From: Synechococcus sp. KORDI-49
Lineage (GTDB): Bacteria; Cyanobacteriota; Cyanobacteriia; PCC-6307; Cyanobiaceae
DNA: 64,000 nucleotides
Direction of reading: 5' to 3'
Assembly (NCBI RefSeq): GCF_000737575.1
Contig: NZ_CP006270.1
Span: 313,163 to 377,162 of the forward strand
In this document: in pieces, positions 1 to 64,000 of the stretch
Layout: each line of letters begins with the position of its first letter
How positions within the stretch are numbered: position 1 is the stretch's first letter
Program-made: the position numbers and the translations under genes
Notes under the pieces: generated by a model
Told to the model about the DNA's origin: nothing
Seen by the model: the letters and a program-made list of their open reading frames with translations, nothing else
Databases searched by the model: none

Positions 1-50
1 CCCAGGCATGCCAGCAGTGGCAGAGCGGATTGACGCAGGAACTCACCCAT
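1..50 (-). CDS. 5' end of an unidentified, probably exported protein (cut by window edge)
   Basis: An ATG at 48-50 on the reverse strand opens a frame that runs off the left edge with no stop. The 16-17 visible residues (MGEFLRQSALPLLACLG) have a short charged start followed by a hydrophobic stretch, as in a signal peptide; the LLAC piece could be a weak lipobox. It would be divergent from pgi with about 115 bases between the starts. Nothing in the visible part identifies the family, and so short an open stretch could be chance. Confidence 0.3.
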   Translation of the reverse strand, partial: MGEFLRQSALPLLACL

Positions 51-165
51 GAAGTGCAGAGCTGGACGGGAACAACACGGCACAGAAATTAGCCGTGGTG
101 TCGCAGGCGATGGGCAGTCCGTTCGAAGATGGATAACTTCATCGTGAGTGCATCCTCAGGCCCTG

Positions 166-1764
166 ATGAGTTTTCCGGATTTCAACGGTACCGATGCACA
201 GATCCAGTGGCAGAGATTCTGTGATCTGATCTGGTACCACGACGATCTCGGACTCTGGCTTGATGTGAGCCGGATGCATCTCAACACCTCCCATCTCGAT
301 CAGCTGCAGCCTGGCTTCGACAAGGCCTTTGCGGCGATGCAGGAGCTGGAGGCCGGTGCGATCTCGAATGCCGATGAGCAGCGCCAGGTCGGTCACTACT
401 GGTTGCGCCATCCCCAGCTGGCCCCCTCCGAGGAGGTGCGCGTTCATGTGTCCCGCGAGATCGATCAGATCGAATCGTTCGGCAAGGACGTGCTCAGCGG
501 CACCATCAAGGCCCCCAACGGGGAACCGTTCACGGATGTGCTCTGGATCGGCATCGGCGGCAGCGGCCTCGGCCCGCTTCTGATGATCAGGGCACTCCAG
601 CGCCATGGGGAGGGTCTGCCCTTTCACTTCTTCGACAACGTCGATCCCAACGGCATGAGCGCCGTGCTGGAAGCCCTCGGAGAGAAGCTCAAGACAACGC
701 TGGTGGTGACGGTGAGCAAATCCGGTGGCACGCCGGAACCTCACCTGGGCATGGAACAGGCCCGTCACCGGGTCGAGGCCAACGGCGGCCAGTGGGCGGG
801 TCAGGCCGTCGCGATCACCATGCTGGACAGCAAGCTCGACGTCGAGGCTCGGCAGCAGGGCTGGCTGCAGCGGTTCGACATGTTCGACTGGGTCGGCGGA
901 CGGACCAGCATCACCAGCGCCGTCGGCCTGCTCCCAGGAGCACTGATCGGATGCGATATCCGCGAGTTTCTGGGTGGTGCCGCCCAGATGGATGAAGCCA
1001 CGCGGGTGGCCGATCTTCGTCGCAATCCTGCTGCGCTGATGGCAGCGTCCTGGTTCGTTGCCGGCGACGGCAAGGGCAAGCGCGACATGGTGGTGCTTCC
1101 CTACCGCGATCGTCTCGAGGTGTTCAGCCGCTATCTGCAGCAGCTGGTGATGGAGTCCCTCGGCAAGCGTCTCGACCGCGACGGCAACGTGGTGCACCAG
1201 GGCATCGCGGTTTACGGCAACAAGGGATCCACCGACCAGCACGCTTACGTCCAGCAGCTGAGAGACGGAGTCGACAACTTCTTCGCCACCTTCATCGAGT
1301 GTCTCGAGGATGTTGAGGACATTCCCGAGATCAAGGAGGAGCGTCCAGGGGATTTCCTCGATGGATTCCTGCAGGGCACCCGATCGGCACTGACGGAAGG
1401 AGGTCGACAGAACATGAGCATCACCATGCGCCGTTTCGATGCCCGCCGTCTCGGCGCGCTGATCGGACTGTTTGAACGGGCGGTCGGCTTTTACGGAGAG
1501 CTGGTGAACATCAATGCCTATCACCAGCCTGGGGTGGAAGCCGGCAAGAAAGCAGCTGCCGCCGTGCTGGATCTTCAGAGCCGTGTGGAGGGCGTGCTCA
1601 AGGACGGTGCATCCCGTTCCGTCACGGAGATCCGTCAGGCCCTCGGGGAGGGTTCCGACGAATCAGTCTTCTGGATCATGCGGCACCTCACCGGCAACAA
1701 GCGCGGCTACACCGCTGAAGGCGACTGGTCCAGTCCCGCCAGCATGCGATTCAGCAAGGTCTGA
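166..1764 (+). CDS. pgi: Glucose-6-phosphate isomerase
   Basis: Interconverts glucose-6-phosphate and fructose-6-phosphate, linking glycolysis, gluconeogenesis and the oxidative pentose phosphate pathway in the cytosol. The 532-residue product has the expected length and Pgi features: the IGIGGSGLGP sugar-phosphate loop, the SKSGGTPE segment, the GGRTS segment and the conserved GNKGSTDQHAYVQQLRDG region. I chose ATG 166 (MSFPDFNGTD), because Synechococcus homologues begin this way; an in-frame GTG at 148 would add six residues. It converges on leuS with a 25-base gap in which I see no terminator hairpin. Confidence 0.96.
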   Translation: MSFPDFNGTDAQIQWQRFCDLIWYHDDLGLWLDVSRMHLNTSHLDQLQPGFDKAFAAMQELEAGAISNADEQRQVGHYWLRHPQLAPSEEVRVHVSREIDQIESFGKDVLSGTIKAPNGEPFTDVLWIGIGGSGLGPLLMIRALQRHGEGLPFHFFDNVDPNGMSAVLEALGEKLKTTLVVTVSKSGGTPEPHLGMEQARHRVEANGGQWAGQAVAITMLDSKLDVEARQQGWLQRFDMFDWVGGRTSITSAVGLLPGALIGCDIREFLGGAAQMDEATRVADLRRNPAALMAASWFVAGDGKGKRDMVVLPYRDRLEVFSRYLQQLVMESLGKRLDRDGNVVHQGIAVYGNKGSTDQHAYVQQLRDGVDNFFATFIECLEDVEDIPEIKEERPGDFLDGFLQGTRSALTEGGRQNMSITMRRFDARRLGALIGLFERAVGFYGELVNINAYHQPGVEAGKKAAAAVLDLQSRVEGVLKDGASRSVTEIRQALGEGSDESVFWIMRHLTGNKRGYTAEGDWSSPASMRFSKV

Positions 1765-1789
1765 AACCACGGATTTGCAGCTGAGTGAT

Positions 1790-4366
1790 TCAGGGCACCA
1801 GATTCACCAGCTTGCCCGGCACGACGATCACCCGGCGCGGCTCAGCTCCCTCGAGCCACTTCTGAGCCACCTCACTGCTGAGGGCGAGTTTCTCGAGGGT
1901 CTCCTTGTCCGCATCGGCGGGAACGCTGATGGTTCCCCGCACCTTCCCCTTCACCTGAATCACCAGATCAACGCTGTCCTGCACCAGCGCCGAGGCATCC
2001 AGCTCCGGCCAGCTCTGCTGATGCACGCTCTCGCTCCCCCCGAGTTTCTGCCAGAACTCCTCCGCGAGATGAGGCGCGAACGGGGCCAGCAGACGCACGA
2101 GCACCGAAAGGGCTTCACGCAGCACGGCGACACGCAGGCCTGGGAGATCTGTGGCATTGATGGCATTGGACAGCTTCATCAGCTCGGAAATGGCCGTGTT
2201 GAGCTGGATGTCATCGCTGAGGTCCTCCGTAACGGCCTCGATAGCGGTGTGAACGGCCCGTCGCAGATCCGCTTCCTCCGGCGTGAGCTCGGCGGGACGC
2301 CCCTCACCGCCGTCCTGCTGATCCAGCAGGGGACGTGAGCTGTCGATCAGGCGCCAGAGCCGTTGCAGGAAGCGGTACTGGCCCTCAACGTCGGCGTCAT
2401 CCCATTCGAGATCCTTCTCTGGAGGAGCTTTGAACAGGATGAACATTCGGGCGGTGTCGGCGCCGTAACGGTCGATGACAGCCGCAGGATCGACCCCGTT
2501 GTACTTCGATTTCGACATCTTCTCGAACAGCACCTCAAGGGCATCACCCGTCACGGGATCCCTGGGATCTGCGGGATCGACGACGTCGGCCGGTGCCACG
2601 TATTTACCCGTGACCGGATTGCGGTAGGTGGTGCCCTGCACCATGCCCTGGGTCAGCAGACGCTGAAAGGGCTCACCGACATCGATCAGGCCTCGATCCC
2701 TGAGGGCCTTGGTGAAGAACCGGGAATAGAGCAGGTGAAGAATCGCGTGCTCGATGCCGCCCACGTACTGCTGAACGGGCAACCAGCGGTTCACCGCTTC
2801 CCTGCTGAAGGGTGTTTCGCTGTTGTGCGGGTCCGCGAAGCGCAGGAAATACCAGGAGGAGCACATGAAGGTGTCCATCGTGTCGGTCTCACGTCTGGCC
2901 GGTTCACCGCAGGACGGGCAGGGGACATTCACCCAGTCCTCCTGCTGGGCCAGAGGCGAACCGCCCTTCCCGGAGAGGTCGATCCCCCTTGGCAGCTCGA
3001 CCGGCAGATCCTCTCGAGGCACAGCCACCGCACCACAACTCGGACAGTGGATGACCGGAATCGGACACCCCCAGTACCGCTGGCGGGAGATCAACCAATC
3101 CCGCAGGCGGTAGGTGACCTTGGCCTGGGCCCAACCCTCTGCGCTGCCATGGGTGGTGATCGCCGTCTTGGCAGCGCTGGAATCCAGACCATCGAAACGG
3201 CCGGAGTTGATCAACTGCCCCGGCTCCGTCCATGCCTGCCCTGCCGCGATCGCATCGGCTGCGCCGTCGGCTTCGATCACCTGGCGAACAGCCAGTTTGT
3301 TGCTGGTTGCGAAGGCCATGTCCCGCTGATCGTGAGCGGGCACGCCCATGACAGCGCCGGTGCCGTAGTCGGCCAGCACGTAGTCAGCGATCCAGACCGG
3401 CAGCTCCTCTCCCGTGAGTGGATTGATCACACCGGCGCCGATGGGGACACCCCGCTTGGGTCCGTCGTCGCTGGTGCGTTCCAGGTTGCTGAGTCGTGCA
3501 ACCTCCTTCTGAAAGCGACGCACGGAATCCGTGTGATCAGCATCGAGGAGCTGATCCACCAGCGGATGTTCCGGAGCCAGCACCACGTAACTGGCTCCGG
3601 CCAACGTGTCCGGCCGGGTGGTGAACACCGTGAGGGTGGTGGCTGGATCAGCGGTGACCGCAAAGGTGATCTCGGCCCCCTCCGATCGGCCGATCCAGTT
3701 GGCCTGCATGGTGCGGACACGCTCGGGCCAGCCGTCGAGCTGATCCAGGTCCCTGAGCAGTGCCTCGGCGTAGTCGGTGATGCGCAGAAACCACTGATTC
3801 AGCTGCCGCTGCTCCACCAGGGCCCCGGAACGCCAGGATCGGCCGTCGGCATCCACCTGTTCGTTCGCCAGCACCGTCTGGTCGATGGGATCCCAGTTGA
3901 CCGTCGCGTTCTTGCGGTACGCCAGCCCACCGTCAAAGAGTTCAAGGAACAACCACTGGGTCCAGCGGTAGTAATCGCTGTGGCAGGTCGCCTGTTCGCG
4001 ATCCCAGTCGATGGACAGTCCGAGACGGTCGAGCTGGCCGCGCATCTGTTCGATGTTTCGGTCCGTCCATTCGCCGGGGTCGACATTCCGTTCGATCGCT
4101 GCGTTCTCTGCAGGAAGGCCGAAGGCATCCCATCCCATCGGATGAAGAACGGCATGGCCGCGCATCCGTTGCACCCTCGCGATCACATCCGTGATCACGT
4201 AGTTGCGCACGTGACCCATGTGCAGAGTTCCCGAGGGATACGGGAACATCGACAGCGCGTAGAAAACCGGTCTTGTCGGATCCTCGGGGGTTCTGTCCGT
4301 CCCAAGATCACGCCAACTCGACTGCCAGCGCTGCTCCAGTTCGGAGGGCTCGTAGCGGCTGTTCAC
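1790..4366 (-). CDS. leuS: Leucine--tRNA ligase
   Basis: Charges tRNA-Leu; class I synthetase, full length at 858 residues. The HIGH-type signature is HMGH at about residues 49-52 following PYPSGTL, and the KMSKS loop appears as [13 protein letters not shown]. Between them lie a large CP1 editing insertion ([15 protein letters not shown] is the conserved editing-site segment) and a zinc-knuckle-like [12 protein letters not shown]...CPSCG. The start is GTG (4364-4366), giving [15 protein letters not shown], typical of bacterial LeuS. It lies 48 bases downstream of hfq on the same strand and may be co-transcribed with it. Confidence 0.98.
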
Positions 4367-4414
4367 GGGCGACCGGTCGACGGCAAGGCTGCGATCGTGC
4401 CACAGCCTGCTGTT

Positions 4415-4636
4415 TCAGCCGAGTGGACGGATCACGCAGATCTGCCGGCGCCCGATCAGCACCGGGCGTTGCGCTCCCGGTCGTTCGATCGCCAGAAATT
4501 CCGGGTCCTGCCACACCAGCCGTCCTTCCAGTCGCTCCGCGCCGAGCACTTCGATGGAGAGCGGACAGCGTTCCCGGATCCAGGACTGCAGCAATCGGAC
4601 GCCGGGAAGGCTCGAGTCCAGTGGGGTGGTCTCCAT
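4415..4636 (-). CDS. hfq: Cyanobacterial Hfq-like protein
   Basis: A 73-residue protein of the cyanobacterial Hfq family, an Sm-fold ring protein. The visible family pattern is LPGVRLLQSWI helix, then an Sm1-like strand set ending RLVWQDPEFLAIE, then the Sm2-like RPVLIGRRQICVIRPL. In cyanobacteria Hfq binds RNA poorly compared with the E. coli protein and is known from Synechocystis to work with the type IV pilus machinery; that role here is inference. It is divergent from dapF with only 26 bases between starts, a pairing I recall from other cyanobacterial genomes. No extended C-terminal tail is present. Confidence 0.8.
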   Translation of the reverse strand: METTPLDSSLPGVRLLQSWIRERCPLSIEVLGAERLEGRLVWQDPEFLAIERPGAQRPVLIGRRQICVIRPLG

Positions 4637-4662
4637 AGGATTCGGACAGTTCCCCAGCGGTC

Positions 4663-5760
4663 ATGCTGCACTTCAGCAAATATCAGGGACTTGGCAACGA
4701 CTTCCTGATCCTCGAGGGACGCAGAGGTCAGCTCCCTGCTGAAATCGTTGACCCCTCTGAGGAATGGGTGAGGCGGGTCTGCGACCGACGCTTCGGAGTG
4801 GGCGGTGATGGAGTGATCCTGGCCCTGCCTCCGGAGGGAGCGGCGGATCTGCGCATGCGCATCTTCAATGCCGACGGCACGGAGGCGGAGATGTGCGGCA
4901 ACGGCATCCGTTGTCTGGCCCGCTTTCTGGCCGACAGTGACGGCTCCCCTGTCGGCATCCGCTGGTCGATCGAGACCCCGGCAGGTCTGATCTGCCCGGA
5001 GCTTCAGGGGGACGGTCAGCTGAAGGTCGATATGGGAGCACCCTTCCTGCTGTCCGATCAGGTGCCCACGGGCCTGGCCGTTTCGGACCGTGGTCTTCCG
5101 GAAGGCGTCATCGATCTGGATGGTGTGGAGATGGCGGTGGCTGCCGTCGGCATGGGCAATCCCCATGTGGTCGTGCCGGTCGAGGATCTCGAGGCCATCC
5201 CCTTCGACACCTGGGGCGCTGCTCTGGAACGGCATCCGATGTTCCCTGCACGCACGAACGTCCACTTTCTGCGGGTGCACGACCGCCGCTCCCTGGAAAT
5301 CCGCGTCTGGGAGCGCGGGGCCGGACCGACCCTTGCCTGTGGCACCGGTGCCTGCGCGACGCTCGTCGCCGCCAGTCTGCTCGGACTCAGTGATGACCAG
5401 GCGGAGGTGCTGCTGCCTGGCGGACCGCTGCAGATCGCCTGGAGCGGACGTGAGGGATCCGTTCTGATGACCGGGCCAGCCGAAGCCGTCTTCGATGGGG
5501 TGCTGTCACCGGATCTGATTCCGAGCATGGCCCCGGCCATGCAGGCCAGCATCGGGACGGCCGAGCCGGACCCTGATCTGTTCGACTGTGCAAAGGACTG
5601 TTCGGAAGCCTGTCTCCGGCCAGACAACTGCCTCCGTGATGAAGCGCAGCAGAAAGTCCAGGCCTTCCTGAACAACACCTCGCTGGATTCCATGCTCAAT
5701 CTTGCGAGTGAGTCTCTGGAACAACGGATCCGCAGTCGGTATGAGCGAAGCGAAGGCTGA
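4663..5760 (+). CDS. dapF: Diaminopimelate epimerase with Cys-rich C-terminal extension
   Basis: Converts LL- to meso-diaminopimelate for lysine and peptidoglycan synthesis. The catalytic cysteine pair is visible as C78 in EMCGNGIRCLARF and C226 in TLACGTGACA, and the substrate loop is GLGNDF. The epimerase core ends near residue 280 (VLMTGPAEAVFDGVL), but the frame continues without a stop to residue 365. The extra 80 or so residues contain C309-x3-C313-x3-C317-x5-C323, then a charged helical stretch (SLEQRIRSRYE). Most DapF proteins are about 270-290 residues, so this is an added domain. Its last 20 bases overlap the following cysteine desulfurase gene. Confidence 0.94.
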   Translation: MLHFSKYQGLGNDFLILEGRRGQLPAEIVDPSEEWVRRVCDRRFGVGGDGVILALPPEGAADLRMRIFNADGTEAEMCGNGIRCLARFLADSDGSPVGIRWSIETPAGLICPELQGDGQLKVDMGAPFLLSDQVPTGLAVSDRGLPEGVIDLDGVEMAVAAVGMGNPHVVVPVEDLEAIPFDTWGAALERHPMFPARTNVHFLRVHDRRSLEIRVWERGAGPTLACGTGACATLVAASLLGLSDDQAEVLLPGGPLQIAWSGREGSVLMTGPAEAVFDGVLSPDLIPSMAPAMQASIGTAEPDPDLFDCAKDCSEACLRPDNCLRDEAQQKVQAFLNNTSLDSMLNLASESLEQRIRSRYERSEG

Positions 5761-6916
5761 CATCTACCTGGATGCGGCGGCGACGACCCCTCCGTCGGCC
5801 GACGTGATCGAACGGATCCGCGTTGTCCAGGCCGACACCTGGGCCAACCCCAGCAGCCTTCATGGTCCGGGTATCCGGGCTGCCGAGTGCCTGGAACGGT
5901 CCCGTCAGTCGATTGCCAGCGCCCTCGGGGCGGAACGCGACCAGCTCACCTTCACCTCCGGCGCCACGGAATCGGTGCATCTGGCTCTTCTGGGCACGGC
6001 GCTCAAAAGGGACCCTGCCCGTCTGGTGATCTCGGCCGTTGAGCATCCCGCCGTGGTGGCAGCGGCACGGCGGCTGGAGCGGCAGGGCTGGAAGCTCCTG
6101 CAGTGGCCTGTGGACGGCGATGGACTGATCCGGCTCGAGCTGCTCGAGACGATGCTCGCCCCACCGACACAGCTTGTGTCGATGATCTGGGGGCAGAGCG
6201 AGGTCGGAGCTCTGCAACCGGTTCTGAAGGTCGCGCAGGCCTGCCGGCAGCGCGGAATCACCTTCCACACCGACGCCACTCAGGTGATCCCCCAGGGTTT
6301 GATCCGCTGGAACGACCATCCCATCGATCTGCTGAGTCTCTCCGCCCACAAGCTGCGGGGCCCCCGTGGTGTGGGCTTGCTGCTGCACCGAAGCGATTCG
6401 GTCCCCGATCCGCTCCTGGGCGGTGGTGGACAGGAAGGGGGCATCCGTTCCGGCACCGAGCCTGTGGCGTTGATCGCTGGCATGGCGGAAGCGATGCGGG
6501 GTCTGCCCCGCTTCGATCCAACGGTGCATCCTGTGCCGCCGGGTGATCCGTCGGTTCGGATCCAGAGGGACCGTCTTCTGGAGAGGTTGTTGCGCATGGA
6601 CGGTGTGCATCTGCTGGGTCCTGCGCTCCAGGCGCGGCTGCCTCACCACATCTCCCTCCTGATCGGCGACCGCAAGGACAGACCCCTGTCCGCTCGTGCC
6701 GTCGTCCGGGCGATGGCACGGGATGGACTCGCCTGCAGCAGCGGCAGTGCCTGCCATGCAGGCCGGACGGAGGACAGTCCTGTGCTCGCCGCGATGGGGA
6801 CGGCTCCGGCCTGGCGCCGTTCGGGATTGCGGCTCACCCTGGGCACGTGGCTGAGCGATGCGGATCTGGCCACGGTCCCGGATCGCCTGGATGCAGCCCG
6901 CCAGTCGTGCACCTGA
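5741..6916 (+). CDS. Cysteine desulfurase, NifS/IscS family (PLP enzyme)
   Basis: Fold-type I PLP enzyme that releases sulfur from cysteine to a persulfide for Fe-S, thiocofactor or tRNA thiolation pathways. It shows YLDAAATTPP at the N terminus, the PLP lysine in LSLSAHKLRGPRG (about K204) and the mobile-loop cysteine in SSGSACHAG (about C338). The usual IscS loop reads SGSACTS, so the His after the Cys is slightly unusual. ATG 5741 gives 391 residues and overlaps the end of dapF by 20 bases, suggesting coupled translation. Which acceptor it serves cannot be told; no iscU or nifU scaffold gene is in the window. Confidence 0.92.
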   Translation: MSEAKADIYLDAAATTPPSADVIERIRVVQADTWANPSSLHGPGIRAAECLERSRQSIASALGAERDQLTFTSGATESVHLALLGTALKRDPARLVISAVEHPAVVAAARRLERQGWKLLQWPVDGDGLIRLELLETMLAPPTQLVSMIWGQSEVGALQPVLKVAQACRQRGITFHTDATQVIPQGLIRWNDHPIDLLSLSAHKLRGPRGVGLLLHRSDSVPDPLLGGGGQEGGIRSGTEPVALIAGMAEAMRGLPRFDPTVHPVPPGDPSVRIQRDRLLERLLRMDGVHLLGPALQARLPHHISLLIGDRKDRPLSARAVVRAMARDGLACSSGSACHAGRTEDSPVLAAMGTAPAWRRSGLRLTLGTWLSDADLATVPDRLDAARQSCT

Positions 6917-6928
6917 GATGCTGGTCCA

Positions 6929-7645
6929 ATGAGCACATCCACTCCCGTACCGGACCATCTCCCTGCTGATCTGGCCACCGCGGAGCTGGATCTTCAGAGG
7001 GCTGTGCTCGACGCGATCGGTGCTGTTCCCAGTCGCCGTCTGGCCGCATCTCTGCTCTTTGAGGGTCTTCGGCTGCTTCCCATCGCCCTGCGGCTTGGGA
7101 ATGCACTGAAGCAAGCAGGGCTTCAACCGACACTGCTCTGGCCGGATGCGGGTGCTGCCGCCTTGGCCCGCCGGGAAGCACCGGAGCTGCAGACATTCAT
7201 CAAGGACTTCAACCAGTGGTCGGCAGGAACCGAGGCGGGTGACCGCACGGATCTGATCCTGGCCATCTCCCCTCAACCCTCCGACTACGAGGATTTCCAG
7301 GAGATCTGCGAAGCCCATGCCGGCATGGTGGTCATGCTCAACGGCAGGCTCGAGGACGCTGCTGTCGGCATCGGCAGTGTCGCCCGGGAACGACGGCGCG
7401 GATTCGTTGCGTCCTGGACCGCCTGCTACTGGTTGCAGCCACTCGATGCCGGAGCCCTGATGCGGATCCATCCGGATGACTGGCGGGTCTTCAGACAGGA
7501 CCCGGACGGTTACCGGTTGGCCGGAACTCTCAGCTCCCGGCCTGATTCCGAAGATCTTGCCGAGCTGCTGTCAACGGACGGAACCCAGGGCATCGCAGCG
7601 CAGCTGAACACTGTCGACCGATTCCTCGACGGACTTCGGAACTGA
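6929..7645 (+). CDS. DUF1995-like cyanobacterial/plastid protein
   Basis: A 238-residue soluble protein with no membrane segment. The order of elements (LLFEGLRLLPIALRLGNAL, then DLILAISPQPSDYEDFQEICEA, then VVMLNGRLED, then a C-terminal WRVFRQDPDGYRL stretch) matches the DUF1995 family of cyanobacteria and plastids. A plant member, LPA3, is implicated in photosystem II accumulation; carrying that role over is inference. It follows the cysteine desulfurase after 12 bases, so dapF, the desulfurase and this gene probably form one transcript. Confidence 0.62.
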   Translation: MSTSTPVPDHLPADLATAELDLQRAVLDAIGAVPSRRLAASLLFEGLRLLPIALRLGNALKQAGLQPTLLWPDAGAAALARREAPELQTFIKDFNQWSAGTEAGDRTDLILAISPQPSDYEDFQEICEAHAGMVVMLNGRLEDAAVGIGSVARERRRGFVASWTACYWLQPLDAGALMRIHPDDWRVFRQDPDGYRLAGTLSSRPDSEDLAELLSTDGTQGIAAQLNTVDRFLDGLRN

Positions 7646-7655
7646 TCCGAATCGC

Positions 7656-7684
7656 TTGATCCATCAGCGAACAATCCGTATGGT
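7656..7684 (+). promoter_or_regulatory. Candidate sigma-70 promoter for the DUF4330-dacB pair
   Basis: TTGATC at 7656-7661 and TATGGT at 7679-7684 are separated by exactly 17 bases, a good vegetative spacing. The -10 element ends 21 bases before the ATG of the DUF4330 gene. It sits in the only gap of any size between DUF1995 and DUF4330. Called by eye only. Confidence 0.45.
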
Positions 7685-7705
7685 TCGGGTCCAATCGTGC
7701 GATCG

Positions 7706-8215
7706 ATGCAGCGTCCTTCGTGGTTGCGCCAGCTCACTCCGTTGGACGGACTGGCTGCTCTGATCGCTCTGTCGGCCCTCGCTGGTGCCGTGTGGTCACC
7801 GAAGCTGACCAATGCCCTCGCCCAGGCGACGGGGGCGATCCAACCCATCCGCGTGAGCGTCGATGTCCGCCATCTGGTGGCCGCCGATCCGGAAGGCCTG
7901 ATGAATGCGATCCGGGAGGAAGGAGAGGTGAGCCTCGTCATCCGCAACCAACCGGCTGGTCGCCTGAAGCTGATCGGAGTCGAACAGTTCAAGAATCGCC
8001 TGATCTCGGTTTTTCCTGATGGGGATGTCGTCCAGGCGGACAATCCCAATCCCGCCCTTCCCGTCCATGCCCGCTTCCTGCTGGAAGCCAGAGGGGAAGC
8101 GAAGTCGTCCGGTGTTGTGGTCGGCGGAACCAAGCTGAAGATCGGCACACCGATCGAGCTGGAGGGCCGTCTTTACCGGGTGAACGGCACCGTCAGTGGA
8201 GTGCAGCTCCTGTGA
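7706..8215 (+). CDS. DUF4330 family membrane-anchored protein
   Basis: A 169-residue protein with one N-terminal hydrophobic segment (LDGLAALIALSALAGAVWSP) and a soluble remainder rich in beta-strand patterns (IRVSVDVRHLVAADPEG, VSLVIRNQPAGRLKLIGV, GTPIELEGRLYRVNGTVSGV). This is the layout of the cyanobacterial DUF4330 family, whose function is unknown. ATG 7706 is preferred; an in-frame GTG at 7697 would add three residues. The stop codon overlaps the start of dacB, so the two are probably translated together. Confidence 0.75.
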   Translation: MQRPSWLRQLTPLDGLAALIALSALAGAVWSPKLTNALAQATGAIQPIRVSVDVRHLVAADPEGLMNAIREEGEVSLVIRNQPAGRLKLIGVEQFKNRLISVFPDGDVVQADNPNPALPVHARFLLEARGEAKSSGVVVGGTKLKIGTPIELEGRLYRVNGTVSGVQLL

Positions 8216-9510
8216 TGGGCGTGATGCGTCGCTGCGCGATGGTCAGCATCAGCTTGCTGACGGTGTCTGTTCCAGCTCTGGCGCAGACCGGTGAAATCCC
8301 GTCCGCCCTGCTCTCGCCCCCGGCGCCGCAACATCAGCAGGGACGTCCATCGCTGCAACTGCAACCGGGACGCCTCTGTGAGGCCCTGCAGCAGACGATC
8401 CGTTCGGTGCTCGGACCTCAGATCGGGGCCTGGAGCATCACCGTTCTCGATGAGAACGGCGCCTTGCTGGCCGATGTGAACGGCACAGTGCCCCGGGTTC
8501 CGGCCTCCAACCAGAAGCTGATCAGCACTGCTTTTGCGCTGGATCGTCTGGGAACAGATTTCCGCCTGCGCACCAGGCTGCTGCGTCACCCCGATGGCTC
8601 TCTGGAAATCGTGGGCGAGGGAGATCCGGACCTGAGCATCGCTGAAATCCAGCGGTTCGCGATGGTGGCCCTTGGCGAGGGGGGCTCCCGAAGCACCAGC
8701 ACTCCGGAAACACCGATCCGGCTGTTGGTTCGTGAAGAGCCGAAACGCCGCTGGTGGCCCAGCGACTGGCAACAGGCGGATCGAACCTATGCCTACGGGG
8801 CACCGATCACGCGACTGGCGCTCACCAGCAATGCACTGAGCAGTGCGGTGATGAATCCCGCTGCCAGGTTGCAGCGCATTCTCGACAGCACGGCACGCCA
8901 GCAGGGGGGGCGACTGAGCATGGTGATGGTCGACCACGAACAGCGTGAGAGAGGGGCTCCGATCGCCGGTGACGACACGGTGGTGCTGCACAGCGAGGAC
9001 TCGGCACCGATGCACGCCTTGCTGAGTCTGGCCAACACCGAAAGCCACAATTTCACGGCTGAGGTGCTGCTGCGTGAAGCCGCGGACGACTGGGACGTGA
9101 ACCGAGCCGCTCTGGCCAACACCCGCTGGTTGCAGTCGCAGGGGATCTCGACTGCCGGGCTTCGAATTCGTGATGGCAGCGGGCTCTCCAGAGGCAATCG
9201 CGTCACCAGCCGGACGCTGGCTGAATTGCTGCTCCGCATGGGGCAGCATCCGATGGCCTCGTACTACCAGGCCTCGATGGCGATCGCCGGACAGCGAGGC
9301 ACATTGAGACGTCTTTATCGCGGTACGCCCCTCGAGGGACGTTTCTGGGGCAAAACCGGAACACTGCGCGGGGTGCGGACTCTTTCAGGAATCCTGGAAA
9401 CAGCCAATGGACCGCGCTACGTGAGCATGATCTCCAACGGAGGATCGACCCCCAACACCGTGATGGGCAAGGTGCTGAGGGCCAGCCAACGCCTCAGCCG
9501 GTGCGCTTGA
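8215..9510 (+). CDS. dacB: D-alanyl-D-alanine carboxypeptidase/endopeptidase, PBP4-like (S13)
   Basis: Periplasmic penicillin-binding protein that trims or cleaves peptidoglycan peptide cross-links. The N terminus has a signal peptide ending near VSVPALAQ. The three active-site motifs of the S13 family are visible: SxxK as SNQK (about residues 98-101), SxN as SHN in TESHNFTAEVLLR, and KTG in FWGKTGTLRG. Length (431 residues) is normal for a short S13 enzyme. ATG 8215 shares one base with the preceding stop; GTG 8212 is also possible. The 3' end overlaps the convergent coiled-coil gene by 17 bases. Confidence 0.9.
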   Translation: MGVMRRCAMVSISLLTVSVPALAQTGEIPSALLSPPAPQHQQGRPSLQLQPGRLCEALQQTIRSVLGPQIGAWSITVLDENGALLADVNGTVPRVPASNQKLISTAFALDRLGTDFRLRTRLLRHPDGSLEIVGEGDPDLSIAEIQRFAMVALGEGGSRSTSTPETPIRLLVREEPKRRWWPSDWQQADRTYAYGAPITRLALTSNALSSAVMNPAARLQRILDSTARQQGGRLSMVMVDHEQRERGAPIAGDDTVVLHSEDSAPMHALLSLANTESHNFTAEVLLREAADDWDVNRAALANTRWLQSQGISTAGLRIRDGSGLSRGNRVTSRTLAELLLRMGQHPMASYYQASMAIAGQRGTLRRLYRGTPLEGRFWGKTGTLRGVRTLSGILETANGPRYVSMISNGGSTPNTVMGKVLRASQRLSRCA

Positions 9511-10423
9511 CGGAACGAACCCGTCCTGCACCACGCCGGGCCCGCGTGATCGGCACGGTGTTGGCCTCCGAGGAACCATTCACCTCCTCATGGGTGCGGA
9601 TGGTCTGGATCTTGACCAGTTCCTGGCGTCCGGCCATCACCACCTGGGCCATCTCCTTGAGGCGGACCTCCAGTTCTCCAAGGGTCTGCTCCGCATAGCG
9701 ATTGGCACCGTCCTGAACACTGGCAGCCTCCTGACGACTGCGTTGAATCAGGGATTCACACTGCTGCTGCGTCTGCTGACGGAACTGGAGGGCATCGTTG
9801 TGAACCCTTTCCGCTTCGTCACGGCTTTCCTTCTGGAGACGCAGCCCCTCACGGCGGATCGTCTCGAGATCCTGCAGAGCCTGCTGACGGTTGGCTTCGT
9901 GCTGCTCGGCGTACTGGCGCTTGATCTCCGTAGCCTCCTGCTCGAGCTGCTGACGACGCTCCAGCCCCTCCTGTTCCAGCTGCTGCCTGCGGGCTGCGAA
10001 CTGCTGCTCCTGCTGAGCCGTCTTCGCCTGCATCTCCTGCTCGAGCTTGGCGTTCTGCTGGCGTGTGTTCTGAAGAACCTGCTCACACTGCTGGCGGGTC
10101 TGTTCGCGCAGTTCGTTCACCTGACGCTCCGCCTCCTGTCGGATCGCGGCATTGTTCACCAGCTGTTCACGCTGGCGCTGAGCCTGCTGAACGATCTCCT
10201 CCGCCTGCTGACGGGCCGTGTTGATGAACTCATCGCGGCGGTCGAGCAGTTGTCCGGCCCGCTCCACCTCCTTGGGCATCGCCTCGCGGATGGCATCAAG
10301 CACCTCGACCGCATCCCCTTCATTGACAAGCCGGCCACCGGTGAAGGGAAGGCGACTTCCCTCCAGCACGATTTCTTCCAGTTGATCGAGTTGATCGAGG
10401 ACGGTGAACCGGGCGTCACTCAT
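9494..10423 (-). CDS. Gln-rich coiled-coil protein, DivIVA-like
   Basis: A 309-residue protein dominated by an uninterrupted coiled coil from roughly residue 60 to 265, very rich in Gln, Glu and Arg ([18 protein letters not shown] is typical). The N-terminal 50 residues ([43 protein letters not shown]) form a short globular start. DivIVA-like and ATP-synthase-b-like annotations are common for such proteins and are partly driven by low complexity. Its ATG overlaps the coaD stop (ATGA at 10420-10423), so the two are translationally coupled. A role in division or cell-pole organisation is possible but inferred only from the DivIVA resemblance. Confidence 0.72.
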
Positions 10424-10917
10424 GTCACCGGAGGTGTGAAAGCCGAATTGAAATGCCTGTTCAGGTCGGACGCAACCTCGCAGGGGACCATGTGCTCCAC
10501 CGGCCCACCGAAACGGGCCACCTCCTTGACCACAGAGCTGCTCAGAAAGCTGTGTCGGGCTGATGTGGCGAGGAAAACGGTCTCCAGATCCTCCGCCAGC
10601 GAACGGTTCGTGTGGGCGATCTGAAGCTCGTATTCGAAATCACTCATCGCCCGCAGTCCCCGCAGGATCAGATCGGCACAATGGGCCTCCGCGCAATGCA
10701 CGGTCAGTCCGTCGAAGCTGATCACTTCAATGCGCTCCAGGTGCGCCGTTGAGACCCGGATCTGAGCGATCCGCTCCTCGACGGTGAACAGCGGTTTCTT
10801 GCTGGGGTTCGACAGCACAGCCACGATCACCTCGCCGAACAGCGCAGACGCCCGTTCGATCAGATCCATGTGACCGTTCGTGAGCGGATCGAAGCTGCCG
10901 GGATAGAGCGCCCTCAT
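10420..10917 (-). CDS. coaD: Phosphopantetheine adenylyltransferase
   Basis: Fourth step of coenzyme A synthesis: transfers AMP from ATP to 4'-phosphopantetheine. The nucleotidyltransferase signature is [20 protein letters not shown], where TNGH is the HxGH-type motif, and the second signature is near [15 protein letters not shown] (ISSxxVR-like). Length, 165 residues, is standard. It is the upstream partner of the coiled-coil gene on the reverse strand and is divergent from the flavin-reductase-like gene by about 70 bases. Confidence 0.97.
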
Positions 10918-10989
10918 GGCTGTGCAGACCGTGGTCGGATCCTATGCAGAAGTGCTCTGCCTAGATTTCAGGGAACGACTCCCATCTCG

Positions 10990-11472
10990 ATGCCCCTCGA
11001 CGCTGACGCGAAGAAGGTTCTCCTGCGCAAGATCCCTCACGGCCTGTTCGTCTGCGGAGTGCGGGAAGGGGATGAGGTCAACGGTTTCACAGCCAGCTGG
11101 GTAACTCAGGGCTCCTTTGAACCGCCTCTGGTGGTGATGGGTGTTCGTGCCGACAGCACCAGCCACGGCATCATCGAGCGCACCGGGCGCTTCTCTCTCA
11201 ACGTGATGCGCGCTGATCAGAAGGATCTGGTCGCGGTGTTCTTCAAACCGCAGAAGGCGATGGGAGGTCGATTCGAAGCTGCTCCCTTCCGTGAGGGAGA
11301 GCTCGGACTGCCACTTCTGGAGGAGGCGATCGGCGGAGTGGAATGCGAACTGGTGGGCCAGGTCAAGCATGGCGATCACACCGTGTTCGTCGGCGAAGTG
11401 AAGTCTGCCCAGCTGCTCGCTGACGGCGAGGCACTCACCCTGGCAAGCACCGGCTGGAATTACGGCGGCTGA
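10990..11472 (+). CDS. Flavin-reductase-like FMN-binding protein
   Basis: A 160-residue single-domain protein of the flavin reductase/FMN-binding split-barrel type. Family patterns include GLFVCGVREGDEVNGFTASWVTQGSFEPPLVVMGV, then FSLNVM and a C-terminal strand HTVFVGEVKSAQLL. The same domain occurs at the C terminus of cyanobacterial flavodiiron proteins, but here it stands alone. ATG 10990 (MPLDADAKK) is chosen because upstream codons overlap the coaD promoter region. It is followed after 6 bases by uvrC. The substrate cannot be told from sequence. Confidence 0.8.
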   Translation: MPLDADAKKVLLRKIPHGLFVCGVREGDEVNGFTASWVTQGSFEPPLVVMGVRADSTSHGIIERTGRFSLNVMRADQKDLVAVFFKPQKAMGGRFEAAPFREGELGLPLLEEAIGGVECELVGQVKHGDHTVFVGEVKSAQLLADGEALTLASTGWNYGG

Positions 11473-11478
11473 AACGGT

Positions 11479-13443
11479 TTGGACGAGTCCACGTCGGTGG
11501 CACCTCTGCTCACCCGGCCTCAGGTGCTGGAGAGCCGGCTCCGGGACATTCCCGCTGAGCCGGGTTGCTACCTGATGCGAGACGGGGACGACCGGATCCT
11601 CTACGTCGGCAAGTCCAAGAGCCTGCGCAGCCGGGTCCGCAGCTATTTCCGCAGCCGTCATGACCTGTCGCCGCGCATCCGTCTGATGACGCGACAGGTC
11701 TGCGAGATCGAATTCATCGTCACCGACAGCGAAGCCGAGGCCCTTGCCCTTGAGTCGAATCTGATCAAGAACCATCAGCCGCACTTCAATGTGCTGCTGA
11801 AGGACGACAAGAAATATCCCTATCTGTGCATCACCTGGAGCGAGGCCTATCCACGGATCTTCATCACCCGTCGACGACGGTTCCGTAGCCCGCTCGATCG
11901 CTTCTACGGCCCCTATGTAGATGTCGGGCTGCTGCGACGCACCCTCTTTCTCGTGAAACGGGTGTTCCCGCTTCGGCAGCGTCCACGCCCGCTGCATCCG
12001 GATCGCACCTGTCTCAACTTCAGCATCGGACGCTGCCCCGGTGTCTGCCAGGAAATGATCACCTCGCAGGACTATCACCGCACCCTGCGCAAGGTGGCGA
12101 TGGTGTTCCAGGGCCGCAGCGATGAGCTTCAGAAGCTGCTCGAGCAGCAGATGGAGCGGTATGCCGAACGTCTCGATTTCGAATCGGCTGCCCGGGTTCG
12201 CGATCAGCTTCAAGGGCTGGATCAGTTGACGGCGGATCAGAAGATGAGCCTCCCGGACTCCTCGGTGAGTCGGGATGTGCTGGCCCTCGCCAGTGATGAG
12301 CGTGTCGCGGCCGTTCAGCTGTTTCAGATGCGGGCGGGAAAGCTTGTCGGACGGCTCGGGTACACGGCGGATGCTTCAGGACTGGAGCCGGGGGTGATTC
12401 TCCAGCGCGTGATCGAGGAGCATTACAGCCAGGTGGATTCGGTCGAGATTCCTCCGGAACTTCTTGTGCAGCACTCCTTGCCGCAACAGGATCTGCTGGA
12501 GGAATGGCTGACGGAGCAGCGAGAACGCAAAGTCCAGATTCACTGGCCCCAGCGACGGCGGAAGGCTGATCTGATCGAGCTGGTGCAACGCAATGCCGAG
12601 TTCGAGCTGCTCCGCGCCAAGCAGGGCCAGGAACAGCAGGCACTGGCCATGGAGGATCTTGCGCAGCTTCTGGAACTGTCGGGTTCACCGCGGCGCATCG
12701 AGGGCTACGACATCAGCCACATCCAGGGGAGTGATGCGGTCGCCTCCCAGGTGGTGTTCATCGATGGTCTTCCGGCAAAGCAGCATTACCGGAAATACAA
12801 AATTCGCAGCAGCAGCATCCGTTCCGGCCACAGCGACGATTTCATGGCCATGGCCGAGGTGATCCGGCGTCGCTTCCGCCGTTGGGCGAGGGCCAAGGCG
12901 GAGGGGGCGGATCTGGCGGCACTTCGCCGGCGGGGCGGCAGTGCGCTGCAGACCGACGGACTGAATGACTGGCCGGATGTGGTGATGATCGATGGGGGGA
13001 AAGGCCAGCTCTCTGCCGTGATGGAGGCTCTGCGCGAACTGGACCTGCAGGAGGAGCTGCAGGTCTGCTCCCTGGCCAAGCAACGGGAAGAGGTCTTTCT
13101 GCCCGGTGAGAGCCAGCCGCTCGACAGTGAACCGGATCAGCTGGGTGTGGCCTTGCTGCGTCGTCTCCGGGATGAAGCCCACCGATTCGCGGTCAGCTTC
13201 CATCGTCAGCAACGTGGGGAACGGATGAAGCGGTCACGCCTCTCCGATATTCCTGGTCTCGGTCCCAAACGCGTGAAAGAGCTCCTGGCCCATTTCCATT
13301 CGATCGACGCGATCCAGCTGGCAAGCATCGAAAGGCTTTCCCAGGCTCCAGGGGTCGGATCGTCCCTGGCCCGGGAGATTCACGGCTTCTTTCATCCGGA
13401 TGCGTCCGAGCAGAGCGATGACACCCGGGAGCAAAGCGCATGA
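11479..13443 (+). CDS. uvrC: UvrABC excinuclease subunit C
   Basis: Makes the dual incisions in nucleotide excision repair. In order: GIY-YIG endonuclease domain at residues about 15-100 ([28 protein letters not shown]), a UVR motif region near residues 205-245 ([24 protein letters not shown]), the RNase H-like C-terminal endonuclease ([19 protein letters not shown] and [11 protein letters not shown]) and tandem helix-hairpin-helix DNA binding ([26 protein letters not shown]). The start is TTG 11479; no closer ATG exists. Full length at 654 residues. Confidence 0.97.
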
Positions 13444-13748
13444 TCCGTCGGCTGTTCCCGTTCAGGGCACTGTTGATCCTGCTCGGCGTGCTGTGGTTCA
13501 CCATCACGGGCGTCGTCGAGGCCGCGCCAGGGCTCTGCACGGGCCCTGTGTGTGCGGATGGCATCACCCGCAGCGCGAAGAACCACTGGCAACTGGTTCT
13601 TCGCCTCAATGACCAGCAGGGCCATCGCGAAAAGGTGGTGATGGACTGCAGGGCCGGTGTTCTCAGTCCGCGTGTCGGACAGGTGGATCGGGGCTTCGCC
13701 ACGGCCCTCGGTCGGCGCGCCTGCCGGCTTGCCGGTGAGCCTGTCTGA
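13440..13748 (+). CDS. Small exported protein with four cysteines, unknown function
   Basis: 102 residues. The N terminus is a clear signal peptide ([20 protein letters not shown]..., likely cleaved near VEAAPG). The mature part holds four cysteines: two close together in [10 protein letters not shown] and one each in VMDCRAG and RACRLAG. That would suit one or two disulfides in the periplasm. It overlaps the uvrC stop (ATGA) and ends one base before the photolyase start, so it belongs to that transcript. I do not recognise a family. Confidence 0.75.
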
Positions 13749-13749
13749 G

Positions 13750-15237
13750 ATGGAGATCACCATCGTTTTTCCGCATCAGCTGTTCGCTGAGCATCCGGCG
13801 ATCACGGCCGCGCGACCTATGGCGCTGATCGAGGATCCGCTGTTCTTCGGCACGGATCCCCGTTGGCCGATGCGTGTCCATCGTCAGCGTCTGTTGCTGC
13901 ACCGTGCAGCGCTGAAGGCCTATGGCGACGACCTCCGTGGCAGGGGGCTGACCGTTCTGCACCAGCGCCATGATCAGGCTGCCGACACCGCTGGGCATCT
14001 CGGGCTGCTGCATGCAGCCGGCTACCGAAGCTTCCATCTGGCCGACCCCGTCGATGACGTGCTGCACCGGCGCCTGCGGGGTTTCGTCCGGCGAGCCGGA
14101 TGTGAGCTCACCATCAGCCCCACACCGCTGCTGCTGACGCCGACCGACCTGCTGGATGAGCATTTCAGCGGCGGACGGAAACCGCTGATGGCACGCTTCT
14201 ACGAGATGCAGCGCCGCAGGCTCGATCTGCTGATCGATGCCGATGGCGGGCCCCTTGGAGGGCGCTGGAGTTACGACGCCGACAACCGCAAGAAGCTGCC
14301 CAAAACGGTTCTTGTTCCCCCGGAGCCGCGTCAGGTCGGCGGCCGGCACGTGGACCTGGCGCGTCGGGAGCTGATCCAGGAGTCATTACCGGGGATCGGT
14401 GCCTGGGAGGACTTCGCTTATCCCATCACCCATGCCGATGCGAGCCGATGGCTGGATGATTTTCTGGAGCATCGCCTGCAGCAGTTCGGGGCCTACGAAG
14501 ACGCAATCAGCACCAGGCATCGGGTGATGTGGCACGGGGTGCTGACACCGATGCTGAACTGCGGCCTGCTCACGCCGCAGCAGGTGATCAACCGGACGAT
14601 GGACAGAGCCGGGGAGGGGGATATCCCGATCAATTCCCTCGAGGGATTCCTGCGTCAGATCATCGGCTGGAGGGAGTTCATGGCAGCGATGTACCGCCTC
14701 CATGGCGTGACGATGCGCAACGGCAACTTCTGGGACTTCGAGGACCGGCCGATCCCATCAGCGTTCTATGAGGGCACCACGGGCCTTCCCCCCATCGATG
14801 ACGCCATCCACCATGCCCTGAGCACCGGTTACTGCCATCACATCGAACGACTGATGCTGCTGGGCAACGTGATGCTGCTCTGCGGTTTTCACCCGACCCG
14901 CATCTACACCTGGTTCATGGAGCTGTTTGTGGACGCTTACGACTGGGTGATGGTCCCCAATGTCTACGGCATGAGCCAGTTCGCGAACGGAGGCATCTTC
15001 ACCACCAAGCCCTACCTCTCCGGATCCAACTACGTGCGGAAGATGTCGGACTACCGCAAGGGTGACTGGTGCGAGATCTGGGACGGTCTGTTCTGGTCGT
15101 TCATCAAACGCCACGACGCCTTTTTCCGCAGTCAGTACCGGTTGGCGATGATGGCCCGGAATCTGGATCGCATGGCCCCGGAGGTGTTGATCGCCCATCA
15201 GCGTCGGGCCGGCGACTTTCTTGACGGCCTCACCTGA
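13750..15237 (+). CDS. Cryptochrome/photolyase family protein, (6-4) FeS-BCP-like but lacking the Fe-S cysteines
   Basis: A 495-residue flavoprotein of the bacterial (6-4) photolyase/CryPro group ('deoxyribodipyrimidine photolyase-related'). It begins with the chromophore-binding fold (ITIVFPHQLFAEHPAI) and contains the FAD region with INSLEGFLRQIIGWREF, STGYCHHIERLMLLGN and MPNVYGMSQFANGG. In Agrobacterium PhrB the [4Fe-4S] ligands lie in a Cys-x2-Cys plus a later Cys after the MSDY segment, with a fourth upstream. Here the MSDY segment continues directly as RKGDWCEIW, a shortened loop with one Cys (about 441). The cluster is therefore probably absent. ATG 13750 follows the previous stop by one base. 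Confidence 0.88.
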   Translation: MEITIVFPHQLFAEHPAITAARPMALIEDPLFFGTDPRWPMRVHRQRLLLHRAALKAYGDDLRGRGLTVLHQRHDQAADTAGHLGLLHAAGYRSFHLADPVDDVLHRRLRGFVRRAGCELTISPTPLLLTPTDLLDEHFSGGRKPLMARFYEMQRRRLDLLIDADGGPLGGRWSYDADNRKKLPKTVLVPPEPRQVGGRHVDLARRELIQESLPGIGAWEDFAYPITHADASRWLDDFLEHRLQQFGAYEDAISTRHRVMWHGVLTPMLNCGLLTPQQVINRTMDRAGEGDIPINSLEGFLRQIIGWREFMAAMYRLHGVTMRNGNFWDFEDRPIPSAFYEGTTGLPPIDDAIHHALSTGYCHHIERLMLLGNVMLLCGFHPTRIYTWFMELFVDAYDWVMVPNVYGMSQFANGGIFTTKPYLSGSNYVRKMSDYRKGDWCEIWDGLFWSFIKRHDAFFRSQYRLAMMARNLDRMAPEVLIAHQRRAGDFLDGLT

Positions 15238-15251
15238 GCACTGCGTATGGT
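15221..15251 (+). promoter_or_regulatory. Candidate promoter for hemJ
   Basis: TTGACG at 15221-15226 and TATGGT at 15246-15251 lie 19 bases apart, slightly long spacing. The -35 falls inside the last codons of the photolyase gene, and the -10 ends about 20 bases before the hemJ start. The same TATGGT -10 is seen before DUF4330 at 7679. Confidence 0.35.
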
Positions 15252-15269
15252 CCTTCCAGTGCGGTTGCG

Positions 15270-15845
15270 GTGATGTCGCTTCCTCCTGAGGCTTACCTCT
15301 GGTTCAAGACTCTCCACATCGTCGGTGTGGTGGTCTGGTTCGCCGGCCTCTTCTACCTCGTTCGGCTGTTCATCTATCACGTTGAGGCTGATGAGCTGGC
15401 TCCCGAGCTGCAGCAACCGTTCCGGGCGCAATACGAACTGATGGAGAGGCGTCTGGCCAACATCATCACCACCCCGGGAATGGTTGTCGCGGTGGCGATG
15501 GCGATTGGTCTGCTGCTGCTTCAACCCGGCTGGCTTCATGAGAGCTGGATGCACGCCAAGCTGGGCTTCGTGGCCGCACTGCTCGCCTATCACCTGCTGT
15601 GTTACAGGCTGATGGGACAGTTGAAGACGGGCGGCTGTCAGTGGAGCGGGCGTCAGTTGCGCGCGTTCAACGAACTGCCCACCCTGCTGCTGGTGCTGGT
15701 TGTGATGCTGGTGGTCTTCAAGAACCAGTTCCCGACCAGCGCCGCGACCTGGTTCATCGTCGGACTGGTGGTGTTCATGGCCGCGTCGATCCAGTTCTAC
15801 GCGCGCTGGCGTCGTCTGCGCGCCGAAGCGGCAGCGGAGGCCTGA
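15270..15845 (+). CDS. hemJ: Protoporphyrinogen IX oxidase, HemJ type
   Basis: Membrane enzyme that oxidises protoporphyrinogen IX to protoporphyrin IX, the branch-point precursor of chlorophyll and haem. The product is 190-191 residues with four hydrophobic helices. The conserved HemJ opening AYLWFKTLHIVGVVVWFAGLFYLVRLFIYHVEAD carries the family histidine, and ITTPGMVVAVAMAIG and FVAALLAYHLLCYRLM follow. GTG 15270 and ATG 15273 are adjacent possible starts. The PHP gene begins one base after its stop, pointing to one transcript. Confidence 0.88.
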   Translation: MMSLPPEAYLWFKTLHIVGVVVWFAGLFYLVRLFIYHVEADELAPELQQPFRAQYELMERRLANIITTPGMVVAVAMAIGLLLLQPGWLHESWMHAKLGFVAALLAYHLLCYRLMGQLKTGGCQWSGRQLRAFNELPTLLLVLVVMLVVFKNQFPTSAATWFIVGLVVFMAASIQFYARWRRLRAEAAAEA

Positions 15846-15846
15846 G

Positions 15847-16506
15847 ATGCCAACGCGCACTGATCACCCTCTGAGCACGGTGCTGGAGCAGGTCGAATCC
15901 TCCAGTTGCCCCGGGACGCTGAACTTCCACTGCCACACCATCTGCAGCGATGGAAGTCTGACCCCTGAGGAACTGATCACCCAGGCAACGGAACGGGGCC
16001 TGACGCACCTGGCGGTGACCGATCACCACAGCTCCCATGCGCATCCCGCCATGCGTGACTGGTTGTCCCGGCAGCGGGACTCGGGCCGGACCGTGCCCAC
16101 CCTGTGGAGCGGCATGGAGATCAGCGCCCTGCTCAAGGGTTGTCTGGTCCACGTGCTGGCGCTCGGCTTCGAGCTGAATCACCGGGATCTGCAGCCCTAC
16201 AACCGTGGTGATGCCGTGGTCGGTGAAGCATTGCGAGCCGAGAGCGTCGTCCGGGCGATCCACGCGGCGGGCGGGCTTGCCGTGCTGGCCCATCCGGCCC
16301 GCTACCGACTCGGCCATGACCTGCTCATCGAGGAGGCCGCCCGTCTGGGATTTGATGGAGGTGAAGCCTGGTACGACTATGAGATGCAGCCCCACTGGCG
16401 ACCAAGCCCCTTGATCTGCGAAACGATCGACCGGCAGCTCCGTGAACTTGGCCTTTTGCGTACGTGTGGCACCGACAGTCACGGAATCGACCTGAGCGGC
16501 CGCTAA
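15847..16506 (+). CDS. PHP-domain metal-dependent phosphoesterase
   Basis: A 219-residue PHP (polymerase and histidinol phosphatase) domain protein, related to the YciV/RnpA-type phosphoesterases. Metal-binding motifs are visible in order: NFHCHTICSDGSLTP (HxH plus acidic), VTDHHSSHAH, the glutamate in SGMEISA, VLAHPARYR, and the C-terminal CGTDSHGID. All motifs look intact. The substrate could be 3',5'-nucleoside bisphosphate or short RNA as in YciV, but this is not decided by sequence. It sits immediately after hemJ. Confidence 0.88.
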   Translation: MPTRTDHPLSTVLEQVESSSCPGTLNFHCHTICSDGSLTPEELITQATERGLTHLAVTDHHSSHAHPAMRDWLSRQRDSGRTVPTLWSGMEISALLKGCLVHVLALGFELNHRDLQPYNRGDAVVGEALRAESVVRAIHAAGGLAVLAHPARYRLGHDLLIEEAARLGFDGGEAWYDYEMQPHWRPSPLICETIDRQLRELGLLRTCGTDSHGIDLSGR

Positions 16507-16533
16507 GTTCGACGCAAGTCAGATCCACTCGGC

Positions 16534-17094
16534 ATGGGTTTATTTGATCGAGTCAAGAGCTTCGTCAACAGTGGCTCCGAAGACTCCAAGCCGATTAAGC
16601 CGAGACCTGAGAAGGCCGAAAAGGCGGAAGCCTTCTTCCTCGATTCCGACTCCTCCTCCTCCCTGGGGGACCGCGACTACATGCGCGAATCGAAGACGAT
16701 CCGCCGCACCTTCCCTGGTACGGCCGATTCCCCCGGCACGAAGGAACGGGTGAGTGTGGTGGCAGCGGAGACCGAACAGGTGACCCGCCGCAGTGACGGC
16801 CTCGGTGGTGTCGTGAAGAAGGAGGAGGAACCGGTCAGTCCTGTCGGCGGTGTCCCGAAGCCTGTCAAGAAGACCTTTGCCGAACAGGTCAGCACCGCCG
16901 AGATGAAGCAGCGTCTCAAGGGTGCTGCCGTGACTGGAGTCAACGTGCCGTCGAGCGCGGACGCCGCTCCTGTCGGTCGCAAGGAATCTCTGAAGTCAGA
17001 GCCTGAGGTGACCAAGCCCGGCAACACCGGAGGTCGGAGCCCCGCCGGCTCGATCGATCCGTTCCGTCAGATGGTCAGGGATCTCAACAAGTAG
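16534..17094 (+). CDS. Low-complexity, probably disordered protein of unknown function
   Basis: 186 residues, unusually rich in Lys, Glu, Ser and Pro with almost no hydrophobic core (for example SDSSSSLGDRDYMRESKTIRR and GGVPKPVKKTFAEQV). The only ordered-looking parts are an amphipathic start, MGLFDRVKSFVNSG, and a terminal SIDPFRQMVRDLNK. An amphipathic N-terminal helix followed by a disordered linker resembles membrane-tethered adaptors such as SepF, but I see no SepF domain. The last 11 bases overlap the 3' end of cobN on the other strand. Confidence 0.78.
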   Translation: MGLFDRVKSFVNSGSEDSKPIKPRPEKAEKAEAFFLDSDSSSSLGDRDYMRESKTIRRTFPGTADSPGTKERVSVVAAETEQVTRRSDGLGGVVKKEEEPVSPVGGVPKPVKKTFAEQVSTAEMKQRLKGAAVTGVNVPSSADAAPVGRKESLKSEPEVTKPGNTGGRSPAGSIDPFRQMVRDLNK

Positions 17095-20000
17095 GTCCGC
17101 CCTGTTCGATGCAGGCCTCACTGCGGTGCACCAGATGGCTCAGCAGCTGCAGCTGCTGAGCCTGAGCTGATTGCCACAGACCGCGGTTGGACGCCTCGAG
17201 AAGACGTTCCGCCATGTCGCGCAGCACCCAGGGATTGCTCGACATCAGGAACTCAATCGTTCGATCATCCGCGAGCCATTGATCGCTGAGGGCTCCGTAG
17301 CACCAGTCCGGAACACGATCCGTGGCGGCGTCATAGGCGAACAGATAGTCAAGACTCGCCCCCATCTCGAAGGCCCCCTTGTATCCGTGCTGCTGCATTC
17401 CCTCGATCCAGCGAGGGTTGAGCAGACGGCTGCGCATCACCTTGTCGATCTCTTTCTCCAACCGGTGCAGGCGGGGTCTCTCCCGCCGGGAGTGGTCGCC
17501 GAACCACATCTGAGCGGGTTGCCCACGCTGGTGTTCCACCGCAGCAGCCAGCCCCCCGTGGAACTGGTAATAATCATCGGAATCGAGCAGATCGTGTTCC
17601 CGGTTGTCCTGGTTGTGCAGCACCACCTGCACGCGACTGAGGGCTGATTCCAGGCCGGTGCGGTCTTTCACGCCCTCACCACCTTCGTCGTACCGCCACT
17701 GACTCCAGCTCAGAAAGGCCTCGGCCAGATCACCCCGGTCCTCCCAGGCACCGCTGTCGATCACTGCCTGCAATCCAGCGCCGTAGGCCCCCGGGGCCGA
17801 TCCGAAGATCCGACCCTGGGGTCCCTCTCGCCGCGAGAGCTCCGCCAGGGGATTGGCCTCCCCCGGTTCGTCCTGTGCCGCCACAAGGCGCTGAGCGCGA
17901 TCAACCCAGGCCACCAGCTGGGGGAAGGCATCACGGAACAACCCTGAGATGCGCAGCAGCACATCGACCCTCGGCCTTCCCAGCAGAGACAACGGGATCA
18001 GCTCCAGATCGACCATCCGACGGGTCGGTCCATCCCAGACGGGACGAACCCCGATCAGAGCCAGCAACTGGGCGATGTCCTCGCCGCCGTTGCGCATGGT
18101 GGCCGTCCCCCACACAGACAGTGCCAGATGCCGCACCGGTTCTCCTTCCTCCAGCAGGTGCAGATCCAGCAGCTGTTCAGCCGAGCGGCGACCCAGATCC
18201 CAGGCGGCCTCGGTGGGCAGGCCCCTCAGATCAACGGAGTAGAAATTGCGGCCGGTGGGAAGCACATCGGGCCGTCCTCGGGTCGGCGCTCCCGATGGTC
18301 CAGCCGGTACACGACCTCCGGCGGCACCGCGGATCAGGGCGTGTCGCTCCTGGTCCGCACAACGGATGAGATCCGGCCACAGCCGGGTGAGCAATCGCTC
18401 CAGCACCGGATCCCGGGGGGTCCGTACCGACCAGTCGTGGATCGGAGCGGACAGGTCGCTTCCGGATCCCTGGCCGACCAGCCGGCTCACCAGACCCATG
18501 GCCTGGTTCTCGAGCCAGGCCGTGCCATCCCCCACGCGGCGCGCACGCGTGCAACCGAGCTCTCCCAGAAGCTGCTGGTCCGCCGCTGACAGCGGTTCAC
18601 CGTCTTCATCCGACCAGGGATCGAACGCAAGACCGACCACCCGAGCCAGCGCCTGGATCAGGCCTGGACCCTCCCGACTCGGCGGCCGCGCCAGGGCGAT
18701 CAGCAGTTCCAGTTCCGCCCCCGCAGACGGGCGGGTTCCGAGACGATGCAGACCGGTCCTGATCTGGGCTTCCTTCAGTTCGCAGAGATAGGTCTCGGCT
18801 GCATCCAAAGCGAGATCCAGTGCCGCTGAATCGGAATCGGCTTGCTCTGGATCCGGCAGACCGGGCCAGTCCAGATGCCGCAGCGTCTTGAGCACCTGCT
18901 GCTCCAGGTCGGCGCTTCGAGCGGCCCCCATCTGGCGAGCCTCCACCAGTTCATCCAGCAGCCCCTCAAGCCTCTGCAGAGGACCATGCAGGCCGGCCCG
19001 GCCCAGCGGAGGGGTCAGGTGATCCACAATCACGGCGTGGCCACGGCGTTTGGCCTGCGATCCCTCCCCCGGGTCATTGACGATGAAGGGGTAGAGATGC
19101 GGAATGGCCCCGAGCGCCAGCTGAGGCGCACAGCCTGCACTCAGTCCAACGGATTTGCCCGGCAGCCATTCGGCGCTGCCATGTTTGCCCACGTGCAGCA
19201 TCAGGTGCGTCCCATGCCGCTCCCTCAACCACAGGTACTGCGCGAGATAGCGATGGGGTGGTGGCAGATCCGGTGAGTGCAGATCCGCGATCTGATCCGC
19301 GTCGTAGCCGCGGTCCGGCTGAATCAGCACCACCACATGACCGAATCGGAGTCCGTGCACGGGAAAGCCGAGCCCGGGCTCCAGGTCACAGGCCCTGTCC
19401 GGCGGTCCCCAGCGCTCCTCGATGCGTTGACGGGCCTCGGGGGGGACGGACTCCCACCACCGCTGGTAATCGGAGAGGCTCAGATGATCCAGTGGCTGAC
19501 GATTCAGGCTCTCCGGAGCATTGGTGCGACCAGCGAGCAGGCTCTGCATCAGTGCCTCGCCATCGCAGGGGAGCGGTTCCCCACCAAGGGCCATTCCCTC
19601 CTGCTGAAGCCACTGCAGGATGGACAGACAGCTGGCGGGGGTGTCGAGTCCCACCCCGTTGGCCAGCCGACCGTCCCGCACCGGATAGTTCGCCAGCACC
19701 AGGGCAACCCGCCGTTGATTGGCGTCGGTCTCTCTCAGCCGCACCCAACGGCGGGCATGATCCACGAGCCAGCGGATGCCGTCGTCATCGGGAACCACCC
19801 CCGGAATCGCGGTGGCGAGCCGGGGATCATCCGTGCGCAGATCACGGAAACCGCAGGGCCGCGTGCAGAGACGGGCATCCAGCTCCGGCATGACCACTTG
19901 GAGCGTGAGGTCCAGCGGTGTCAGTCCGCGGCTGCCCGCGAGCCATTCCTCCCGGCTTCGTCCGCTGATCAGCAGCTGAAGCACCGGCAGATCCAGGTCA

Positions 20001-20830
20001 TCCCACAGCGGACTGCCGAACCCGGCATCCGCACTGCGCACGGATGCGAAGGCCGTGCCACAGATCACGACCTCAACCTGTTCTCGGCGCAGCAGGTCCT
20101 TCACTCCGCGCTGAACGGCGGCATCACGCAGGCTGCTCACCCAGAGAAGACGTGGACAGAGGCCCTGAGATCGCAGAGCCGCGGTCAGGGCTTCCGCAAG
20201 ACGCAGATCACCGCTCTGAAACAGCGCGCGATAGAGGACGACACCGATACGCGGCCCAGCGTCGGACTGCCAGTCCCAGGGCGATGGGTCGGGCATCGGG
20301 TGCACGCTGCCGGCATCCTCCGGCTGTGATTCGCCGTCCAGCAGACGCTGCAGAACCGCCAGCATCTGCAGCATGTTCCGCTCGCCGCCCTCGCGCAGAC
20401 AGGCGGCCAGACGACCGGCCAGATCGGCATTGATCGAGCCCAGTTCGTGAAGATGAACGTCCTGATCAGCGGTACCGGCCAGGATCACCAGCTCGCGATC
20501 GGATGCGGCTGCGCACCAGCCCTGCAGCTGTTCAAGCCCGTAACTCCAGTGACCCCGACCACCGAGGAGGCGCACCACGATCGCCCTGGCCTTCGCGGCC
20601 GTGGTGCTCAGGTAGTGATCGAGCTGGGCCGGGTGGCCCAGACAGTCCAGAGCGAGCCCGCGAATCGTGGCTCGGAACACCGCTTCAGCGGCTGGTCGAG
20701 CCAACGCCCGGGACAGACAGGTGAGATCGGTTCCGGCACTCGTCAGGAAGAGCACATCCGCCGGCGGCTGCTCCACCAGCACAACGTCCTCCGGTGGATC
20801 GACCCCGGGACAGGTGGCGAGACGATGCAT
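17084..20830 (-). CDS. cobN: Cobaltochelatase subunit CobN
   Basis: Large subunit of the ATP-dependent chelatase that inserts cobalt into hydrogenobyrinate a,c-diamide in the aerobic-type cobalamin route. At 1248 residues it has the expected size and the CobN/ChlH fold markers: [23 protein letters not shown], a [20 protein letters not shown] segment, and the C-terminal YGKGAF-like [21 protein letters not shown]. The ChlH-like family is distinguished by RXXDGR-type content; the length and the missing N-terminal ChlH extension favour CobN. No cobS or cobT is nearby; cyanobacterial CobN is thought to borrow ChlI and ChlD. It is divergent from ilvE. Confidence 0.93.
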   Translation of the reverse strand: [1248 protein letters not shown]

Positions 20831-20885
20831 GCGGACATTCTCCTGCCCGGTGGGTGAGAAGATTCAGCCATCGGGCTCCACAGTG

Positions 20886-21797
20886 ATGCATCAGTTCCTG
20901 CCCTACGCCTGGTTCCAGGGACAGTGCGTGCCCTTCGAGGACGCCAGGATCTCCATCGCCACCCACGCTCTGCACTACGGCACTGGAGCGTTCGGCGGCA
21001 TGCGGGCCATCCCCGACCCCACTCAGGCCGGCACGATGCTGCTGTTCCGGGCCGATCGCCATGCTCGCCGGCTCAGTCAGAGTGCCCGTCTGCTGCTCAC
21101 AGAGCTCAGCGAGGAGACGATCCTCTCCGCACTGACCGCCATGCTGCAGGCGAACAAACCTCAGCAGCCGATCTATCTGCGGCCCTTCGTTTACACCAGC
21201 GATCTCGGCATCGCGCCCCGGCTGCATCAGATCGAGACCGACTTCCTCATCTATGGCCTGCCGCTCGGCGACTACCTCTCACCGGAGGGAGTCAGCTGTC
21301 GCATCAGCAGCTGGACACGCCAGGAGGATCGCTCCCTGCCCCTGCGGGGCAAGATCAGCGGCGCTTACATCACCAGCTCTCTGGCCAAGACCGAAGCAGT
21401 GCAGAGCGGGTTCGACGAAGCGCTGCTGCTCAACAGCCGCGGCAAGGTCAGCGAGGCCAGCGGCATGAACCTCTTCCTCGTGCGCGATGGCGAGCTGATC
21501 ACGCCTGGCGTCGAACAGGACATCCTGGAGGGCATCACCCGTGCCAGCGTCATCGAACTGGCGGAAACCATGGGCATCCGGGTGATCCAGAGGCCTGTCG
21601 ACAAGACGGAGCTGTTCATCGCCGACGAGGTGTTCCTGACCGGTACAGCCGCCAAGATCACTCCCATCCGCCAGATCGAATCCACCACCCTCGGCACCGA
21701 CAGGCCCGTGATGGAGTCGCTCCGCACCCGACTGGTCGCGATCACCGAGGGACGGGATCCGGCCTTCGAGCACTGGGTGACCCGGATCAGCATCTGA
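20886..21797 (+). CDS. ilvE: Branched-chain amino acid aminotransferase
   Basis: PLP fold-type IV transaminase for the last step of leucine, isoleucine and valine synthesis. The 303-residue product begins [23 protein letters not shown], and the [14 protein letters not shown] segment is diagnostic of IlvE. The PLP lysine should be the one in [15 protein letters not shown], with the cofactor-binding glutamate in [18 protein letters not shown] longer reading from further upstream would run into cobN, so ATG 20886 is used. Starts of cobN and ilvE are only 55 bases apart. Confidence 0.92.
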
Positions 21798-21855
21798 GTT
21801 CGAGGGATGCTCGCCACGGACTTTTCTTAGAGTCGGCGACTACTGGAAGGGTTCC

Positions 21856-24800
21856 ATGGCAGCGACGGTGACCACCACATCCGTGGCGAATTCCCGTTTT
21901 CTCAGCCACCTGAACGGTCCCCGACGTCCCGTGCTCGTCTTCGACGGGGCCACCGGAACCAGCCTGCAGCAGATGGATCTGACGGCTGATGACTTCGGCG
22001 GTCTGGAACTGGAGGGTTGCAACGAGAACCTGGTGGTCACCCGGCCCGATGCCGTTCAGGCGGTGCATCGCCAGTTTCTGGAGGCGGGATGCGATGTGAT
22101 CGAGACCGACACCTTCGGTGCCGCCTCGATCGTTCTGGCCGAATACGGCCTGGAGGACCACGCCCATGCCCTGAACAAGAAGGCGGCGGAACTCGCCCGG
22201 GAGATGGCGGATCAGTACAGCACCGCCGAGAAACCGCGCTTCGTGGCCGGTTCCATGGGACCCACCACCAAACTGCCCACCCTCGGCCACATCGATTTCG
22301 ACACGATGCGCGCGTCCTTCCGGGAACAGGCGGAGGGCCTGATCGCCGGCGATGTCGATCTGTTCATCGTCGAGACCTGTCAGGACGTTCTCCAGATCAA
22401 GGCGGCACTGCAGGGAATCGAGGAGGCCTTCGAAGCCGCCGGTGAACGTCGTGCCCTGATGGTGTCGGTGACCATGGAGACCACCGGCACGATGCTCGTG
22501 GGGTCCGACATCGCCGCTGTGGTGTCGATCCTTGAGCCATTTCCCATCGACATCCTCGGGCTGAACTGCGCGACGGGACCGGAGCAGATGAAAGAGCACA
22601 TCCGCTACCTCTCGGAGCATTCACCCTTCACCGTCAGCTGCATTCCCAATGCCGGGCTTCCGGAGAACATCGGCGGTGTGGCTCATTACCGTCTGACGCC
22701 GACGGAACTGAAGATGCAGCTGATGCACTTCGTGGAGGACCTGGGAGTGCAGGTGATCGGAGGTTGCTGCGGCACCACACCTGCCCACATCAGCGCACTC
22801 TCGGAGCTCTCCGCGGAACTGAAACCGGCGGAACGGAGCCGTCGCAGCAGTGAGCCGTCCGCGGCCTCGATCTACGGAATCACGCCGTATCACCAGGACA
22901 ACTCCTTCCTGATCATCGGAGAGCGACTCAATGCCAGCGGCAGCCGCAAAGTGCGAGAGCTGCTGGCGGAGGAGGACTGGGACGGACTGGTCTCCGTGGC
23001 CCGCGGTCAGGTGAAGGAGAACGCCCACGTCCTGGACGTCAACGTCGACTACGTCGGACGCGACGGCGAGCGGGATATGCACGAACTGGTGAGCCGTCTG
23101 GTCACCAACGTCAACCTGCCGCTGATGCTTGACTCCACCGAGTGGCAGAAGATGGAAGCCGGCCTCAAGGTGGCTGGTGGCAAGTGCATCCTCAACTCCA
23201 CCAACTACGAAGACGGGGATGAGCGCTTTTTCAAGGTGCTTGACCTTGCGCGCCGCTATGGCGCCGGTGTCGTTGTCGGCACCATCGATGAAGACGGCAT
23301 GGCCCGGACCGCTGAGCAGAAGTTCGCCATCGCCCAGCGGGCGTACCGCGATGCCCTGGAGTTCGGCATTCCTGCTGAGGAGATCTTCTATGACCCTCTG
23401 GCCCTGCCCATCTCCACCGGGATCGAGGAGGACCGACTCAACGGCAAGGCCACCCTCGACGCGATCCGGCTGATCCGCGAGAACCTCCCCGGCGTGCATG
23501 TGGTGCTGGGGGTGAGCAACGTCAGTTTCGGGCTCTCACCTGCCGCACGGATCACGCTCAACTCCGTTTTCCTTCACGACTGCTGCCAGGCCGGCATGGA
23601 TGCCGCGATCGTCAGCCCAGCGAAGATCCTGCCGCTGATCAAGATCAGCGAAGACCATCAGACGGTGTGCCGTGATCTGATCAACGACAAGCGTCGCTTC
23701 GACGACGGCATCTGCGTTTACGACCCCCTCACCGAGCTCACCAAGCTGTTCGAAGGTGTGAGCGCCAAGGAAGCGCGGGCATCCGGACCATCCCTGGCTG
23801 ACCTTCCCGTGGAAGAACGTCTCAAGCAGCACATCATCGATGGTGAGCGGATCGGCCTGGAAACGGCCCTGAAGGAAGGCCTGACCAGCTACAAGCCGCT
23901 GCACATCGTCAACACCTTCCTGCTGGACGGCATGAAGGTGGTGGGTGAGTTGTTCGGCAGCGGTCAGATGCAGCTGCCTTTCGTGCTCCAGAGCGCCGAG
24001 ACGATGAAATCAGCGGTGGCCTTCCTGGAGCCGCACATGGAGAAGAGCGAGGGAGAGAGCAGCAGCAAGGGCAAGTTCCTCATCGCCACCGTCAAAGGCG
24101 ATGTCCACGACATCGGCAAGAACCTGGTGGACATCATCCTCACCAACAACGGCTACGAGGTCGTCAATCTCGGCATCAAACAGAGCTGTGAAGCGATCAT
24201 CGAGGCCCAGCACGAACACAAGGCCGACTGCATCGCGATGAGCGGCCTTCTGGTGAAGTCGACCGCCTTCATGAAGGACAACCTCAGCGCCTTCAATGAG
24301 GCGGGCATCGACGTTCCCGTGATTCTCGGAGGCGCTGCACTGACGCCTCGGTTCGTTCAGAAGGACTGCCGCGAGGTCTACAACGGCAAGGTGGTGTACG
24401 GACGGGATGCCTTCGCTGATCTGCGTTTCATGGATGCGCTGATGGAGGCGAAGGGGCAGGACGGCTGGAGCAACACCACCGGATTTCTGAACGGAGCACC
24501 GCAGGGTGTCGGGCTGGACGAGCCGGAAGCCGAGGAGACCAGCAGCAACGGCAGTTCAGCCCCGAAGGACACTCCCCAGCAGCCTCAGACCCCGGTGAGC
24601 ACCGAACGCTCGGAGGCGGTGCCTGCCGAGCCGGCTGCGACGCCTCCCTTCCTGGGTTCGGCTCTGCTGGACGAGGGTCAGATCGCACTTGAAGAAGTGT
24701 TCCCATACCTGGATCGCAATGCTCTGTTCGCCGGGCAGTGGCAGATCCGCAAAACCCAGCAGCAGAGCCGTGAGGAGTACGACGCGATGCTGGCTGAGAA

Positions 24801-25440
24801 GGCGGAGCCGGTCCTGGAGCAGTGGATGGCCCGTTGTCTGGATGAAAAGCTGCTCACACCGCGGGTCGCCTACGGCTATTTCCCCGTCGGAAGAGACGGC
24901 AACAGCCTGCGTGTCTTCGACGTGAACGGGGCCGAGGAGCTGGGGCGCTTCGATCTACCCCGTCAACGTTCTGGGAACCGTTACTGCATCGCTGACTTCT
25001 TCCAGGACCTCGGATCTGATGGCCGTCCGGCCGATGTTCTGCCGATGCAGGCGGTCACCATGGGGGAACGGGCCAGTGAAGTGGCCCAGGAGCTGTTTCA
25101 GGGCGATCGCTACAGCGACTACCTCTATTTCCACGGTCTCGCCGTGCAGATGGCGGAAGCTCTGGCCGAGTGGGTGCATGCGCGGATCCGGACGGAACTC
25201 GGTTTTGCCGATCCCTCCGACATGCCTCTGCGGGATGTTCTGGCGCAGCGCTACCGCGGCAGTCGCTACTCATTCGGATACCCCGCCTGTCCGAATGTGG
25301 CCGATTCAAGACAGCAACTGGCCTGGCTCGATGCGGAGAGAATCGGTCTGACCATGGATGCCAGCGATCAGCTGGCACCGGAACAGAGCACGACCGCTCT
25401 CGTGACGATCCACAGCCAGGCGCGCTATTTCAGCGCATAA
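21856..25440 (+). CDS. metH: Cobalamin-dependent methionine synthase
   Basis: Transfers the methyl group of methyl-tetrahydrofolate to homocysteine through cobalamin. All four modules are present in 1194 residues: a homocysteine/zinc domain (ligands C238 and C304-C305 in [12 protein letters not shown]), the pterin-binding domain from about 350 ([12 protein letters not shown]), the cobalamin cap and Rossmann domain (DVHDIGKN with the lower-ligand H751), and a C-terminal AdoMet activation domain ending [12 protein letters not shown]-like. A Ser/Pro/Glu-rich linker of about 60 residues (near 890-940) separates the last two. TTAGAGT around 21828 could be a -10 element. No cobalamin riboswitch fits in the 58-base leader. 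Confidence 0.98.
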
Positions 25441-25465
25441 CCTGAATCGCCTCTTTTTGAAGACC

Positions 25466-25738
25466 ATGGCGATTGCCGGACCCGACGGCGTGGATGCCGC
25501 CATCCAGGCGGGCGTTGATCTCGACGGCAGCCCCATCCCCCAGGAGATGCTCAGTCTCTACAACGAGGTGATGGATCTGGAGAGCCAGCGTGCCCGCAGC
25601 GGTGTGCTCAAGTCCATGCGCAACCGCGTGGTCAAGACCGGCGCCAAGCATTTCGATCAGGCTGCTCTCAATCAGCGACTGATCGAGGCCGGCTGGGACG
25701 GCCTCAAGGCCAAGGAGATCGCCTTCTACTTCAGCTGA
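25466..25738 (+). CDS. Conserved-looking small cyanobacterial protein, unknown function
   Basis: 90 residues, soluble, no signal peptide. The centre is helical and charged (LSLYNEVMDLESQRARSGVLKSMRNRVVK), and the end (LIEAGWDGLKAKEIAFYFS) looks like a small helical domain. I chose ATG 25466 (MAIAGPDGVDAA) over TTG 25457. It starts 26 bases after metH and may share its transcript. I recall close relatives in other Synechococcus genomes but no assigned function. Confidence 0.75.
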   Translation: MAIAGPDGVDAAIQAGVDLDGSPIPQEMLSLYNEVMDLESQRARSGVLKSMRNRVVKTGAKHFDQAALNQRLIEAGWDGLKAKEIAFYFS

Positions 25739-25762
25739 AGGCTCCCTTCGAGCTCGGTTGCA

Positions 25763-25993
25763 TCAGTCCTGGCAGAGCTTCTCCATGGTGTCGATCACTT
25801 CCTGCTGAAACTCGTCGAGGGCATTCGATTCGCTCAGATCGATGCCTTCGCCGGCAGCATTCTGAGCCAGATCCTGAAAATGAAACGCACCCTCCCCGTT
25901 GGCCAGGAACTCGATCGCCGAGCTCTCACCGCTCTCGCGAAAGGCGTCGCACAGCGCGAGAAAGGCGGCGTCTTCGGTGAACTCCCAATCCAT
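25763..25993 (-). CDS. Small acidic protein, unknown function
   Basis: 76 residues, strongly acidic (many Glu and Asp), all-helical in appearance: WEFTEDAAFLALCDAFRESG and ALDEFQQEVIDTMEKLCQD. Two cysteines, no signal peptide, no membrane segment. It converges with the 90-residue gene over a 24-base gap and is divergent from the DUF2237 gene. I do not recognise a family; it may be a cyanobacteria-specific small protein. Confidence 0.62.
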   Translation of the reverse strand: MDWEFTEDAAFLALCDAFRESGESSAIEFLANGEGAFHFQDLAQNAAGEGIDLSESNALDEFQQEVIDTMEKLCQD

Positions 25994-26104
25994 CGAGTGG
26001 ACATGACTGAACGACCTTTAACGCCTTCCCCCAGGGGTCCGTCAACCGTCTGACGTCGAAATGTGCCACTCCTTCGGCAGACTCCTTGCACCTGGACTGT
26101 TCGG

Positions 26105-26500
26105 ATGACCAGCAGCAGCCCTGCAACTTCAACCACCAGAAACGTTCTCGGAGAGACCCTGGTGCAATGCGGCTGTCAGCCGATGACCGGCTGGTATCGC
26201 AACGGTTTCTGCGAAACCGATCCCACCGATCTCGGCCAGCACAGCATCTGCTGTGTGATGAACGAATCCTTCCTGACGTACAGCAAGGCGCAGGGAAATG
26301 ACCTGTCCACCCCGGTGCCGGCCTTCCGATTCCCCGGGCTGAAGCCCGGAGATCACTGGTGCGTCTGCGCGCCGCGCTGGAAACAGGCTTACGACGACGG
26401 GATGGCCCCTCCTGTGCGACTCGAGGCAACGGAAGAGTCCGCATTGGCGGTGGTGAGCCTGGAGCAGCTCCAGGAACATGCTCACCAGGGGATGACCTGA
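26105..26500 (+). CDS. DUF2237 family protein
   Basis: A 131-residue protein matching DUF2237 along its length: NVLGETLVQCGCQPMTGWYRNGFC, DLGQHSICCVMNESFL, KAQGNDLSTPVPAFRFPGLKPGDHWCVCAPRWKQAY. The family is conserved, Cys-rich and functionally unassigned. ATG 26105 is used; codons further upstream do not align with the family. The final 19 bases overlap the SDR gene on the other strand. The leader region to 25994 is 111 bases and holds the divergent promoters of two genes. Confidence 0.86.
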   Translation: MTSSSPATSTTRNVLGETLVQCGCQPMTGWYRNGFCETDPTDLGQHSICCVMNESFLTYSKAQGNDLSTPVPAFRFPGLKPGDHWCVCAPRWKQAYDDGMAPPVRLEATEESALAVVSLEQLQEHAHQGMT

Positions 26501-27210
26501 CCGTCCCAGGCAAGAAACTGCCCGGACTGCTCAGGGGTCTGCTGCAGCAGCAGGTCCACCAGATGGTCCGCTGACCGCTGAGGCGGGAACAGCTGCTCCG
26601 GCGGGACAAAACCATGAAAGGGCCGTGACAGGTCCGTGTCGGTGGTTCCGGGGTGGAACAGGCTGACGGTGGCCCGTGGCCAGCGCCTCGACCATTCGAT
26701 GCTGAGGCAGCGCAGCAACTGATTCTGCGCTGCCTTTGCCGCCCTGTAGCCATACCAGCCGCCACTGCGGTTGTCCGTGATGCTTCCGACCCGGGCACTG
26801 AGACTGGCGAAGTGAAAGGGCTGAGCGCGCCGGAGTAGGGGTTCCACGGCCTTGGCCAGCAGAACCGGAGCGATCGCATTGATGCCGAACTGTTCACTGA
26901 GTTGTCGGCGTTCAACCTGGCGGAGCCTCTTCTCCGGAGCCAGATCAGGGCCGTGCAGACGTCCGCTGCAGTTGAACACCAGCCGCAGCGGCAGTTCGGT
27001 CTCCGCCAGCTGTGAGGCCAGAGCATCCAGGGAATCGTCATCCTCCAGATCCAGACGCAGATCCTGAAGCGGGGGGCCACTGCGACCGGCGGTCAGCAGC
27101 GTGAGATCCGGACATCTGCGGCGGAGCGTTGAGGACATCGCTGTTCCGATCCCCCCGGTCCCGACGACCAGGGCGAGGCCACGCCAAGAGGCAGGATCCG
27201 CTGTTGACAC
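26482..27210 (-). CDS. Short-chain dehydrogenase/reductase
   Basis: A 242-residue NAD(P)-binding SDR. The cofactor glycine motif is VVGTGGIGTAM (normally TGxxxGIG, so the first Gly spacing is a little atypical). NCSG replaces the usual NNAG, and the catalytic set is S in FASLSARVGS with Y and K in YGYRAAKAAQNQL. The nearest described group is the CsgA/C-signal-like SDRs. The start is GTG (27208-27210). Substrate unknown. Divergent from the SpoIID-like gene by 72 bases. Confidence 0.85.
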   Translation of the reverse strand: MSTADPASWRGLALVVGTGGIGTAMSSTLRRRCPDLTLLTAGRSGPPLQDLRLDLEDDDSLDALASQLAETELPLRLVFNCSGRLHGPDLAPEKRLRQVERRQLSEQFGINAIAPVLLAKAVEPLLRRAQPFHFASLSARVGSITDNRSGGWYGYRAAKAAQNQLLRCLSIEWSRRWPRATVSLFHPGTTDTDLSRPFHGFVPPEQLFPPQRSADHLVDLLLQQTPEQSGQFLAWDGQVIPW

Positions 27211-27282
27211 GATCGGTGCTCTGAATGCCCGTGTCGTCTAAGTGATTTCGGCGATGATTCGGGGGTCCAGCCTGGCTGCACC

Positions 27283-28221
27283 GTGCCGGTCTCCCCACAG
27301 CGCACCCTCATGCTCGCAGGGATCACTGGGGCGGTCCTTGCCGGGGCATGGTCGATGGGCCGCTCGGACAGTCCCTTCATCAAGCCCCGTGCATCCGCCG
27401 CAACGTCCGCACGGCTTCTGGACCTGCTGCAGGCCCCCCCGCGCCCTGCTGAACAACTCAACACGGCAGGGGACGCCTCCACGACGGCAACGCGACCACG
27501 CATCGTTCCGGAGATCCCGGAGCCCCAGGGCCCTGTGACGCTGCCCATCCGTGTGGCACTCCTCAGTCAGGCACCGATCCGATCCCTGACACCCATCGCA
27601 GGTTGCCGCTGCAGCCTTCCTGACGGACGCGTCCTCGACAGTCAGCAGCTCGAGATCGTCATCAGCACGAGGCAGACGGGCCAGTTCCACTGCCGGGGAG
27701 GGCGCCTGAGGATCAACAACAGGACGTACGGAGACGCCCTGCACCTGATCAACCGTGGGGAGGGCTGGCTGGCGGTGAACGAACTGGATCTGGAGGACTA
27801 CATCGCCTCTGTGGTCGGTGGGGAAATGCCGGCCTACTGGGAGATGGAAGCACTCAAGGCCCAGGCTGTGGCCGCCCGCTCCTACGCGATGGCCCATCTC
27901 GCCCGCCCCGCCTCCTCGGATTACCACCTGGGTGACACGACACGGTGGCAGGTCTTTTCAGGAGATCAGAGCGTCAGCGAGCGCACGCTGAGGGCAGCCA
28001 GGGACACGCAGGGCATCATCCTCAGCTACGACGGAGGAATCGTGGAGAGCCTCTACGCCGCCAACAGCACCATCAGTGCCGAGGCCCACGGGCATCTCGG
28101 AGCCAGCATGAGCCAGACGGGAGCGCAGGAGCTGGCCTCCAGGGGACTGAAGTACAACGAGATCCTCGGCAGCTATTACCAGGGCGCTTCTCTGGCCCGC
28201 TTACGGATCGATGGGAACTGA
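27283..28221 (+). CDS. SpoIID/LytB-domain protein, probably exported
   Basis: 312 residues with an N-terminal hydrophobic segment (LMLAGITGAVLAGAWSMG) serving as signal or anchor. The SpoIID domain occupies the second half: VNELDLEDYIASVVGGEMPAYWEMEALKAQAVAARSYA is the core signature, followed by TQGIILSYDGGIVESLYAANS. Bacillus SpoIID is a peptidoglycan lytic transglycosylase that acts on denuded glycan; cyanobacteria carry such domains without sporulation, presumably for wall remodelling. GTG 27283 start. Overlaps the next gene by 11 bases. Confidence 0.88.
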   Translation: MPVSPQRTLMLAGITGAVLAGAWSMGRSDSPFIKPRASAATSARLLDLLQAPPRPAEQLNTAGDASTTATRPRIVPEIPEPQGPVTLPIRVALLSQAPIRSLTPIAGCRCSLPDGRVLDSQQLEIVISTRQTGQFHCRGGRLRINNRTYGDALHLINRGEGWLAVNELDLEDYIASVVGGEMPAYWEMEALKAQAVAARSYAMAHLARPASSDYHLGDTTRWQVFSGDQSVSERTLRAARDTQGIILSYDGGIVESLYAANSTISAEAHGHLGASMSQTGAQELASRGLKYNEILGSYYQGASLARLRIDGN

Positions 28222-29062
28222 GCAGATCTGGGAACAGGCTCTGGCCTGCAGCGAGACGGCTCTGGCGGCATCAGCGCTGGTGCCGCTGCCCACCAGTGTC
28301 CACGCCCTGGCCGGGGCGGATGGCTTGGACTTCGAGCTGCGGCATCTCACCGGAACCACACCGAAGCACCTGCGGGCCGCGGGTCCGCGTCCGAATCCAT
28401 TTCGACCGTGGGATCAACGGCTGGCGGTCCGTTCGGTCGGAGAGCACCACACCCTGATTCTCAACAAGTTTCCGGTCCAGATCGGTCACATGCTTCTGAT
28501 CACATCCGAGTGGGCTCCTCAGTCGGGATGGCTGACGGAGAGAGACTGGCAGGCTCTTGCCTCCGTGGACAGCGACACGACCGGGCTCTGGTTCTTCAAC
28601 AGTGGCCCGGATGCAGGGGCCAGTCAGCCGCATCGACATCTGCAGCTGTTGCCGAGGCATGTCGGCCAGGCCGTGTGTCCTCGGGACCGTTGGTACCGGA
28701 TGCGCTCGTCACGTCCCGGCAGGTCGGATGGTGATCTGCTGGAACAGAGCTGCGCCGTGGCACCGATGGACGCGGCCGCCTGCAGCGGCGAACGACTCTC
28801 CGCCACGTACCGGAACCTCTGCGGAAGCCTGGGGATCGGCAGTCCCGAAGAGATGGACAGGCCCCGGCACCCTTACAACATCCTTCTCTGCAGGGACTGG
28901 ATGGCTCTGGTGCGACGCTCGAGAGACGGTGTGCACGGCTTCAGCGTCAACGCCCTCGGCTTCGCCGGATATCTGCTGGCCACGGAGAGCTCTGATCGAG
29001 ACTGGCTGAACGCGGTGGGGCCGGAGGAGCTGTTGCGACAGGTGGCGCGGAACCATCCGTGA
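28211..29062 (+). CDS. ATP adenylyltransferase (Ap4A phosphorylase)
   Basis: 283 residues. Cleaves diadenosine tetraphosphate by phosphorolysis, giving ATP and ADP. The HIT-like active site is SQPHRHLQLLPR (HxHxQ), preceded by LILNKFPVQIGHMLLITSEW and NSGPDAGASQ, which are diagnostic for the Apa1/2 group. The C-terminal domain holds PYNILLCRDWMALVRR. It starts inside the SpoIID-like gene (11-base overlap). Its stop codon lies within an 11-bp inverted repeat described separately. Confidence 0.9.
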   Translation: MGTEQIWEQALACSETALAASALVPLPTSVHALAGADGLDFELRHLTGTTPKHLRAAGPRPNPFRPWDQRLAVRSVGEHHTLILNKFPVQIGHMLLITSEWAPQSGWLTERDWQALASVDSDTTGLWFFNSGPDAGASQPHRHLQLLPRHVGQAVCPRDRWYRMRSSRPGRSDGDLLEQSCAVAPMDAAACSGERLSATYRNLCGSLGIGSPEEMDRPRHPYNILLCRDWMALVRRSRDGVHGFSVNALGFAGYLLATESSDRDWLNAVGPEELLRQVARNHP

Positions 29063-29091
29063 TTTCAGAAACGTCCGTGGAATCACGGATG
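29054..29091 (+). terminator. Stem-loop spanning the Ap4A phosphorylase stop codon, with an alternative inner hairpin
   Basis: CATCCGTGATT (29054-29064) is the exact reverse complement of AATCACGGATG (29081-29091): an 11-bp perfect stem around a 16-base loop. The stop codon (29060-29062) is in the left arm. A second, mutually exclusive hairpin is possible: TCCGTG (29074-29079) with CACGGA (29084-29089), loop GAAT. Only a weak pyrimidine stretch (CTTTCATT) follows, so a terminator or attenuator role is inference. Confidence 0.5.
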
Positions 29092-29207
29092 CGGCCTGAC
29101 TTTCATTAAGGCATCGCTGGAGGTAGGGAGTCGCCGACGACGTCCCGGATCCATCGAAACAACCCACCATCAAGACATCAACAGCAATTCACAGGCGCAA
29201 CCGGAGA

Positions 29208-29804
29208 GTGGAGGAGCATCTCCAGCTGGTCAGACCGATCGCTCTCAGCTTCGCCAGGCGCAGCGGCCAATGCGGCGAGGATCTCACCCAGGTGGGGATG
29301 CTCGGGCTGATCAAGGCCTCGTCGGCCTATCAGGTCGGCGGCCCGGTTCCCTTCCAGGCCTTCGCTCGACCGCATATCCGCGGTGCGATCCTTCATTACC
29401 TGCGGGATCGATCAGCGCTGATACGGCTTCCGCGTCGTGTCGAGGAGCAGGCTCAGCGGCTCTGCCGGCAACCGATCGATCAGCTGGATGCCAAAGAGCA
29501 GCTGGTGGTGGCGCGGTATCGGAACAAAACCCGATGGTGTGACCTCGATGATGTTGCCGCTGAATCAGGTGAAGACCATCTGATTGATCTGGTTGCAGAG
29601 GATCGACGCAACCAGGTGCGCGAAGCTCTGAACGATCTTCCCGGACAGGAACGGGACGCGATCGTGCGGGTGGTCCTGCAGGGGGCCTCTCTGCGAGCAG
29701 TCGCCAGAGACAGCGGCGTTTCGGCGATGACGATTCAACGTCGCGTCAAACGCGGGCTCGGCAGCCTGTCGGCAGCGCTGAAGCAAAGTCAGCTATCAGA
29801 CTGA
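29208..29804 (+). CDS. RNA polymerase sigma factor, sigma-70 family (type III-like)
   Basis: 198 residues with regions 2 and 4. Region 2: EEHLQLVRPIALSFARRSG, EDLTQVGMLGLIKASSAY and FARPHIRGAILHYLRDRSALIRLPRR. Region 4: LPGQERDAIVRVVLQGASLRAVARDSGVSAMTIQRRVKRGLGSL, a helix-turn-helix for the -35 element. Region 1 and most of region 3 are missing, as in alternative (group 3 type) cyanobacterial sigma factors. The start used is GTG 29208, with no in-frame ATG nearby, so the N terminus is uncertain. No anti-sigma gene adjoins it. The end overlaps a small reverse-strand gene by 16 bases. Confidence 0.85.
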   Translation: MEEHLQLVRPIALSFARRSGQCGEDLTQVGMLGLIKASSAYQVGGPVPFQAFARPHIRGAILHYLRDRSALIRLPRRVEEQAQRLCRQPIDQLDAKEQLVVARYRNKTRWCDLDDVAAESGEDHLIDLVAEDRRNQVREALNDLPGQERDAIVRVVLQGASLRAVARDSGVSAMTIQRRVKRGLGSLSAALKQSQLSD

Positions 29805-29902
29805 GCGTCCCGATCGATCTGCCGCTGCAGAGTGTCCATCGCAGCGGTGACAGCAGCGAGCTGACGCTCCAGACCATCACGCCAGAAGGTCAGCATGGCC
29901 AT
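29789..29902 (-). CDS. Possible 37-residue helical microprotein
   Basis: ATG at 29900-29902 opens MAMLTFWRDGLERQLAAVTAAMDTLQRQIDRDAQSDS, read here as 37 residues in two helical pieces. It has an amphipathic coiled-coil-like pattern (LERQLAAVTAAMDTLQRQI). I have a recollection of similar short proteins beginning with LTFWRDGLERRL in related picocyanobacteria, but cannot check. No strong ribosome-binding site precedes it, and it overlaps the sigma factor end, so it might be chance. Confidence 0.5.
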   Translation of the reverse strand: MAMLTFWRDGLERQLAAVTAAMDTLQRQIDRDAQSDS

Positions 29903-30136
29903 CTTGCGGGACTGGTGATGGCGACGGCGGCTGGCCTGATCAACACCGGAATCGCAGCAGAGGGGCGGGAACATCTCAGAGGGAATCACCGAGATGATCC
30001 TGGCGGAAATGATCTGTGGATGCGTTCCGGACGCATGTGCTTGGCGAGGGATGTCAGGCGCATTACCTTTAGCCACTGTCGAGTGGGTTTCAGAGGAGGC
30101 CGGCATCAATCGGCAAGCCTCTGAGCACCTTGGTTC
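29903..30136. other. Intergenic stretch before the DUF3370 gene
   Basis: About 230 bases without a convincing gene. It should carry the promoter of the DUF3370 gene and perhaps that of the microprotein on the reverse strand. I could not pick a good -35/-10 pair; ATTACCTTTAG near 30062-30072 is AT-rich and could be part of one. Confidence 0.4.
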
Positions 30137-31705
30137 ATGGCGATCAGGCGAGATTCACTGCTGGTTCTGATCCTGGCCACCGGTGCCGGCACGCTCCTGG
30201 AGGTGAGCCTGCCGACGCCCGCGCGGTCCTACGTCGCCCTGATGGCCGGTCAGCGGGCGAGAGCCCTCAACGGTCGGTTCAACAACGTGCCGGTTCTGCA
30301 CTCCAATCAGCCCGAGATCGTGACGGGGCCTGGGATTCTTGTTGACACCGCGAAAGGGGCGGCCATCGCTGCGGAAACCAACCGACCGCTGCGCAATGCG
30401 GAATACACCTTCGAGGGTGAATTCGGCGTTCACATGCACCACAAGTATTACCCGGACGACAAGAACAAGCTGGGCGGCCGTCGAAAGCGCGGGCTGCTCA
30501 CACTGGCCCTGATCGCCTCCAATCCCGGCAAACGTCCCGTCACCCTCCGTTTCGATCGGGGCTCCGTCAAGAACAGCTTCGAGGCGCCGTATCACCCCAA
30601 CAACCTGATGGGGGTCAAGCCCCTGGGCAAACGTCCATGGAACACAGGCCCCGGTGACGCCACGGCGGTCCAGATGCTTCGCAATGAACTGGATCGACGT
30701 CTTGAACGCAGCATCACGATTCCTGCCCGCGGTCGGGCAGTGGTGGTGAGCACAGTGCTGCCGGCACGGGGCATTGCCAATGGGTTGCTGCGTGGACGGA
30801 GCGACGGACCGTTCACGATGGCGGTCATCGCTGCTGAGGAAACCAAGCTGGACGCTGAACTGATCGCGGTGCTCGATGCAGGTCGCCTCGCACCCGGACG
30901 GGTGTATCTCGATCGGGTCCGGGAGATTCAGCAACGGAAAATCTTCTCGCGCGTCGCCGGAGTCGCACTCGGGGATTCCTATCAGGCATCGATCAAGCAC
31001 GATCTGCGACGCGGATCTCTGCATGTGCCGCTCACCAGCACGGAGCGTCACAACTTCGGAACCCGTGATGTGCAGGTCAACCAGTTGACGACACGCATGC
31101 TCGATTCCGCTCTCGACAACGTCGGGACCTACGGCGTCCGCTACGACGTCTCCCTGAACCTGTCCGGATCAGGACAACATCAACTGGTGATGAGCCATCC
31201 GGTGGTCTCAGGCAAGAAGCCCTTCACGGCCTTCAGAGGGTCCATCCGCATTGAATCGGATCAGGGTGCCAAGGAGGTGCATGTCGGCCTGAAATCAGGG
31301 GAAAGTCTCGCTCTCACTGACCTGCGCCTGAAAGAGGGGCAGGTCAATCCGGTGAAAGTGAGCCTGGTCTACCCCGCCGATGCGACACCGGGTCACCTGC
31401 TCAGCGTGGTTCCTGTGCAGCAACTGGCGATGCTGCACAGACGGCAGGAACAGCAGCGTGCCGCACAGAAGAAGCTTGAGGAGCAGAAAGCACGCAAGGT
31501 GAACCCGAAGGCACCTCCCCCGAATCTGACGACACCGACCAAGACGGCTGGCCAATCGAAACCGAAACCCACGACCAAGACGACTCAGCCGTTGCCACCG
31601 CCGCCGCCGCCACCGATCCCGGCGATCGTGCCTTCGGTTGATGCGATGCAGTCGGATGCGATCCGCACACAGCAGCAATGGCTTCGGACCCTGCAGGGTC
31701 GATAA
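30137..31705 (+). CDS. DUF3370 family exported protein with proline-rich tail
   Basis: 522 residues with a signal peptide (LLVLILATGAGTLLEVSLPTPARSY). The body matches the cyanobacterial DUF3370 family: VPVLHSNQPEIVTGPGILVDT, FEGEFGVHMHHKYYPDD, LLTLALIASNPGKRPVTLRFDRGSV, then LVYPADATPGHLLSVVP. The last 90 residues are a Lys/Gln-rich coiled coil (HRRQEQQRAAQKKLEEQK) and a low-complexity tail with PLPPPPPPPIPAI. It is probably a periplasmic or surface protein; function unknown. No partner genes of known function adjoin it. Confidence 0.8.
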   Translation: MAIRRDSLLVLILATGAGTLLEVSLPTPARSYVALMAGQRARALNGRFNNVPVLHSNQPEIVTGPGILVDTAKGAAIAAETNRPLRNAEYTFEGEFGVHMHHKYYPDDKNKLGGRRKRGLLTLALIASNPGKRPVTLRFDRGSVKNSFEAPYHPNNLMGVKPLGKRPWNTGPGDATAVQMLRNELDRRLERSITIPARGRAVVVSTVLPARGIANGLLRGRSDGPFTMAVIAAEETKLDAELIAVLDAGRLAPGRVYLDRVREIQQRKIFSRVAGVALGDSYQASIKHDLRRGSLHVPLTSTERHNFGTRDVQVNQLTTRMLDSALDNVGTYGVRYDVSLNLSGSGQHQLVMSHPVVSGKKPFTAFRGSIRIESDQGAKEVHVGLKSGESLALTDLRLKEGQVNPVKVSLVYPADATPGHLLSVVPVQQLAMLHRRQEQQRAAQKKLEEQKARKVNPKAPPPNLTTPTKTAGQSKPKPTTKTTQPLPPPPPPPIPAIVPSVDAMQSDAIRTQQQWLRTLQGR

Positions 31706-31729
31706 CCTTCCGGCAGCAGTGTCGTCTGA

Positions 31730-32731
31730 TTGGCTGACGAGGAGTCCGCGAAACGACAGATCACATTGATGCTGGCCGGACGGTACGTCGACGTCCTCGA
31801 CCGGTTGAAGAAGGAGTTCGGGGTGCGTTCCCGCGGCAAGGTGCTGGAAACTCTGCTGGAGGATCTCGTCTGCAGCGCGGACGCCGAAGACGCCGATCCG
31901 GTTCCGCAGCCGAGCGAACCATCGACCAACGACGATCCTCAGGATTCATCCGATGCCAGCAGCCTGGTTCTCATCGGCCGAACGGCAGATGCAAACGAAA
32001 CGTCGGAGCCTTCGCTGCCATCGTCGGCGTCTCCAGGTGCCAGTGCGTCAGTCGGTATTGACCTGCCCGGTTTCGTGCGTCGCCGCACGACACAGCTGAA
32101 GGAGTCACTGTCCGATCCCAGACCGTCTGGACGTTCTCAGGCGGACCCTCTGCTCTCGCCGGTCAGCCATGACGATCTGATCGCGGCCGGTGGGGCGGCT
32201 GAGGAACATTGGCGATCTTTGTACGGCCAGGATCCCGGCGAGACCGTCGTGGAAGCAGCGATGCTCTGGCTGGGCCGAGACCTCTGGCCAAGCGTTGATG
32301 CCAGCGACGGACGACCGTTCACCTGGACAGCGGCCAACGCGGCGATTCAGGAGCTCTGCCCCGAATGGAACCTTGCGGAACCGTCTCTCGCTCGTGTGAT
32401 GGTCGTCGCCGGTGCCCTGGAGGATCCCTTTGCAACGGCGTTCCTGGCGGAGCGCATGCCAACGCTGGTTCGGCGTTTCGTGAATCGCTTCCGGCGCAGT
32501 CGACAGGTGACCTCCTTCGAGACTCTGGAGTCGACCATGACCGTGCATGGGGCTTTGAAACTCCTTGGCCTGTCAACGCAGGCTGGTGCTTCGGTGACGC
32601 TGAACTCGATCCGAGAGGCCTACAAGACCCGCGCCCTCGATGAGCATCCGGACGCCGGTGGCTCAACCGAATCGATGCGCCGACTGAATGAGGCCTACCG
32701 CCTGCTCCGGGAGCTGTACCGCCAGAGATAG
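31730..32731 (+). CDS. Ribbon-helix-helix-like N terminus fused to a J-domain-like C terminus
   Basis: 333 residues in three parts. Residues about 8-47 (KRQITLMLAGRYVDVLDRLKKEFGVRSRGKVLETLLEDL) follow the strand-helix-helix pattern of ribbon-helix-helix DNA-binding or dimerisation domains. A Ser/Asp/Pro-rich linker follows to about 110. After a central helical region (GETVVEAAMLWLGRDLWP... and LVRRFVNRFRRSRQV) the last 60 residues (HGALKLLGLSTQ, then IREAYKTRALDEHPDAGGSTESMRRLNEAYRLLRELYR) look like helices II-III of a DnaJ J domain with the HPD tripeptide at 306-308. The start is TTG 31730. Function unknown. Confidence 0.8.
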   Translation: MADEESAKRQITLMLAGRYVDVLDRLKKEFGVRSRGKVLETLLEDLVCSADAEDADPVPQPSEPSTNDDPQDSSDASSLVLIGRTADANETSEPSLPSSASPGASASVGIDLPGFVRRRTTQLKESLSDPRPSGRSQADPLLSPVSHDDLIAAGGAAEEHWRSLYGQDPGETVVEAAMLWLGRDLWPSVDASDGRPFTWTAANAAIQELCPEWNLAEPSLARVMVVAGALEDPFATAFLAERMPTLVRRFVNRFRRSRQVTSFETLESTMTVHGALKLLGLSTQAGASVTLNSIREAYKTRALDEHPDAGGSTESMRRLNEAYRLLRELYRQR

Positions 32732-32741
32732 ATCATGCGTC

Positions 32742-33341
32742 TCATCTGCGACGCATGGCAAGTCTCGGCGAGCGCCTCTTGCGAGACGGCCGAGACTGAA
32801 TTGATTCCGTTTCCGAGTGGCTGCGAACGATCAACCAGGCGCTGAGAGCGAGCATGGCGACGCAGCCACAGAGCGCCAGGAGTTCCAGAGAGTTGTTGAC
32901 CTCGAAGTCGATCATCTTCTTGAAAGCGGAAACAATCAGAGCCACAACAATCACGTTGGTGAGATTGTGCTTCAGGCTTTCCAGGCTGCTGACCGAGAGC
33001 AGATTGGCGTGCTGCTCATCATCACCTTCATGGCGGGGGTCCAGGTCTGAAATCACGAGCTCATAGATGCCATATCCAAAAATCAGCAAAGCGATACCGA
33101 TCACGAAGTAATCCACACCTCCGACCATCTGAGCAATCGATTTGGCCTGCAACGACGAACTGCCGATCGGGTGACTCAGCAAACGCCAGAACGCCGAGAG
33201 CACCTCGCTGGCACCAATCGCAAAGCAACCAATGCTTCCAAGCAGACTCAGCAGCACTGGCACAATGCTGATCAGCCGGAAGCGCCAGATCATGCGCTCG
33301 AAACGTCGTTCAAGGAGTGTGGTCGGCACGAACCGGATCAA
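32742..33341 (-). CDS. UPF0114 (YqhA-like) membrane protein
   Basis: 199 residues with four hydrophobic segments: LISIVPVLLSLLGSIGCFAIG, YFVIGIALLIFGYGIYELVI, NVIVVALIVSAFKKMI and LLALCGCVAMLALSAWLIV. The pattern LERRFERMIWRFRLI at the start and the VDYFVIGIALLIFGYGIYEL block are typical of UPF0114. A basic tail (SRKRRSPRLAMRRR) ends it. Role unknown. The start is uncertain: TTG 33341 or GTG 33329; an in-frame stop lies just upstream at 33345-33347. It converges with the RHH/J gene over 10 bases. Confidence 0.85.
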   Translation of the reverse strand: MIRFVPTTLLERRFERMIWRFRLISIVPVLLSLLGSIGCFAIGASEVLSAFWRLLSHPIGSSSLQAKSIAQMVGGVDYFVIGIALLIFGYGIYELVISDLDPRHEGDDEQHANLLSVSSLESLKHNLTNVIVVALIVSAFKKMIDFEVNNSLELLALCGCVAMLALSAWLIVRSHSETESIQSRPSRKRRSPRLAMRRR

Positions 33342-33759
33342 AGCTCAGCGAAGACTAGTGAAGCGCCAGCGCTAAGCCATCGCAGCACTCCTGTCCTAGT
33401 CCCGTCATGAGACCACGTAAGAGTCTCATGCGAGATTCCCGAGTAAGAATGAACAATGGTTTTTGCATAATTTCACCCGCATCAACCTGTCAATCCTCGA
33501 CAACAACAGTCGCCCTCAGAAAATTCTGATTGTGATGCTTAATAGCAGCGTCCACGTCCGGTCCAGAGATTGAACGGCCGCTCTGGAACCCAGTGAGGAA
33601 GGGCATCAGATGGCTTGCGTACCTGCTGTAGACACAGATACGCAAGCCTGAAATCACCAAAAGCGACCAATCACGCCCATCATGCGTCGCATCCAGGACC
33701 AGACATAAGTCTTAGGCCGAGTCTTGCCAGGGAATCGCAAGCAAGCCTGCCAATCCCAT
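33342..33759. other. Gene-poor interval with two inverted repeats
   Basis: The longest non-coding stretch in the window (about 420 bases before the apcD terminator), and more AT-rich than its surroundings. I see no convincing protein gene; a 40-codon frame from ATG 33406 has no family look. It carries CATGAGAC/GTCTCATG (33406-33413 and 33423-33430) and a stronger hairpin at 33612-33648, listed separately. It should hold the UPF0114 promoter on the reverse strand and may encode a small RNA. Confidence 0.6.
33612..33648. repeat. Strong stem-loop of unknown role (10-bp perfect stem)
   Basis: GGCTTGCGTA (33612-33621) pairs perfectly with TACGCAAGCC (33639-33648). Inside the 17-base loop, CTGT and ACAG can pair around AGAC, lengthening the hairpin. 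No T-run follows on either strand, so it is not an ordinary intrinsic terminator. It lies between UPF0114 and apcD, about 110 bases past the apcD terminator. Confidence 0.6.
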
Positions 33760-33793
33760 AAAAAAAGCCCTGGACGCATCATGCGACCAGGGC
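33760..33793 (-). terminator. Intrinsic terminator of apcD
   Basis: On the reverse strand GCCCTGG (33793-33787) and CCAGGGC (33773-33767) form a 7-bp GC-rich stem, followed at once by seven T residues (A-run 33760-33766 on the + strand). It lies 30 bases past the apcD stop. A small second hairpin (GTCTC-GACT-GAGAC, 33797-33810) lies between the stop and the terminator. Confidence 0.82.
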
Positions 33794-33822
33794 CGTGTCT
33801 CGACTGAGACGGAGGAGATGAA

Positions 33823-34317
33823 TCAGGTGGAGGTCTGCATCCCCTGGATCAGAAAATCGAAGTACGGACCAGCCACCATGCTCTGCTGCTCAGAAAGAAG
33901 TGACAGGGCTGCGGCCTTCATCGTTTTCATCGCTTCCACCATTCCGGGCATGGGGACCCCGAGGCTGTTGTACATCTCACGGGCACCGACCAGACCGATG
34001 TCCTGGATCATTTCAGTGCTGCCGGCGAGGACGCCGTAGGTCACCAGACGCAGGTACCAGCTGTAATCACGCAGACACTGTGCACGCTGACGCTGGCCGT
34101 AGGCGTTGCCGCCGGGTGCCACGTACTCAGGCTTGCGCAGAAAGAGCTGTTTGGCGGCTTCATCCACGATCTTCTTCTCGTTGTCGGTCAGCACCCTGAC
34201 CACCGAGATGCGCATGGCACCCTGGCCGAGAAAGTCGACCATCGAGCGGAGTTCTCCGCTGGTCGGATACCGCAGATCCTCATCTGCCTGAAGGATGAGA
34301 TCCCGGACGACGCTCAT
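33823..34317 (-). CDS. apcD: Allophycocyanin-B alpha subunit (terminal emitter)
   Basis: Phycobiliprotein of the phycobilisome core that passes energy to the photosystems. The 164-residue sequence is closer to ApcD than to ApcA: MSVVRDLILQADEDLRYPTSGEL, NEKKIVDEAAKQLF and PEYVAPGGNAYGQRQRAQCLRDYSWYLRLVTYGVLAG, with the bilin-binding C81. It is monocistronic with its own terminator and is divergent from rlmD by 80 bases. Reading the upstream region on the reverse strand, TAAACT near 34342-34347 could be a -10 element. This gene places the host among phycobilisome-bearing cyanobacteria. Confidence 0.95.
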   Translation of the reverse strand: MSVVRDLILQADEDLRYPTSGELRSMVDFLGQGAMRISVVRVLTDNEKKIVDEAAKQLFLRKPEYVAPGGNAYGQRQRAQCLRDYSWYLRLVTYGVLAGSTEMIQDIGLVGAREMYNSLGVPMPGMVEAMKTMKAAALSLLSEQQSMVAGPYFDFLIQGMQTST

Positions 34318-34397
34318 GGAACAGAACAGGCTCAGTGGAGTTTAGTGGTCTCACGTGGGTCCTCCGCTGATGCAGAGCCCGGTGTTACGCCATTGCA

Positions 34398-35801
34398 ATG
34401 CCTGACTGCGACGGACACGATCAGGACCCGCAGGTTCCCCGTCCCGGTCTGATCGTCGATCTCGAGGCAATCGACCTTGACCGTGAAGGTCGTGGATTGG
34501 CCCGTTGGAACTCCTGGGTCGTGGTGGTCCCGGATCTGCTTCCCGGAGAGCGGGCCAGGGTTCAGCTGCAACAACGTCAGAAGGCTCAGTGGCTCAGTCG
34601 TCGACTGGAGTTGCAGCACCATTCCCCCGAACGGCGATCCAGTCCATGCATCCTGGCGAAGGACTGCGGAGGCTGCACTCTTCAGCACTGGCAGGACGAC
34701 GCTCAGACGCAGTGGAAACAACGATCACTCGAGCAGACCCTTCAGCGCGTCGGGTCGCTCTCCCACGAGCCCGAAGCCGTGCTGGTGAATCGTGACCGTT
34801 GTCTCGGCTATCGCAACCGGGCACTGATTCCGCTGCGCCGGGAACCGGATGGACGTCTGCGCATGGGGTATTTCCGTCGCGGCAGCCATCGGATTGTCAA
34901 TCTGAATCGCTGTCCGGTGCTTGATGCACGGCTGGACCCTCTGCTGGAGCCGCTGAAACGGGATCTGGAGCGCAGCGCTCTTCCCGCTGATCATGATCTT
35001 CAGGGCCGTGATGGCCTGCGCCATCTGGGCCTGCGCATCGGTCATCACACCGGGGAGGTGCTGATCAGCCTGATCAGCAGCCGTGAGGATCTGCCCGGAC
35101 TCCGGGAACTGGCAACCCGCTGGCTGAGCCGCTGGCCGAGCGTGCGTGGGGTGACCCTGAACCTGCAACCGAAACGCAGCAACCTGATCCTCGGAGCGGA
35201 GACACGGTTGCTCGGCGGTAGCCCCTGCATCGAAGAACGCTTCTGCGGGCTGAGCCTCTCCCTGGGCACTACCACCTTTTTCCAGATCAACACCCCCCAG
35301 GCCGAGCGGATCGTCGGCCTCATCCGCGATTGGTTCGCCGCTGAACTCGACTCGGGATGTCTTGTTGACGCCTACTGCGGCATCGGCACCATCAGCCTCC
35401 CTCTCGCTGCAGCCGGATTTGATCTGGTGGGGGTGGAACTGAATCCGGATTCGATCGAACAGGCCCGCAGTAACGCGCGGATGAACGGGCTGCACGACCG
35501 GTGCCGGTTCGTCGCCGGGGATGTCGCTGACCATCTCGGCCAGGCACTGGCCGGCTGTGATGGCCTCGTGCTGGACCCACCGCGACGTGGGCTGGACGAT
35601 CGAGTGATCGAAGCGATCCTCGGATCTCCACCACCGCTGTTGGCCTATCTCAGTTGTGATGCCGCCACGCAGGCCAGGGATCTGCGCCGGCTGGTCGGGC
35701 CGTCCGGTTGCTACCGGCTGGAACGTCTCCAACCCATTGACTTCTTCCCGCAGACCAGCCACCTGGAAAGCCTGGCGCTGCTGAAACGCATCAGCTCCTG
35801 A
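34398..35801 (+). CDS. rlmD: 23S rRNA (uracil-5-)-methyltransferase, RlmD/RumA family
   Basis: SAM-dependent methylation of a uracil in 23S rRNA (or tRNA; paralogues differ in target). Order of elements: TRAM RNA-binding domain (VDLEAIDLDREGRGLARW...), [4Fe-4S] ligands C84, C90, C93 (PCILAKDCGGC) and C172 (NRCPVLD), the SAM fold (VDAYCGIGTISLPLAAAGFDLVGVELNPDSIE), LVLDPPRRGL, and the catalytic cysteine in YLSCDAATQARDL. Length 467 residues is normal. The last 11 bases overlap pheT on the opposite strand. Confidence 0.93.
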   Translation: MPDCDGHDQDPQVPRPGLIVDLEAIDLDREGRGLARWNSWVVVVPDLLPGERARVQLQQRQKAQWLSRRLELQHHSPERRSSPCILAKDCGGCTLQHWQDDAQTQWKQRSLEQTLQRVGSLSHEPEAVLVNRDRCLGYRNRALIPLRREPDGRLRMGYFRRGSHRIVNLNRCPVLDARLDPLLEPLKRDLERSALPADHDLQGRDGLRHLGLRIGHHTGEVLISLISSREDLPGLRELATRWLSRWPSVRGVTLNLQPKRSNLILGAETRLLGGSPCIEERFCGLSLSLGTTTFFQINTPQAERIVGLIRDWFAAELDSGCLVDAYCGIGTISLPLAAAGFDLVGVELNPDSIEQARSNARMNGLHDRCRFVAGDVADHLGQALAGCDGLVLDPPRRGLDDRVIEAILGSPPPLLAYLSCDAATQARDLRRLVGPSGCYRLERLQPIDFFPQTSHLESLALLKRISS

Positions 35802-38232
35802 GCTCAGCCCCGAACTGCTTCTCCAGGGCCTTCCGGATCTTGTCGTGCACCGGCTGCACCTCCTCGTCCTTGAGCGTTGACTTGCCGCGGTAGCGCAGAC
35901 GGAATGCCTGGCTCGCCTTGCCGGCTCCCAGTTGATCGCCTTCAAAGCGGTCGATGAGCTCCACCTGTTCCAGCAACGGCTTTCCGGCTTTGCGGATGGC
36001 CTGCATCAGATCGGACGATGGACACTGTTGATCGACCACCAACGCCAGATCCCGTTCGCTGAAGGGCACCGTCGGGAATGGACGGAACCCTGTCACCCAG
36101 CGGTTGCTGCGGGTCGCAGCCTCGAGAACGCGGCTGAGATCCAGTTCGAACAGGTAGGTGGCCTCCGGCAGATCATGGGCTTCGGCCAGAGCGGGATGCA
36201 GCTGCCCGAAGCATCCGAACGGTCGACCTTCAAGGATCAGCGTCGCCGCACGGCCGGGGTGCAGACGGGCGTCGCTGTCGAGTCGACGGTCACTGATCTC
36301 CAGCTTCAGCGCCTGCATCACCTGGCCCAGGACGCCACGTGCCTCGAAATAATCGAGGTGCACGGGTTTACCGCTGCTGGACCAGCGTTCCAGTCGACGT
36401 TCGCCGCAGATCATGCCGCTGAGAGAAGCGGACTGGTCGACGGCATCGGCTCGGCCGCTGAAGGTGTGACCGAGCTCGAAGATCCAGCAACCCGTCTGGG
36501 ACGCCTTCAGATTGCGCACGCAGACCTGAAGGTGTTCTTCCCAGAGGTTGGTGCGCAGGTGGCTGGTTTCCGCCAGCAGAGGATTCGTGAGCGGGATCCG
36601 GTGTTCCGTTTCACTGGGACCGACCAGCGACAGCGTGGTGATCTCCTGAAGACCACAGCCACTGAACAGACGACGCAGACGGCGTTCGGCCTGCTGGGTC
36701 GGTGTGAGGCGTCCCGGAACGATCGGATCAGGCAGATGGGAACCGAAGCGATCGAAGCCCACGAGACGGGCCACCTCCTCGATCAGGTCGACTTCGCGGC
36801 AGAGATCCTGTCTGCGTGAGGGTGGGGCGATCACCTGCCAGCCTTCATCCATCGCCGTGAGCTCACAGCCGAGGGCCGTCAGGCAGCGTTCGATCTCCGC
36901 ATCCTCCAGATGCCGGACCTCCTCCTGCGACTCCAGTGATCCGAGCAGACGCTGCAGGGCTTCACGTCGCAGCAGAACAGGCTTCGACTCGGGCGACACA
37001 TCGCCGCACACCCAGCGCCCCGTGACCCGGCAACGGAACAGATCCTCAAGCAGTTCAACGGCACGGACGCTGCAGGCCAGGGTGAGATCCTTCGGCAGTC
37101 CCTTCTCGAAACGGGCGCTGGCATCGGTGCGCAGGCCGACGGACCGGGCCGTTTCTCGAACGGAGGAGGGCGTGAACATCGCGGATTCCAGCCAGATGCG
37201 CCGGGTCGCCTCGGTGACGCCGCTCTCGCGACTGCCGATGACCCCGGCCAGAGCCACCGGACGGTCGTGGCAGGTCACCACCTGTGCCCTCGGGTCGAGG
37301 ACGAGCTCTCGGTCATCCAGTCCGGTGAACGCTTCGCCCTCACGGGCCTGTCGCAGTCCGAAGCTGGCGGCATCCACCGGCTGGCCGGTCAGCTGCTCCA
37401 GGGCATCAGCGTCAAAGGCATGCAGGGGCTGGCCCTGCTCGAGCATCACCACGTTGGTGACGTCGACCACGGCATTGACGCGATTGATGCCGGCGCGTTC
37501 CAGGCGATCCTTCACCCATGCGGGTGAACTGACGGAACCGTCGATGCCCTCGATCGAGGTCAGGCCATAGAGACCACCCCGTCGCATGGCCGCGTCACTG
37601 GCCTCGGAGGTGTTCAGCGACTGGTGATCCGGATTCAGCGTGAGGGCCGGAAGGTTGAGCGGAGCGCCGGTGAGGGCGGCGACCTCACGGGCGATGCCCA
37701 CCATGGAAAGACCGTCGGGCCGGTTCGCGGTGATCGCGAGATCGAGCACGGTGTCATCGAGACCAAGCACAGAGGCCGCCGCAGCACCAGGCTCGAGCGT
37801 TGCCTCCACCAGATCATCCAGAACGGCGATGCCGTCGGAGTCGTTCTCCAGCCCCAGTTCCGACAGGGAGCAGATCATTCCGTTGCTGGCGACGCCACGC
37901 AGCTCACCGGCCTTGATGGTGAGATTGACTGCCGGCAGTACCGCTCCGACCCTGGCCACAGGAACATGGATCCCGGCGCGGACGTTGGCGGCACCGCAGA
38001 CGATCTGGAGCGGCTCCGCTGCTCCGACATCAACACGGCAGACACTCAGTTTGTCGGCATCGGGATGTTTCTCCCGTTCGATCACCTTCCCGACCACAAC
38101 CCCCCGGGCCCGGGCGCTCAGATCATCGATCTCGTCCACCTCGAACCCTGCCATGGAGAGACGTTCCGCCAGTGCATCGACGGAATCGTTCACCTGGACC
38201 AGTTGCTGTAACCAGGAGAGAGAGACCCGCAT
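35791..38232 (-). CDS. pheT: Phenylalanine--tRNA ligase beta subunit
   Basis: Beta subunit of the heterotetrameric PheRS; 813 residues, full length. It starts MRVSLWLQ-like ([16 protein letters not shown]). A tRNA-binding EMAP-like domain is at about 40-150 ([24 protein letters not shown]), then the B3/B4 editing domain, B5 ([23 protein letters not shown]) and the C-terminal anticodon-binding fold ([20 protein letters not shown] ... [16 protein letters not shown]). The alpha gene pheS is not in the window, as is usual in cyanobacteria. Confidence 0.98.
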
Positions 38233-38348
38233 GGGGGAAGGCAGGAAGCGCGCGTGATCCTAAGAAGCGTCGGTGGGAGGTCCCAGCGGCATCAGCGGGT
38301 AAGCTCTTTGTTTGTCAATCCGCTTCGCACTGCGGCGCAACGTCCTTT

Positions 38349-38543
38349 ATGGCCAAGAACAAGGGCGTCCGGATCGTGATCACTCTCGAGTGCACCGAAT
38401 GCCGGTCCAATCCCGCCAAGCGTTCCCCTGGCGTGTCCCGTTACACGTCAGAGAAGAACCGCCGGAACACCACCGAACGGCTGGAGATCAAGAAGTTCTG
38501 TCCCCACTGCAACAAGATGACGCTCCACAAGGAGATCAAGTGA
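38349..38543 (+). CDS. rpmG: Large ribosomal subunit protein bL33
   Basis: 64 residues, [20 protein letters not shown]..., with the zinc-ribbon cysteines CTEC and CPHC intact (the C+ form of L33). Followed by rpsR after 38 bases and then the RNase II gene, the gene order common in picocyanobacteria. ATG 38349 is the family start. The 38-base spacer to rpsR holds the palindrome GCAGGCCTGC (38548-38557). Confidence 0.97.
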
Positions 38544-38581
38544 TCTTGCAGGCCTGCCTTCCTTCCATCCGTTCCTGACTC

Positions 38582-38803
38582 ATGTCCAGCTCCTTCTTCA
38601 AGAAGCGTCTTTCTCCGATCAAGCCCGGCGATCCCATCGATTACAAGGATGTGGATCTGCTCAAGAAATTCATCACCGAGCGGGGCAAGATCCTCCCTCG
38701 CCGTCTCACCGGTCTGACAGCCAAACAGCAGCGTGATCTCACCAATGCTGTGAAGCGTGCGCGGATCGTCGCGCTGCTGCCGTTCGTGAATCCCGAAGGC
38801 TGA
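38582..38803 (+). CDS. rpsR: Small ribosomal subunit protein bS18
   Basis: 73 residues beginning [27 protein letters not shown], with the S18 core [41 protein letters not shown]. All conserved basic residues are present. It is 10 bases upstream of the RNase II gene. Confidence 0.98.
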
Positions 38804-38813
38804 TCGGCCACCG

Positions 38814-40868
38814 TTGAAGCCAGCCATCCAGACAGACGCGATTGTCGGGCTCGTCCTCAGGGGACAGCCCCTGATCGGTCGTGTTCTGTCTTCCAGGGGC
38901 AGCCGAGCGAGTATCGGATTCGGCGGTCAGCGCCGCGACCAGGAACTGCCTCAGAGGGATCTGACGGTGATCGCAGGGCTGGAGCCGGCTGCATCCCGGC
39001 AGCCCCTGCCGACGCCTGAAGCCATTCAGGACTGTGGCGTCAGTGCGCGAGCCGTGGCGGAAACCTGGTGGTTGCTGATCAGCGATCACAACGGTTCTGA
39101 CGACGATCTGCCCTGCCTGTCCCTGGTGGAACTCGCCGATCTGGTGATGGCCTCCGTGACCCTGGCTTCCATAGCGGCGCTCTGGGACTGGTTGCATGGG
39201 CCGCAGCTGTGGTTTCGGCTGCGACGGGATCGTTCGCTGCAGGTGCGCCCACTCACGGAGATCCAGCGCCAGCGCGGCAGAAACAAGCAGCAGAGATTGC
39301 TGCTTCAACACCAGCAGCGGCAACTGGATCTGCTGCGTTCACCGCGACCGCTGACCACCGATCTGCGCGAACAGCTTGATCCGGAGTGGCGCAGAACTCT
39401 TGAACGACTGCAGGAGCTGGCGCTTGGAGATGAACGCCAGTTGCTCGCCGATGCGGATGCCTGCGAACAGATGCAGCAACTCTCGATCGAGGCATCGCGT
39501 CGCAGCCTGAGGCAGTGGCTGATGCAACGGGACCTGCTCGATCCGGATCAACCGGCAGGGCTGCGGGGGAGTGTCTGGTCGGCAACGTTCGAACCGGAGC
39601 TGCTGGAAGCGGCAGAAGACCTGAAACGGTGTTCGGAACGCCCTCAACCGGGGGATCCCATGCGTCTGGATCTCACCGATCATCGGGTTTACACGCTGGA
39701 TGACAGCGGCACACGCGAGATCGACGACGGCCTCTCCCTGATGCGCGATCCCCGGGGAGATTGGATCTGGATCCACATCGCTGATCCCGCACGGCTGATC
39801 GAAGCGGACAGCCCACTGGATCTGGAGGCAAGGCGCAGGGCCACAAGTCTCTATCTGGCGGAAGGGGTGCGACCGATGCTCCCTTTCAGCCTCGCCGCCG
39901 ACGTGCTGAGCCTGCGGGCCGGTCAGAGATGCGCTGCCCTGAGTGCCGGCGTTCGGCTCGACGCAGAGGGTGCGGTGCAGGAGAGCAGGATCTGCCGAAG
40001 CTGGGTCCGACCTCGCTACGGCCTCAGCTACGACGATGGTGATGAACTGATCGAACTGGCCCCGCCCGGGGATGAGGATCTTGCCGATCTCTCGCTGCTG
40101 TTGCGTCGTCGCCAGCAGTGGCGCGAACGTCAGGGGGCGATCGGATTCGATCGACCGGAAGGGCGGTTCCGACGTCTGGAGGATGGTCCGGCACTCCAGG
40201 TGATCGAACCAACGGCCGCCAGACGGATGGTCAGCGAAGCGATGCTGCTGATGGGGGCCGTGGTGGCTGATTTCGGTGTGCGACACGATCTGGCACTGCC
40301 CTTCCGCAGTCAACCTCCGGCAGAGCTGCCTTCGCCGGCCGAGCTGCAGGCACTTCCCGAGGGGCCGGCCCGTGATGCTGCGATCAAGCGCTGTCTCAGC
40401 CGTGGCGTCCAGGGCACCACCCCAATGCCCCATTTCAGTCTCGGCCTGGCCAGTTACGTCCAGGCCACCTCCCCGATCCGGCGCTACGCGGATCTGCTCA
40501 GCCACAGACAGCTCATCGCCAACCTTGAAGGCCAGACACCGCTCGACAAGGACCGGATCGGTGAGCTGATCGGGGATCTGGACTCACCGTTGCGACAGGG
40601 GATTCAGATCAGTCGGGAGGACCAGCGTCACTGGCAGCAGGTCTGGCTGAGCATGCATCGCGAGCAGACCTGGAGAGCGCTCTTCCTGCGCTGGCTGCGG
40701 CCCCAGGATCGATTGGCGCTGGTGCATGTCGCGGACCTGGCGATGGATCTGGTGGGTGTGGCGGAAGGGGTCGATCCCAACCCGGGGCAGTCTCTGCAGA
40801 TGCGGATCCAGCATGTGGATGCGGATCAGGGCGAGCTGCGCATTCAGCTGGAGGCATCGAGCACCTGA
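38814..40868 (+). CDS. Exoribonuclease II/R family (RNB domain), catalytic site intact
   Basis: 684 residues. An N-terminal cold-shock-like part (VGLVLRGQPLIGRVLSSRGSRASIGFGG) and a long helical region precede the RNB domain. Catalytic motifs are intact: LDDSGTREIDDGLSL carries the acidic metal ligands, WIHIADPARLI follows, and YVQATSPIRRYADLLSHRQL has the arginine motif. An S1-like end (LALVHVADLAMDLVGVAEGVDPNPGQ) completes it. The build resembles the cyanobacterial and plastid RNR1 type, a 3'-5' exonuclease of mRNA and rRNA. TTG 38814 start; the 3' end overlaps the flavoprotein gene by 25 bases. Confidence 0.92.
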   Translation: MKPAIQTDAIVGLVLRGQPLIGRVLSSRGSRASIGFGGQRRDQELPQRDLTVIAGLEPAASRQPLPTPEAIQDCGVSARAVAETWWLLISDHNGSDDDLPCLSLVELADLVMASVTLASIAALWDWLHGPQLWFRLRRDRSLQVRPLTEIQRQRGRNKQQRLLLQHQQRQLDLLRSPRPLTTDLREQLDPEWRRTLERLQELALGDERQLLADADACEQMQQLSIEASRRSLRQWLMQRDLLDPDQPAGLRGSVWSATFEPELLEAAEDLKRCSERPQPGDPMRLDLTDHRVYTLDDSGTREIDDGLSLMRDPRGDWIWIHIADPARLIEADSPLDLEARRRATSLYLAEGVRPMLPFSLAADVLSLRAGQRCAALSAGVRLDAEGAVQESRICRSWVRPRYGLSYDDGDELIELAPPGDEDLADLSLLLRRRQQWRERQGAIGFDRPEGRFRRLEDGPALQVIEPTAARRMVSEAMLLMGAVVADFGVRHDLALPFRSQPPAELPSPAELQALPEGPARDAAIKRCLSRGVQGTTPMPHFSLGLASYVQATSPIRRYADLLSHRQLIANLEGQTPLDKDRIGELIGDLDSPLRQGIQISREDQRHWQQVWLSMHREQTWRALFLRWLRPQDRLALVHVADLAMDLVGVAEGVDPNPGQSLQMRIQHVDADQGELRIQLEASST

Positions 40869-42622
40869 ATCACCCGCAGCCAGGGCCCCCATGGATTCTC
40901 GGCGGCGATCAGTTCCACGGGTTCAGCGTCGCGCATGGCCATCAACCACTGATTCACCGCCGGTTCCAGGGTGATCAAGGTCTGATCCCCCTGGCCGCAA
41001 CTGAGCCGAAGAGCGCCATCCGGGCCGTGAAACAACCTGCCCTTGAACCGTCTGGCAGGCCCGGGGCATGGGGCGCCGTCAGGCTGCGGACGCGACAGGT
41101 CGCTGACCTGTGCCGGGTGCAGGTTTCCCTGCTCATCGACGGCATCCGGATGGCAGAGGCCACGGCGCTGGGCCTGAGCCCAGTCCGGATGCCAGCTCGG
41201 CCATTCCCAAAGCGGAAGGACCGCCGCCGGAGCGACCGGATCCTCCAGAAGGGCGTGCTGAACGGCCTCCACCGGCAGTTCGGCCGGCACAGTGGCTCTG
41301 CGGATGGAAAGGGCTGCCGCCAGTCCGGCCGCCTGCCCGAGATTGAGCATCAGAGGTTGCAGGCGTGTGGCTCCGTTGGCCATGTGGCTGACGCTGAAGG
41401 CCTTGTCCGCCATCAGCAGGTTGGGCGCCGACCTGGACACCAGGGCAGCCAGCGGCACACAAAAGGGGGTTCCGGTCCAGCGGCCGCCCCAGCGGCAGCT
41501 CTTCGGAGCCAGCGGCCAGTCCTCTCCTGGGTAGTGATGATCATTGGCATAGGTGCCCACGGCGATGCTGGTGCAACGCCCTGAGGCATCCAGAGGCAGG
41601 GGACCGCGCCGACCAGCCGCCACAGGCAGCAGGTCGCATTCGGTGACCACCGCATCGCCGACGAGGCGACGTCCTTCCCGCCAGTAGGGCATCAGCGCCA
41701 ACTCGGGGGACGGACCAGGGAAGGCGGAGCCTGCCTCCAGCGCTCCGCCGGAGCAGGCCCGCAATGTGTCCAGGAAGGCGCGGCTATGACGCCGCATCGC
41801 GACGGCAAGGTCGTCTTTCTCCTTCGGATCTGGACTGATGCACCTGCCCAGATCGATGTGCCAGTCATTGCCCTGCTTCGGCCAGTTCAGCATCACCAGT
41901 CCCCCGGGCAGCCGGCCGTAGGTGAGGGTGCGTTCCAGTCCGAAGGTCTCGAGGCAGCCCCGGAAGGGCTCTTGGGGTTCAACCAACGGCTGCACGGGCA
42001 AACGAGCCTCTGTGAGCTGTCCCATCGCGACCCAGGTGGGCGACTGCACCGGCTGACGCCGGAAGAACGGATCGCTGGACAGCTGTTGCCGCGGTGGTGC
42101 ACTCGGTTCGTTCCAGCATTCCCTGGGCTCCCAGCCCCAGCGGAACGGCACCTCCGCCCGTGCCATCAGATCACCAAGATCACTGCCATCGACAACGATC
42201 TCCGGAGTGAGGCTGATGCTCTCGTCGGCATACCGCACCGTCAGAACATCGATACGATCCGCGCGGCGGCCCACATCCAGCAGAGTGGTTCCCGGCCACC
42301 AGGTCAGCAGCTCCTCGGCTGCAACCCACTCCTGAAGAACCGCTTCCGCCTGGTCAGGCCGGAATCCGAAGCAACTCACCCAGTTCTGATCGAGACCTTC
42401 CGGCACCCTCGGCTGCAGGTCACGGATCAGAGCGCCCCACAGGCCGGTCTGCCAGCAACTGAGTTCATGGCCATCGGGTGCACTGACGCCGGCGGCGCTC
42501 AGCATTCCACCCAACCAGTGACCTGGGGTCAGCAGCAAGGTGGAGGCCCCGGTCCGGGCACTCTGAACAGCGGCTGCGCAACCACCGGTTCCCCCTCCCC
42601 AGACAACGACATCCCAGGACAT
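40844..42622 (-). CDS. FAD-dependent oxidoreductase (PF12831-like, 'xanthan lyase-related')
   Basis: 592 residues. The FAD-binding N terminus is WDVVVWGGGTGGCAAAVQSARTGASTLLLTPGHWLGGMLS, a GxGxxG Rossmann motif with the glycine-rich GG downstream typical of PF12831. A later CGRCTSIAVGTYANDHHYPGEDWPL-like segment and LLMADKAFSVSHMANGATRLQPLMLNLGQAAGLAAALSI also fit the family. Both GTG 42625 and ATG 42622 could start it; I use ATG. Substrate unknown; no signal peptide. It converges on the RNase II gene. Confidence 0.8.
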   Translation of the reverse strand: MSWDVVVWGGGTGGCAAAVQSARTGASTLLLTPGHWLGGMLSAAGVSAPDGHELSCWQTGLWGALIRDLQPRVPEGLDQNWVSCFGFRPDQAEAVLQEWVAAEELLTWWPGTTLLDVGRRADRIDVLTVRYADESISLTPEIVVDGSDLGDLMARAEVPFRWGWEPRECWNEPSAPPRQQLSSDPFFRRQPVQSPTWVAMGQLTEARLPVQPLVEPQEPFRGCLETFGLERTLTYGRLPGGLVMLNWPKQGNDWHIDLGRCISPDPKEKDDLAVAMRRHSRAFLDTLRACSGGALEAGSAFPGPSPELALMPYWREGRRLVGDAVVTECDLLPVAAGRRGPLPLDASGRCTSIAVGTYANDHHYPGEDWPLAPKSCRWGGRWTGTPFCVPLAALVSRSAPNLLMADKAFSVSHMANGATRLQPLMLNLGQAAGLAAALSIRRATVPAELPVEAVQHALLEDPVAPAAVLPLWEWPSWHPDWAQAQRRGLCHPDAVDEQGNLHPAQVSDLSRPQPDGAPCPGPARRFKGRLFHGPDGALRLSCGQGDQTLITLEPAVNQWLMAMRDAEPVELIAAENPWGPWLRVIQVLDASS

Positions 42623-42735
42623 CACGCGTCGCCGCCTGGGTGGAGAGCGGCGAGCCCGGCCTGCAGGCTCCTGTCATCCAGTTCTGAGGAGCGCGTCATC
42701 AGGTGCTGCAGAGGATGGTCGTTAGGATCCGGCGT

Positions 42736-42750
42736 CGCTGCGGTGCAGCG
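42736..42750 (+). promoter_or_regulatory. Hairpin in the metG leader
   Basis: CGCTGC-GGT-GCAGCG is a perfect 6-bp stem with a 3-base loop, ending 17 bases before the metG ATG. TAGGAT at 42723-42728 just upstream could be a -10 element, in which case the hairpin would lie in the mRNA leader. A regulatory role is inference. Confidence 0.3.
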
Positions 42751-42767
42751 GAGTTACCGCTTTCAAG

Positions 42768-44312
42768 ATGCCCTACACCCTCACAACTCCGCTTTATTAC
42801 GTCAACGACAAGCCCCATCTCGGCAGTACCTACACGACCATCGCCTGCGACGCCCTGGCCCGCTACCAGCGTTTGCGCAACGGTTCCGTGGTGTTCATCA
42901 CCGGTGTTGATGAACATGGCCAGAAGATCCAGCGCACAGCGGAACGACAGGGGGTTTCACCCCAGGAACACTGCGATCGCATCAGTTCCACCTACCGCGA
43001 CCTCTGGGCCCGCTGGGGAATCAGCCAGGACCGCTTCATCCGCACAACCGATCCGCGACACCTTGACCTGGTCCAGCAGTTCTTTGCACGGGTCGAGGCC
43101 TCCGGCGATGTGGTGACAGGACGCCAGACGGGCTGGTACTGCGTTGACTGCGAGGAATTCAAGGACGATCCGGCCGAAGCGGTTGACCCCGACTGCCCGA
43201 TCCACCGCAAGCCGTTGGAGTGGCGCGATGAGGAGAATCTCTTCTTCCGGTTGTCCCGGTACCAGAGCGCTATCGAGGAGCTCGTGAACCGGGACGATTT
43301 CATCGCCCCGGCCAGCCGTCGCCAGGAGGTGCGCAATTTCGTTGCCCAGGGACTGCGGGACTTCTCGATCTCCAGGGTCAATGTGTCCTGGGGACTGCCG
43401 GTACCCGGCCATGACGGACACACCTTCTACGTCTGGTTTGATGCCTTGCTCGGCTACCTCACGGCCCTCCTCGATGACGGAGGCGATGTCGACCTCGACA
43501 GGCTTGAGCAGTCGGGCTGGCCCGCATCAGTGCACGTGATCGGCAAGGACATCCTCCGCTTCCATGCCGTGTTCTGGCCGGCCATGCTCATGTCGGCCGG
43601 ATTGCCGTTGCCGCATCGGGTGTTCGGCCATGGATTCCTGACCCGTGAAGGGCAGAAGATGGGCAAATCCCTCGGAAATGTCCTTGATCCGGAGGTGCTG
43701 CTCGAACGCTGCGGGACGGACGCTGTGCGCTGGTACCTGTTGCGGGACATCCAGTTCGGAGACGACGGCGATTTCCAGCAGCAGCGGTTCGTCGATCTGA
43801 TCAACAACGACCTGGCGAACACGATCGGCAATCTGCTGAACCGAACGTCGTCCATGGCACGCAAGTGGTTTGAGGAATCCGTTCCCCCCGGTCGCGATGG
43901 TGCCGGCGCGGATCACCCCCTTGCCGTGCAGGCTGCCGGGGCGGTGAGCACCTGTCTCGAGGGACTCGATCGGCTGGCGTTCAAGACGTCCTCAGAAGCC
44001 CTGTTGCAACTGGCGATCGCAGCGAACGGCCACCTGAATGACACCGCACCCTGGAGCCGAATGAAGCAACCGGGTCAGGAGTCAGTTGTGGCGATCGACC
44101 TCTATGCGGTCCTGGAAGCGGCCAGGATCGTCGGTGTGCTTCTGTCCCCGCTGCTGCCGGATCTGAGCGCAAGGATCCTCGAACAGCTGGGGAATCCCAG
44201 GGCAGCCGACCGCTGGGAGGATCAACTGGTCTGGGGGGGACTGACCCCGGGAACGCCGCTGCCTCAGCCCAGTCCTGTGATGCAGCGACTGGAGCTGGAC
44301 GAACCGCTCTGA
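42768..44312 (+). CDS. metG: Methionine--tRNA ligase
   Basis: Charges tRNA-Met, including the initiator. Class I motifs: PLYYVNDKPHLGSTYTTI (HLGS as the HIGH motif) and GQKMGKSLGNVLDP (KMGKS as KMSKS). The zinc-binding insertion is CVDCEEF...DCPIHRK. At 514 residues it has the short form without a C-terminal tRNA-binding EMAP domain. One stop base is shared with lptC (TGATG), suggesting coupling. Confidence 0.98.
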   Translation: MPYTLTTPLYYVNDKPHLGSTYTTIACDALARYQRLRNGSVVFITGVDEHGQKIQRTAERQGVSPQEHCDRISSTYRDLWARWGISQDRFIRTTDPRHLDLVQQFFARVEASGDVVTGRQTGWYCVDCEEFKDDPAEAVDPDCPIHRKPLEWRDEENLFFRLSRYQSAIEELVNRDDFIAPASRRQEVRNFVAQGLRDFSISRVNVSWGLPVPGHDGHTFYVWFDALLGYLTALLDDGGDVDLDRLEQSGWPASVHVIGKDILRFHAVFWPAMLMSAGLPLPHRVFGHGFLTREGQKMGKSLGNVLDPEVLLERCGTDAVRWYLLRDIQFGDDGDFQQQRFVDLINNDLANTIGNLLNRTSSMARKWFEESVPPGRDGAGADHPLAVQAAGAVSTCLEGLDRLAFKTSSEALLQLAIAANGHLNDTAPWSRMKQPGQESVVAIDLYAVLEAARIVGVLLSPLLPDLSARILEQLGNPRAADRWEDQLVWGGLTPGTPLPQPSPVMQRLELDEPL

Positions 44313-45475
44313 TGGCGATGCTGCTTGGTCCCGTCGGTCGGCGCCTGATCCCGCTGCTTGCCGGCCTTGCCGTGATGACAGGCTGCCAGGAGAAGCCAGC
44401 GAGCAACCAGCAGGCACCTCCCTTCGTGCTGCGCTCCCTCAGCCTCAATCAGCTCAAGCCCGACGGCTCCCGGGACTGGGATCTCAGCAGTCCGGAGGCC
44501 CGCTACGACCTCGACAGCCGAACCGTGCGTGCCAAACGCCCCTCCGGCGTGCTGTACAAGGCTGATCGCCCGGGGTTCCGGATCACTGCTGATCTCGCCA
44601 CTGTTCTCAATGACGGGGAACTGGTGGTTCTGGAAGGGAACGTGCGTCTGCAGCAGCTGAATCAGCGACGCCTCCTGATCCAGGGCCAACGTCTGGTGTG
44701 GACGCCGGACCGATCGCAGATGGTTCTCGAGCAGCGACCGGTGGCGGTGGATGCGGAATCAAGACTCACCTCCCCGCGCCTGAACTACCGGACAGACACC
44801 GACAACCTGATCTTCGAGGGGCCTGCCCGCCTGCAGCGCTGGGACAAGGCGCGAACGGCGGACAAGCCTCCTGACACGCTCATCCAGGTTCAACGTGGCA
44901 GCTGGAATCTCGCCACCGGCCGTCTGGATGCCGCCGGTCCTGTGCTGGGCGAACGCCAGCCGGATCGTTCGCTCACAGCCAGCCGGCTGGAGGGCAACAC
45001 CAAAGAGGGATATCTGGACCTGATGGAACCGGTGCACGTTCGTCTCGGTGATTCAGAGGATGAGATCAAGGCCGGACGGACACGCTGGAACTATCAGCGA
45101 CGGGAACTCCGTTCCAACAGACCATTCACAGCCACATTCGAGGTAGGTGAGGCCAGTGGCACTGGCTTCATCATCGATGAGGAGGCCACCACGGTCACCA
45201 TTGCAAGCGACTGCCGTCTGAACCAGCCGGGAGAGCAGCTGCGTGCCCAACGCTGTCGCTGGAACTGGAGCAATGAACGCGTCAGGGCAGAAGGGGACGT
45301 GGAAGTCCGGCGTGAAGCACTTGAACAGATCACCAGGGCTCCTGTTCTGGAGGGGGTGGTCGGGGAAGACGGCAACCTGCGGTTCAGTGGTGGGGGTGAG
45401 CGGGTTCGGTCCCGGATCAGACTGGGGGAACCGGCCCGTCAGCAACGGAATGGATCCCCTGCAGAGCTGTTCTGA
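44312..45475 (+). CDS. lptC: LptC-like LPS export protein, probable lipoprotein
   Basis: 387 residues. The start LIPLLAGLAVMTGCQEK has a lipobox with the acylated cysteine at about C25. The rest is repeated beta-jellyroll material of the LptA/LptC/OstA-N type: DLSSPEARYDLDSRTVRAKRPSG, LVVLEGNVRLQQLN, LIFEGPARL. The cyanobacterial LptC is longer than the E. coli protein (about 190 residues), consistent with two jellyroll units. It would bridge LPS from the LptBFG transporter to LptA/D. The last 59 bases overlap the convergent CCB-type gene. Confidence 0.84.
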   Translation: MAMLLGPVGRRLIPLLAGLAVMTGCQEKPASNQQAPPFVLRSLSLNQLKPDGSRDWDLSSPEARYDLDSRTVRAKRPSGVLYKADRPGFRITADLATVLNDGELVVLEGNVRLQQLNQRRLLIQGQRLVWTPDRSQMVLEQRPVAVDAESRLTSPRLNYRTDTDNLIFEGPARLQRWDKARTADKPPDTLIQVQRGSWNLATGRLDAAGPVLGERQPDRSLTASRLEGNTKEGYLDLMEPVHVRLGDSEDEIKAGRTRWNYQRRELRSNRPFTATFEVGEASGTGFIIDEEATTVTIASDCRLNQPGEQLRAQRCRWNWSNERVRAEGDVEVRREALEQITRAPVLEGVVGEDGNLRFSGGGERVRSRIRLGEPARQQRNGSPAELF

Positions 45476-46070
45476 GTCGGACGGCCCATCCTTCAGCCCA
45501 GCGTTCGTCCGATCGACTGAAGCAGCGTTCTGACCAGCCACCGATCACGACCACCCCATCCCCTCCGAGGGGACAGATCAACACGGAGGGAAGGGCGTCC
45601 AGCACGGGGTCAAACTCCCCTCGACCCGGAAACAGCGCGGTGCTCACCAGGGAGACACTGCTGTTCTTCTGCATCACGCGCCGGCAGATGGTTCCGGGGT
45701 GGAAGTCTCCATCGCTGATCAGCCCCCGACGCAGCAGGACAGTCCCCTGCCAGTAGACCAGCACGGTTGACGCAGCCGTCGCCGTCAGCAACATATGGCT
45801 TCCCCAGCCCAGCTCATCGCGGACCGCATCGGAGAGATCGGATGCCAGCACGAGACCCTGTTCGCCACCGAGCTCCTGACGAGCAGCGCTGCGAGGGTCG
45901 GCCCGGGTCCAGAGCACAGCCACCAGCAGGAGACTGACCGCAGCGACGGCCGAGAGCACTTCGGCCCGTTGCAGTTCCGGGGTGACGGACTGCGCCATCA
46001 CGGTGTTCAGCACGGCCATCACAAGGATCAGCAGACCCCAGACGAGGACGATGCGGGCCTGGGCGGGCAT
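45417..46070 (-). CDS. Cofactor assembly of complex C subunit B (CCB2/CCB4-like)
   Basis: 217 residues with two hydrophobic segments at the N terminus (IVLVWGLLILVMAVLNTVMA and VLSAVAAVSLLLVAVLW) and a soluble part with LGWGSHMLLTATAASTVLVYWQGTVLLRRGL. This is the pattern of cyanobacterial CCB2/CCB4 homologues, which in algae attach haem ci to cytochrome b6 of the b6f complex. The family call is from memory of the pattern and is moderate. The 59-base convergent overlap with lptC is the longest in the window. Confidence 0.65.
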   Translation of the reverse strand: MPAQARIVLVWGLLILVMAVLNTVMAQSVTPELQRAEVLSAVAAVSLLLVAVLWTRADPRSAARQELGGEQGLVLASDLSDAVRDELGWGSHMLLTATAASTVLVYWQGTVLLRRGLISDGDFHPGTICRRVMQKNSSVSLVSTALFPGRGEFDPVLDALPSVLICPLGGDGVVVIGGWSERCFSRSDERWAEGWAVRLRTALQGIHSVADGPVPPV

Positions 46071-46110
46071 GCGTTACCGGGCACTGTCAGAACCAGGACA
46101 TCCTGCTCAA

Positions 46111-46542
46111 ATGTGGACAGACCGTCCCGTCCGCATGACCAGCGCCGAAGCCTTTGCCGCCGTAGCCCTTGCTGCAGTTGCCTGCGACGGGACTCTTGGT
46201 CGCGATGAGGCCCATGCCCTGCGCCGACAGCTGGAGAACCGCAGCCTGTACACCAGCTGTTCGGAAGCCGCGATGGGTGAGCTGTTCGATCGGCTGCTCA
46301 CCCTGCTCCGGGAGAACGGTGTCGCGGGACTGATCGATTCGGCTGTGCCCGCCCTCAATCAGAGTCAGCAGGAGTCGGCCCTGGCCGTGGCCGCCCATCT
46401 CGTTCACGCCGATCGCAAAGTGACACGTGAGGAGTCCGAATTTCTCCAGAGGTTGACGGAACAGCTCAACCTGCCATCCGGGGAAGCCCAGATGATCATC
46501 CGCTCGATCGAAGCACTCAACCGCGACAGCCTCGACAGCTGA
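46111..46542 (+). CDS. TerB-like helical protein
   Basis: 143 residues of the tellurite-resistance TerB-type fold: AFAAVALAAVACDGTLGRDEAHALRRQL and LAVAAHLVHADRKVTREESEFLQRLTEQLNL are the twin helical repeats with the DG and HADxxxxxEE acidic motif. Such proteins are probably metal-responsive or scaffold proteins rather than tellurite resistance factors in most hosts. The start could be ATG 46111 (with AGGA about 12 bases upstream) or ATG 46135. It leads into psb32 after 40 bases. Confidence 0.75.
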   Translation: MWTDRPVRMTSAEAFAAVALAAVACDGTLGRDEAHALRRQLENRSLYTSCSEAAMGELFDRLLTLLRENGVAGLIDSAVPALNQSQQESALAVAAHLVHADRKVTREESEFLQRLTEQLNLPSGEAQMIIRSIEALNRDSLDS

Positions 46543-46582
46543 CGGCAGACTGTGGCCATGAATCGCCTGTGGGAGGAACCGC

Positions 46583-47254
46583 GTGAAGCCGCACTGGAAG
46601 CAGATCGTCACCGCACTGAGCGGCCTGGCTCTGGCTCTGATCCTGATGGTTCCAGCGGCCATGGCGGTCGCCCCGGCAGCGTTCAGCACCGAACGGCCGG
46701 TTGATCACGTGATCGACGATGCCGACGTCTTCAGTCGTGCCAGCCGCGGGGAGCTGGAAACGCGTCTGCAGGACTTTGAACAGGACCGCCTTGACGCCAG
46801 GCTGATCACGCTGCGGCGCCTGGACTACGGATACACCCTCAACAGCTTCGGGACCGAGCTGCTGGAGCAGTGGAGTCAGCCCGGTGAGGCGCCTCTGATG
46901 CTGCTTCTGATCGAAAGTCAGGGGAAACGGGCCGCGATTGTCGCGGACGACTCCCTGCAGTCACGCCTTCCTGAATCCCTGCTGAAAAGCACGGCACGCA
47001 CCACGATGGCGATTCCACTGCGGGCTGGAGATCGCTACCGCCAGGCCTCGATGGACGGCCTCGGGCGGATCTCGGTAGTCCTGAACGGTGGTGAGGATCC
47101 TGGCCCCCCTGAGGAGACGGTGCGCACGACTCTGCCCACCAACATCCCCACCCAGGAAGAGACCCAGAGCAGCAATGCCACCACCTGGATCATCGTGCTG
47201 ATGGTGCTCGGAACCATCATCCCGATGGCGACCTGGTGGGTGTTCTCACGCTGA
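46583..47254 (+). CDS. psb32: Psb32-like photosystem II protein (TPM domain)
   Basis: 223 residues with a signal peptide (LALALILMVPAAMA), a TPM domain (PVDHVIDDADVFSRASRGELETRLQDFEQDR... LMLLLIESQGKRAAIVADDSL) and a C-terminal membrane helix (WIIVLMVLGTIIPMATWWVF). In cyanobacteria Psb32 protects photosystem II from photodamage and speeds its repair in the lumen. GTG 46583 start. pxcA follows after 12 bases. Confidence 0.8.
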   Translation: MKPHWKQIVTALSGLALALILMVPAAMAVAPAAFSTERPVDHVIDDADVFSRASRGELETRLQDFEQDRLDARLITLRRLDYGYTLNSFGTELLEQWSQPGEAPLMLLLIESQGKRAAIVADDSLQSRLPESLLKSTARTTMAIPLRAGDRYRQASMDGLGRISVVLNGGEDPGPPEETVRTTLPTNIPTQEETQSSNATTWIIVLMVLGTIIPMATWWVFSR

Positions 47255-47266
47255 CCACCGCAGCTG

Positions 47267-48415
47267 ATGACGCGTCGAAACTGGATCCAGCTCTTTTCCC
47301 ACGACCAGTCATTCGACCTCTCCAATGAACTGGAGAGGGGGTATGAGGCTGCCCTGCTGATCCAGAGCCTCGAGCTTGAGTACTACGCAGACCGTCCGGT
47401 TCGTCCGGACCTTGAGCTGTCGGTTCCCCGGCAGGTTCAGCTGACGATTCTTCGACGCTTCCGGACAGCTCTGAACATCTGCCGCTCGAGCAAGGCGGCC
47501 ATCGAACCGAAACGCGGCCAGTTGGATGTTCAGGAACTGCGACAGCTGCAGCTGATCGAAACCGTCGTGGCCCGCTACGCACCGGGTCGCTCCTCACAAC
47601 GCGGAAAAATCAGCAGGGACCCGGAACCTCTTCCCCGGTCGCTGCTCAGCCTCTTCGACTCGATGCGTCGTCAGCTGGACCCCTCTTCAGAGGAAACCCT
47701 CGTTGCAGGTTTTCGGCGGCGCCGTGATTCCACACTCATCTCCCTGCGTCTGGTCCTGCTGCTGATCCTCGTACCGCTCATGGTGCAGCAGATCTCGCGC
47801 ACCTATCTGATCTCCCCGGTGGTCGACCGCCTGGCACCTGATCTCGGCTTTCTGAGCTATCCGAAAGACGGCCTCGAAGCAAGGTCTGTGGAGAAGCTGC
47901 GGATTTACAAGGAAGAAATCGAGTTTGAAGCTCTGCTCAGCGGCGTCGAGACTCCGACGGGTGATGCCATGCGGGAGAAACTGAGAGTCAAGGCAGAAGA
48001 ACTGAACCGTGAGATCACATTCGAGAGCCTTCAGGCGATCAAGAATGTTCTTTCCGATCTTGCCGCTCTGATGGCCTTCGTTGTGGTCTGCTTTTCGAGC
48101 CGAGATGAACTTCGGGTTCTTCGAGGTTTCATCGATGAAGCTGTTTACGGTCTGAGTGATTCAGCCAAGGCTTTCGGCATCATTCTGTTCACAGATATCT
48201 TCGTGGGCTATCACAGTCCAGAGGGATGGACTGTTCTGCTTGACGGTGTTGCCAACCATTTCGGATTACCGGCTCAGGAGAACTTCATCATGTTGTTTAT
48301 CGCCACTTTCCCGGTGATCCTGGCAACGATTTTCAAATACTGGATCTTCCGTTATCTCAACCGGGTCTCACCCTCGTCTGTGGCGACACTGAAGGGAATG
48401 AACGGTGGAGGCTGA
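47267..48415 (+). CDS. pxcA: Proton extrusion protein PxcA/CemA family
   Basis: 382 residues, homologous to chloroplast CemA. The N-terminal half is soluble and charged. The C-terminal membrane part has hydrophobic segments LRLVLLLILVPLMVQQIS, NVLSDLAALMAFVVVCF, FGIILFTDIFVGYHSPEGW and FIMLFIATFPVILATIFKYWIFRYLNRVSPSSVAT; the last stretch is the family signature. PxcA supports light-induced proton release and adaptation to low CO2 and acid. The paralogue PxcL is possible. The gene overlaps cobU by 11 bases. Confidence 0.86.
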   Translation: MTRRNWIQLFSHDQSFDLSNELERGYEAALLIQSLELEYYADRPVRPDLELSVPRQVQLTILRRFRTALNICRSSKAAIEPKRGQLDVQELRQLQLIETVVARYAPGRSSQRGKISRDPEPLPRSLLSLFDSMRRQLDPSSEETLVAGFRRRRDSTLISLRLVLLLILVPLMVQQISRTYLISPVVDRLAPDLGFLSYPKDGLEARSVEKLRIYKEEIEFEALLSGVETPTGDAMREKLRVKAEELNREITFESLQAIKNVLSDLAALMAFVVVCFSSRDELRVLRGFIDEAVYGLSDSAKAFGIILFTDIFVGYHSPEGWTVLLDGVANHFGLPAQENFIMLFIATFPVILATIFKYWIFRYLNRVSPSSVATLKGMNGGG

Positions 48416-48962
48416 AGCCCCAGCGCGGGCAGGATCCCTCGTTCTTGTCCACGGTCCGGCCCGCGGCGGCAAGAGTCGCTGGGCAGAAGCACTGTTGAAG
48501 GACATCACCCCGGTCACCTACGTCGCGACATCACCGGGACGACCTCAGGATGCGCGCTGGCAGGAGCGATTGCGTCTGCACCGCATGCGGCGACCGGATC
48601 ACTGGGCGTTGCTGGAAGCGGGTCCGGACCTTCCCCAGGATCTGAAGCGCGTTCCTGGGAACCATGCCGTTCTGATCGATGCTCTCGGCGGATACGTGGC
48701 CCGGCATCTCGACTCGGACAGCAACATCTGGGATCAACAGACCGAACGCCTGCTCAGCCAGCTTTCGACCATGGGGCAGACCTGTGTTCTGGTGATCGAG
48801 GAAACGGGGTGGGGCGTGGTTCCGCCCACCGCCATCGGCGGTCTGTTCCGTGACCGACTCGGAGCTCTTGCCCAGCGCCTTGATCGTCAGGCGGTGGCCA
48901 GTTGGCTGGTGGTGCAGGGTCGGGCACTGGATCTTCACGCTCTGGGGGTACCGGTTCCATGA
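48405..48962 (+). CDS. cobU: Adenosylcobinamide kinase / guanylyltransferase
   Basis: Phosphorylates adenosylcobinamide, then transfers GMP to it, in late cobalamin synthesis. The 185-residue product has the Walker A GPARGGKSRWAE, YVATSPGRPQDARW, HRMRRPDHWALLEA (the guanylylated His lies in this region) and VLIDALGGYVARHL. The start is GTG 48405, inside pxcA. cobN at 17-21 kb belongs to the same pathway. trmL overlaps its stop by 4 bases. Confidence 0.92.
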   Translation: MEAEAPARAGSLVLVHGPARGGKSRWAEALLKDITPVTYVATSPGRPQDARWQERLRLHRMRRPDHWALLEAGPDLPQDLKRVPGNHAVLIDALGGYVARHLDSDSNIWDQQTERLLSQLSTMGQTCVLVIEETGWGVVPPTAIGGLFRDRLGALAQRLDRQAVASWLVVQGRALDLHALGVPVP

Positions 48963-49459
48963 AGCTTCCGGATCCCTCAGCAGCGCTGCGCATCGCCTTG
49001 TTCGAACCGCAGATTCCTCCCAACACCGGGAATATCGCCCGCACCTGTGCGGCGTTCCAGCTGCCACTGGCTTTGATCGAACCCCTCGGGTTCCGGATTG
49101 ACGACCGCAGCCTCCGGAGGGCCGGTCTCGACTACTGGCCGCACGTGAGGGTCTCCACCCATGAGGATCTCAACGATCTGACAGGACAGCTCCCGAGGGA
49201 GAGCCGTCTGATCGGCTGCAGCCGCTACGGCGGTGTGGCCTTGACGTCAATGGTGTTCCAGCACGGTGATGTGCTGTTGTTCGGACGGGAGGACACGGGG
49301 CTGCCGCCATCAGTGCGTGAACGCTGTGACGGCATGGTCACGATTCCCATGCCAGGCGCAGCGGACAGCTCGGGCCGAGGAGGCGTGCGCAGTCTCAACC
49401 TTTCGGTGGCCTGTGCTCTGGTGGCATTCCACGCAGGAACTCAACTGAGTTTGTGGTGA
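48959..49459 (+). CDS. trmL: tRNA (cytidine(34)-2'-O)-methyltransferase, TrmL type
   Basis: SPOUT methyltransferase that 2'-O-methylates the wobble base of tRNA-Leu. 166 residues: LFEPQIPPNTGNIARTCAA at the start, then LLFGREDTGLPPSVRE and VTIPMPGAADSSGRGGVRSLNLSVACALVAFHA. The C-terminal block is the trefoil-knot SAM site. The ATG shares four bases with the cobU stop (ATGA). TerB-like, psb32, pxcA, cobU and trmL read as one operon. Confidence 0.93.
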   Translation: MKLPDPSAALRIALFEPQIPPNTGNIARTCAAFQLPLALIEPLGFRIDDRSLRRAGLDYWPHVRVSTHEDLNDLTGQLPRESRLIGCSRYGGVALTSMVFQHGDVLLFGREDTGLPPSVRERCDGMVTIPMPGAADSSGRGGVRSLNLSVACALVAFHAGTQLSLW

Positions 49460-49482
49460 TCGACGGAGTGATCCAGTCCCCC

Positions 49483-49511
49483 TTGCACCCAAATGTTTGG
49501 CTCGTTACCTT
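49483..49511 (+). promoter_or_regulatory. Candidate promoter of the M23 peptidase gene with a palindrome in the spacer
   Basis: TTGCAC (49483-49488) and TACCTT (49506-49511) are 17 bases apart. The spacer begins with CCAAA-TG-TTTGG (49489-49500), a perfect 5-bp inverted repeat, which could be an operator. The ATG of the peptidase gene is 48 bases past the -10. Confidence 0.42.
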
Positions 49512-49559
49512 CGGCCCACTCAGACGGTCGTATGCCGTCCAAGACTTCCTCCGGGGTGC

Positions 49560-50582
49560 ATGCGTTTCGTCCAGGTCCTACTGACGGTCACTGCGCCGAT
49601 GCTGACCCTCGGCATCTGGCAGGGTCAGCCTGGACAAGCCAACAACCGCCCACTGATCGCTGAACTCCCTCCGCTTCCATCTCTGACGGAGGAGGAAATC
49701 GCCAGCGACAAGATGATCTGGGTGCAGCTTCAGGAGAGGATCGGCCTCGGAAGCCTGGCTGAACTGCTTGGGCTGCAGGGTGAGGAGCTCTCCAGACTGA
49801 ACGAGAAATCGGAAGCTCACCTCTACCTATCTGGCTCGTGGGTCAAGCTTCCAGCCGAGGCCGTTGAAGAACTCGAGTTCATCTCAGCGGTTGATGCTGA
49901 GTCCCGCCGCACATCGCCTCCCGTTCTGGCACCTCCTCCGGTCGGCAACACGGCGCGTGTTCAGTCGGGTGACTCTCTCAACACGTTCCTGTCCCGCAAC
50001 GGACTCACCTGGGATGAGTTGCGCAGCCTGAATCCCGGCCTCGAATTGAGCTCGATGGCCGCCGGAAGTGAACTGACGGTCGCCAAAGCCAGCAGCGCAA
50101 GACAGCTTCTGGCCATCCGACCCACCGTCAGTGGTGGTGCCAGCTGGCCTCGGCGGCCTCAGTTCGAGACACCGGTAAAGCAGGCTCCCAAGCTTCTCAA
50201 CAATTCCTACTCCTGGCCCACCAAAGGCATCTTCACGTCTGGCTACGGCTGGCGTTGGGGTCGGATGCACAAGGGCATCGATATCGCCAACAACACGGGC
50301 ACCCCGATCCATGCCGCTCGGGATGGAATCATCACCTACTCGGGTTGGAGCAGCGGTTACGGCTATCTGGTGGAGATGTCCCACGCCGATGGAGAGTCCA
50401 CGCGGTATGCCCACAACAGCCGGCTGCTGGTCAAGAAAGGCCAGGTGGTCCCTCAGGGAGCCCGCATTTCCCTGATGGGAAGCACCGGACGCAGCACCGG
50501 CCCCCATCTGCACTTCGAGATCCGCCGTTCCGGTGGAGCTGCTGTCAATCCCCTCTCCAAGCTTCCAACCCGTCAGGCCTGA
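49560..50582 (+). CDS. LysM-like and M23 (LytM) peptidoglycan metallopeptidase
   Basis: 340 residues. Signal peptide at the start (MRFVQVLLTVTAPMLTLGIW). A LysM-like motif near 140-190 (VQSGDSLNTFLSRNGLTWDELRSLNPG) binds glycan. The M23 domain has GYGWRWGRMHKGIDIANNTGTPIHAARDGIITYSGW (H of HxxxxD) and TGPHLHFEIRRSG (HLH zinc motif), so the zinc site looks intact and the enzyme is probably active rather than an EnvC/NlpD-type activator. ATG 49560 is chosen because it begins the signal peptide; TTG 49497 is in frame upstream. Confidence 0.9.
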   Translation: MRFVQVLLTVTAPMLTLGIWQGQPGQANNRPLIAELPPLPSLTEEEIASDKMIWVQLQERIGLGSLAELLGLQGEELSRLNEKSEAHLYLSGSWVKLPAEAVEELEFISAVDAESRRTSPPVLAPPPVGNTARVQSGDSLNTFLSRNGLTWDELRSLNPGLELSSMAAGSELTVAKASSARQLLAIRPTVSGGASWPRRPQFETPVKQAPKLLNNSYSWPTKGIFTSGYGWRWGRMHKGIDIANNTGTPIHAARDGIITYSGWSSGYGYLVEMSHADGESTRYAHNSRLLVKKGQVVPQGARISLMGSTGRSTGPHLHFEIRRSGGAAVNPLSKLPTRQA

Positions 50583-50616
50583 GCGTCTGGTGATCCTCTA
50601 AAATCCGTTCATACAA

Positions 50617-50690
50617 GGCTCGGTAGCTCAGCTGGTTAGAGCGTGGGATTCATAACCCCAAGGTCGGGAGTTCAAGTCTCCCCCGAGCCA
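50617..50690 (+). tRNA. tRNA-Met (anticodon CAT)
   Basis: 74-base cloverleaf without encoded CCA. Acceptor arms GGCTCGG and CCGAGCC with discriminator A; D arm AGCTCAGCTGGTTAGAGC; anticodon loop TTCATAA; T arm GGGAG-TTCAAGT-CTCCC. One weak pair, A-C, sits next to the anticodon loop. The sequence resembles the elongator tRNA-Met; a CAT anticodon could also be lysidine-modified tRNA-Ile, but the acceptor stem argues for Met. AT-rich TAAAAT just upstream (50599-50604) could be its -10. Confidence 0.97.
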
Positions 50691-50715
50691 TTCGTCTGTT
50701 CTGAACATCAACTTC

Positions 50716-50991
50716 TCAACGCATGTCGATGGCGTTGAGCCGGTCGCGGAACGTGCGGTTGTTGTCCTTCTCCTGCATGGAGGTGGTGGATGCCGTTGGA
50801 GTCGACCTGGACTGCGGCGGCGCCTGACGTCTCTGGCGCTCGGAGCGACCGGATGTGCCCGGCATCCTGAGAGCTCCCGTCGTGCTGTCACGATCCAGCG
50901 GTCGCTTCTTCAGGTCACCGCGCAGCTGATTCAGAAGCCGGAAGTGCCCGGTGGAACTGAATTTGCGCAGCAATGAGGGATCCCAGCTCAT
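50716..50991 (-). CDS. Small basic conserved-looking protein, unknown function
   Basis: 91 residues. The N-terminal 30 residues ([32 protein letters not shown]) are helical and look conserved; I recall this opening from other picocyanobacteria. The rest is low complexity with many Arg, Ser, Gln and Thr. ATG 50991 is used over TTG 50994. It is divergent from the peroxiredoxin gene with a 137-base gap. Confidence 0.72.
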
Positions 50992-51065
50992 CAAGACCGA
51001 AAGGTTGTTGCAAAAGTGTATGGTCTAGAGCAGCGGGACCCGTGATAGGTTGCGCGCGCAATTGG

Positions 51066-51090
51066 AAGTCGATCCGACTACGACTTAGTC
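51066..51090 (+). promoter_or_regulatory. Overlapping inverted repeats in the peroxiredoxin leader
   Basis: AAGTCG (51066-51071) can pair with CGACTT (51081-51086), or GACTA (51076-51080) with TAGTC (51086-51090); both cannot form at once. TATGGT at 51019-51024 upstream would make a -10 with a 100-base leader. Stems are short, so function is speculative. Confidence 0.3.
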
Positions 51091-51128
51091 GCCGTCGACG
51101 ACCGGTTCATCACCACCGCATCCCGAAC

Positions 51129-51728
51129 ATGCCCGAAAACGGTTGCCTGCGTGTGGGCCAGATGGCCCCGGATTTCACCGCCACCGCTGTGGTGGATCAG
51201 GAGTTCAAGGAAATCAGCCTGTCCCAGTACCGGGGCAAGTACGTCGTGCTGTTCTTCTACCCCCTGGACTTCACCTTCGTCTGTCCGACAGAGATCACGG
51301 CCTTCAGCGATCGCATCGCTGATTTCACCAGCAAGAACACCGAAGTTCTCGCGGTCTCCGTCGACAGCAAGAACTGCCACCTGGCCTGGATCCAGACTCC
51401 TCGTAACCAGGGTGGCGTGGGCGATATCAGCTATCCGCTCGTCTCCGACCTGAAGCGTGAGATCTGCACCGCCTACAACGTGCTCAACGACGACGGCGAA
51501 GCCGATCGCGGACTGTTCATCATCAACCCGGAAGGGATGGTCATGCACATGACCATCAACAAGGCGCCCGTCGGTCGCAATGTTGATGAAACCCTTCGTG
51601 TGCTTCAGGGCTACCAGTACGTGGCGGCAAACCCCGACGAGGTCTGCCCCGCCAACTGGACTCCTGGCGAAAAGACCATGAAGGAGGATCCCGTCGGCAG
51701 CAAGGAGTACTTCTCTGCCATCGGCTGA
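51129..51728 (+). CDS. Typical 2-Cys peroxiredoxin
   Basis: Thioredoxin-dependent peroxidase that reduces hydrogen peroxide. The 199-residue product has the peroxidatic C52 ([10 protein letters not shown]) and the resolving C173 (DEVCPANW). The GGVGDI and C-terminal YF motifs mark a form prone to overoxidation, as in plastid 2-Cys Prx and cyanobacterial relatives. ATG 51129 ([16 protein letters not shown]) is chosen from family alignment. Its stop abuts the stop of UPF0182 on the other strand (TGATCA), with no space for a terminator. Confidence 0.96.
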
Positions 51729-54500
51729 TCAACCGAGCACATCCTCGTTATCCGGCTCCGGCGGTCTCTGACCTGCCGGAGCCTTTTTCATGAGCTGATC
51801 GATCGCGCCAGAGAGCGTATCCGCCATCGCGATCCCGCGTCCGTCACTCACCACGATCCTGACAAGCGTGGGAAGCCCCCCCTGGCTGGCGCGCAGATAG
51901 ACCGGCTCGACGTAGAGAAGGCTGCTGCCAACGGGGACCACCAGAAGATTGCCCTGAACCACTTCAGATCCGCCGCGATCCCAGAGTCCGAACATCTTGC
52001 TGATATCGGGATCCTGGTTGATCCTGGCCTGCACCTGCTGTGGCCCGGGGATGGGCTTGTCCTGAGGGAAATCAATCAGCACCAGTTCCCCGTAGTGATC
52101 GCCGTCATTGCGTGCTGCAAGCCAGCCGGTGAGATTCGGTCGGGCCTGGGGGGTGAAGGGCTGAAGCAACAGGAATTCCGAACTGCTGTTGGCTTCCAGT
52201 TGTGCCGTGATGTGATAGGGCTCAACAGGCACTTCCCTGTCGCCGTAGGTCTCAACGGGCAATTGCCACACGTCGTCACCGCTGTAGAGCACCCTCGGAT
52301 CGATCACGTGGTAAGTCTGAAGCTGCTGGACCTGCACCTTGAACAGGGCTTCCGGTACACGCAGGTGCCGGCGAAGGCTCTCAGGCATGGCGCTGAGGGG
52401 TTCGAACAGATCCGGGAACAAGGCTGACCATCCACGGATCAGCGGGTCTTCCGGTTCACTCACATAGAAGTGGACGCTGCCGTTGAAGGCATCGACAACG
52501 GCCTTGACCGAATTGCGCAGATAGCGATCACTCAGGGCGTCGCCGACAGCTGCGCTGTAGGGGTAGGTGGCTGAACGGGTGAAACCCTCAACGATCCAGT
52601 ACTGGTTCTGATCCTGCTCATAGCCGGCCCGTCCCTGCTCGATCGGGACGGAGACCAGATAGGGATCGCCGCGGAACTCCAGGAACGGGGCGATCGCTTT
52701 GACCCGCTGGTGGACATCACGCCTGAGCAGAAGACGGGTGTCGGATGTCATCGAACCGGTTGTCAGCAACCTTGGCTCCATCAGATAGGCAGCAGCAGCA
52801 AGCCTCTGGGGGAGGAAACCGATGGGAACACCAGCTGCCCCCGAGTAATTGGTGTAAACGTTGACATCGCCCTCCGGGTAATCGAACTCGTCCACGAGGG
52901 TCGGAGCCACCGCATAGGGCGACGGCAGCATGCCGAAATACAGCGCCGCCCGGTTCACAGGGACAACCCGCTCAACATCCCCGCGGGAGATGCCAAGCCT
53001 TGCATTGCCTTCGATGCGGGTGGCGGAGCCCAGATCGCTGATGAAATAGGGCGGAAGGCCATCCGGACGGGCCGCATTCACCGGGCTCAGCGTGAATCCG
53101 TAGCCGTGGGTGAACACGAAATGACGGTTCAACCACGTCCGGGACCGTCTGGGCAGTTCGGACTGCTCCAGCTCCCGGGCCGCGAGGATCACCTGCTGAG
53201 CCGTGTCGCGATCGGGGAGGAGTGGATAGCGATCAACGGCGGCGTTGGAGAAGCGGTAGTAGACACGAAGCTGCTGCAGCTGTCGATTGGTCTCCAGCAG
53301 AGGCCTGCTGTCCCATAGACGGATGTTGTCGACGGTGCTGGCTGCCGTCTCCAGATCGGCGCTGGTGAGATTGGAACTCAGATCATCCGAGCGGAAGCTG
53401 ATGCGATCCAGCTGGAAGGCGCGTCGGGTCGATGTGATCGCCTGCTCCAGGTAAGGCATCTGCAGCGTCAGTTCCTGGGGTCGCAGCAACAGCCAGCGGG
53501 TCAGAGGGGTGACCAACTGCTCGATCAGCACGGTGATCACCAGCAGCACCAGCAGCAGACGCGGCGCGCGCCGGCGGAGACGATCGTCTCCGCCAGCGAT
53601 CACAGCAATGGCCAGGAGCAGCAGCAACAGCGCGATCAGGCTGCGGAACGGCAGGGTCAGATGAACCTGCAACCAGCCGGCACCGGCGACCATGCCGGAC
53701 TGCGTCCAGAGGAGCTGATGGCGTGACAGCCAGCACCAGCAGGCAGCGGTGGTCAGGATCAGGCCGCTCCAGCGGCGCAGACCGTTCAGAGCGTGAGGGG
53801 CAAATCCGGGACATTCCCAGTCACTGAGACACGGAGGACGGATCAACCGCCCCCAGACCGTGCTCGACAGGGTGAACAGCTGAGCCAGCAACCCCAGCTC
53901 CAGCAGCAATTTGATGGCGGCGAAACGGGCGAGGGAGAAGCTGATGTCGCCGCCGAGCAGAGGTTCGGTCAAGCCCGTATCGGGAATGTCCACTGCCAGC
54001 GCCCACACACTCCAGGCCCTGGCGGTGATCACCACAAGGCCGATCCAGCCGAGACGCATCAGCCAGACCATCCAGGGGAGTCGGAGAGCCAGCAGGCCCA
54101 CGGCCAGACTCAGAAGCACGAGGACCTGGCGAGAGCCGGAGAGATCGAAGGACCACTGCCCCAGCGTGGTCGGATGAAGTAGCGCCTCGACCACCAGCAG
54201 GCCGATCAGCACCCCGCTGACCAGAAGCACGGCACCACTCACGGCCAGAAGCAGGCTGTAGCGCCACCCCCGCAGCACGGGAGCGAGGCTGTCCGAGCGG
54301 TCCACCGGAGACGCCAGGACGGTTCGGCTCCAGCGGGATGCGGCCAGCAGCAGGATCGCGGCGCACCCCCCTGACAGAAGCTGCAGGCCCCAACGCTGCA
54401 GCAACACGCCCTGCCAGTCGAACTGAGCGAACCAGAGCCACTCCACCAGCATCCGGGCTGCCAGCCACGACAGCGGGAGCAGGAGAAGCAGACGGATCAC
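51729..54500 (-). CDS. UPF0182 family integral membrane protein
   Basis: 923 residues. The first third has seven or eight hydrophobic segments (for example [23 protein letters not shown] and LLLVISGAVLLV-type stretches). The remainder is a large extracytoplasmic domain with the family patterns LQMPYLEQAITSTRRAFQLDRI, NIRLWDSRPLLETNRQLQQLRVYYRF and YWIVEGFTRSATYPYS. Function is unknown in all bacteria. Its ATG overlaps the ftsH stop by 4 bases, so it is the second gene of an ftsH operon. Confidence 0.93.
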   Translation of the reverse strand: MIRLLLLLPLSWLAARMLVEWLWFAQFDWQGVLLQRWGLQLLSGGCAAILLLAASRWSRTVLASPVDRSDSLAPVLRGWRYSLLLAVSGAVLLVSGVLIGLLVVEALLHPTTLGQWSFDLSGSRQVLVLLSLAVGLLALRLPWMVWLMRLGWIGLVVITARAWSVWALAVDIPDTGLTEPLLGGDISFSLARFAAIKLLLELGLLAQLFTLSSTVWGRLIRPPCLSDWECPGFAPHALNGLRRWSGLILTTAACWCWLSRHQLLWTQSGMVAGAGWLQVHLTLPFRSLIALLLLLLAIAVIAGGDDRLRRRAPRLLLVLLVITVLIEQLVTPLTRWLLLRPQELTLQMPYLEQAITSTRRAFQLDRISFRSDDLSSNLTSADLETAASTVDNIRLWDSRPLLETNRQLQQLRVYYRFSNAAVDRYPLLPDRDTAQQVILAARELEQSELPRRSRTWLNRHFVFTHGYGFTLSPVNAARPDGLPPYFISDLGSATRIEGNARLGISRGDVERVVPVNRAALYFGMLPSPYAVAPTLVDEFDYPEGDVNVYTNYSGAAGVPIGFLPQRLAAAAYLMEPRLLTTGSMTSDTRLLLRRDVHQRVKAIAPFLEFRGDPYLVSVPIEQGRAGYEQDQNQYWIVEGFTRSATYPYSAAVGDALSDRYLRNSVKAVVDAFNGSVHFYVSEPEDPLIRGWSALFPDLFEPLSAMPESLRRHLRVPEALFKVQVQQLQTYHVIDPRVLYSGDDVWQLPVETYGDREVPVEPYHITAQLEANSSSEFLLLQPFTPQARPNLTGWLAARNDGDHYGELVLIDFPQDKPIPGPQQVQARINQDPDISKMFGLWDRGGSEVVQGNLLVVPVGSSLLYVEPVYLRASQGGLPTLVRIVVSDGRGIAMADTLSGAIDQLMKKAPAGQRPPEPDNEDVLG

Positions 54501-56287
54501 GTCAGGCCGGCAAGCTGCATGAAGCGGTCCCCCGGCAGGGTCTCCTCGTCGATCAGGGCCTCGACCAGACGGTCCATCACCTGCCGTCTCGGCTGCAGGA
54601 GAGCCACTGCCTGCTCAAGGGAGCGTCGGGCAAGGGCACGGACCTGGGAATCAATCTCCCGTCCTGTCGTCTCGGCGTAGTCGGGACGCTGGTTGAACCA
54701 GTCCTTGCCGAGGAAAACCTCGGAACCTGCCGACTCAAGGGCGACCGGTCCCAGGCTGGAGAAACCGAAGCGGGTGACCATCTCCCTGGCCAGACGGGCC
54801 ACTGTCTGGAGGTCACCGCTGGCTCCCTGGGTCACTTCCTGAGCTCCGAACACCACGAGTTCAGCGGCGCGTCCCCCCAGCATCACCACAAGATCCGCCT
54901 GCAGATAGGCGCGTGTGTAGAGGCCCGAGTCGAGGCGTTCCTCATCCGGCATCAAACGGGAGTAGCCGGCCGCGCCACCGCGGGGAAGGATCGTGACCTT
55001 GTCGACGGGGTCAGCTGCCGGCAACAGCGCCGCGACGAGAGCGTGGCCGATTTCGTGATAAGCGATCAGACGTTTCTTGGCACTGTCCTGGAGGGGTCTG
55101 GCGCTCAACCCCATCGTGATCCGATCCAGGGCGCCTTCCAGTTGGGTGTCCGTGATCGCCTGCTCCTGCTGACGAGCGGTGAGAATCGCCGCCTCATTGA
55201 GCAGATTGGCAAGGTCGGCTCCGGAGAATCCCGGTGTCCGCCGTGCCCAGTGCTCCAGATTCACGCTGGGATCCAGGGGCCTGGTTCTGGCATGGACCGC
55301 GAGGATGTCAGCGCGGCCACGGCGATCGGGCAGCGAGACATCGATGCGGCGATCGAAACGGCCCGGACGCGTCAGAGCGGCATCGAGCACATCGGCCCGA
55401 TTGGTGGCCGCCAGGAGAATCACACCGGAATTCTCCGCGAAACCATCCATTTCGGTGAGCAGCTGATTCAGCGTCTGCTCCCGTTCATCATTTCCGCCAC
55501 CGATTCCTGCCCCGCGCTGACGACCGACGGCGTCGATCTCATCGATGAAGACGATGCAGGGAGCTTTCTCCTTGGCCTTTCGGAACAGATCCCTGACTCT
55601 GCTGGCTCCGACACCGACGAACAGCTCAACGAATTCGGAGGCGGCCATCGAAAAGAAGGGAACGCCGGCCTCCCCGGCGATCGCCCTGGCCAGAAGTGTC
55701 TTGCCGGTTCCCGGTGGTCCCACCAGCAGAACACCTCTGGGAATCCTGGCCCCGAGCCGGATAAAGGACTCCGGCTGCTTCAGGAAGGTGACCACCTCCT
55801 GGAGTTCCTGTTTCGCCTGGTTGATGCCGGCGACGTCCTCGAAGCGGACCTGAAGATCCTCCTGAGCCTTGACCCGAGGCTGACTGCGTCCGAAACCCAG
55901 CGCTTTGTTGGCCACCTGAGCTGAGCGCCTCAGCAGCAGCGAAAGCCCCACAACGATCAGCACGATCAGGGCAAGGTTTCCGGCCATGCCGGCCAGGGCC
56001 TGATCCTGGCGGACATCCCGCACCGTCAGTGGAGTGCCGGAAGCTTCGGCAGCCCGCAGAATCTGCTGGTCGTTGGCGAAGACAGCAACGGTGGCGCGCC
56101 GGCCATCGCGATAGGTCACCTGCACTTCCCGGCGCCCGGGGATCAGCTCGAGGTTGCTGACGTCCTTCTTCTCAATCTGACGCAGCAGCGTGGAATAGCT
56201 CGTCGGGGGCTGTCGCCGACCCAGAGCGGGCATCAGGGACGGCTGAGGACGGCTGGTCTGTTCCGGAGCGCTCGAACCTGAACTCAC
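54497..56287 (-). CDS. ftsH: FtsH-type AAA+ membrane metalloprotease
   Basis: ATP-dependent protease; cyanobacterial FtsH complexes degrade damaged membrane proteins such as D1. 596 residues: N-terminal FtsH extracytoplasmic-type domain (about 30-96), one membrane helix (about 100-119), Walker A GPPGTGKT (190-197), Walker B IVFIDEID, the SRH region ([20 protein letters not shown]) and zinc site HEIGH (411-415), all intact. The usual first membrane helix is missing. The start is GTG 56287, and an in-frame stop at 56303-56305 rules out a longer N terminus. It is divergent from rpmF. Confidence 0.94.
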
Positions 56288-56318
56288 GACATCTCTGCTC
56301 TGTCATGAGACTAGCGAT

Positions 56319-56348
56319 TTGACGCCGGGCATCTCCAGGCGGGACAAT
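56319..56348 (+). promoter_or_regulatory. Candidate promoter of rpmF
   Basis: TTGACG (56319-56324) and GACAAT (56343-56348) are separated by 18 bases. The -10 ends 26 bases before the rpmF ATG, giving a short leader. The position between the divergent ftsH and rpmF fits. Confidence 0.45.
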
Positions 56349-56374
56349 CCCTGTTTGGAGATACAGCAGCCGCA

Positions 56375-56551
56375 ATGGCCGTCCCGAAGAAGAAGACATC
56401 CAAGGCCAAGCGCAACCAGCGCCATGCCACCTGGAAAGCCAAGGCGGCGGTCGCTGCCCAGCGAGCCATGTCGATCGGCAAATCGGTGCTGAGCGGCCGG
56501 GCCCAGGGATTCGTCTACCCCGTCCGCGATACCGACGACGAGGAGAGCTGA
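56375..56551 (+). CDS. rpmF: Large ribosomal subunit protein bL32
   Basis: 58 residues: [20 protein letters not shown]..., the L32 signature, ending in an acidic DTDDEES tail. No zinc cysteines, as usual in cyanobacterial L32. Its last 37 bases are also the 3' end of the glycerate kinase gene on the opposite strand, so the acidic tail is coded opposite a Ser-rich end of that enzyme. Confidence 0.97.
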
Positions 56552-57504
56552 TCCGGTCCGATGCGGATGCGGCGGAGCCGCCGCTGAACATCGATATCGA
56601 AAACCACATCAGCGGATGGAAGCTGGAAGCTCACGGCGGGAATGGCGGCCATGATCATCCGGGTGAAGCCTTCCAGCTCCCTGCGATCCAGGGAGACACC
56701 GCTCGTCTGCTGCATCGTGGCCTCCTGATCCAGCTTCCAGAGCCTGGAGGATGTGAAGTCCAGGGCCTGAAGCTGCCAGAGCGCATCAAGGCTCGACCAC
56801 ACCGGGGCGTAAGTGCGCAGCTGGTCCTGCACGGTCTGGCGGTACCGGAGTTCCTCCGCACTGAGGGGAGGAAGCAGATGCTCCGAACCCGCCGAAATCG
56901 GTTGACCGGCGGCCAGGGGTTCACAGCCCACGAACCAACCTTCCAGCAGCAGAATCCGCGCCGGGCACGGACGCCAGCCGCAGCGGTCCCCGCGCCCCTG
57001 CCGGAGTGCCTTGTCGAACATCGGAAGGTTGGGCTGTTTCCCCTGCCTCCAGGCACTGAGGCGATCCAGCAGCAGAGGCAGATCATGGCTTCCAGGCAAG
57101 GCCCGGGGTACTCCCCAGGGGTTGCCCTGCATCGCCAGATCGAGACCGGCCGCATCGAGATAGAAATCGTCGATGGACACCACCTGCAACGACAGCCCGA
57201 GCTGAGATGCGGCGCCTTCCAACCAGCGTCCGAGACTGGATTTGCCACAGCCCGGCAGGGCGCTGAGGCCGATGAGATGGCGTGTTCCACGGCTCTCAAG
57301 CTGTTCAGCCAGGGTCAGCAGAGGCAGCCCGAGCGCCCACAACCAGTCGGCCGATGCACCGCGAGCCCAGGCATCCGATGCGAGATCGGTGGCGGAACGC
57401 TGACGCCAGCGCCTCTCCCAGCCTTGAGGGTCAACATCCCCGAGATGTTCAAGCAGTGCGATCAGATCCGCCTGCGGCAGATCCCTCGGTGCTTCAGGAT
57501 CCAA
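56515..57504 (-). CDS. glyK: D-glycerate 3-kinase, plant/cyanobacterial type
   Basis: Last enzyme of photorespiration: phosphorylates glycerate to 3-phosphoglycerate. P-loop kinase with Walker [61 protein letters not shown] and [13 protein letters not shown], all diagnostic of the GLYK/YghR-type family. I prefer TTG 57504 ([14 protein letters not shown], 329 residues): it has GGAGG nine bases upstream and overlaps the Ycf20 gene by only 11 bases. ATG 57552 is in frame but has no ribosome-binding site. It is the third gene of a HAD-ycf20-glyK run. Confidence 0.88.
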
Positions 57505-57832
57505 CCTTGAACGCCTCCAGCACGATTCCGTAGACCAGTCCAATCCGGCCATTGTCCAGAAGCTGCCAGGAGAGTGGCAGCGGCTCCTGGAAGACACGGC
57601 GGCGGAAGAACACCAGGGCTTCACACACAGCCAGAACGAGAAGCCCGGCGAACGTTCGCATCGATACGGCGTTCACCAGATGAACAGTGGCCACGGATCC
57701 TGAAAGGAATCCGAGCAACAAAGCGATCAGTGAGAGGCTGCGCCGCCACCAGGGGCCAGCGAAGGACTGGCTGAGACGCGCCCCGAATCGACCCTGAACC
57801 CCGGCGAGACGCGTGGTCTGGTAGGAGCGCAT
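57494..57832 (-). CDS. ycf20: Ycf20-like (DUF565) membrane protein
   Basis: 112 residues with hydrophobic segments SLSLIALLLGFLSGSVATV and TFAGLLVLAVCEALVFF, after a basic start (MRSYQTTRLAGVQGRFGARL). This is the Ycf20/DUF565 pattern; in algae and plants Ycf20-type proteins affect nonphotochemical quenching. ATG 57832 shares one base with the HAD stop. The end overlaps the glycerate kinase start. Family call from pattern, moderate. Confidence 0.74.
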   Translation of the reverse strand: MRSYQTTRLAGVQGRFGARLSQSFAGPWWRRSLSLIALLLGFLSGSVATVHLVNAVSMRTFAGLLVLAVCEALVFFRRRVFQEPLPLSWQLLDNGRIGLVYGIVLEAFKVGS

Positions 57833-58584
57833 CACGCCGGTGGATCCAGAAGAAACTTCAGGTACTCCAGCGTCACTAGGCCCTGCGGGCAAGGGGGCCC
57901 CCAGCATTGGTGAGCCGGCCGCTCCCGCTCACCGAGATGCTCGAGAACGGCAACGGCCAGCCCATGCAGCGGCGGAAGGTCCCGATCCCATGGAGAGGGC
58001 GTCAGCAGGCAGGCGAGGCCCGAGGCTCTGGCCGCCCGGAGTCCAGCCGCCGAATCCTCCAGGGCCAGTCCTTCCTCGGCACTGAGGCCACTGGCCTGCA
58101 GAGCGTGGAGATAACCGGCAGGCGATGGTTTGCCCTCAGGCACGTCATCAGCCGTGACGATGCCCTGGAACGGCCATGATCCGTCGCCACCACCGGACAG
58201 CAACGCGCTGACCGAGCCACGGCCGCTGGAGGTGACGATCCACTGCTGCACACCGGCGCAGTCCAGCTCCCGGAGCAGTCGCAGCACGCCCGGCCGCCAG
58301 CGCACATGGCCGGACCGGCAGCGTTCCAGGTAACGCTCCCGCTTGCGGCCACGAAGTGTCAGAAGCAGGTCATCATCAAGGCTCACGCCCTGCTGCCGGG
58401 CAGAGAACCTGACACGGGCCATCCCTCCTGGAACGGAGAGCAGATCGGCGTAGTGCTCGGGAGTCCAGTGAAGGGGCAGACCGAGGTCCTCGAACGCTTG
58501 GTTGAAGGCGGGGCGATGGCCATCCATCTCGGTGTCCGCCAGGGTTCCGTCCACATCCCAGAACACGCCGCGCAGCTCAGCCAT
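57832..58584 (-). CDS. HAD-superfamily phosphatase, CbbY-like
   Basis: 250 residues with HAD motifs: motif I FWDVDGTLADTEMDG (nucleophile and acid Asp), motif II VTSSGR, the lysine in PEGKPSPAGYLHAL, and motif IV LEDSAAGLRAARASGL. The small CbbY-type cap follows motif I. In photosynthetic bacteria CbbY degrades xylulose-1,5-bisphosphate, an inhibitor of Rubisco; assignment to that substrate is inference, though the neighbouring photorespiratory kinase fits. ATG 58584 is chosen (MAELRGVFWD). Divergent from recJ by 30 bases. Confidence 0.86.
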   Translation of the reverse strand: MAELRGVFWDVDGTLADTEMDGHRPAFNQAFEDLGLPLHWTPEHYADLLSVPGGMARVRFSARQQGVSLDDDLLLTLRGRKRERYLERCRSGHVRWRPGVLRLLRELDCAGVQQWIVTSSGRGSVSALLSGGGDGSWPFQGIVTADDVPEGKPSPAGYLHALQASGLSAEEGLALEDSAAGLRAARASGLACLLTPSPWDRDLPPLHGLAVAVLEHLGERERPAHQCWGPPCPQGLVTLEYLKFLLDPPA

Positions 58585-58614
58585 CGCCGGTGCCGACGTG
58601 CCGTCGGACGCACA

Positions 58615-60543
58615 ATGCACGAGCATCTCAGCACACGATCGCGGCCGACGTTGACGCACCATTCACCTCTCTGGAGCTGGTCCCTGCCGGAGGTGATCAC
58701 ACCGTCCCCGCTGGCGGAGGTGGATCTGCCCCTGCCGTTGCGGAGCCTGCTGCAACGACGGGGCATCCGAACGGTGGAAGCAGCGGAACACCTGCTCGAT
58801 CCGCCGGATCTGCCGGATCCGGAACAGGAGTTCCCGGATCTGGCAACAGCGGCAGCACGCCTGGCGCGGGCCTGCAGAGGCGGTGAATCCCTGGCGATCT
58901 GCGGGGATTACGACGCCGATGGGATGACGAGCACAGCCCTGCTGATTCGCGCCCTCCGCCCCCTTGGAGCGGACGCTGTGGCAGCGATCCCTTCGCGGAT
59001 GGATGACGGTTACGGGCTCAACACCGGCATGGTCGAACGCCTGCAGGCCCAGGGGATCCGACTGCTGGTGACCGTTGACAACGGAGTTGCAGCGGTAGCG
59101 GCCCTGGAGAAGGCGATCGAACTCGATGTGGAGGTGATCGTCACCGATCACCACACGATTCCCGCTCAGCGACCGCCGATGGCAGCGCTGATTCATCCGG
59201 CCACAACCCCCGAAAGCTCGCCCTACCGAGGACTGGCGGGCGTCGGACTGGCCTACGTGCTGGCGGAGGCGGTGGCATCCCGACTGAAGCGTCCGGAAGC
59301 GGTGGCGACGGCCCGGGATCTGTTCTGCATCGGCACCGTCGCCGACATGGCTCCCCTCACCGGAGCGAACCGTCGCTGGCTGCGGGACGGGCTGAGACAA
59401 CTGCACCGCAGTCGATGTGAAGGGCTTCAGGCGCTGCAACGCCTTTCAGGGCTTGGTGACCGGCCGCTTCGCAGCGATGACATCGGGTTTCAGATCGCTC
59501 CGAGAATCAACGCCGTGGGGCGCCTCGGGGAACCGAGCCTTGTGGTGGACCTGCTGACGGTGGAGGACCCTGAAGCGGCCATGGCTCTGGCACGCCGTTG
59601 TGACGATTACAACCGGCAGCGCCGGGATCTGTGCAACGCCATCGAGGCCGAAGCCGTGGCTCTGGTGGAAGCAGACCGGGGAACAGTGCCGCCGTTCCTG
59701 CTGCTGGCTCAGGGACACTGGCATCACGGCGTGATCGGCATCGTGGCGGCGCGCCTGGTTGAGCGCTATCACCGGCCGGCCGCCCTGCTGGCGGGAGAGG
59801 GGGATGGCCGCCTGCGGGCCTCCGTGCGGGCACCATCCGGATTTGCCGTGGATGCCGCCCTGAACAGCTGCAGTGACCTGCTGGAACGTTTCGGAGGTCA
59901 TCCGGCAGCCGGTGGCTTCACCGTGGCGGCGGAGCAGGTGCATCCACTCCAGGAACGGCTCAACTCCCTGGCGGAGGATTGGCTGAGCCGGCAGGGACAG
60001 GGCATTCCCATCCGCCCTGACGCCCTGCTGAGCCTTGAACAGGTGAACTGGGATCTCTGGAGTGCGCTGCAGCGCCTGGAGCCCTTCGGCATCGGCCATG
60101 AGACGCCCCTCTTCTGGTCGCGGGACTGTCGGGTGACGGAATCACGCACCATGAACGGTGGTCATCTGGCTCTGAAGCTGAGCCAGGGATCCGCCGAACG
60201 AAGGGCTGTCGCCTGGCGCTGGTCAGACCAGCGTTCCGTTCCCAGCCGCTGTGATGTGGCCTTCCGGATCAACCTCAATCGGTGGCAGGGGGAGCAGCGG
60301 CTGCAACTCGATGTGAAAGCACTCAGACCCCACAGCGACAGCATCACGCTCTGCCGAGGAACCAACCGGTACACCGCCGCCCGCAACGGGGAAGGTCTGA
60401 CCCTCAGCAACGACCAGGGACGCTCGATCGAGGCACGCGTGCCCGCGGAGGAACCGCTGAACTGCCGGGACCCTCTCGCTCAGAACCGACAGGTTCTGCA
60501 CCTTCTCGAGGAGGCGAGCCTGGCCCTTGGACTGAGGCCCTGA
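58615..60543 (+). CDS. recJ: Single-stranded-DNA-specific exonuclease RecJ
   Basis: 5'-3' exonuclease for recombination and repair. DHH-family motifs: ICGDYDADGMTSTALL (motif I), DDGYGLN, VTVDNGV and VTDHHTIP (DHH), then AVGRLGEPSLVVDLL and the DHHA1 domain with RFGGHPAAGGF. 642 residues, a little longer than bacterial averages with a C-terminal OB-like part. ATG 58615 is used; a shorter TTG start at 58651 is possible. Confidence 0.93.
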   Translation: MHEHLSTRSRPTLTHHSPLWSWSLPEVITPSPLAEVDLPLPLRSLLQRRGIRTVEAAEHLLDPPDLPDPEQEFPDLATAAARLARACRGGESLAICGDYDADGMTSTALLIRALRPLGADAVAAIPSRMDDGYGLNTGMVERLQAQGIRLLVTVDNGVAAVAALEKAIELDVEVIVTDHHTIPAQRPPMAALIHPATTPESSPYRGLAGVGLAYVLAEAVASRLKRPEAVATARDLFCIGTVADMAPLTGANRRWLRDGLRQLHRSRCEGLQALQRLSGLGDRPLRSDDIGFQIAPRINAVGRLGEPSLVVDLLTVEDPEAAMALARRCDDYNRQRRDLCNAIEAEAVALVEADRGTVPPFLLLAQGHWHHGVIGIVAARLVERYHRPAALLAGEGDGRLRASVRAPSGFAVDAALNSCSDLLERFGGHPAAGGFTVAAEQVHPLQERLNSLAEDWLSRQGQGIPIRPDALLSLEQVNWDLWSALQRLEPFGIGHETPLFWSRDCRVTESRTMNGGHLALKLSQGSAERRAVAWRWSDQRSVPSRCDVAFRINLNRWQGEQRLQLDVKALRPHSDSITLCRGTNRYTAARNGEGLTLSNDQGRSIEARVPAEEPLNCRDPLAQNRQVLHLLEEASLALGLRP

Positions 60544-60550
60544 GCAGGGC

Positions 60551-60658
60551 TCAGAGGGCGCCGCGGCGATAGAAGAGGATGAAGATCACAGCGGGGCCGG
60601 CGAGAGTGATCAGCGCAAGGGCGGCGAAATTGGCGATCAGATGGATGTCGATGCCCAT
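60551..60658 (-). CDS. psb30: Photosystem II protein Psb30 (Ycf12)
   Basis: 35 residues: [16 protein letters not shown] and [20 protein letters not shown] single membrane helix ending in AGPAVI and a basic RRGAL tail is the Psb30/Ycf12 signature (compare AGPAVIVLLAARGGNL in Synechocystis, recalled). Psb30 stabilises PSII near cytochrome b559. Reading the reverse strand, TAGCCT (about 60704-60699) could be the -10 with a leader of some 35 bases. Too short for ordinary gene-finder cutoffs. Confidence 0.86.
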
Positions 60659-60708
60659 GGTTCGGAAGCGCTGTCAGACGACGATTGGCAACCCAGGCTA
60701 CGGGGCCT

Positions 60709-60726
60709 GCGGACCTGCGGGTCCGC
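60709..60726. repeat. GC-rich hairpin in the psb30 / YkgJ divergent region
   Basis: GCGGACC-TGCG-GGTCCGC, a perfect 7-bp stem with a 4-base loop, lies just upstream of the proposed psb30 -10. It lacks a T-run. It could be an operator or a transcription road-block, or chance in GC-rich DNA. Confidence 0.35.
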
Positions 60727-60766
60727 GAGGGGTGAAGCTCTGTGATTGCTTGTCACAGCGAGACCG

Positions 60767-61141
60767 ATGAACGGGGTGCTCGGGAGCTGGACCTGCATCA
60801 GCCAGTGCGGAGCGTGCTGCCGGCTCTGCCCGGAGGAACGGGGCGAGGCGCTTGAGGCCCTCAGTGAGGATCAACGCCGTGACTATCTGTCGATGGTGGG
60901 GCCGGATGGCTGGTGCATCAACTACGACAGCGGCGGCCGCCGTTGTCGCATCTATGAGACGCGACCGGACTTCTGCCGGGTCCAGCAGCTCGGAAGCCTG
61001 TTCGATGTGAGCGACTCCGACCTCGAGGAGTTCGCGGTGAGCTGCTGCCGTCAGCAGATCCGATCCGTCTATGGAGGACGCAGCCGCGTCCTGCGTAGGT
61101 TCGACCGAGCCCTGCGCAGGTCCACCCCCGGCGATGACTGA
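60767..61141 (+). CDS. YkgJ-family Cys-rich (zinc/iron-binding) protein
   Basis: 124 residues. The cysteines follow the YkgJ/CxxxCxxCC pattern: WTCISQCGACCRLCPEE, WCINYDSGGRRCRIYETRPDFCR, and a late SCCRQQI. Family members are annotated as zinc- or Fe-S-cluster-binding and are uncharacterised. ATG 60767 is used (TTG 60746 is in frame). It overlaps the first UPF0016 gene by 8 bases, so it may be linked to manganese handling. Confidence 0.85.
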   Translation: MNGVLGSWTCISQCGACCRLCPEERGEALEALSEDQRRDYLSMVGPDGWCINYDSGGRRCRIYETRPDFCRVQQLGSLFDVSDSDLEEFAVSCCRQQIRSVYGGRSRVLRRFDRALRRSTPGDD

Positions 61142-61457
61142 GTCCGCTCGGCCCCCGTTTCTGACGGTTCTGATCAGCAGTTTCACCACGGTTTTCCTGG
61201 CGGAGCTCGGGGACAAGACGCAGCTGGCGACCCTGCTCCTCGCCGCTCAGTCAGGCTCGCCCTGGCTGGTCTTCCTCGGTGCTGCCCTGGCGCTCATCGC
61301 CTCCAGCCTCGTTGGGGTGCTGGTGGGCCAGTGGTTGTCCAAGGTGCTGCCTCCGGAACGGCTGGAACTGATGGCCGGCGTGCTGATGGTGAGCCTCGGC
61401 CTCTGGCTCGGTCTGCAGGCGGCACGGGCGCTGCTGATCACCCACCCCATGTTCTGA
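61134..61457 (+). CDS. UPF0016 (GDT1/Mnx-like) transporter half, first gene
   Basis: 107 residues with three hydrophobic helices and one ExGDKT motif, FLAELGDKTQLATLLLAA. The UPF0016 family includes yeast Gdt1, plant PAM71 and the Synechocystis manganese exporter Mnx; there the two halves are fused in one protein. Here the halves are two tandem genes 3 bases apart, so the transporter is probably a heteromer. Manganese export from the cytosol to the thylakoid lumen or periplasm is inferred from the family. Confidence 0.86.
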   Translation: MTESARPPFLTVLISSFTTVFLAELGDKTQLATLLLAAQSGSPWLVFLGAALALIASSLVGVLVGQWLSKVLPPERLELMAGVLMVSLGLWLGLQAARALLITHPMF

Positions 61458-61460
61458 GTC

Positions 61461-61778
61461 ATGGACCTCGCGCTGCTGCTGTCCACCTTCGTGACGGTCT
61501 TCCTGGCGGAGCTGGGGGACAAGACCCAGTTGGCCACCGTGGCGCTCAGTGGAACCTCCGACCGTCCGTTCGCCGTCTTCCTGGGATCGTCGTCCGCCCT
61601 TGTGCTGGCCAGCCTTCTCGGGGCTCTGGCGGGAGGGTCGATGGCGAGCATGATCCCCGCTGATCTGCTGCAGCTGGCTGCCTCCATCGGCTTCCTGGTG
61701 ATCGGAACCCGTCTGCTCTGGCCAGCACTTCGCGGCGCAAACCTGCTGGAGGAGAAGGAGGGACCCGCCGACTCCTAA
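61461..61778 (+). CDS. UPF0016 (GDT1/Mnx-like) transporter half, second gene
   Basis: 105 residues with its own motif, FVTVFLAELGDKTQLATVAL, and helices FAVFLGSSSALVLASLLGALAGG and LLQLAASIGFLVIGTRLLW. It follows the first half after 3 bases. A charged tail (LEEKEGPADS) ends it. The first half alone has one motif, so both are needed for the usual two-motif site. Confidence 0.86.
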   Translation: MDLALLLSTFVTVFLAELGDKTQLATVALSGTSDRPFAVFLGSSSALVLASLLGALAGGSMASMIPADLLQLAASIGFLVIGTRLLWPALRGANLLEEKEGPADS

Positions 61779-61879
61779 AGTCGGAACGGCCTGGAGTTCG
61801 CTGCATGGTCCACCCCACCGGTGGCCCGCTCCGCGTCACCTTCCCCCGGTCCTGACGGCCGGTCTTTTCCCGATTTCCG

Positions 61880-64000
61880 ATGAAGTTCACGGTCGCCGAC
61901 CTGCTCGATCAACTGTCCATCGATGCAGCGGTCGAGCCACCGAAGCTGGCCAAGAGCCTCAAGCTCACCAAGCAGAGCGAGAAGCAGTGCCTGGATCTGG
62001 CCCTCGACGCCCTCGGCAGGATCGGGGTGGTCGCGATCCAGGACGACGGTGGCGTCATCCGTTGTGAAAACGATCAGCTGATCGATGCCCGGCTTCGCTG
62101 CAGCAGCAAAGGCTTCTGCTTCGCCATCCGTCATGACGGCGGGGATGACATCTACATCCGCGACCATCAGCTCAATCACGCCTGGAACGGTGATCGCGTG
62201 CTGGTGCGAATCACCCGAGAAGGCGGGCGACGACGATCACCGGAGGGAGGTGTTCAGTGCATCCTCGAACGCAGCACCACCTCGCTGCTGGCCCAGGTGG
62301 AACGTCAGGACGAGCAGCTGGTGGCCGTTCCCCTCGACGACCGGCTGCTGGCCAGCATTCAGTTGCCGAAAGAAGCTGGAGAGCATCTCCAGGAAGACAA
62401 ACCAACCTCTGTTGTGGAGGTTCAGGTCGATCGCTACCCGGTGGCTCAGCATGCGGCTATGGGTCATGTGGCGCGTCCGCTTCCCCTGAACGGGGGCCCT
62501 GCGGCCGATCGCGAACTGCTGCTCACCAAGGCAGGGCTGCATCACCGGCAGGCCGCGCCGCGTGGATCCGCCAAGGCTCCAACCACGAAGGGACGCACCG
62601 ATCTCAGTGATCAGCCCTGTCTGCTGCTGCGCAGCTGGTCCGTCGAGGACGCCCCCGGGCTGCCCGCCGTTCACGTCGAAGCCCATGAGGGCGGGAGCCG
62701 GCTCTGGGTGCATGCGCCCACGGTCGCCGAACGGATCGGCAGCGGAAACAGTCTGGATCTGTGGTTGCGCGATCAGGGGGAAGCTCTCTGCCTCGGGAAC
62801 GCCTGGCAACCGCTGCTCACGCCAGCACTCAGCAAGGCCGGAAGCTTCGTGTCAGGGGAAACGGCCGAAGCGATCACGGTGCGCCTCGATGTCTCCGCGA
62901 CGGGAGAGATCACGGACTGGACCTTCATGCTCAGCACCATCCGTCCGGCGGCGACGGTGTCCTCGGAGCAGATGAAGGCGCTGGCGGAGCGCAAGCCCAG
63001 AAGCCGCAGTCTCCCCACCGCGCTCAAGCCGATCAAGGACCACCTCGGACAGCTGGAGACACTGCAGTTCTGTGCCCGCTGTCTGATGGATCGCGAGCGT
63101 CAGGCCGGCGTGGTGCAACTGGATCTGCAGCTGCCGGAGATGGAAGCGCTCGGAGACCTGATCTGGGCCGATCCCACAGGGCTGCGGCATCGCTGGGTCG
63201 ATGCCATGGCTCCACAGGACCCACAGTCGCTGCTGCAGCCGCTGCTGCGTGCCGCCAACCGGGCCTGGGCACAGCATCGTGAGTCGCTTCAGCTGCCGGG
63301 CATCGTTCTGCAGAGCGGGGAACCGGATCCCGCTGTTCTGACGGATGTCGCGAAGACCGCGATTGCCCTCGATCTGCCGCTTGAACTCGATGAAGAGGGC
63401 AGCCCATCCGCTCAGGAACTGCTCGCAGGCTTCAGCGAGTCAGCCCATCGACGCGTGCTGGAGCAACAGCTCAGCCATGCCCTGCCGCAACCGGTGTTCG
63501 CCTTTGCCGGCCTGGCCCCGGTGCCGACGGAAGCCGAGGAATCCACCGCATCGGCCACCGGTGGCGAGAAGGCGACAGATCCTCTGGTCGCCGAGGTCCC
63601 GTGGTGCTGCGCAGGCCTCAGCTATGCCCACCTCGCCAACCAGCAGGTGCTGGTCAGCCTGCTCCAGGACGGCAAGGATCGGCCGACCGTGCGCCACAAG
63701 ACCCGTCTCACCCTCGGGGAACGCGGATGCGGCGAAGCGCTGAGCTGGCCTCTGTTCACAGCGTCCCAGGAGGAGAAACTGCAGGGGATCTGCACGGAAC
63801 GCTTCGTTCAGAGACTGAACAGCCGCCGTCGTCAGATTCATGAGCTTGAACGGGATCTGGTGACCATGGTTCAGGCGCGGTCCGCCGAGCCGCTGGTGGA
63901 CAGCGAAACCGAAGGCCGAATCAGTGGTGTTCAGAGCTACGGATTCTTTGTCGAGGTGGGGCCGACACGGGTTGAAGGGCTCGTGCACGTCAGCTCCCTG
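61880..64000 (+). CDS. RNase R-like RNB protein with an eroded catalytic site (3' end beyond window)
   Basis: 707 codons are open to the right edge. Order: N-terminal helical (HTH-like) segment, a cold-shock OB fold (about 70-130: SSKGFCFAIRHDGGDDIYIRDHQLNHAWNGDRVLVRI), a second OB region, an RNB-like domain from about 245, and an S1 domain beginning at 679 (GRISGVQSYGFFVEVGPTRVEGLVHV). RNase R has EDARDFDDAV with three catalytic Asp; here E256-D257-A is followed by PGLPAV. The alignable LWVH (275-278) lacks IAD. SYAH (581-584) is followed by LANQQVLVSLL in place of the TSPIRRY-type segment. An acidic nuclease centre is therefore missing. Probably RNA-binding without nuclease activity. Confidence 0.85.
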   Translation, partial: MKFTVADLLDQLSIDAAVEPPKLAKSLKLTKQSEKQCLDLALDALGRIGVVAIQDDGGVIRCENDQLIDARLRCSSKGFCFAIRHDGGDDIYIRDHQLNHAWNGDRVLVRITREGGRRRSPEGGVQCILERSTTSLLAQVERQDEQLVAVPLDDRLLASIQLPKEAGEHLQEDKPTSVVEVQVDRYPVAQHAAMGHVARPLPLNGGPAADRELLLTKAGLHHRQAAPRGSAKAPTTKGRTDLSDQPCLLLRSWSVEDAPGLPAVHVEAHEGGSRLWVHAPTVAERIGSGNSLDLWLRDQGEALCLGNAWQPLLTPALSKAGSFVSGETAEAITVRLDVSATGEITDWTFMLSTIRPAATVSSEQMKALAERKPRSRSLPTALKPIKDHLGQLETLQFCARCLMDRERQAGVVQLDLQLPEMEALGDLIWADPTGLRHRWVDAMAPQDPQSLLQPLLRAANRAWAQHRESLQLPGIVLQSGEPDPAVLTDVAKTAIALDLPLELDEEGSPSAQELLAGFSESAHRRVLEQQLSHALPQPVFAFAGLAPVPTEAEESTASATGGEKATDPLVAEVPWCCAGLSYAHLANQQVLVSLLQDGKDRPTVRHKTRLTLGERGCGEALSWPLFTASQEEKLQGICTERFVQRLNSRRRQIHELERDLVTMVQARSAEPLVDSETEGRISGVQSYGFFVEVGPTRVEGLVHVSSL

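Follow-up and report, generated by a model that had tools for sequence, protein, structure and literature searches.

Zam of Synechococcus sp. KORDI-49, an RNB-family protein that has lost its nuclease site and is probably a redox-tuned regulator

The active site of the RNB family is described as "essentially invariant" across life (PMC9145284), and in RNase II it consists of four aspartates and Arg500, among which D209, equivalent to RNase R D280, matters most for activity but not for RNA binding (PMC3293843). Within the RNase II/R family, the cyanobacterial Zam proteins, including sll1910 of Synechocystis PCC 6803 and A1543 of Synechococcus PCC 7002, make up a clade whose active site is degenerate (Thomas et al. 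2022, PMC9145284). Deletion of zam changes phycocyanin and photosystem ratios, Zam has two redox-active cysteines in the first cold-shock domain (CSD1), and it has been proposed to interact with RNase E under redox control (PMC9145284). Redox-dependent function in vivo is published for PCC 7002 only, in which zam Cys-to-Ser mutants behave like the deletion; the purified PCC 7002 protein showed no nuclease activity and no RNA binding either, and it was prone to aggregation (PMC9145284). Loss of the nuclease site and the presence of two redox-sensitive cysteines, which are central to what we describe here, are thus already known from that 2022 study.

We analyzed a 64,000-nucleotide stretch (the window) of the Synechococcus sp. 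KORDI-49 genome, a single 2.59 Mb contig that codes for exactly two RNB-family proteins (Table 1). The gene that runs off the end of the window is almost certainly zam. Its frame remains open for 779 codons, overshooting the window by 219 bases, and the complete protein matches the Pfam families OB_RNB, CSD2, RNB, and S1 in this order, bearing out the RNase R-like architecture proposed in a first-pass annotation of the sequence. In a quick tree the protein lies inside a single Zam clade (SH-aLRT support 98) and, within it, among the Cyanobiaceae (support 100); the clade is monophyletic, draws on many cyanobacterial families, and is separate from Rnb. The protein shares with the PCC 6803 and PCC 7002 Zams the CSD1-CSD2-RNB-S1 order, a degenerate RNB site, the two cysteines in the L12 loop of CSD1, and occurrence as a single copy beside an active Rnb, whereas the Cyanobiaceae proteins differ, the model sequences being compared by description, in that every trace of the site is gone.

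Table 1. Features of zam, its upstream neighbors, and its paralogue in the window
Feature	Coordinates	Strand	Basis and remarks
rnb, paralogue with catalytic motifs REIDDGL and TSPIRRYADL	38814..40868	+	Alignment
GDT1-family cation transporter half, upstream neighbor	61071..61457	+	PF01169; upstream of zam in 20/20 Cyanobiaceae loci compared
Second GDT1-family half, upstream neighbor	61461..61778	+	PF01169; locus comparison
zam	61880..64000, continuing to 64219 outside the window	+	Open reading frame in window and whole contig
First cold-shock (OB) domain, CSD1	62078..62272	+	Residues ~67-131; Pfam OB_RNB 71-126; dN/dS 0.014, 0.012
Cys74 codon, first of redox pair (C73 in PCC 7002)	62099..62101	+	Pair intact in 105/110 aligned rows; PMC9145284
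Cys80 codon, second of redox pair (C79 in PCC 7002)	62117..62119	+	Alignment; PMC9145284
RNB domain, PF00773	62594..63496	+	Residues 239-539, E 2.5e-38; recognizable without catalytic motifs
PGLPA for DFDDA (RNase R ligands D278, D280, D281)	62654..62668	+	Alignment with E. coli RNase R, RNase II, and Zams
HAPT for AIAD	62711..62722	+	Alignment
CCAGLSYAHL where TSPIRRYPDL decayed in place, with loss of the catalytic Arg	63605..63634	+	Alignment
S1 domain start, PF00575	63899..64000	+	Residues 674-753, E 9e-13 in full protein; end outside window

E. coli RNase R (rnr) has the same domain order, and RNase R structures are the best full-length PDB matches, but the KORDI-49 protein retains none of its four metal ligands and neither IAD nor TSPIRRY. 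The 707-aa part of the protein scores 144.1 bits against the NCBIfam RNase R model TIGR02063, for which the cut-off is 597.85, and the alignments lack the RNase R combination of four acidic ligands and a catalytic Arg. Pfam gave no match to the N-terminal PIN domain of Dis3/Rrp44. PADLOC gave no match, and a link of zam to defense systems was dropped. An AlphaFold model of the 706-aa window part, made with 33 Nostocales homologues, was poor (pLDDT 48.8, pTM 0.35) and so lends no structural support to the mechanism considered below.

When the protein is aligned with other Zams and with two E. coli enzymes, RNase R and RNase II, it has R, P, L, and P in the metal-ligand columns D272, D278, D280, and D281, so that none of the four is acidic. 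The first-pass annotation was exact in reading DFDDA as PGLPA, and it correctly saw that IAD is gone from the WVxIAD strand, which is now WVHAPT (APT for IAD). It erred in describing TSPIRRY as replaced after SYAH: this SYAH is not the one that stands ahead of FTSPIRRY in E. coli RNase R. LSYAHLANQQ aligns under RRYPDLTLHR, and TSPIRRYPDL has therefore decayed in place; relatives carry intermediates in this segment such as QRYIDLIIQR and HYADLWNQQ. No relocated acidic cluster, an arrangement that the annotation had raised as counterevidence, was seen around the four ligands in the alignment of the KORDI-49 protein. We conclude that this copy of Zam very probably does not hydrolyze RNA. We note separately that in one other Zam (L085) an aspartate sits one position off its ligand column.

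The paralogue rnb retains the TSPIRRYADL motif, as previously read, and three of the aspartates; where RNase R has D278, it carries Glu. The same Glu (xEIDDG) is common to the cyanobacterial Rnb proteins aligned. Rnb, of the RNase II type, belongs to the same RNB family and the same genome as Zam but is unlike it in keeping the catalytic motifs, in having no Pfam match for cold-shock domains, and in falling outside the Zam clade. The alignment, class-wide conservation, and PMC9145284 agree with the earlier suggestions that, of the two RNB paralogues in the cell, one is apparently active and the other apparently inactive, and that the inactive copy is kept as a non-nuclease RNA factor.

Absent motifs could also reflect a sequencing error or a pseudogene, and in a related-class genome (G104) zam is indeed split in two frames. 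However, the KORDI-49 frame is full length, its replacements are common to genus members at 65-71% identity, and its dN/dS is 0.09; the shared replacements and purifying selection rule this explanation out, leaving it a vanishingly small chance. The loss is likewise common to orthologues more widely, with none of 212 distinct Zam sequences having all four ligand aspartates. The gene itself is present in essentially all cyanobacteria, including all 83 good-quality class genomes in the set of relatives and all 202 good genomes of the Nostocaceae type. By comparison, none of 19 same-phylum genomes outside the class has a full-length match; seven have a match, chiefly to the RNB region.

As an addition to the published work, the decay of the site is graded in these sequences. 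Among the least decayed Zams are those of families f12, f18, and f24, which keep D272, D280, and D281 together with IAD or ISD and SPxRRYPDL, and a single Zam (L272), which keeps D278, D280, D281, IAD, and SPLRRY and lacks only D272, making it a good candidate for residual activity. Most of the best-scoring Zams, many of them in family f15, have both D280 and D281 and are otherwise intact. Glu-Asn replaces D280/D281 in all 80 Nostocales proteins, and the Nostocales Zams keep RRYPDL. At the opposite extreme, the Cyanobiaceae proteins keep nothing of the site. It is conceivable, given this series and the RNase activity reported for Alr1240 (below), that Zam is still a weak or specialized nuclease in some lineages, with gradual loss having run its full course in the Cyanobiaceae copies. 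We consider this unlikely, in that no Zam keeps all four ligands, the KORDI-49 protein has no remnant of the site, and purified PCC 7002 Zam was inactive, though aggregated (PMC9145284).

The strongest challenge to a dead enzyme comes from Anabaena, in which Alr1240 is reported to degrade unstructured RNA and also to bind RNase E at 1:1 and raise its activity (PMC10989914, a review). Alr1240 is probably the Zam of PCC 7120: it has been identified as such (PMC9145284), and the operon alr1240-alr1241-alr1242 (PMC10287535) fits the Nostocales gene order of zam, ubiX, and then a gene of ~220 aa. In that case, the RNase activity reported for it is at odds with calling Zam a dead enzyme. That activity would, however, come from a lineage with a Glu-Asn site, and either contamination with host RNase or true residual activity is a possible explanation; neither extends easily to the KORDI-49 protein because no remnant of the site is left in it. 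Nuclease activity in purified protein, named by the first-pass annotation as a finding that would tell against its reading, has divided support, the PCC 7002 protein being inactive and the probable Anabaena orthologue, with its less decayed site, being reported as active.

Selection bears on which parts of Zam are kept. Pairwise Nei-Gojobori dN/dS over 86 within-genus pairs has medians of 0.014 in CSD1, the most constrained part, 0.037 in S1, and 0.121 in RNB, against 0.089 for the protein as a whole. Across 12 genomes the RNB domain has a dN/dS of 0.122 in Zam versus 0.087 in Rnb, with 0.012 for CSD1 of Zam, and in 64 of 66 genome pairs the RNB-domain dN of Zam exceeds that of Rnb. The pairs are non-independent. 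Constraint on Zam is thus mainly in CSD1 and S1 and less in RNB, which is a further addition to the published description; such values are compatible with retention of the protein for its OB-folds and match the published conservation map (PMC9145284).

The cysteine pair is not intact in five of the 110 aligned rows. Ser replaces the first Cys in two of these (L076 and L082), Gly replaces the second in L096, and in two members of family f16 (L110 and L114) the loop RFSRGSFWA stands in place of the CSD1 redox loop RCSSKGFCFA, so that the pair is absent. The third f16 genome, G104 (L113), has the RFSRGSFWA loop too, in its split zam. These natural Zams show that the cysteine pair is not strictly invariant. 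Retention of zam in f16 without the pair, the strong constraint on CSD1 and S1, and the reported 1:1 binding and stimulation of RNase E by Alr1240 would all suit a protein that is mainly a structural RNase E partner, a degradosome scaffold in which redox control is minor or absent. This is a doubtful alternative, with the pair preserved in almost all rows and the PCC 7002 Cys-to-Ser mutants resembling the deletion (PMC9145284).

Most likely, Zam is a redox-tuned regulator that binds RNA or RNase E and is not a nuclease. In such a mechanism the RNB domain would be a scaffold holding the OB-folds, and Cys74 and Cys80 would switch between the thiol and disulfide forms as the cellular redox state changes, altering the binding of Zam to RNA and/or RNase E. 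As judged from the published orthologues, this change in binding would tune RNA turnover, and Rnb would then be the sole RNB exonuclease of the cell. The failure of purified PCC 7002 Zam to bind RNA counts against this mechanism, as do the reported RNase activity of Alr1240 and the natural Cys-less Zams, and we regard the redox and RNase E part as evenly poised. The statement as a whole, that the gene is zam and that its product does not hydrolyze RNA and is a redox-tuned regulator binding RNA and/or RNase E, seems to us somewhat favored over its negation.

Just outside the window, ubiX (64222-64830; L003:9385-9993) starts 2 bases past the zam stop and codes for a flavin prenyltransferase, scoring over the cut-off of TIGR00421. 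It is the same-strand downstream neighbor of zam in 29 of 29 loci of the genus, 18 of 20 other Cyanobiaceae loci, 18 of 39 loci of other families with enough flank, and 77 of 77 Nostocales loci with enough flank, and in most of the other-family loci no other tested neighbor of zam is kept. This adjacency in many cyanobacterial families is also added here, a limited literature search having turned up no apparent paper linking zam with ubiX. Many Cyanobiaceae, as well as family f11, have acsF further downstream. We note that 13 loci, L084-L093 and others outside the Cyanobiaceae, have a same-strand gene upstream of zam that looks PhoU-like by eye. Through ubiX, zam may be tied to quinone supply. 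A more far-reaching and rather improbable idea is that Zam and UbiX are an old pair in which a redox-sensing regulator of RNA turnover is expressed together with the flavin prenyltransferase for quinone synthesis, which would make RNA decay follow the quinone pool, either its supply or its state, with the catalysis of Zam having faded by lineage and some copies still active.

In oxygenic phototrophs, a nuclease family with a near-invariant active site (PMC9145284) includes a degenerate branch that spans the class. The graded series from three of four ligands to none makes the shift from enzyme to binding protein testable on natural variants, and the published redox and RNase E models can be tested directly with natural Zams that lack the cysteine pair and through the conflicting evidence on Alr1240 activity.
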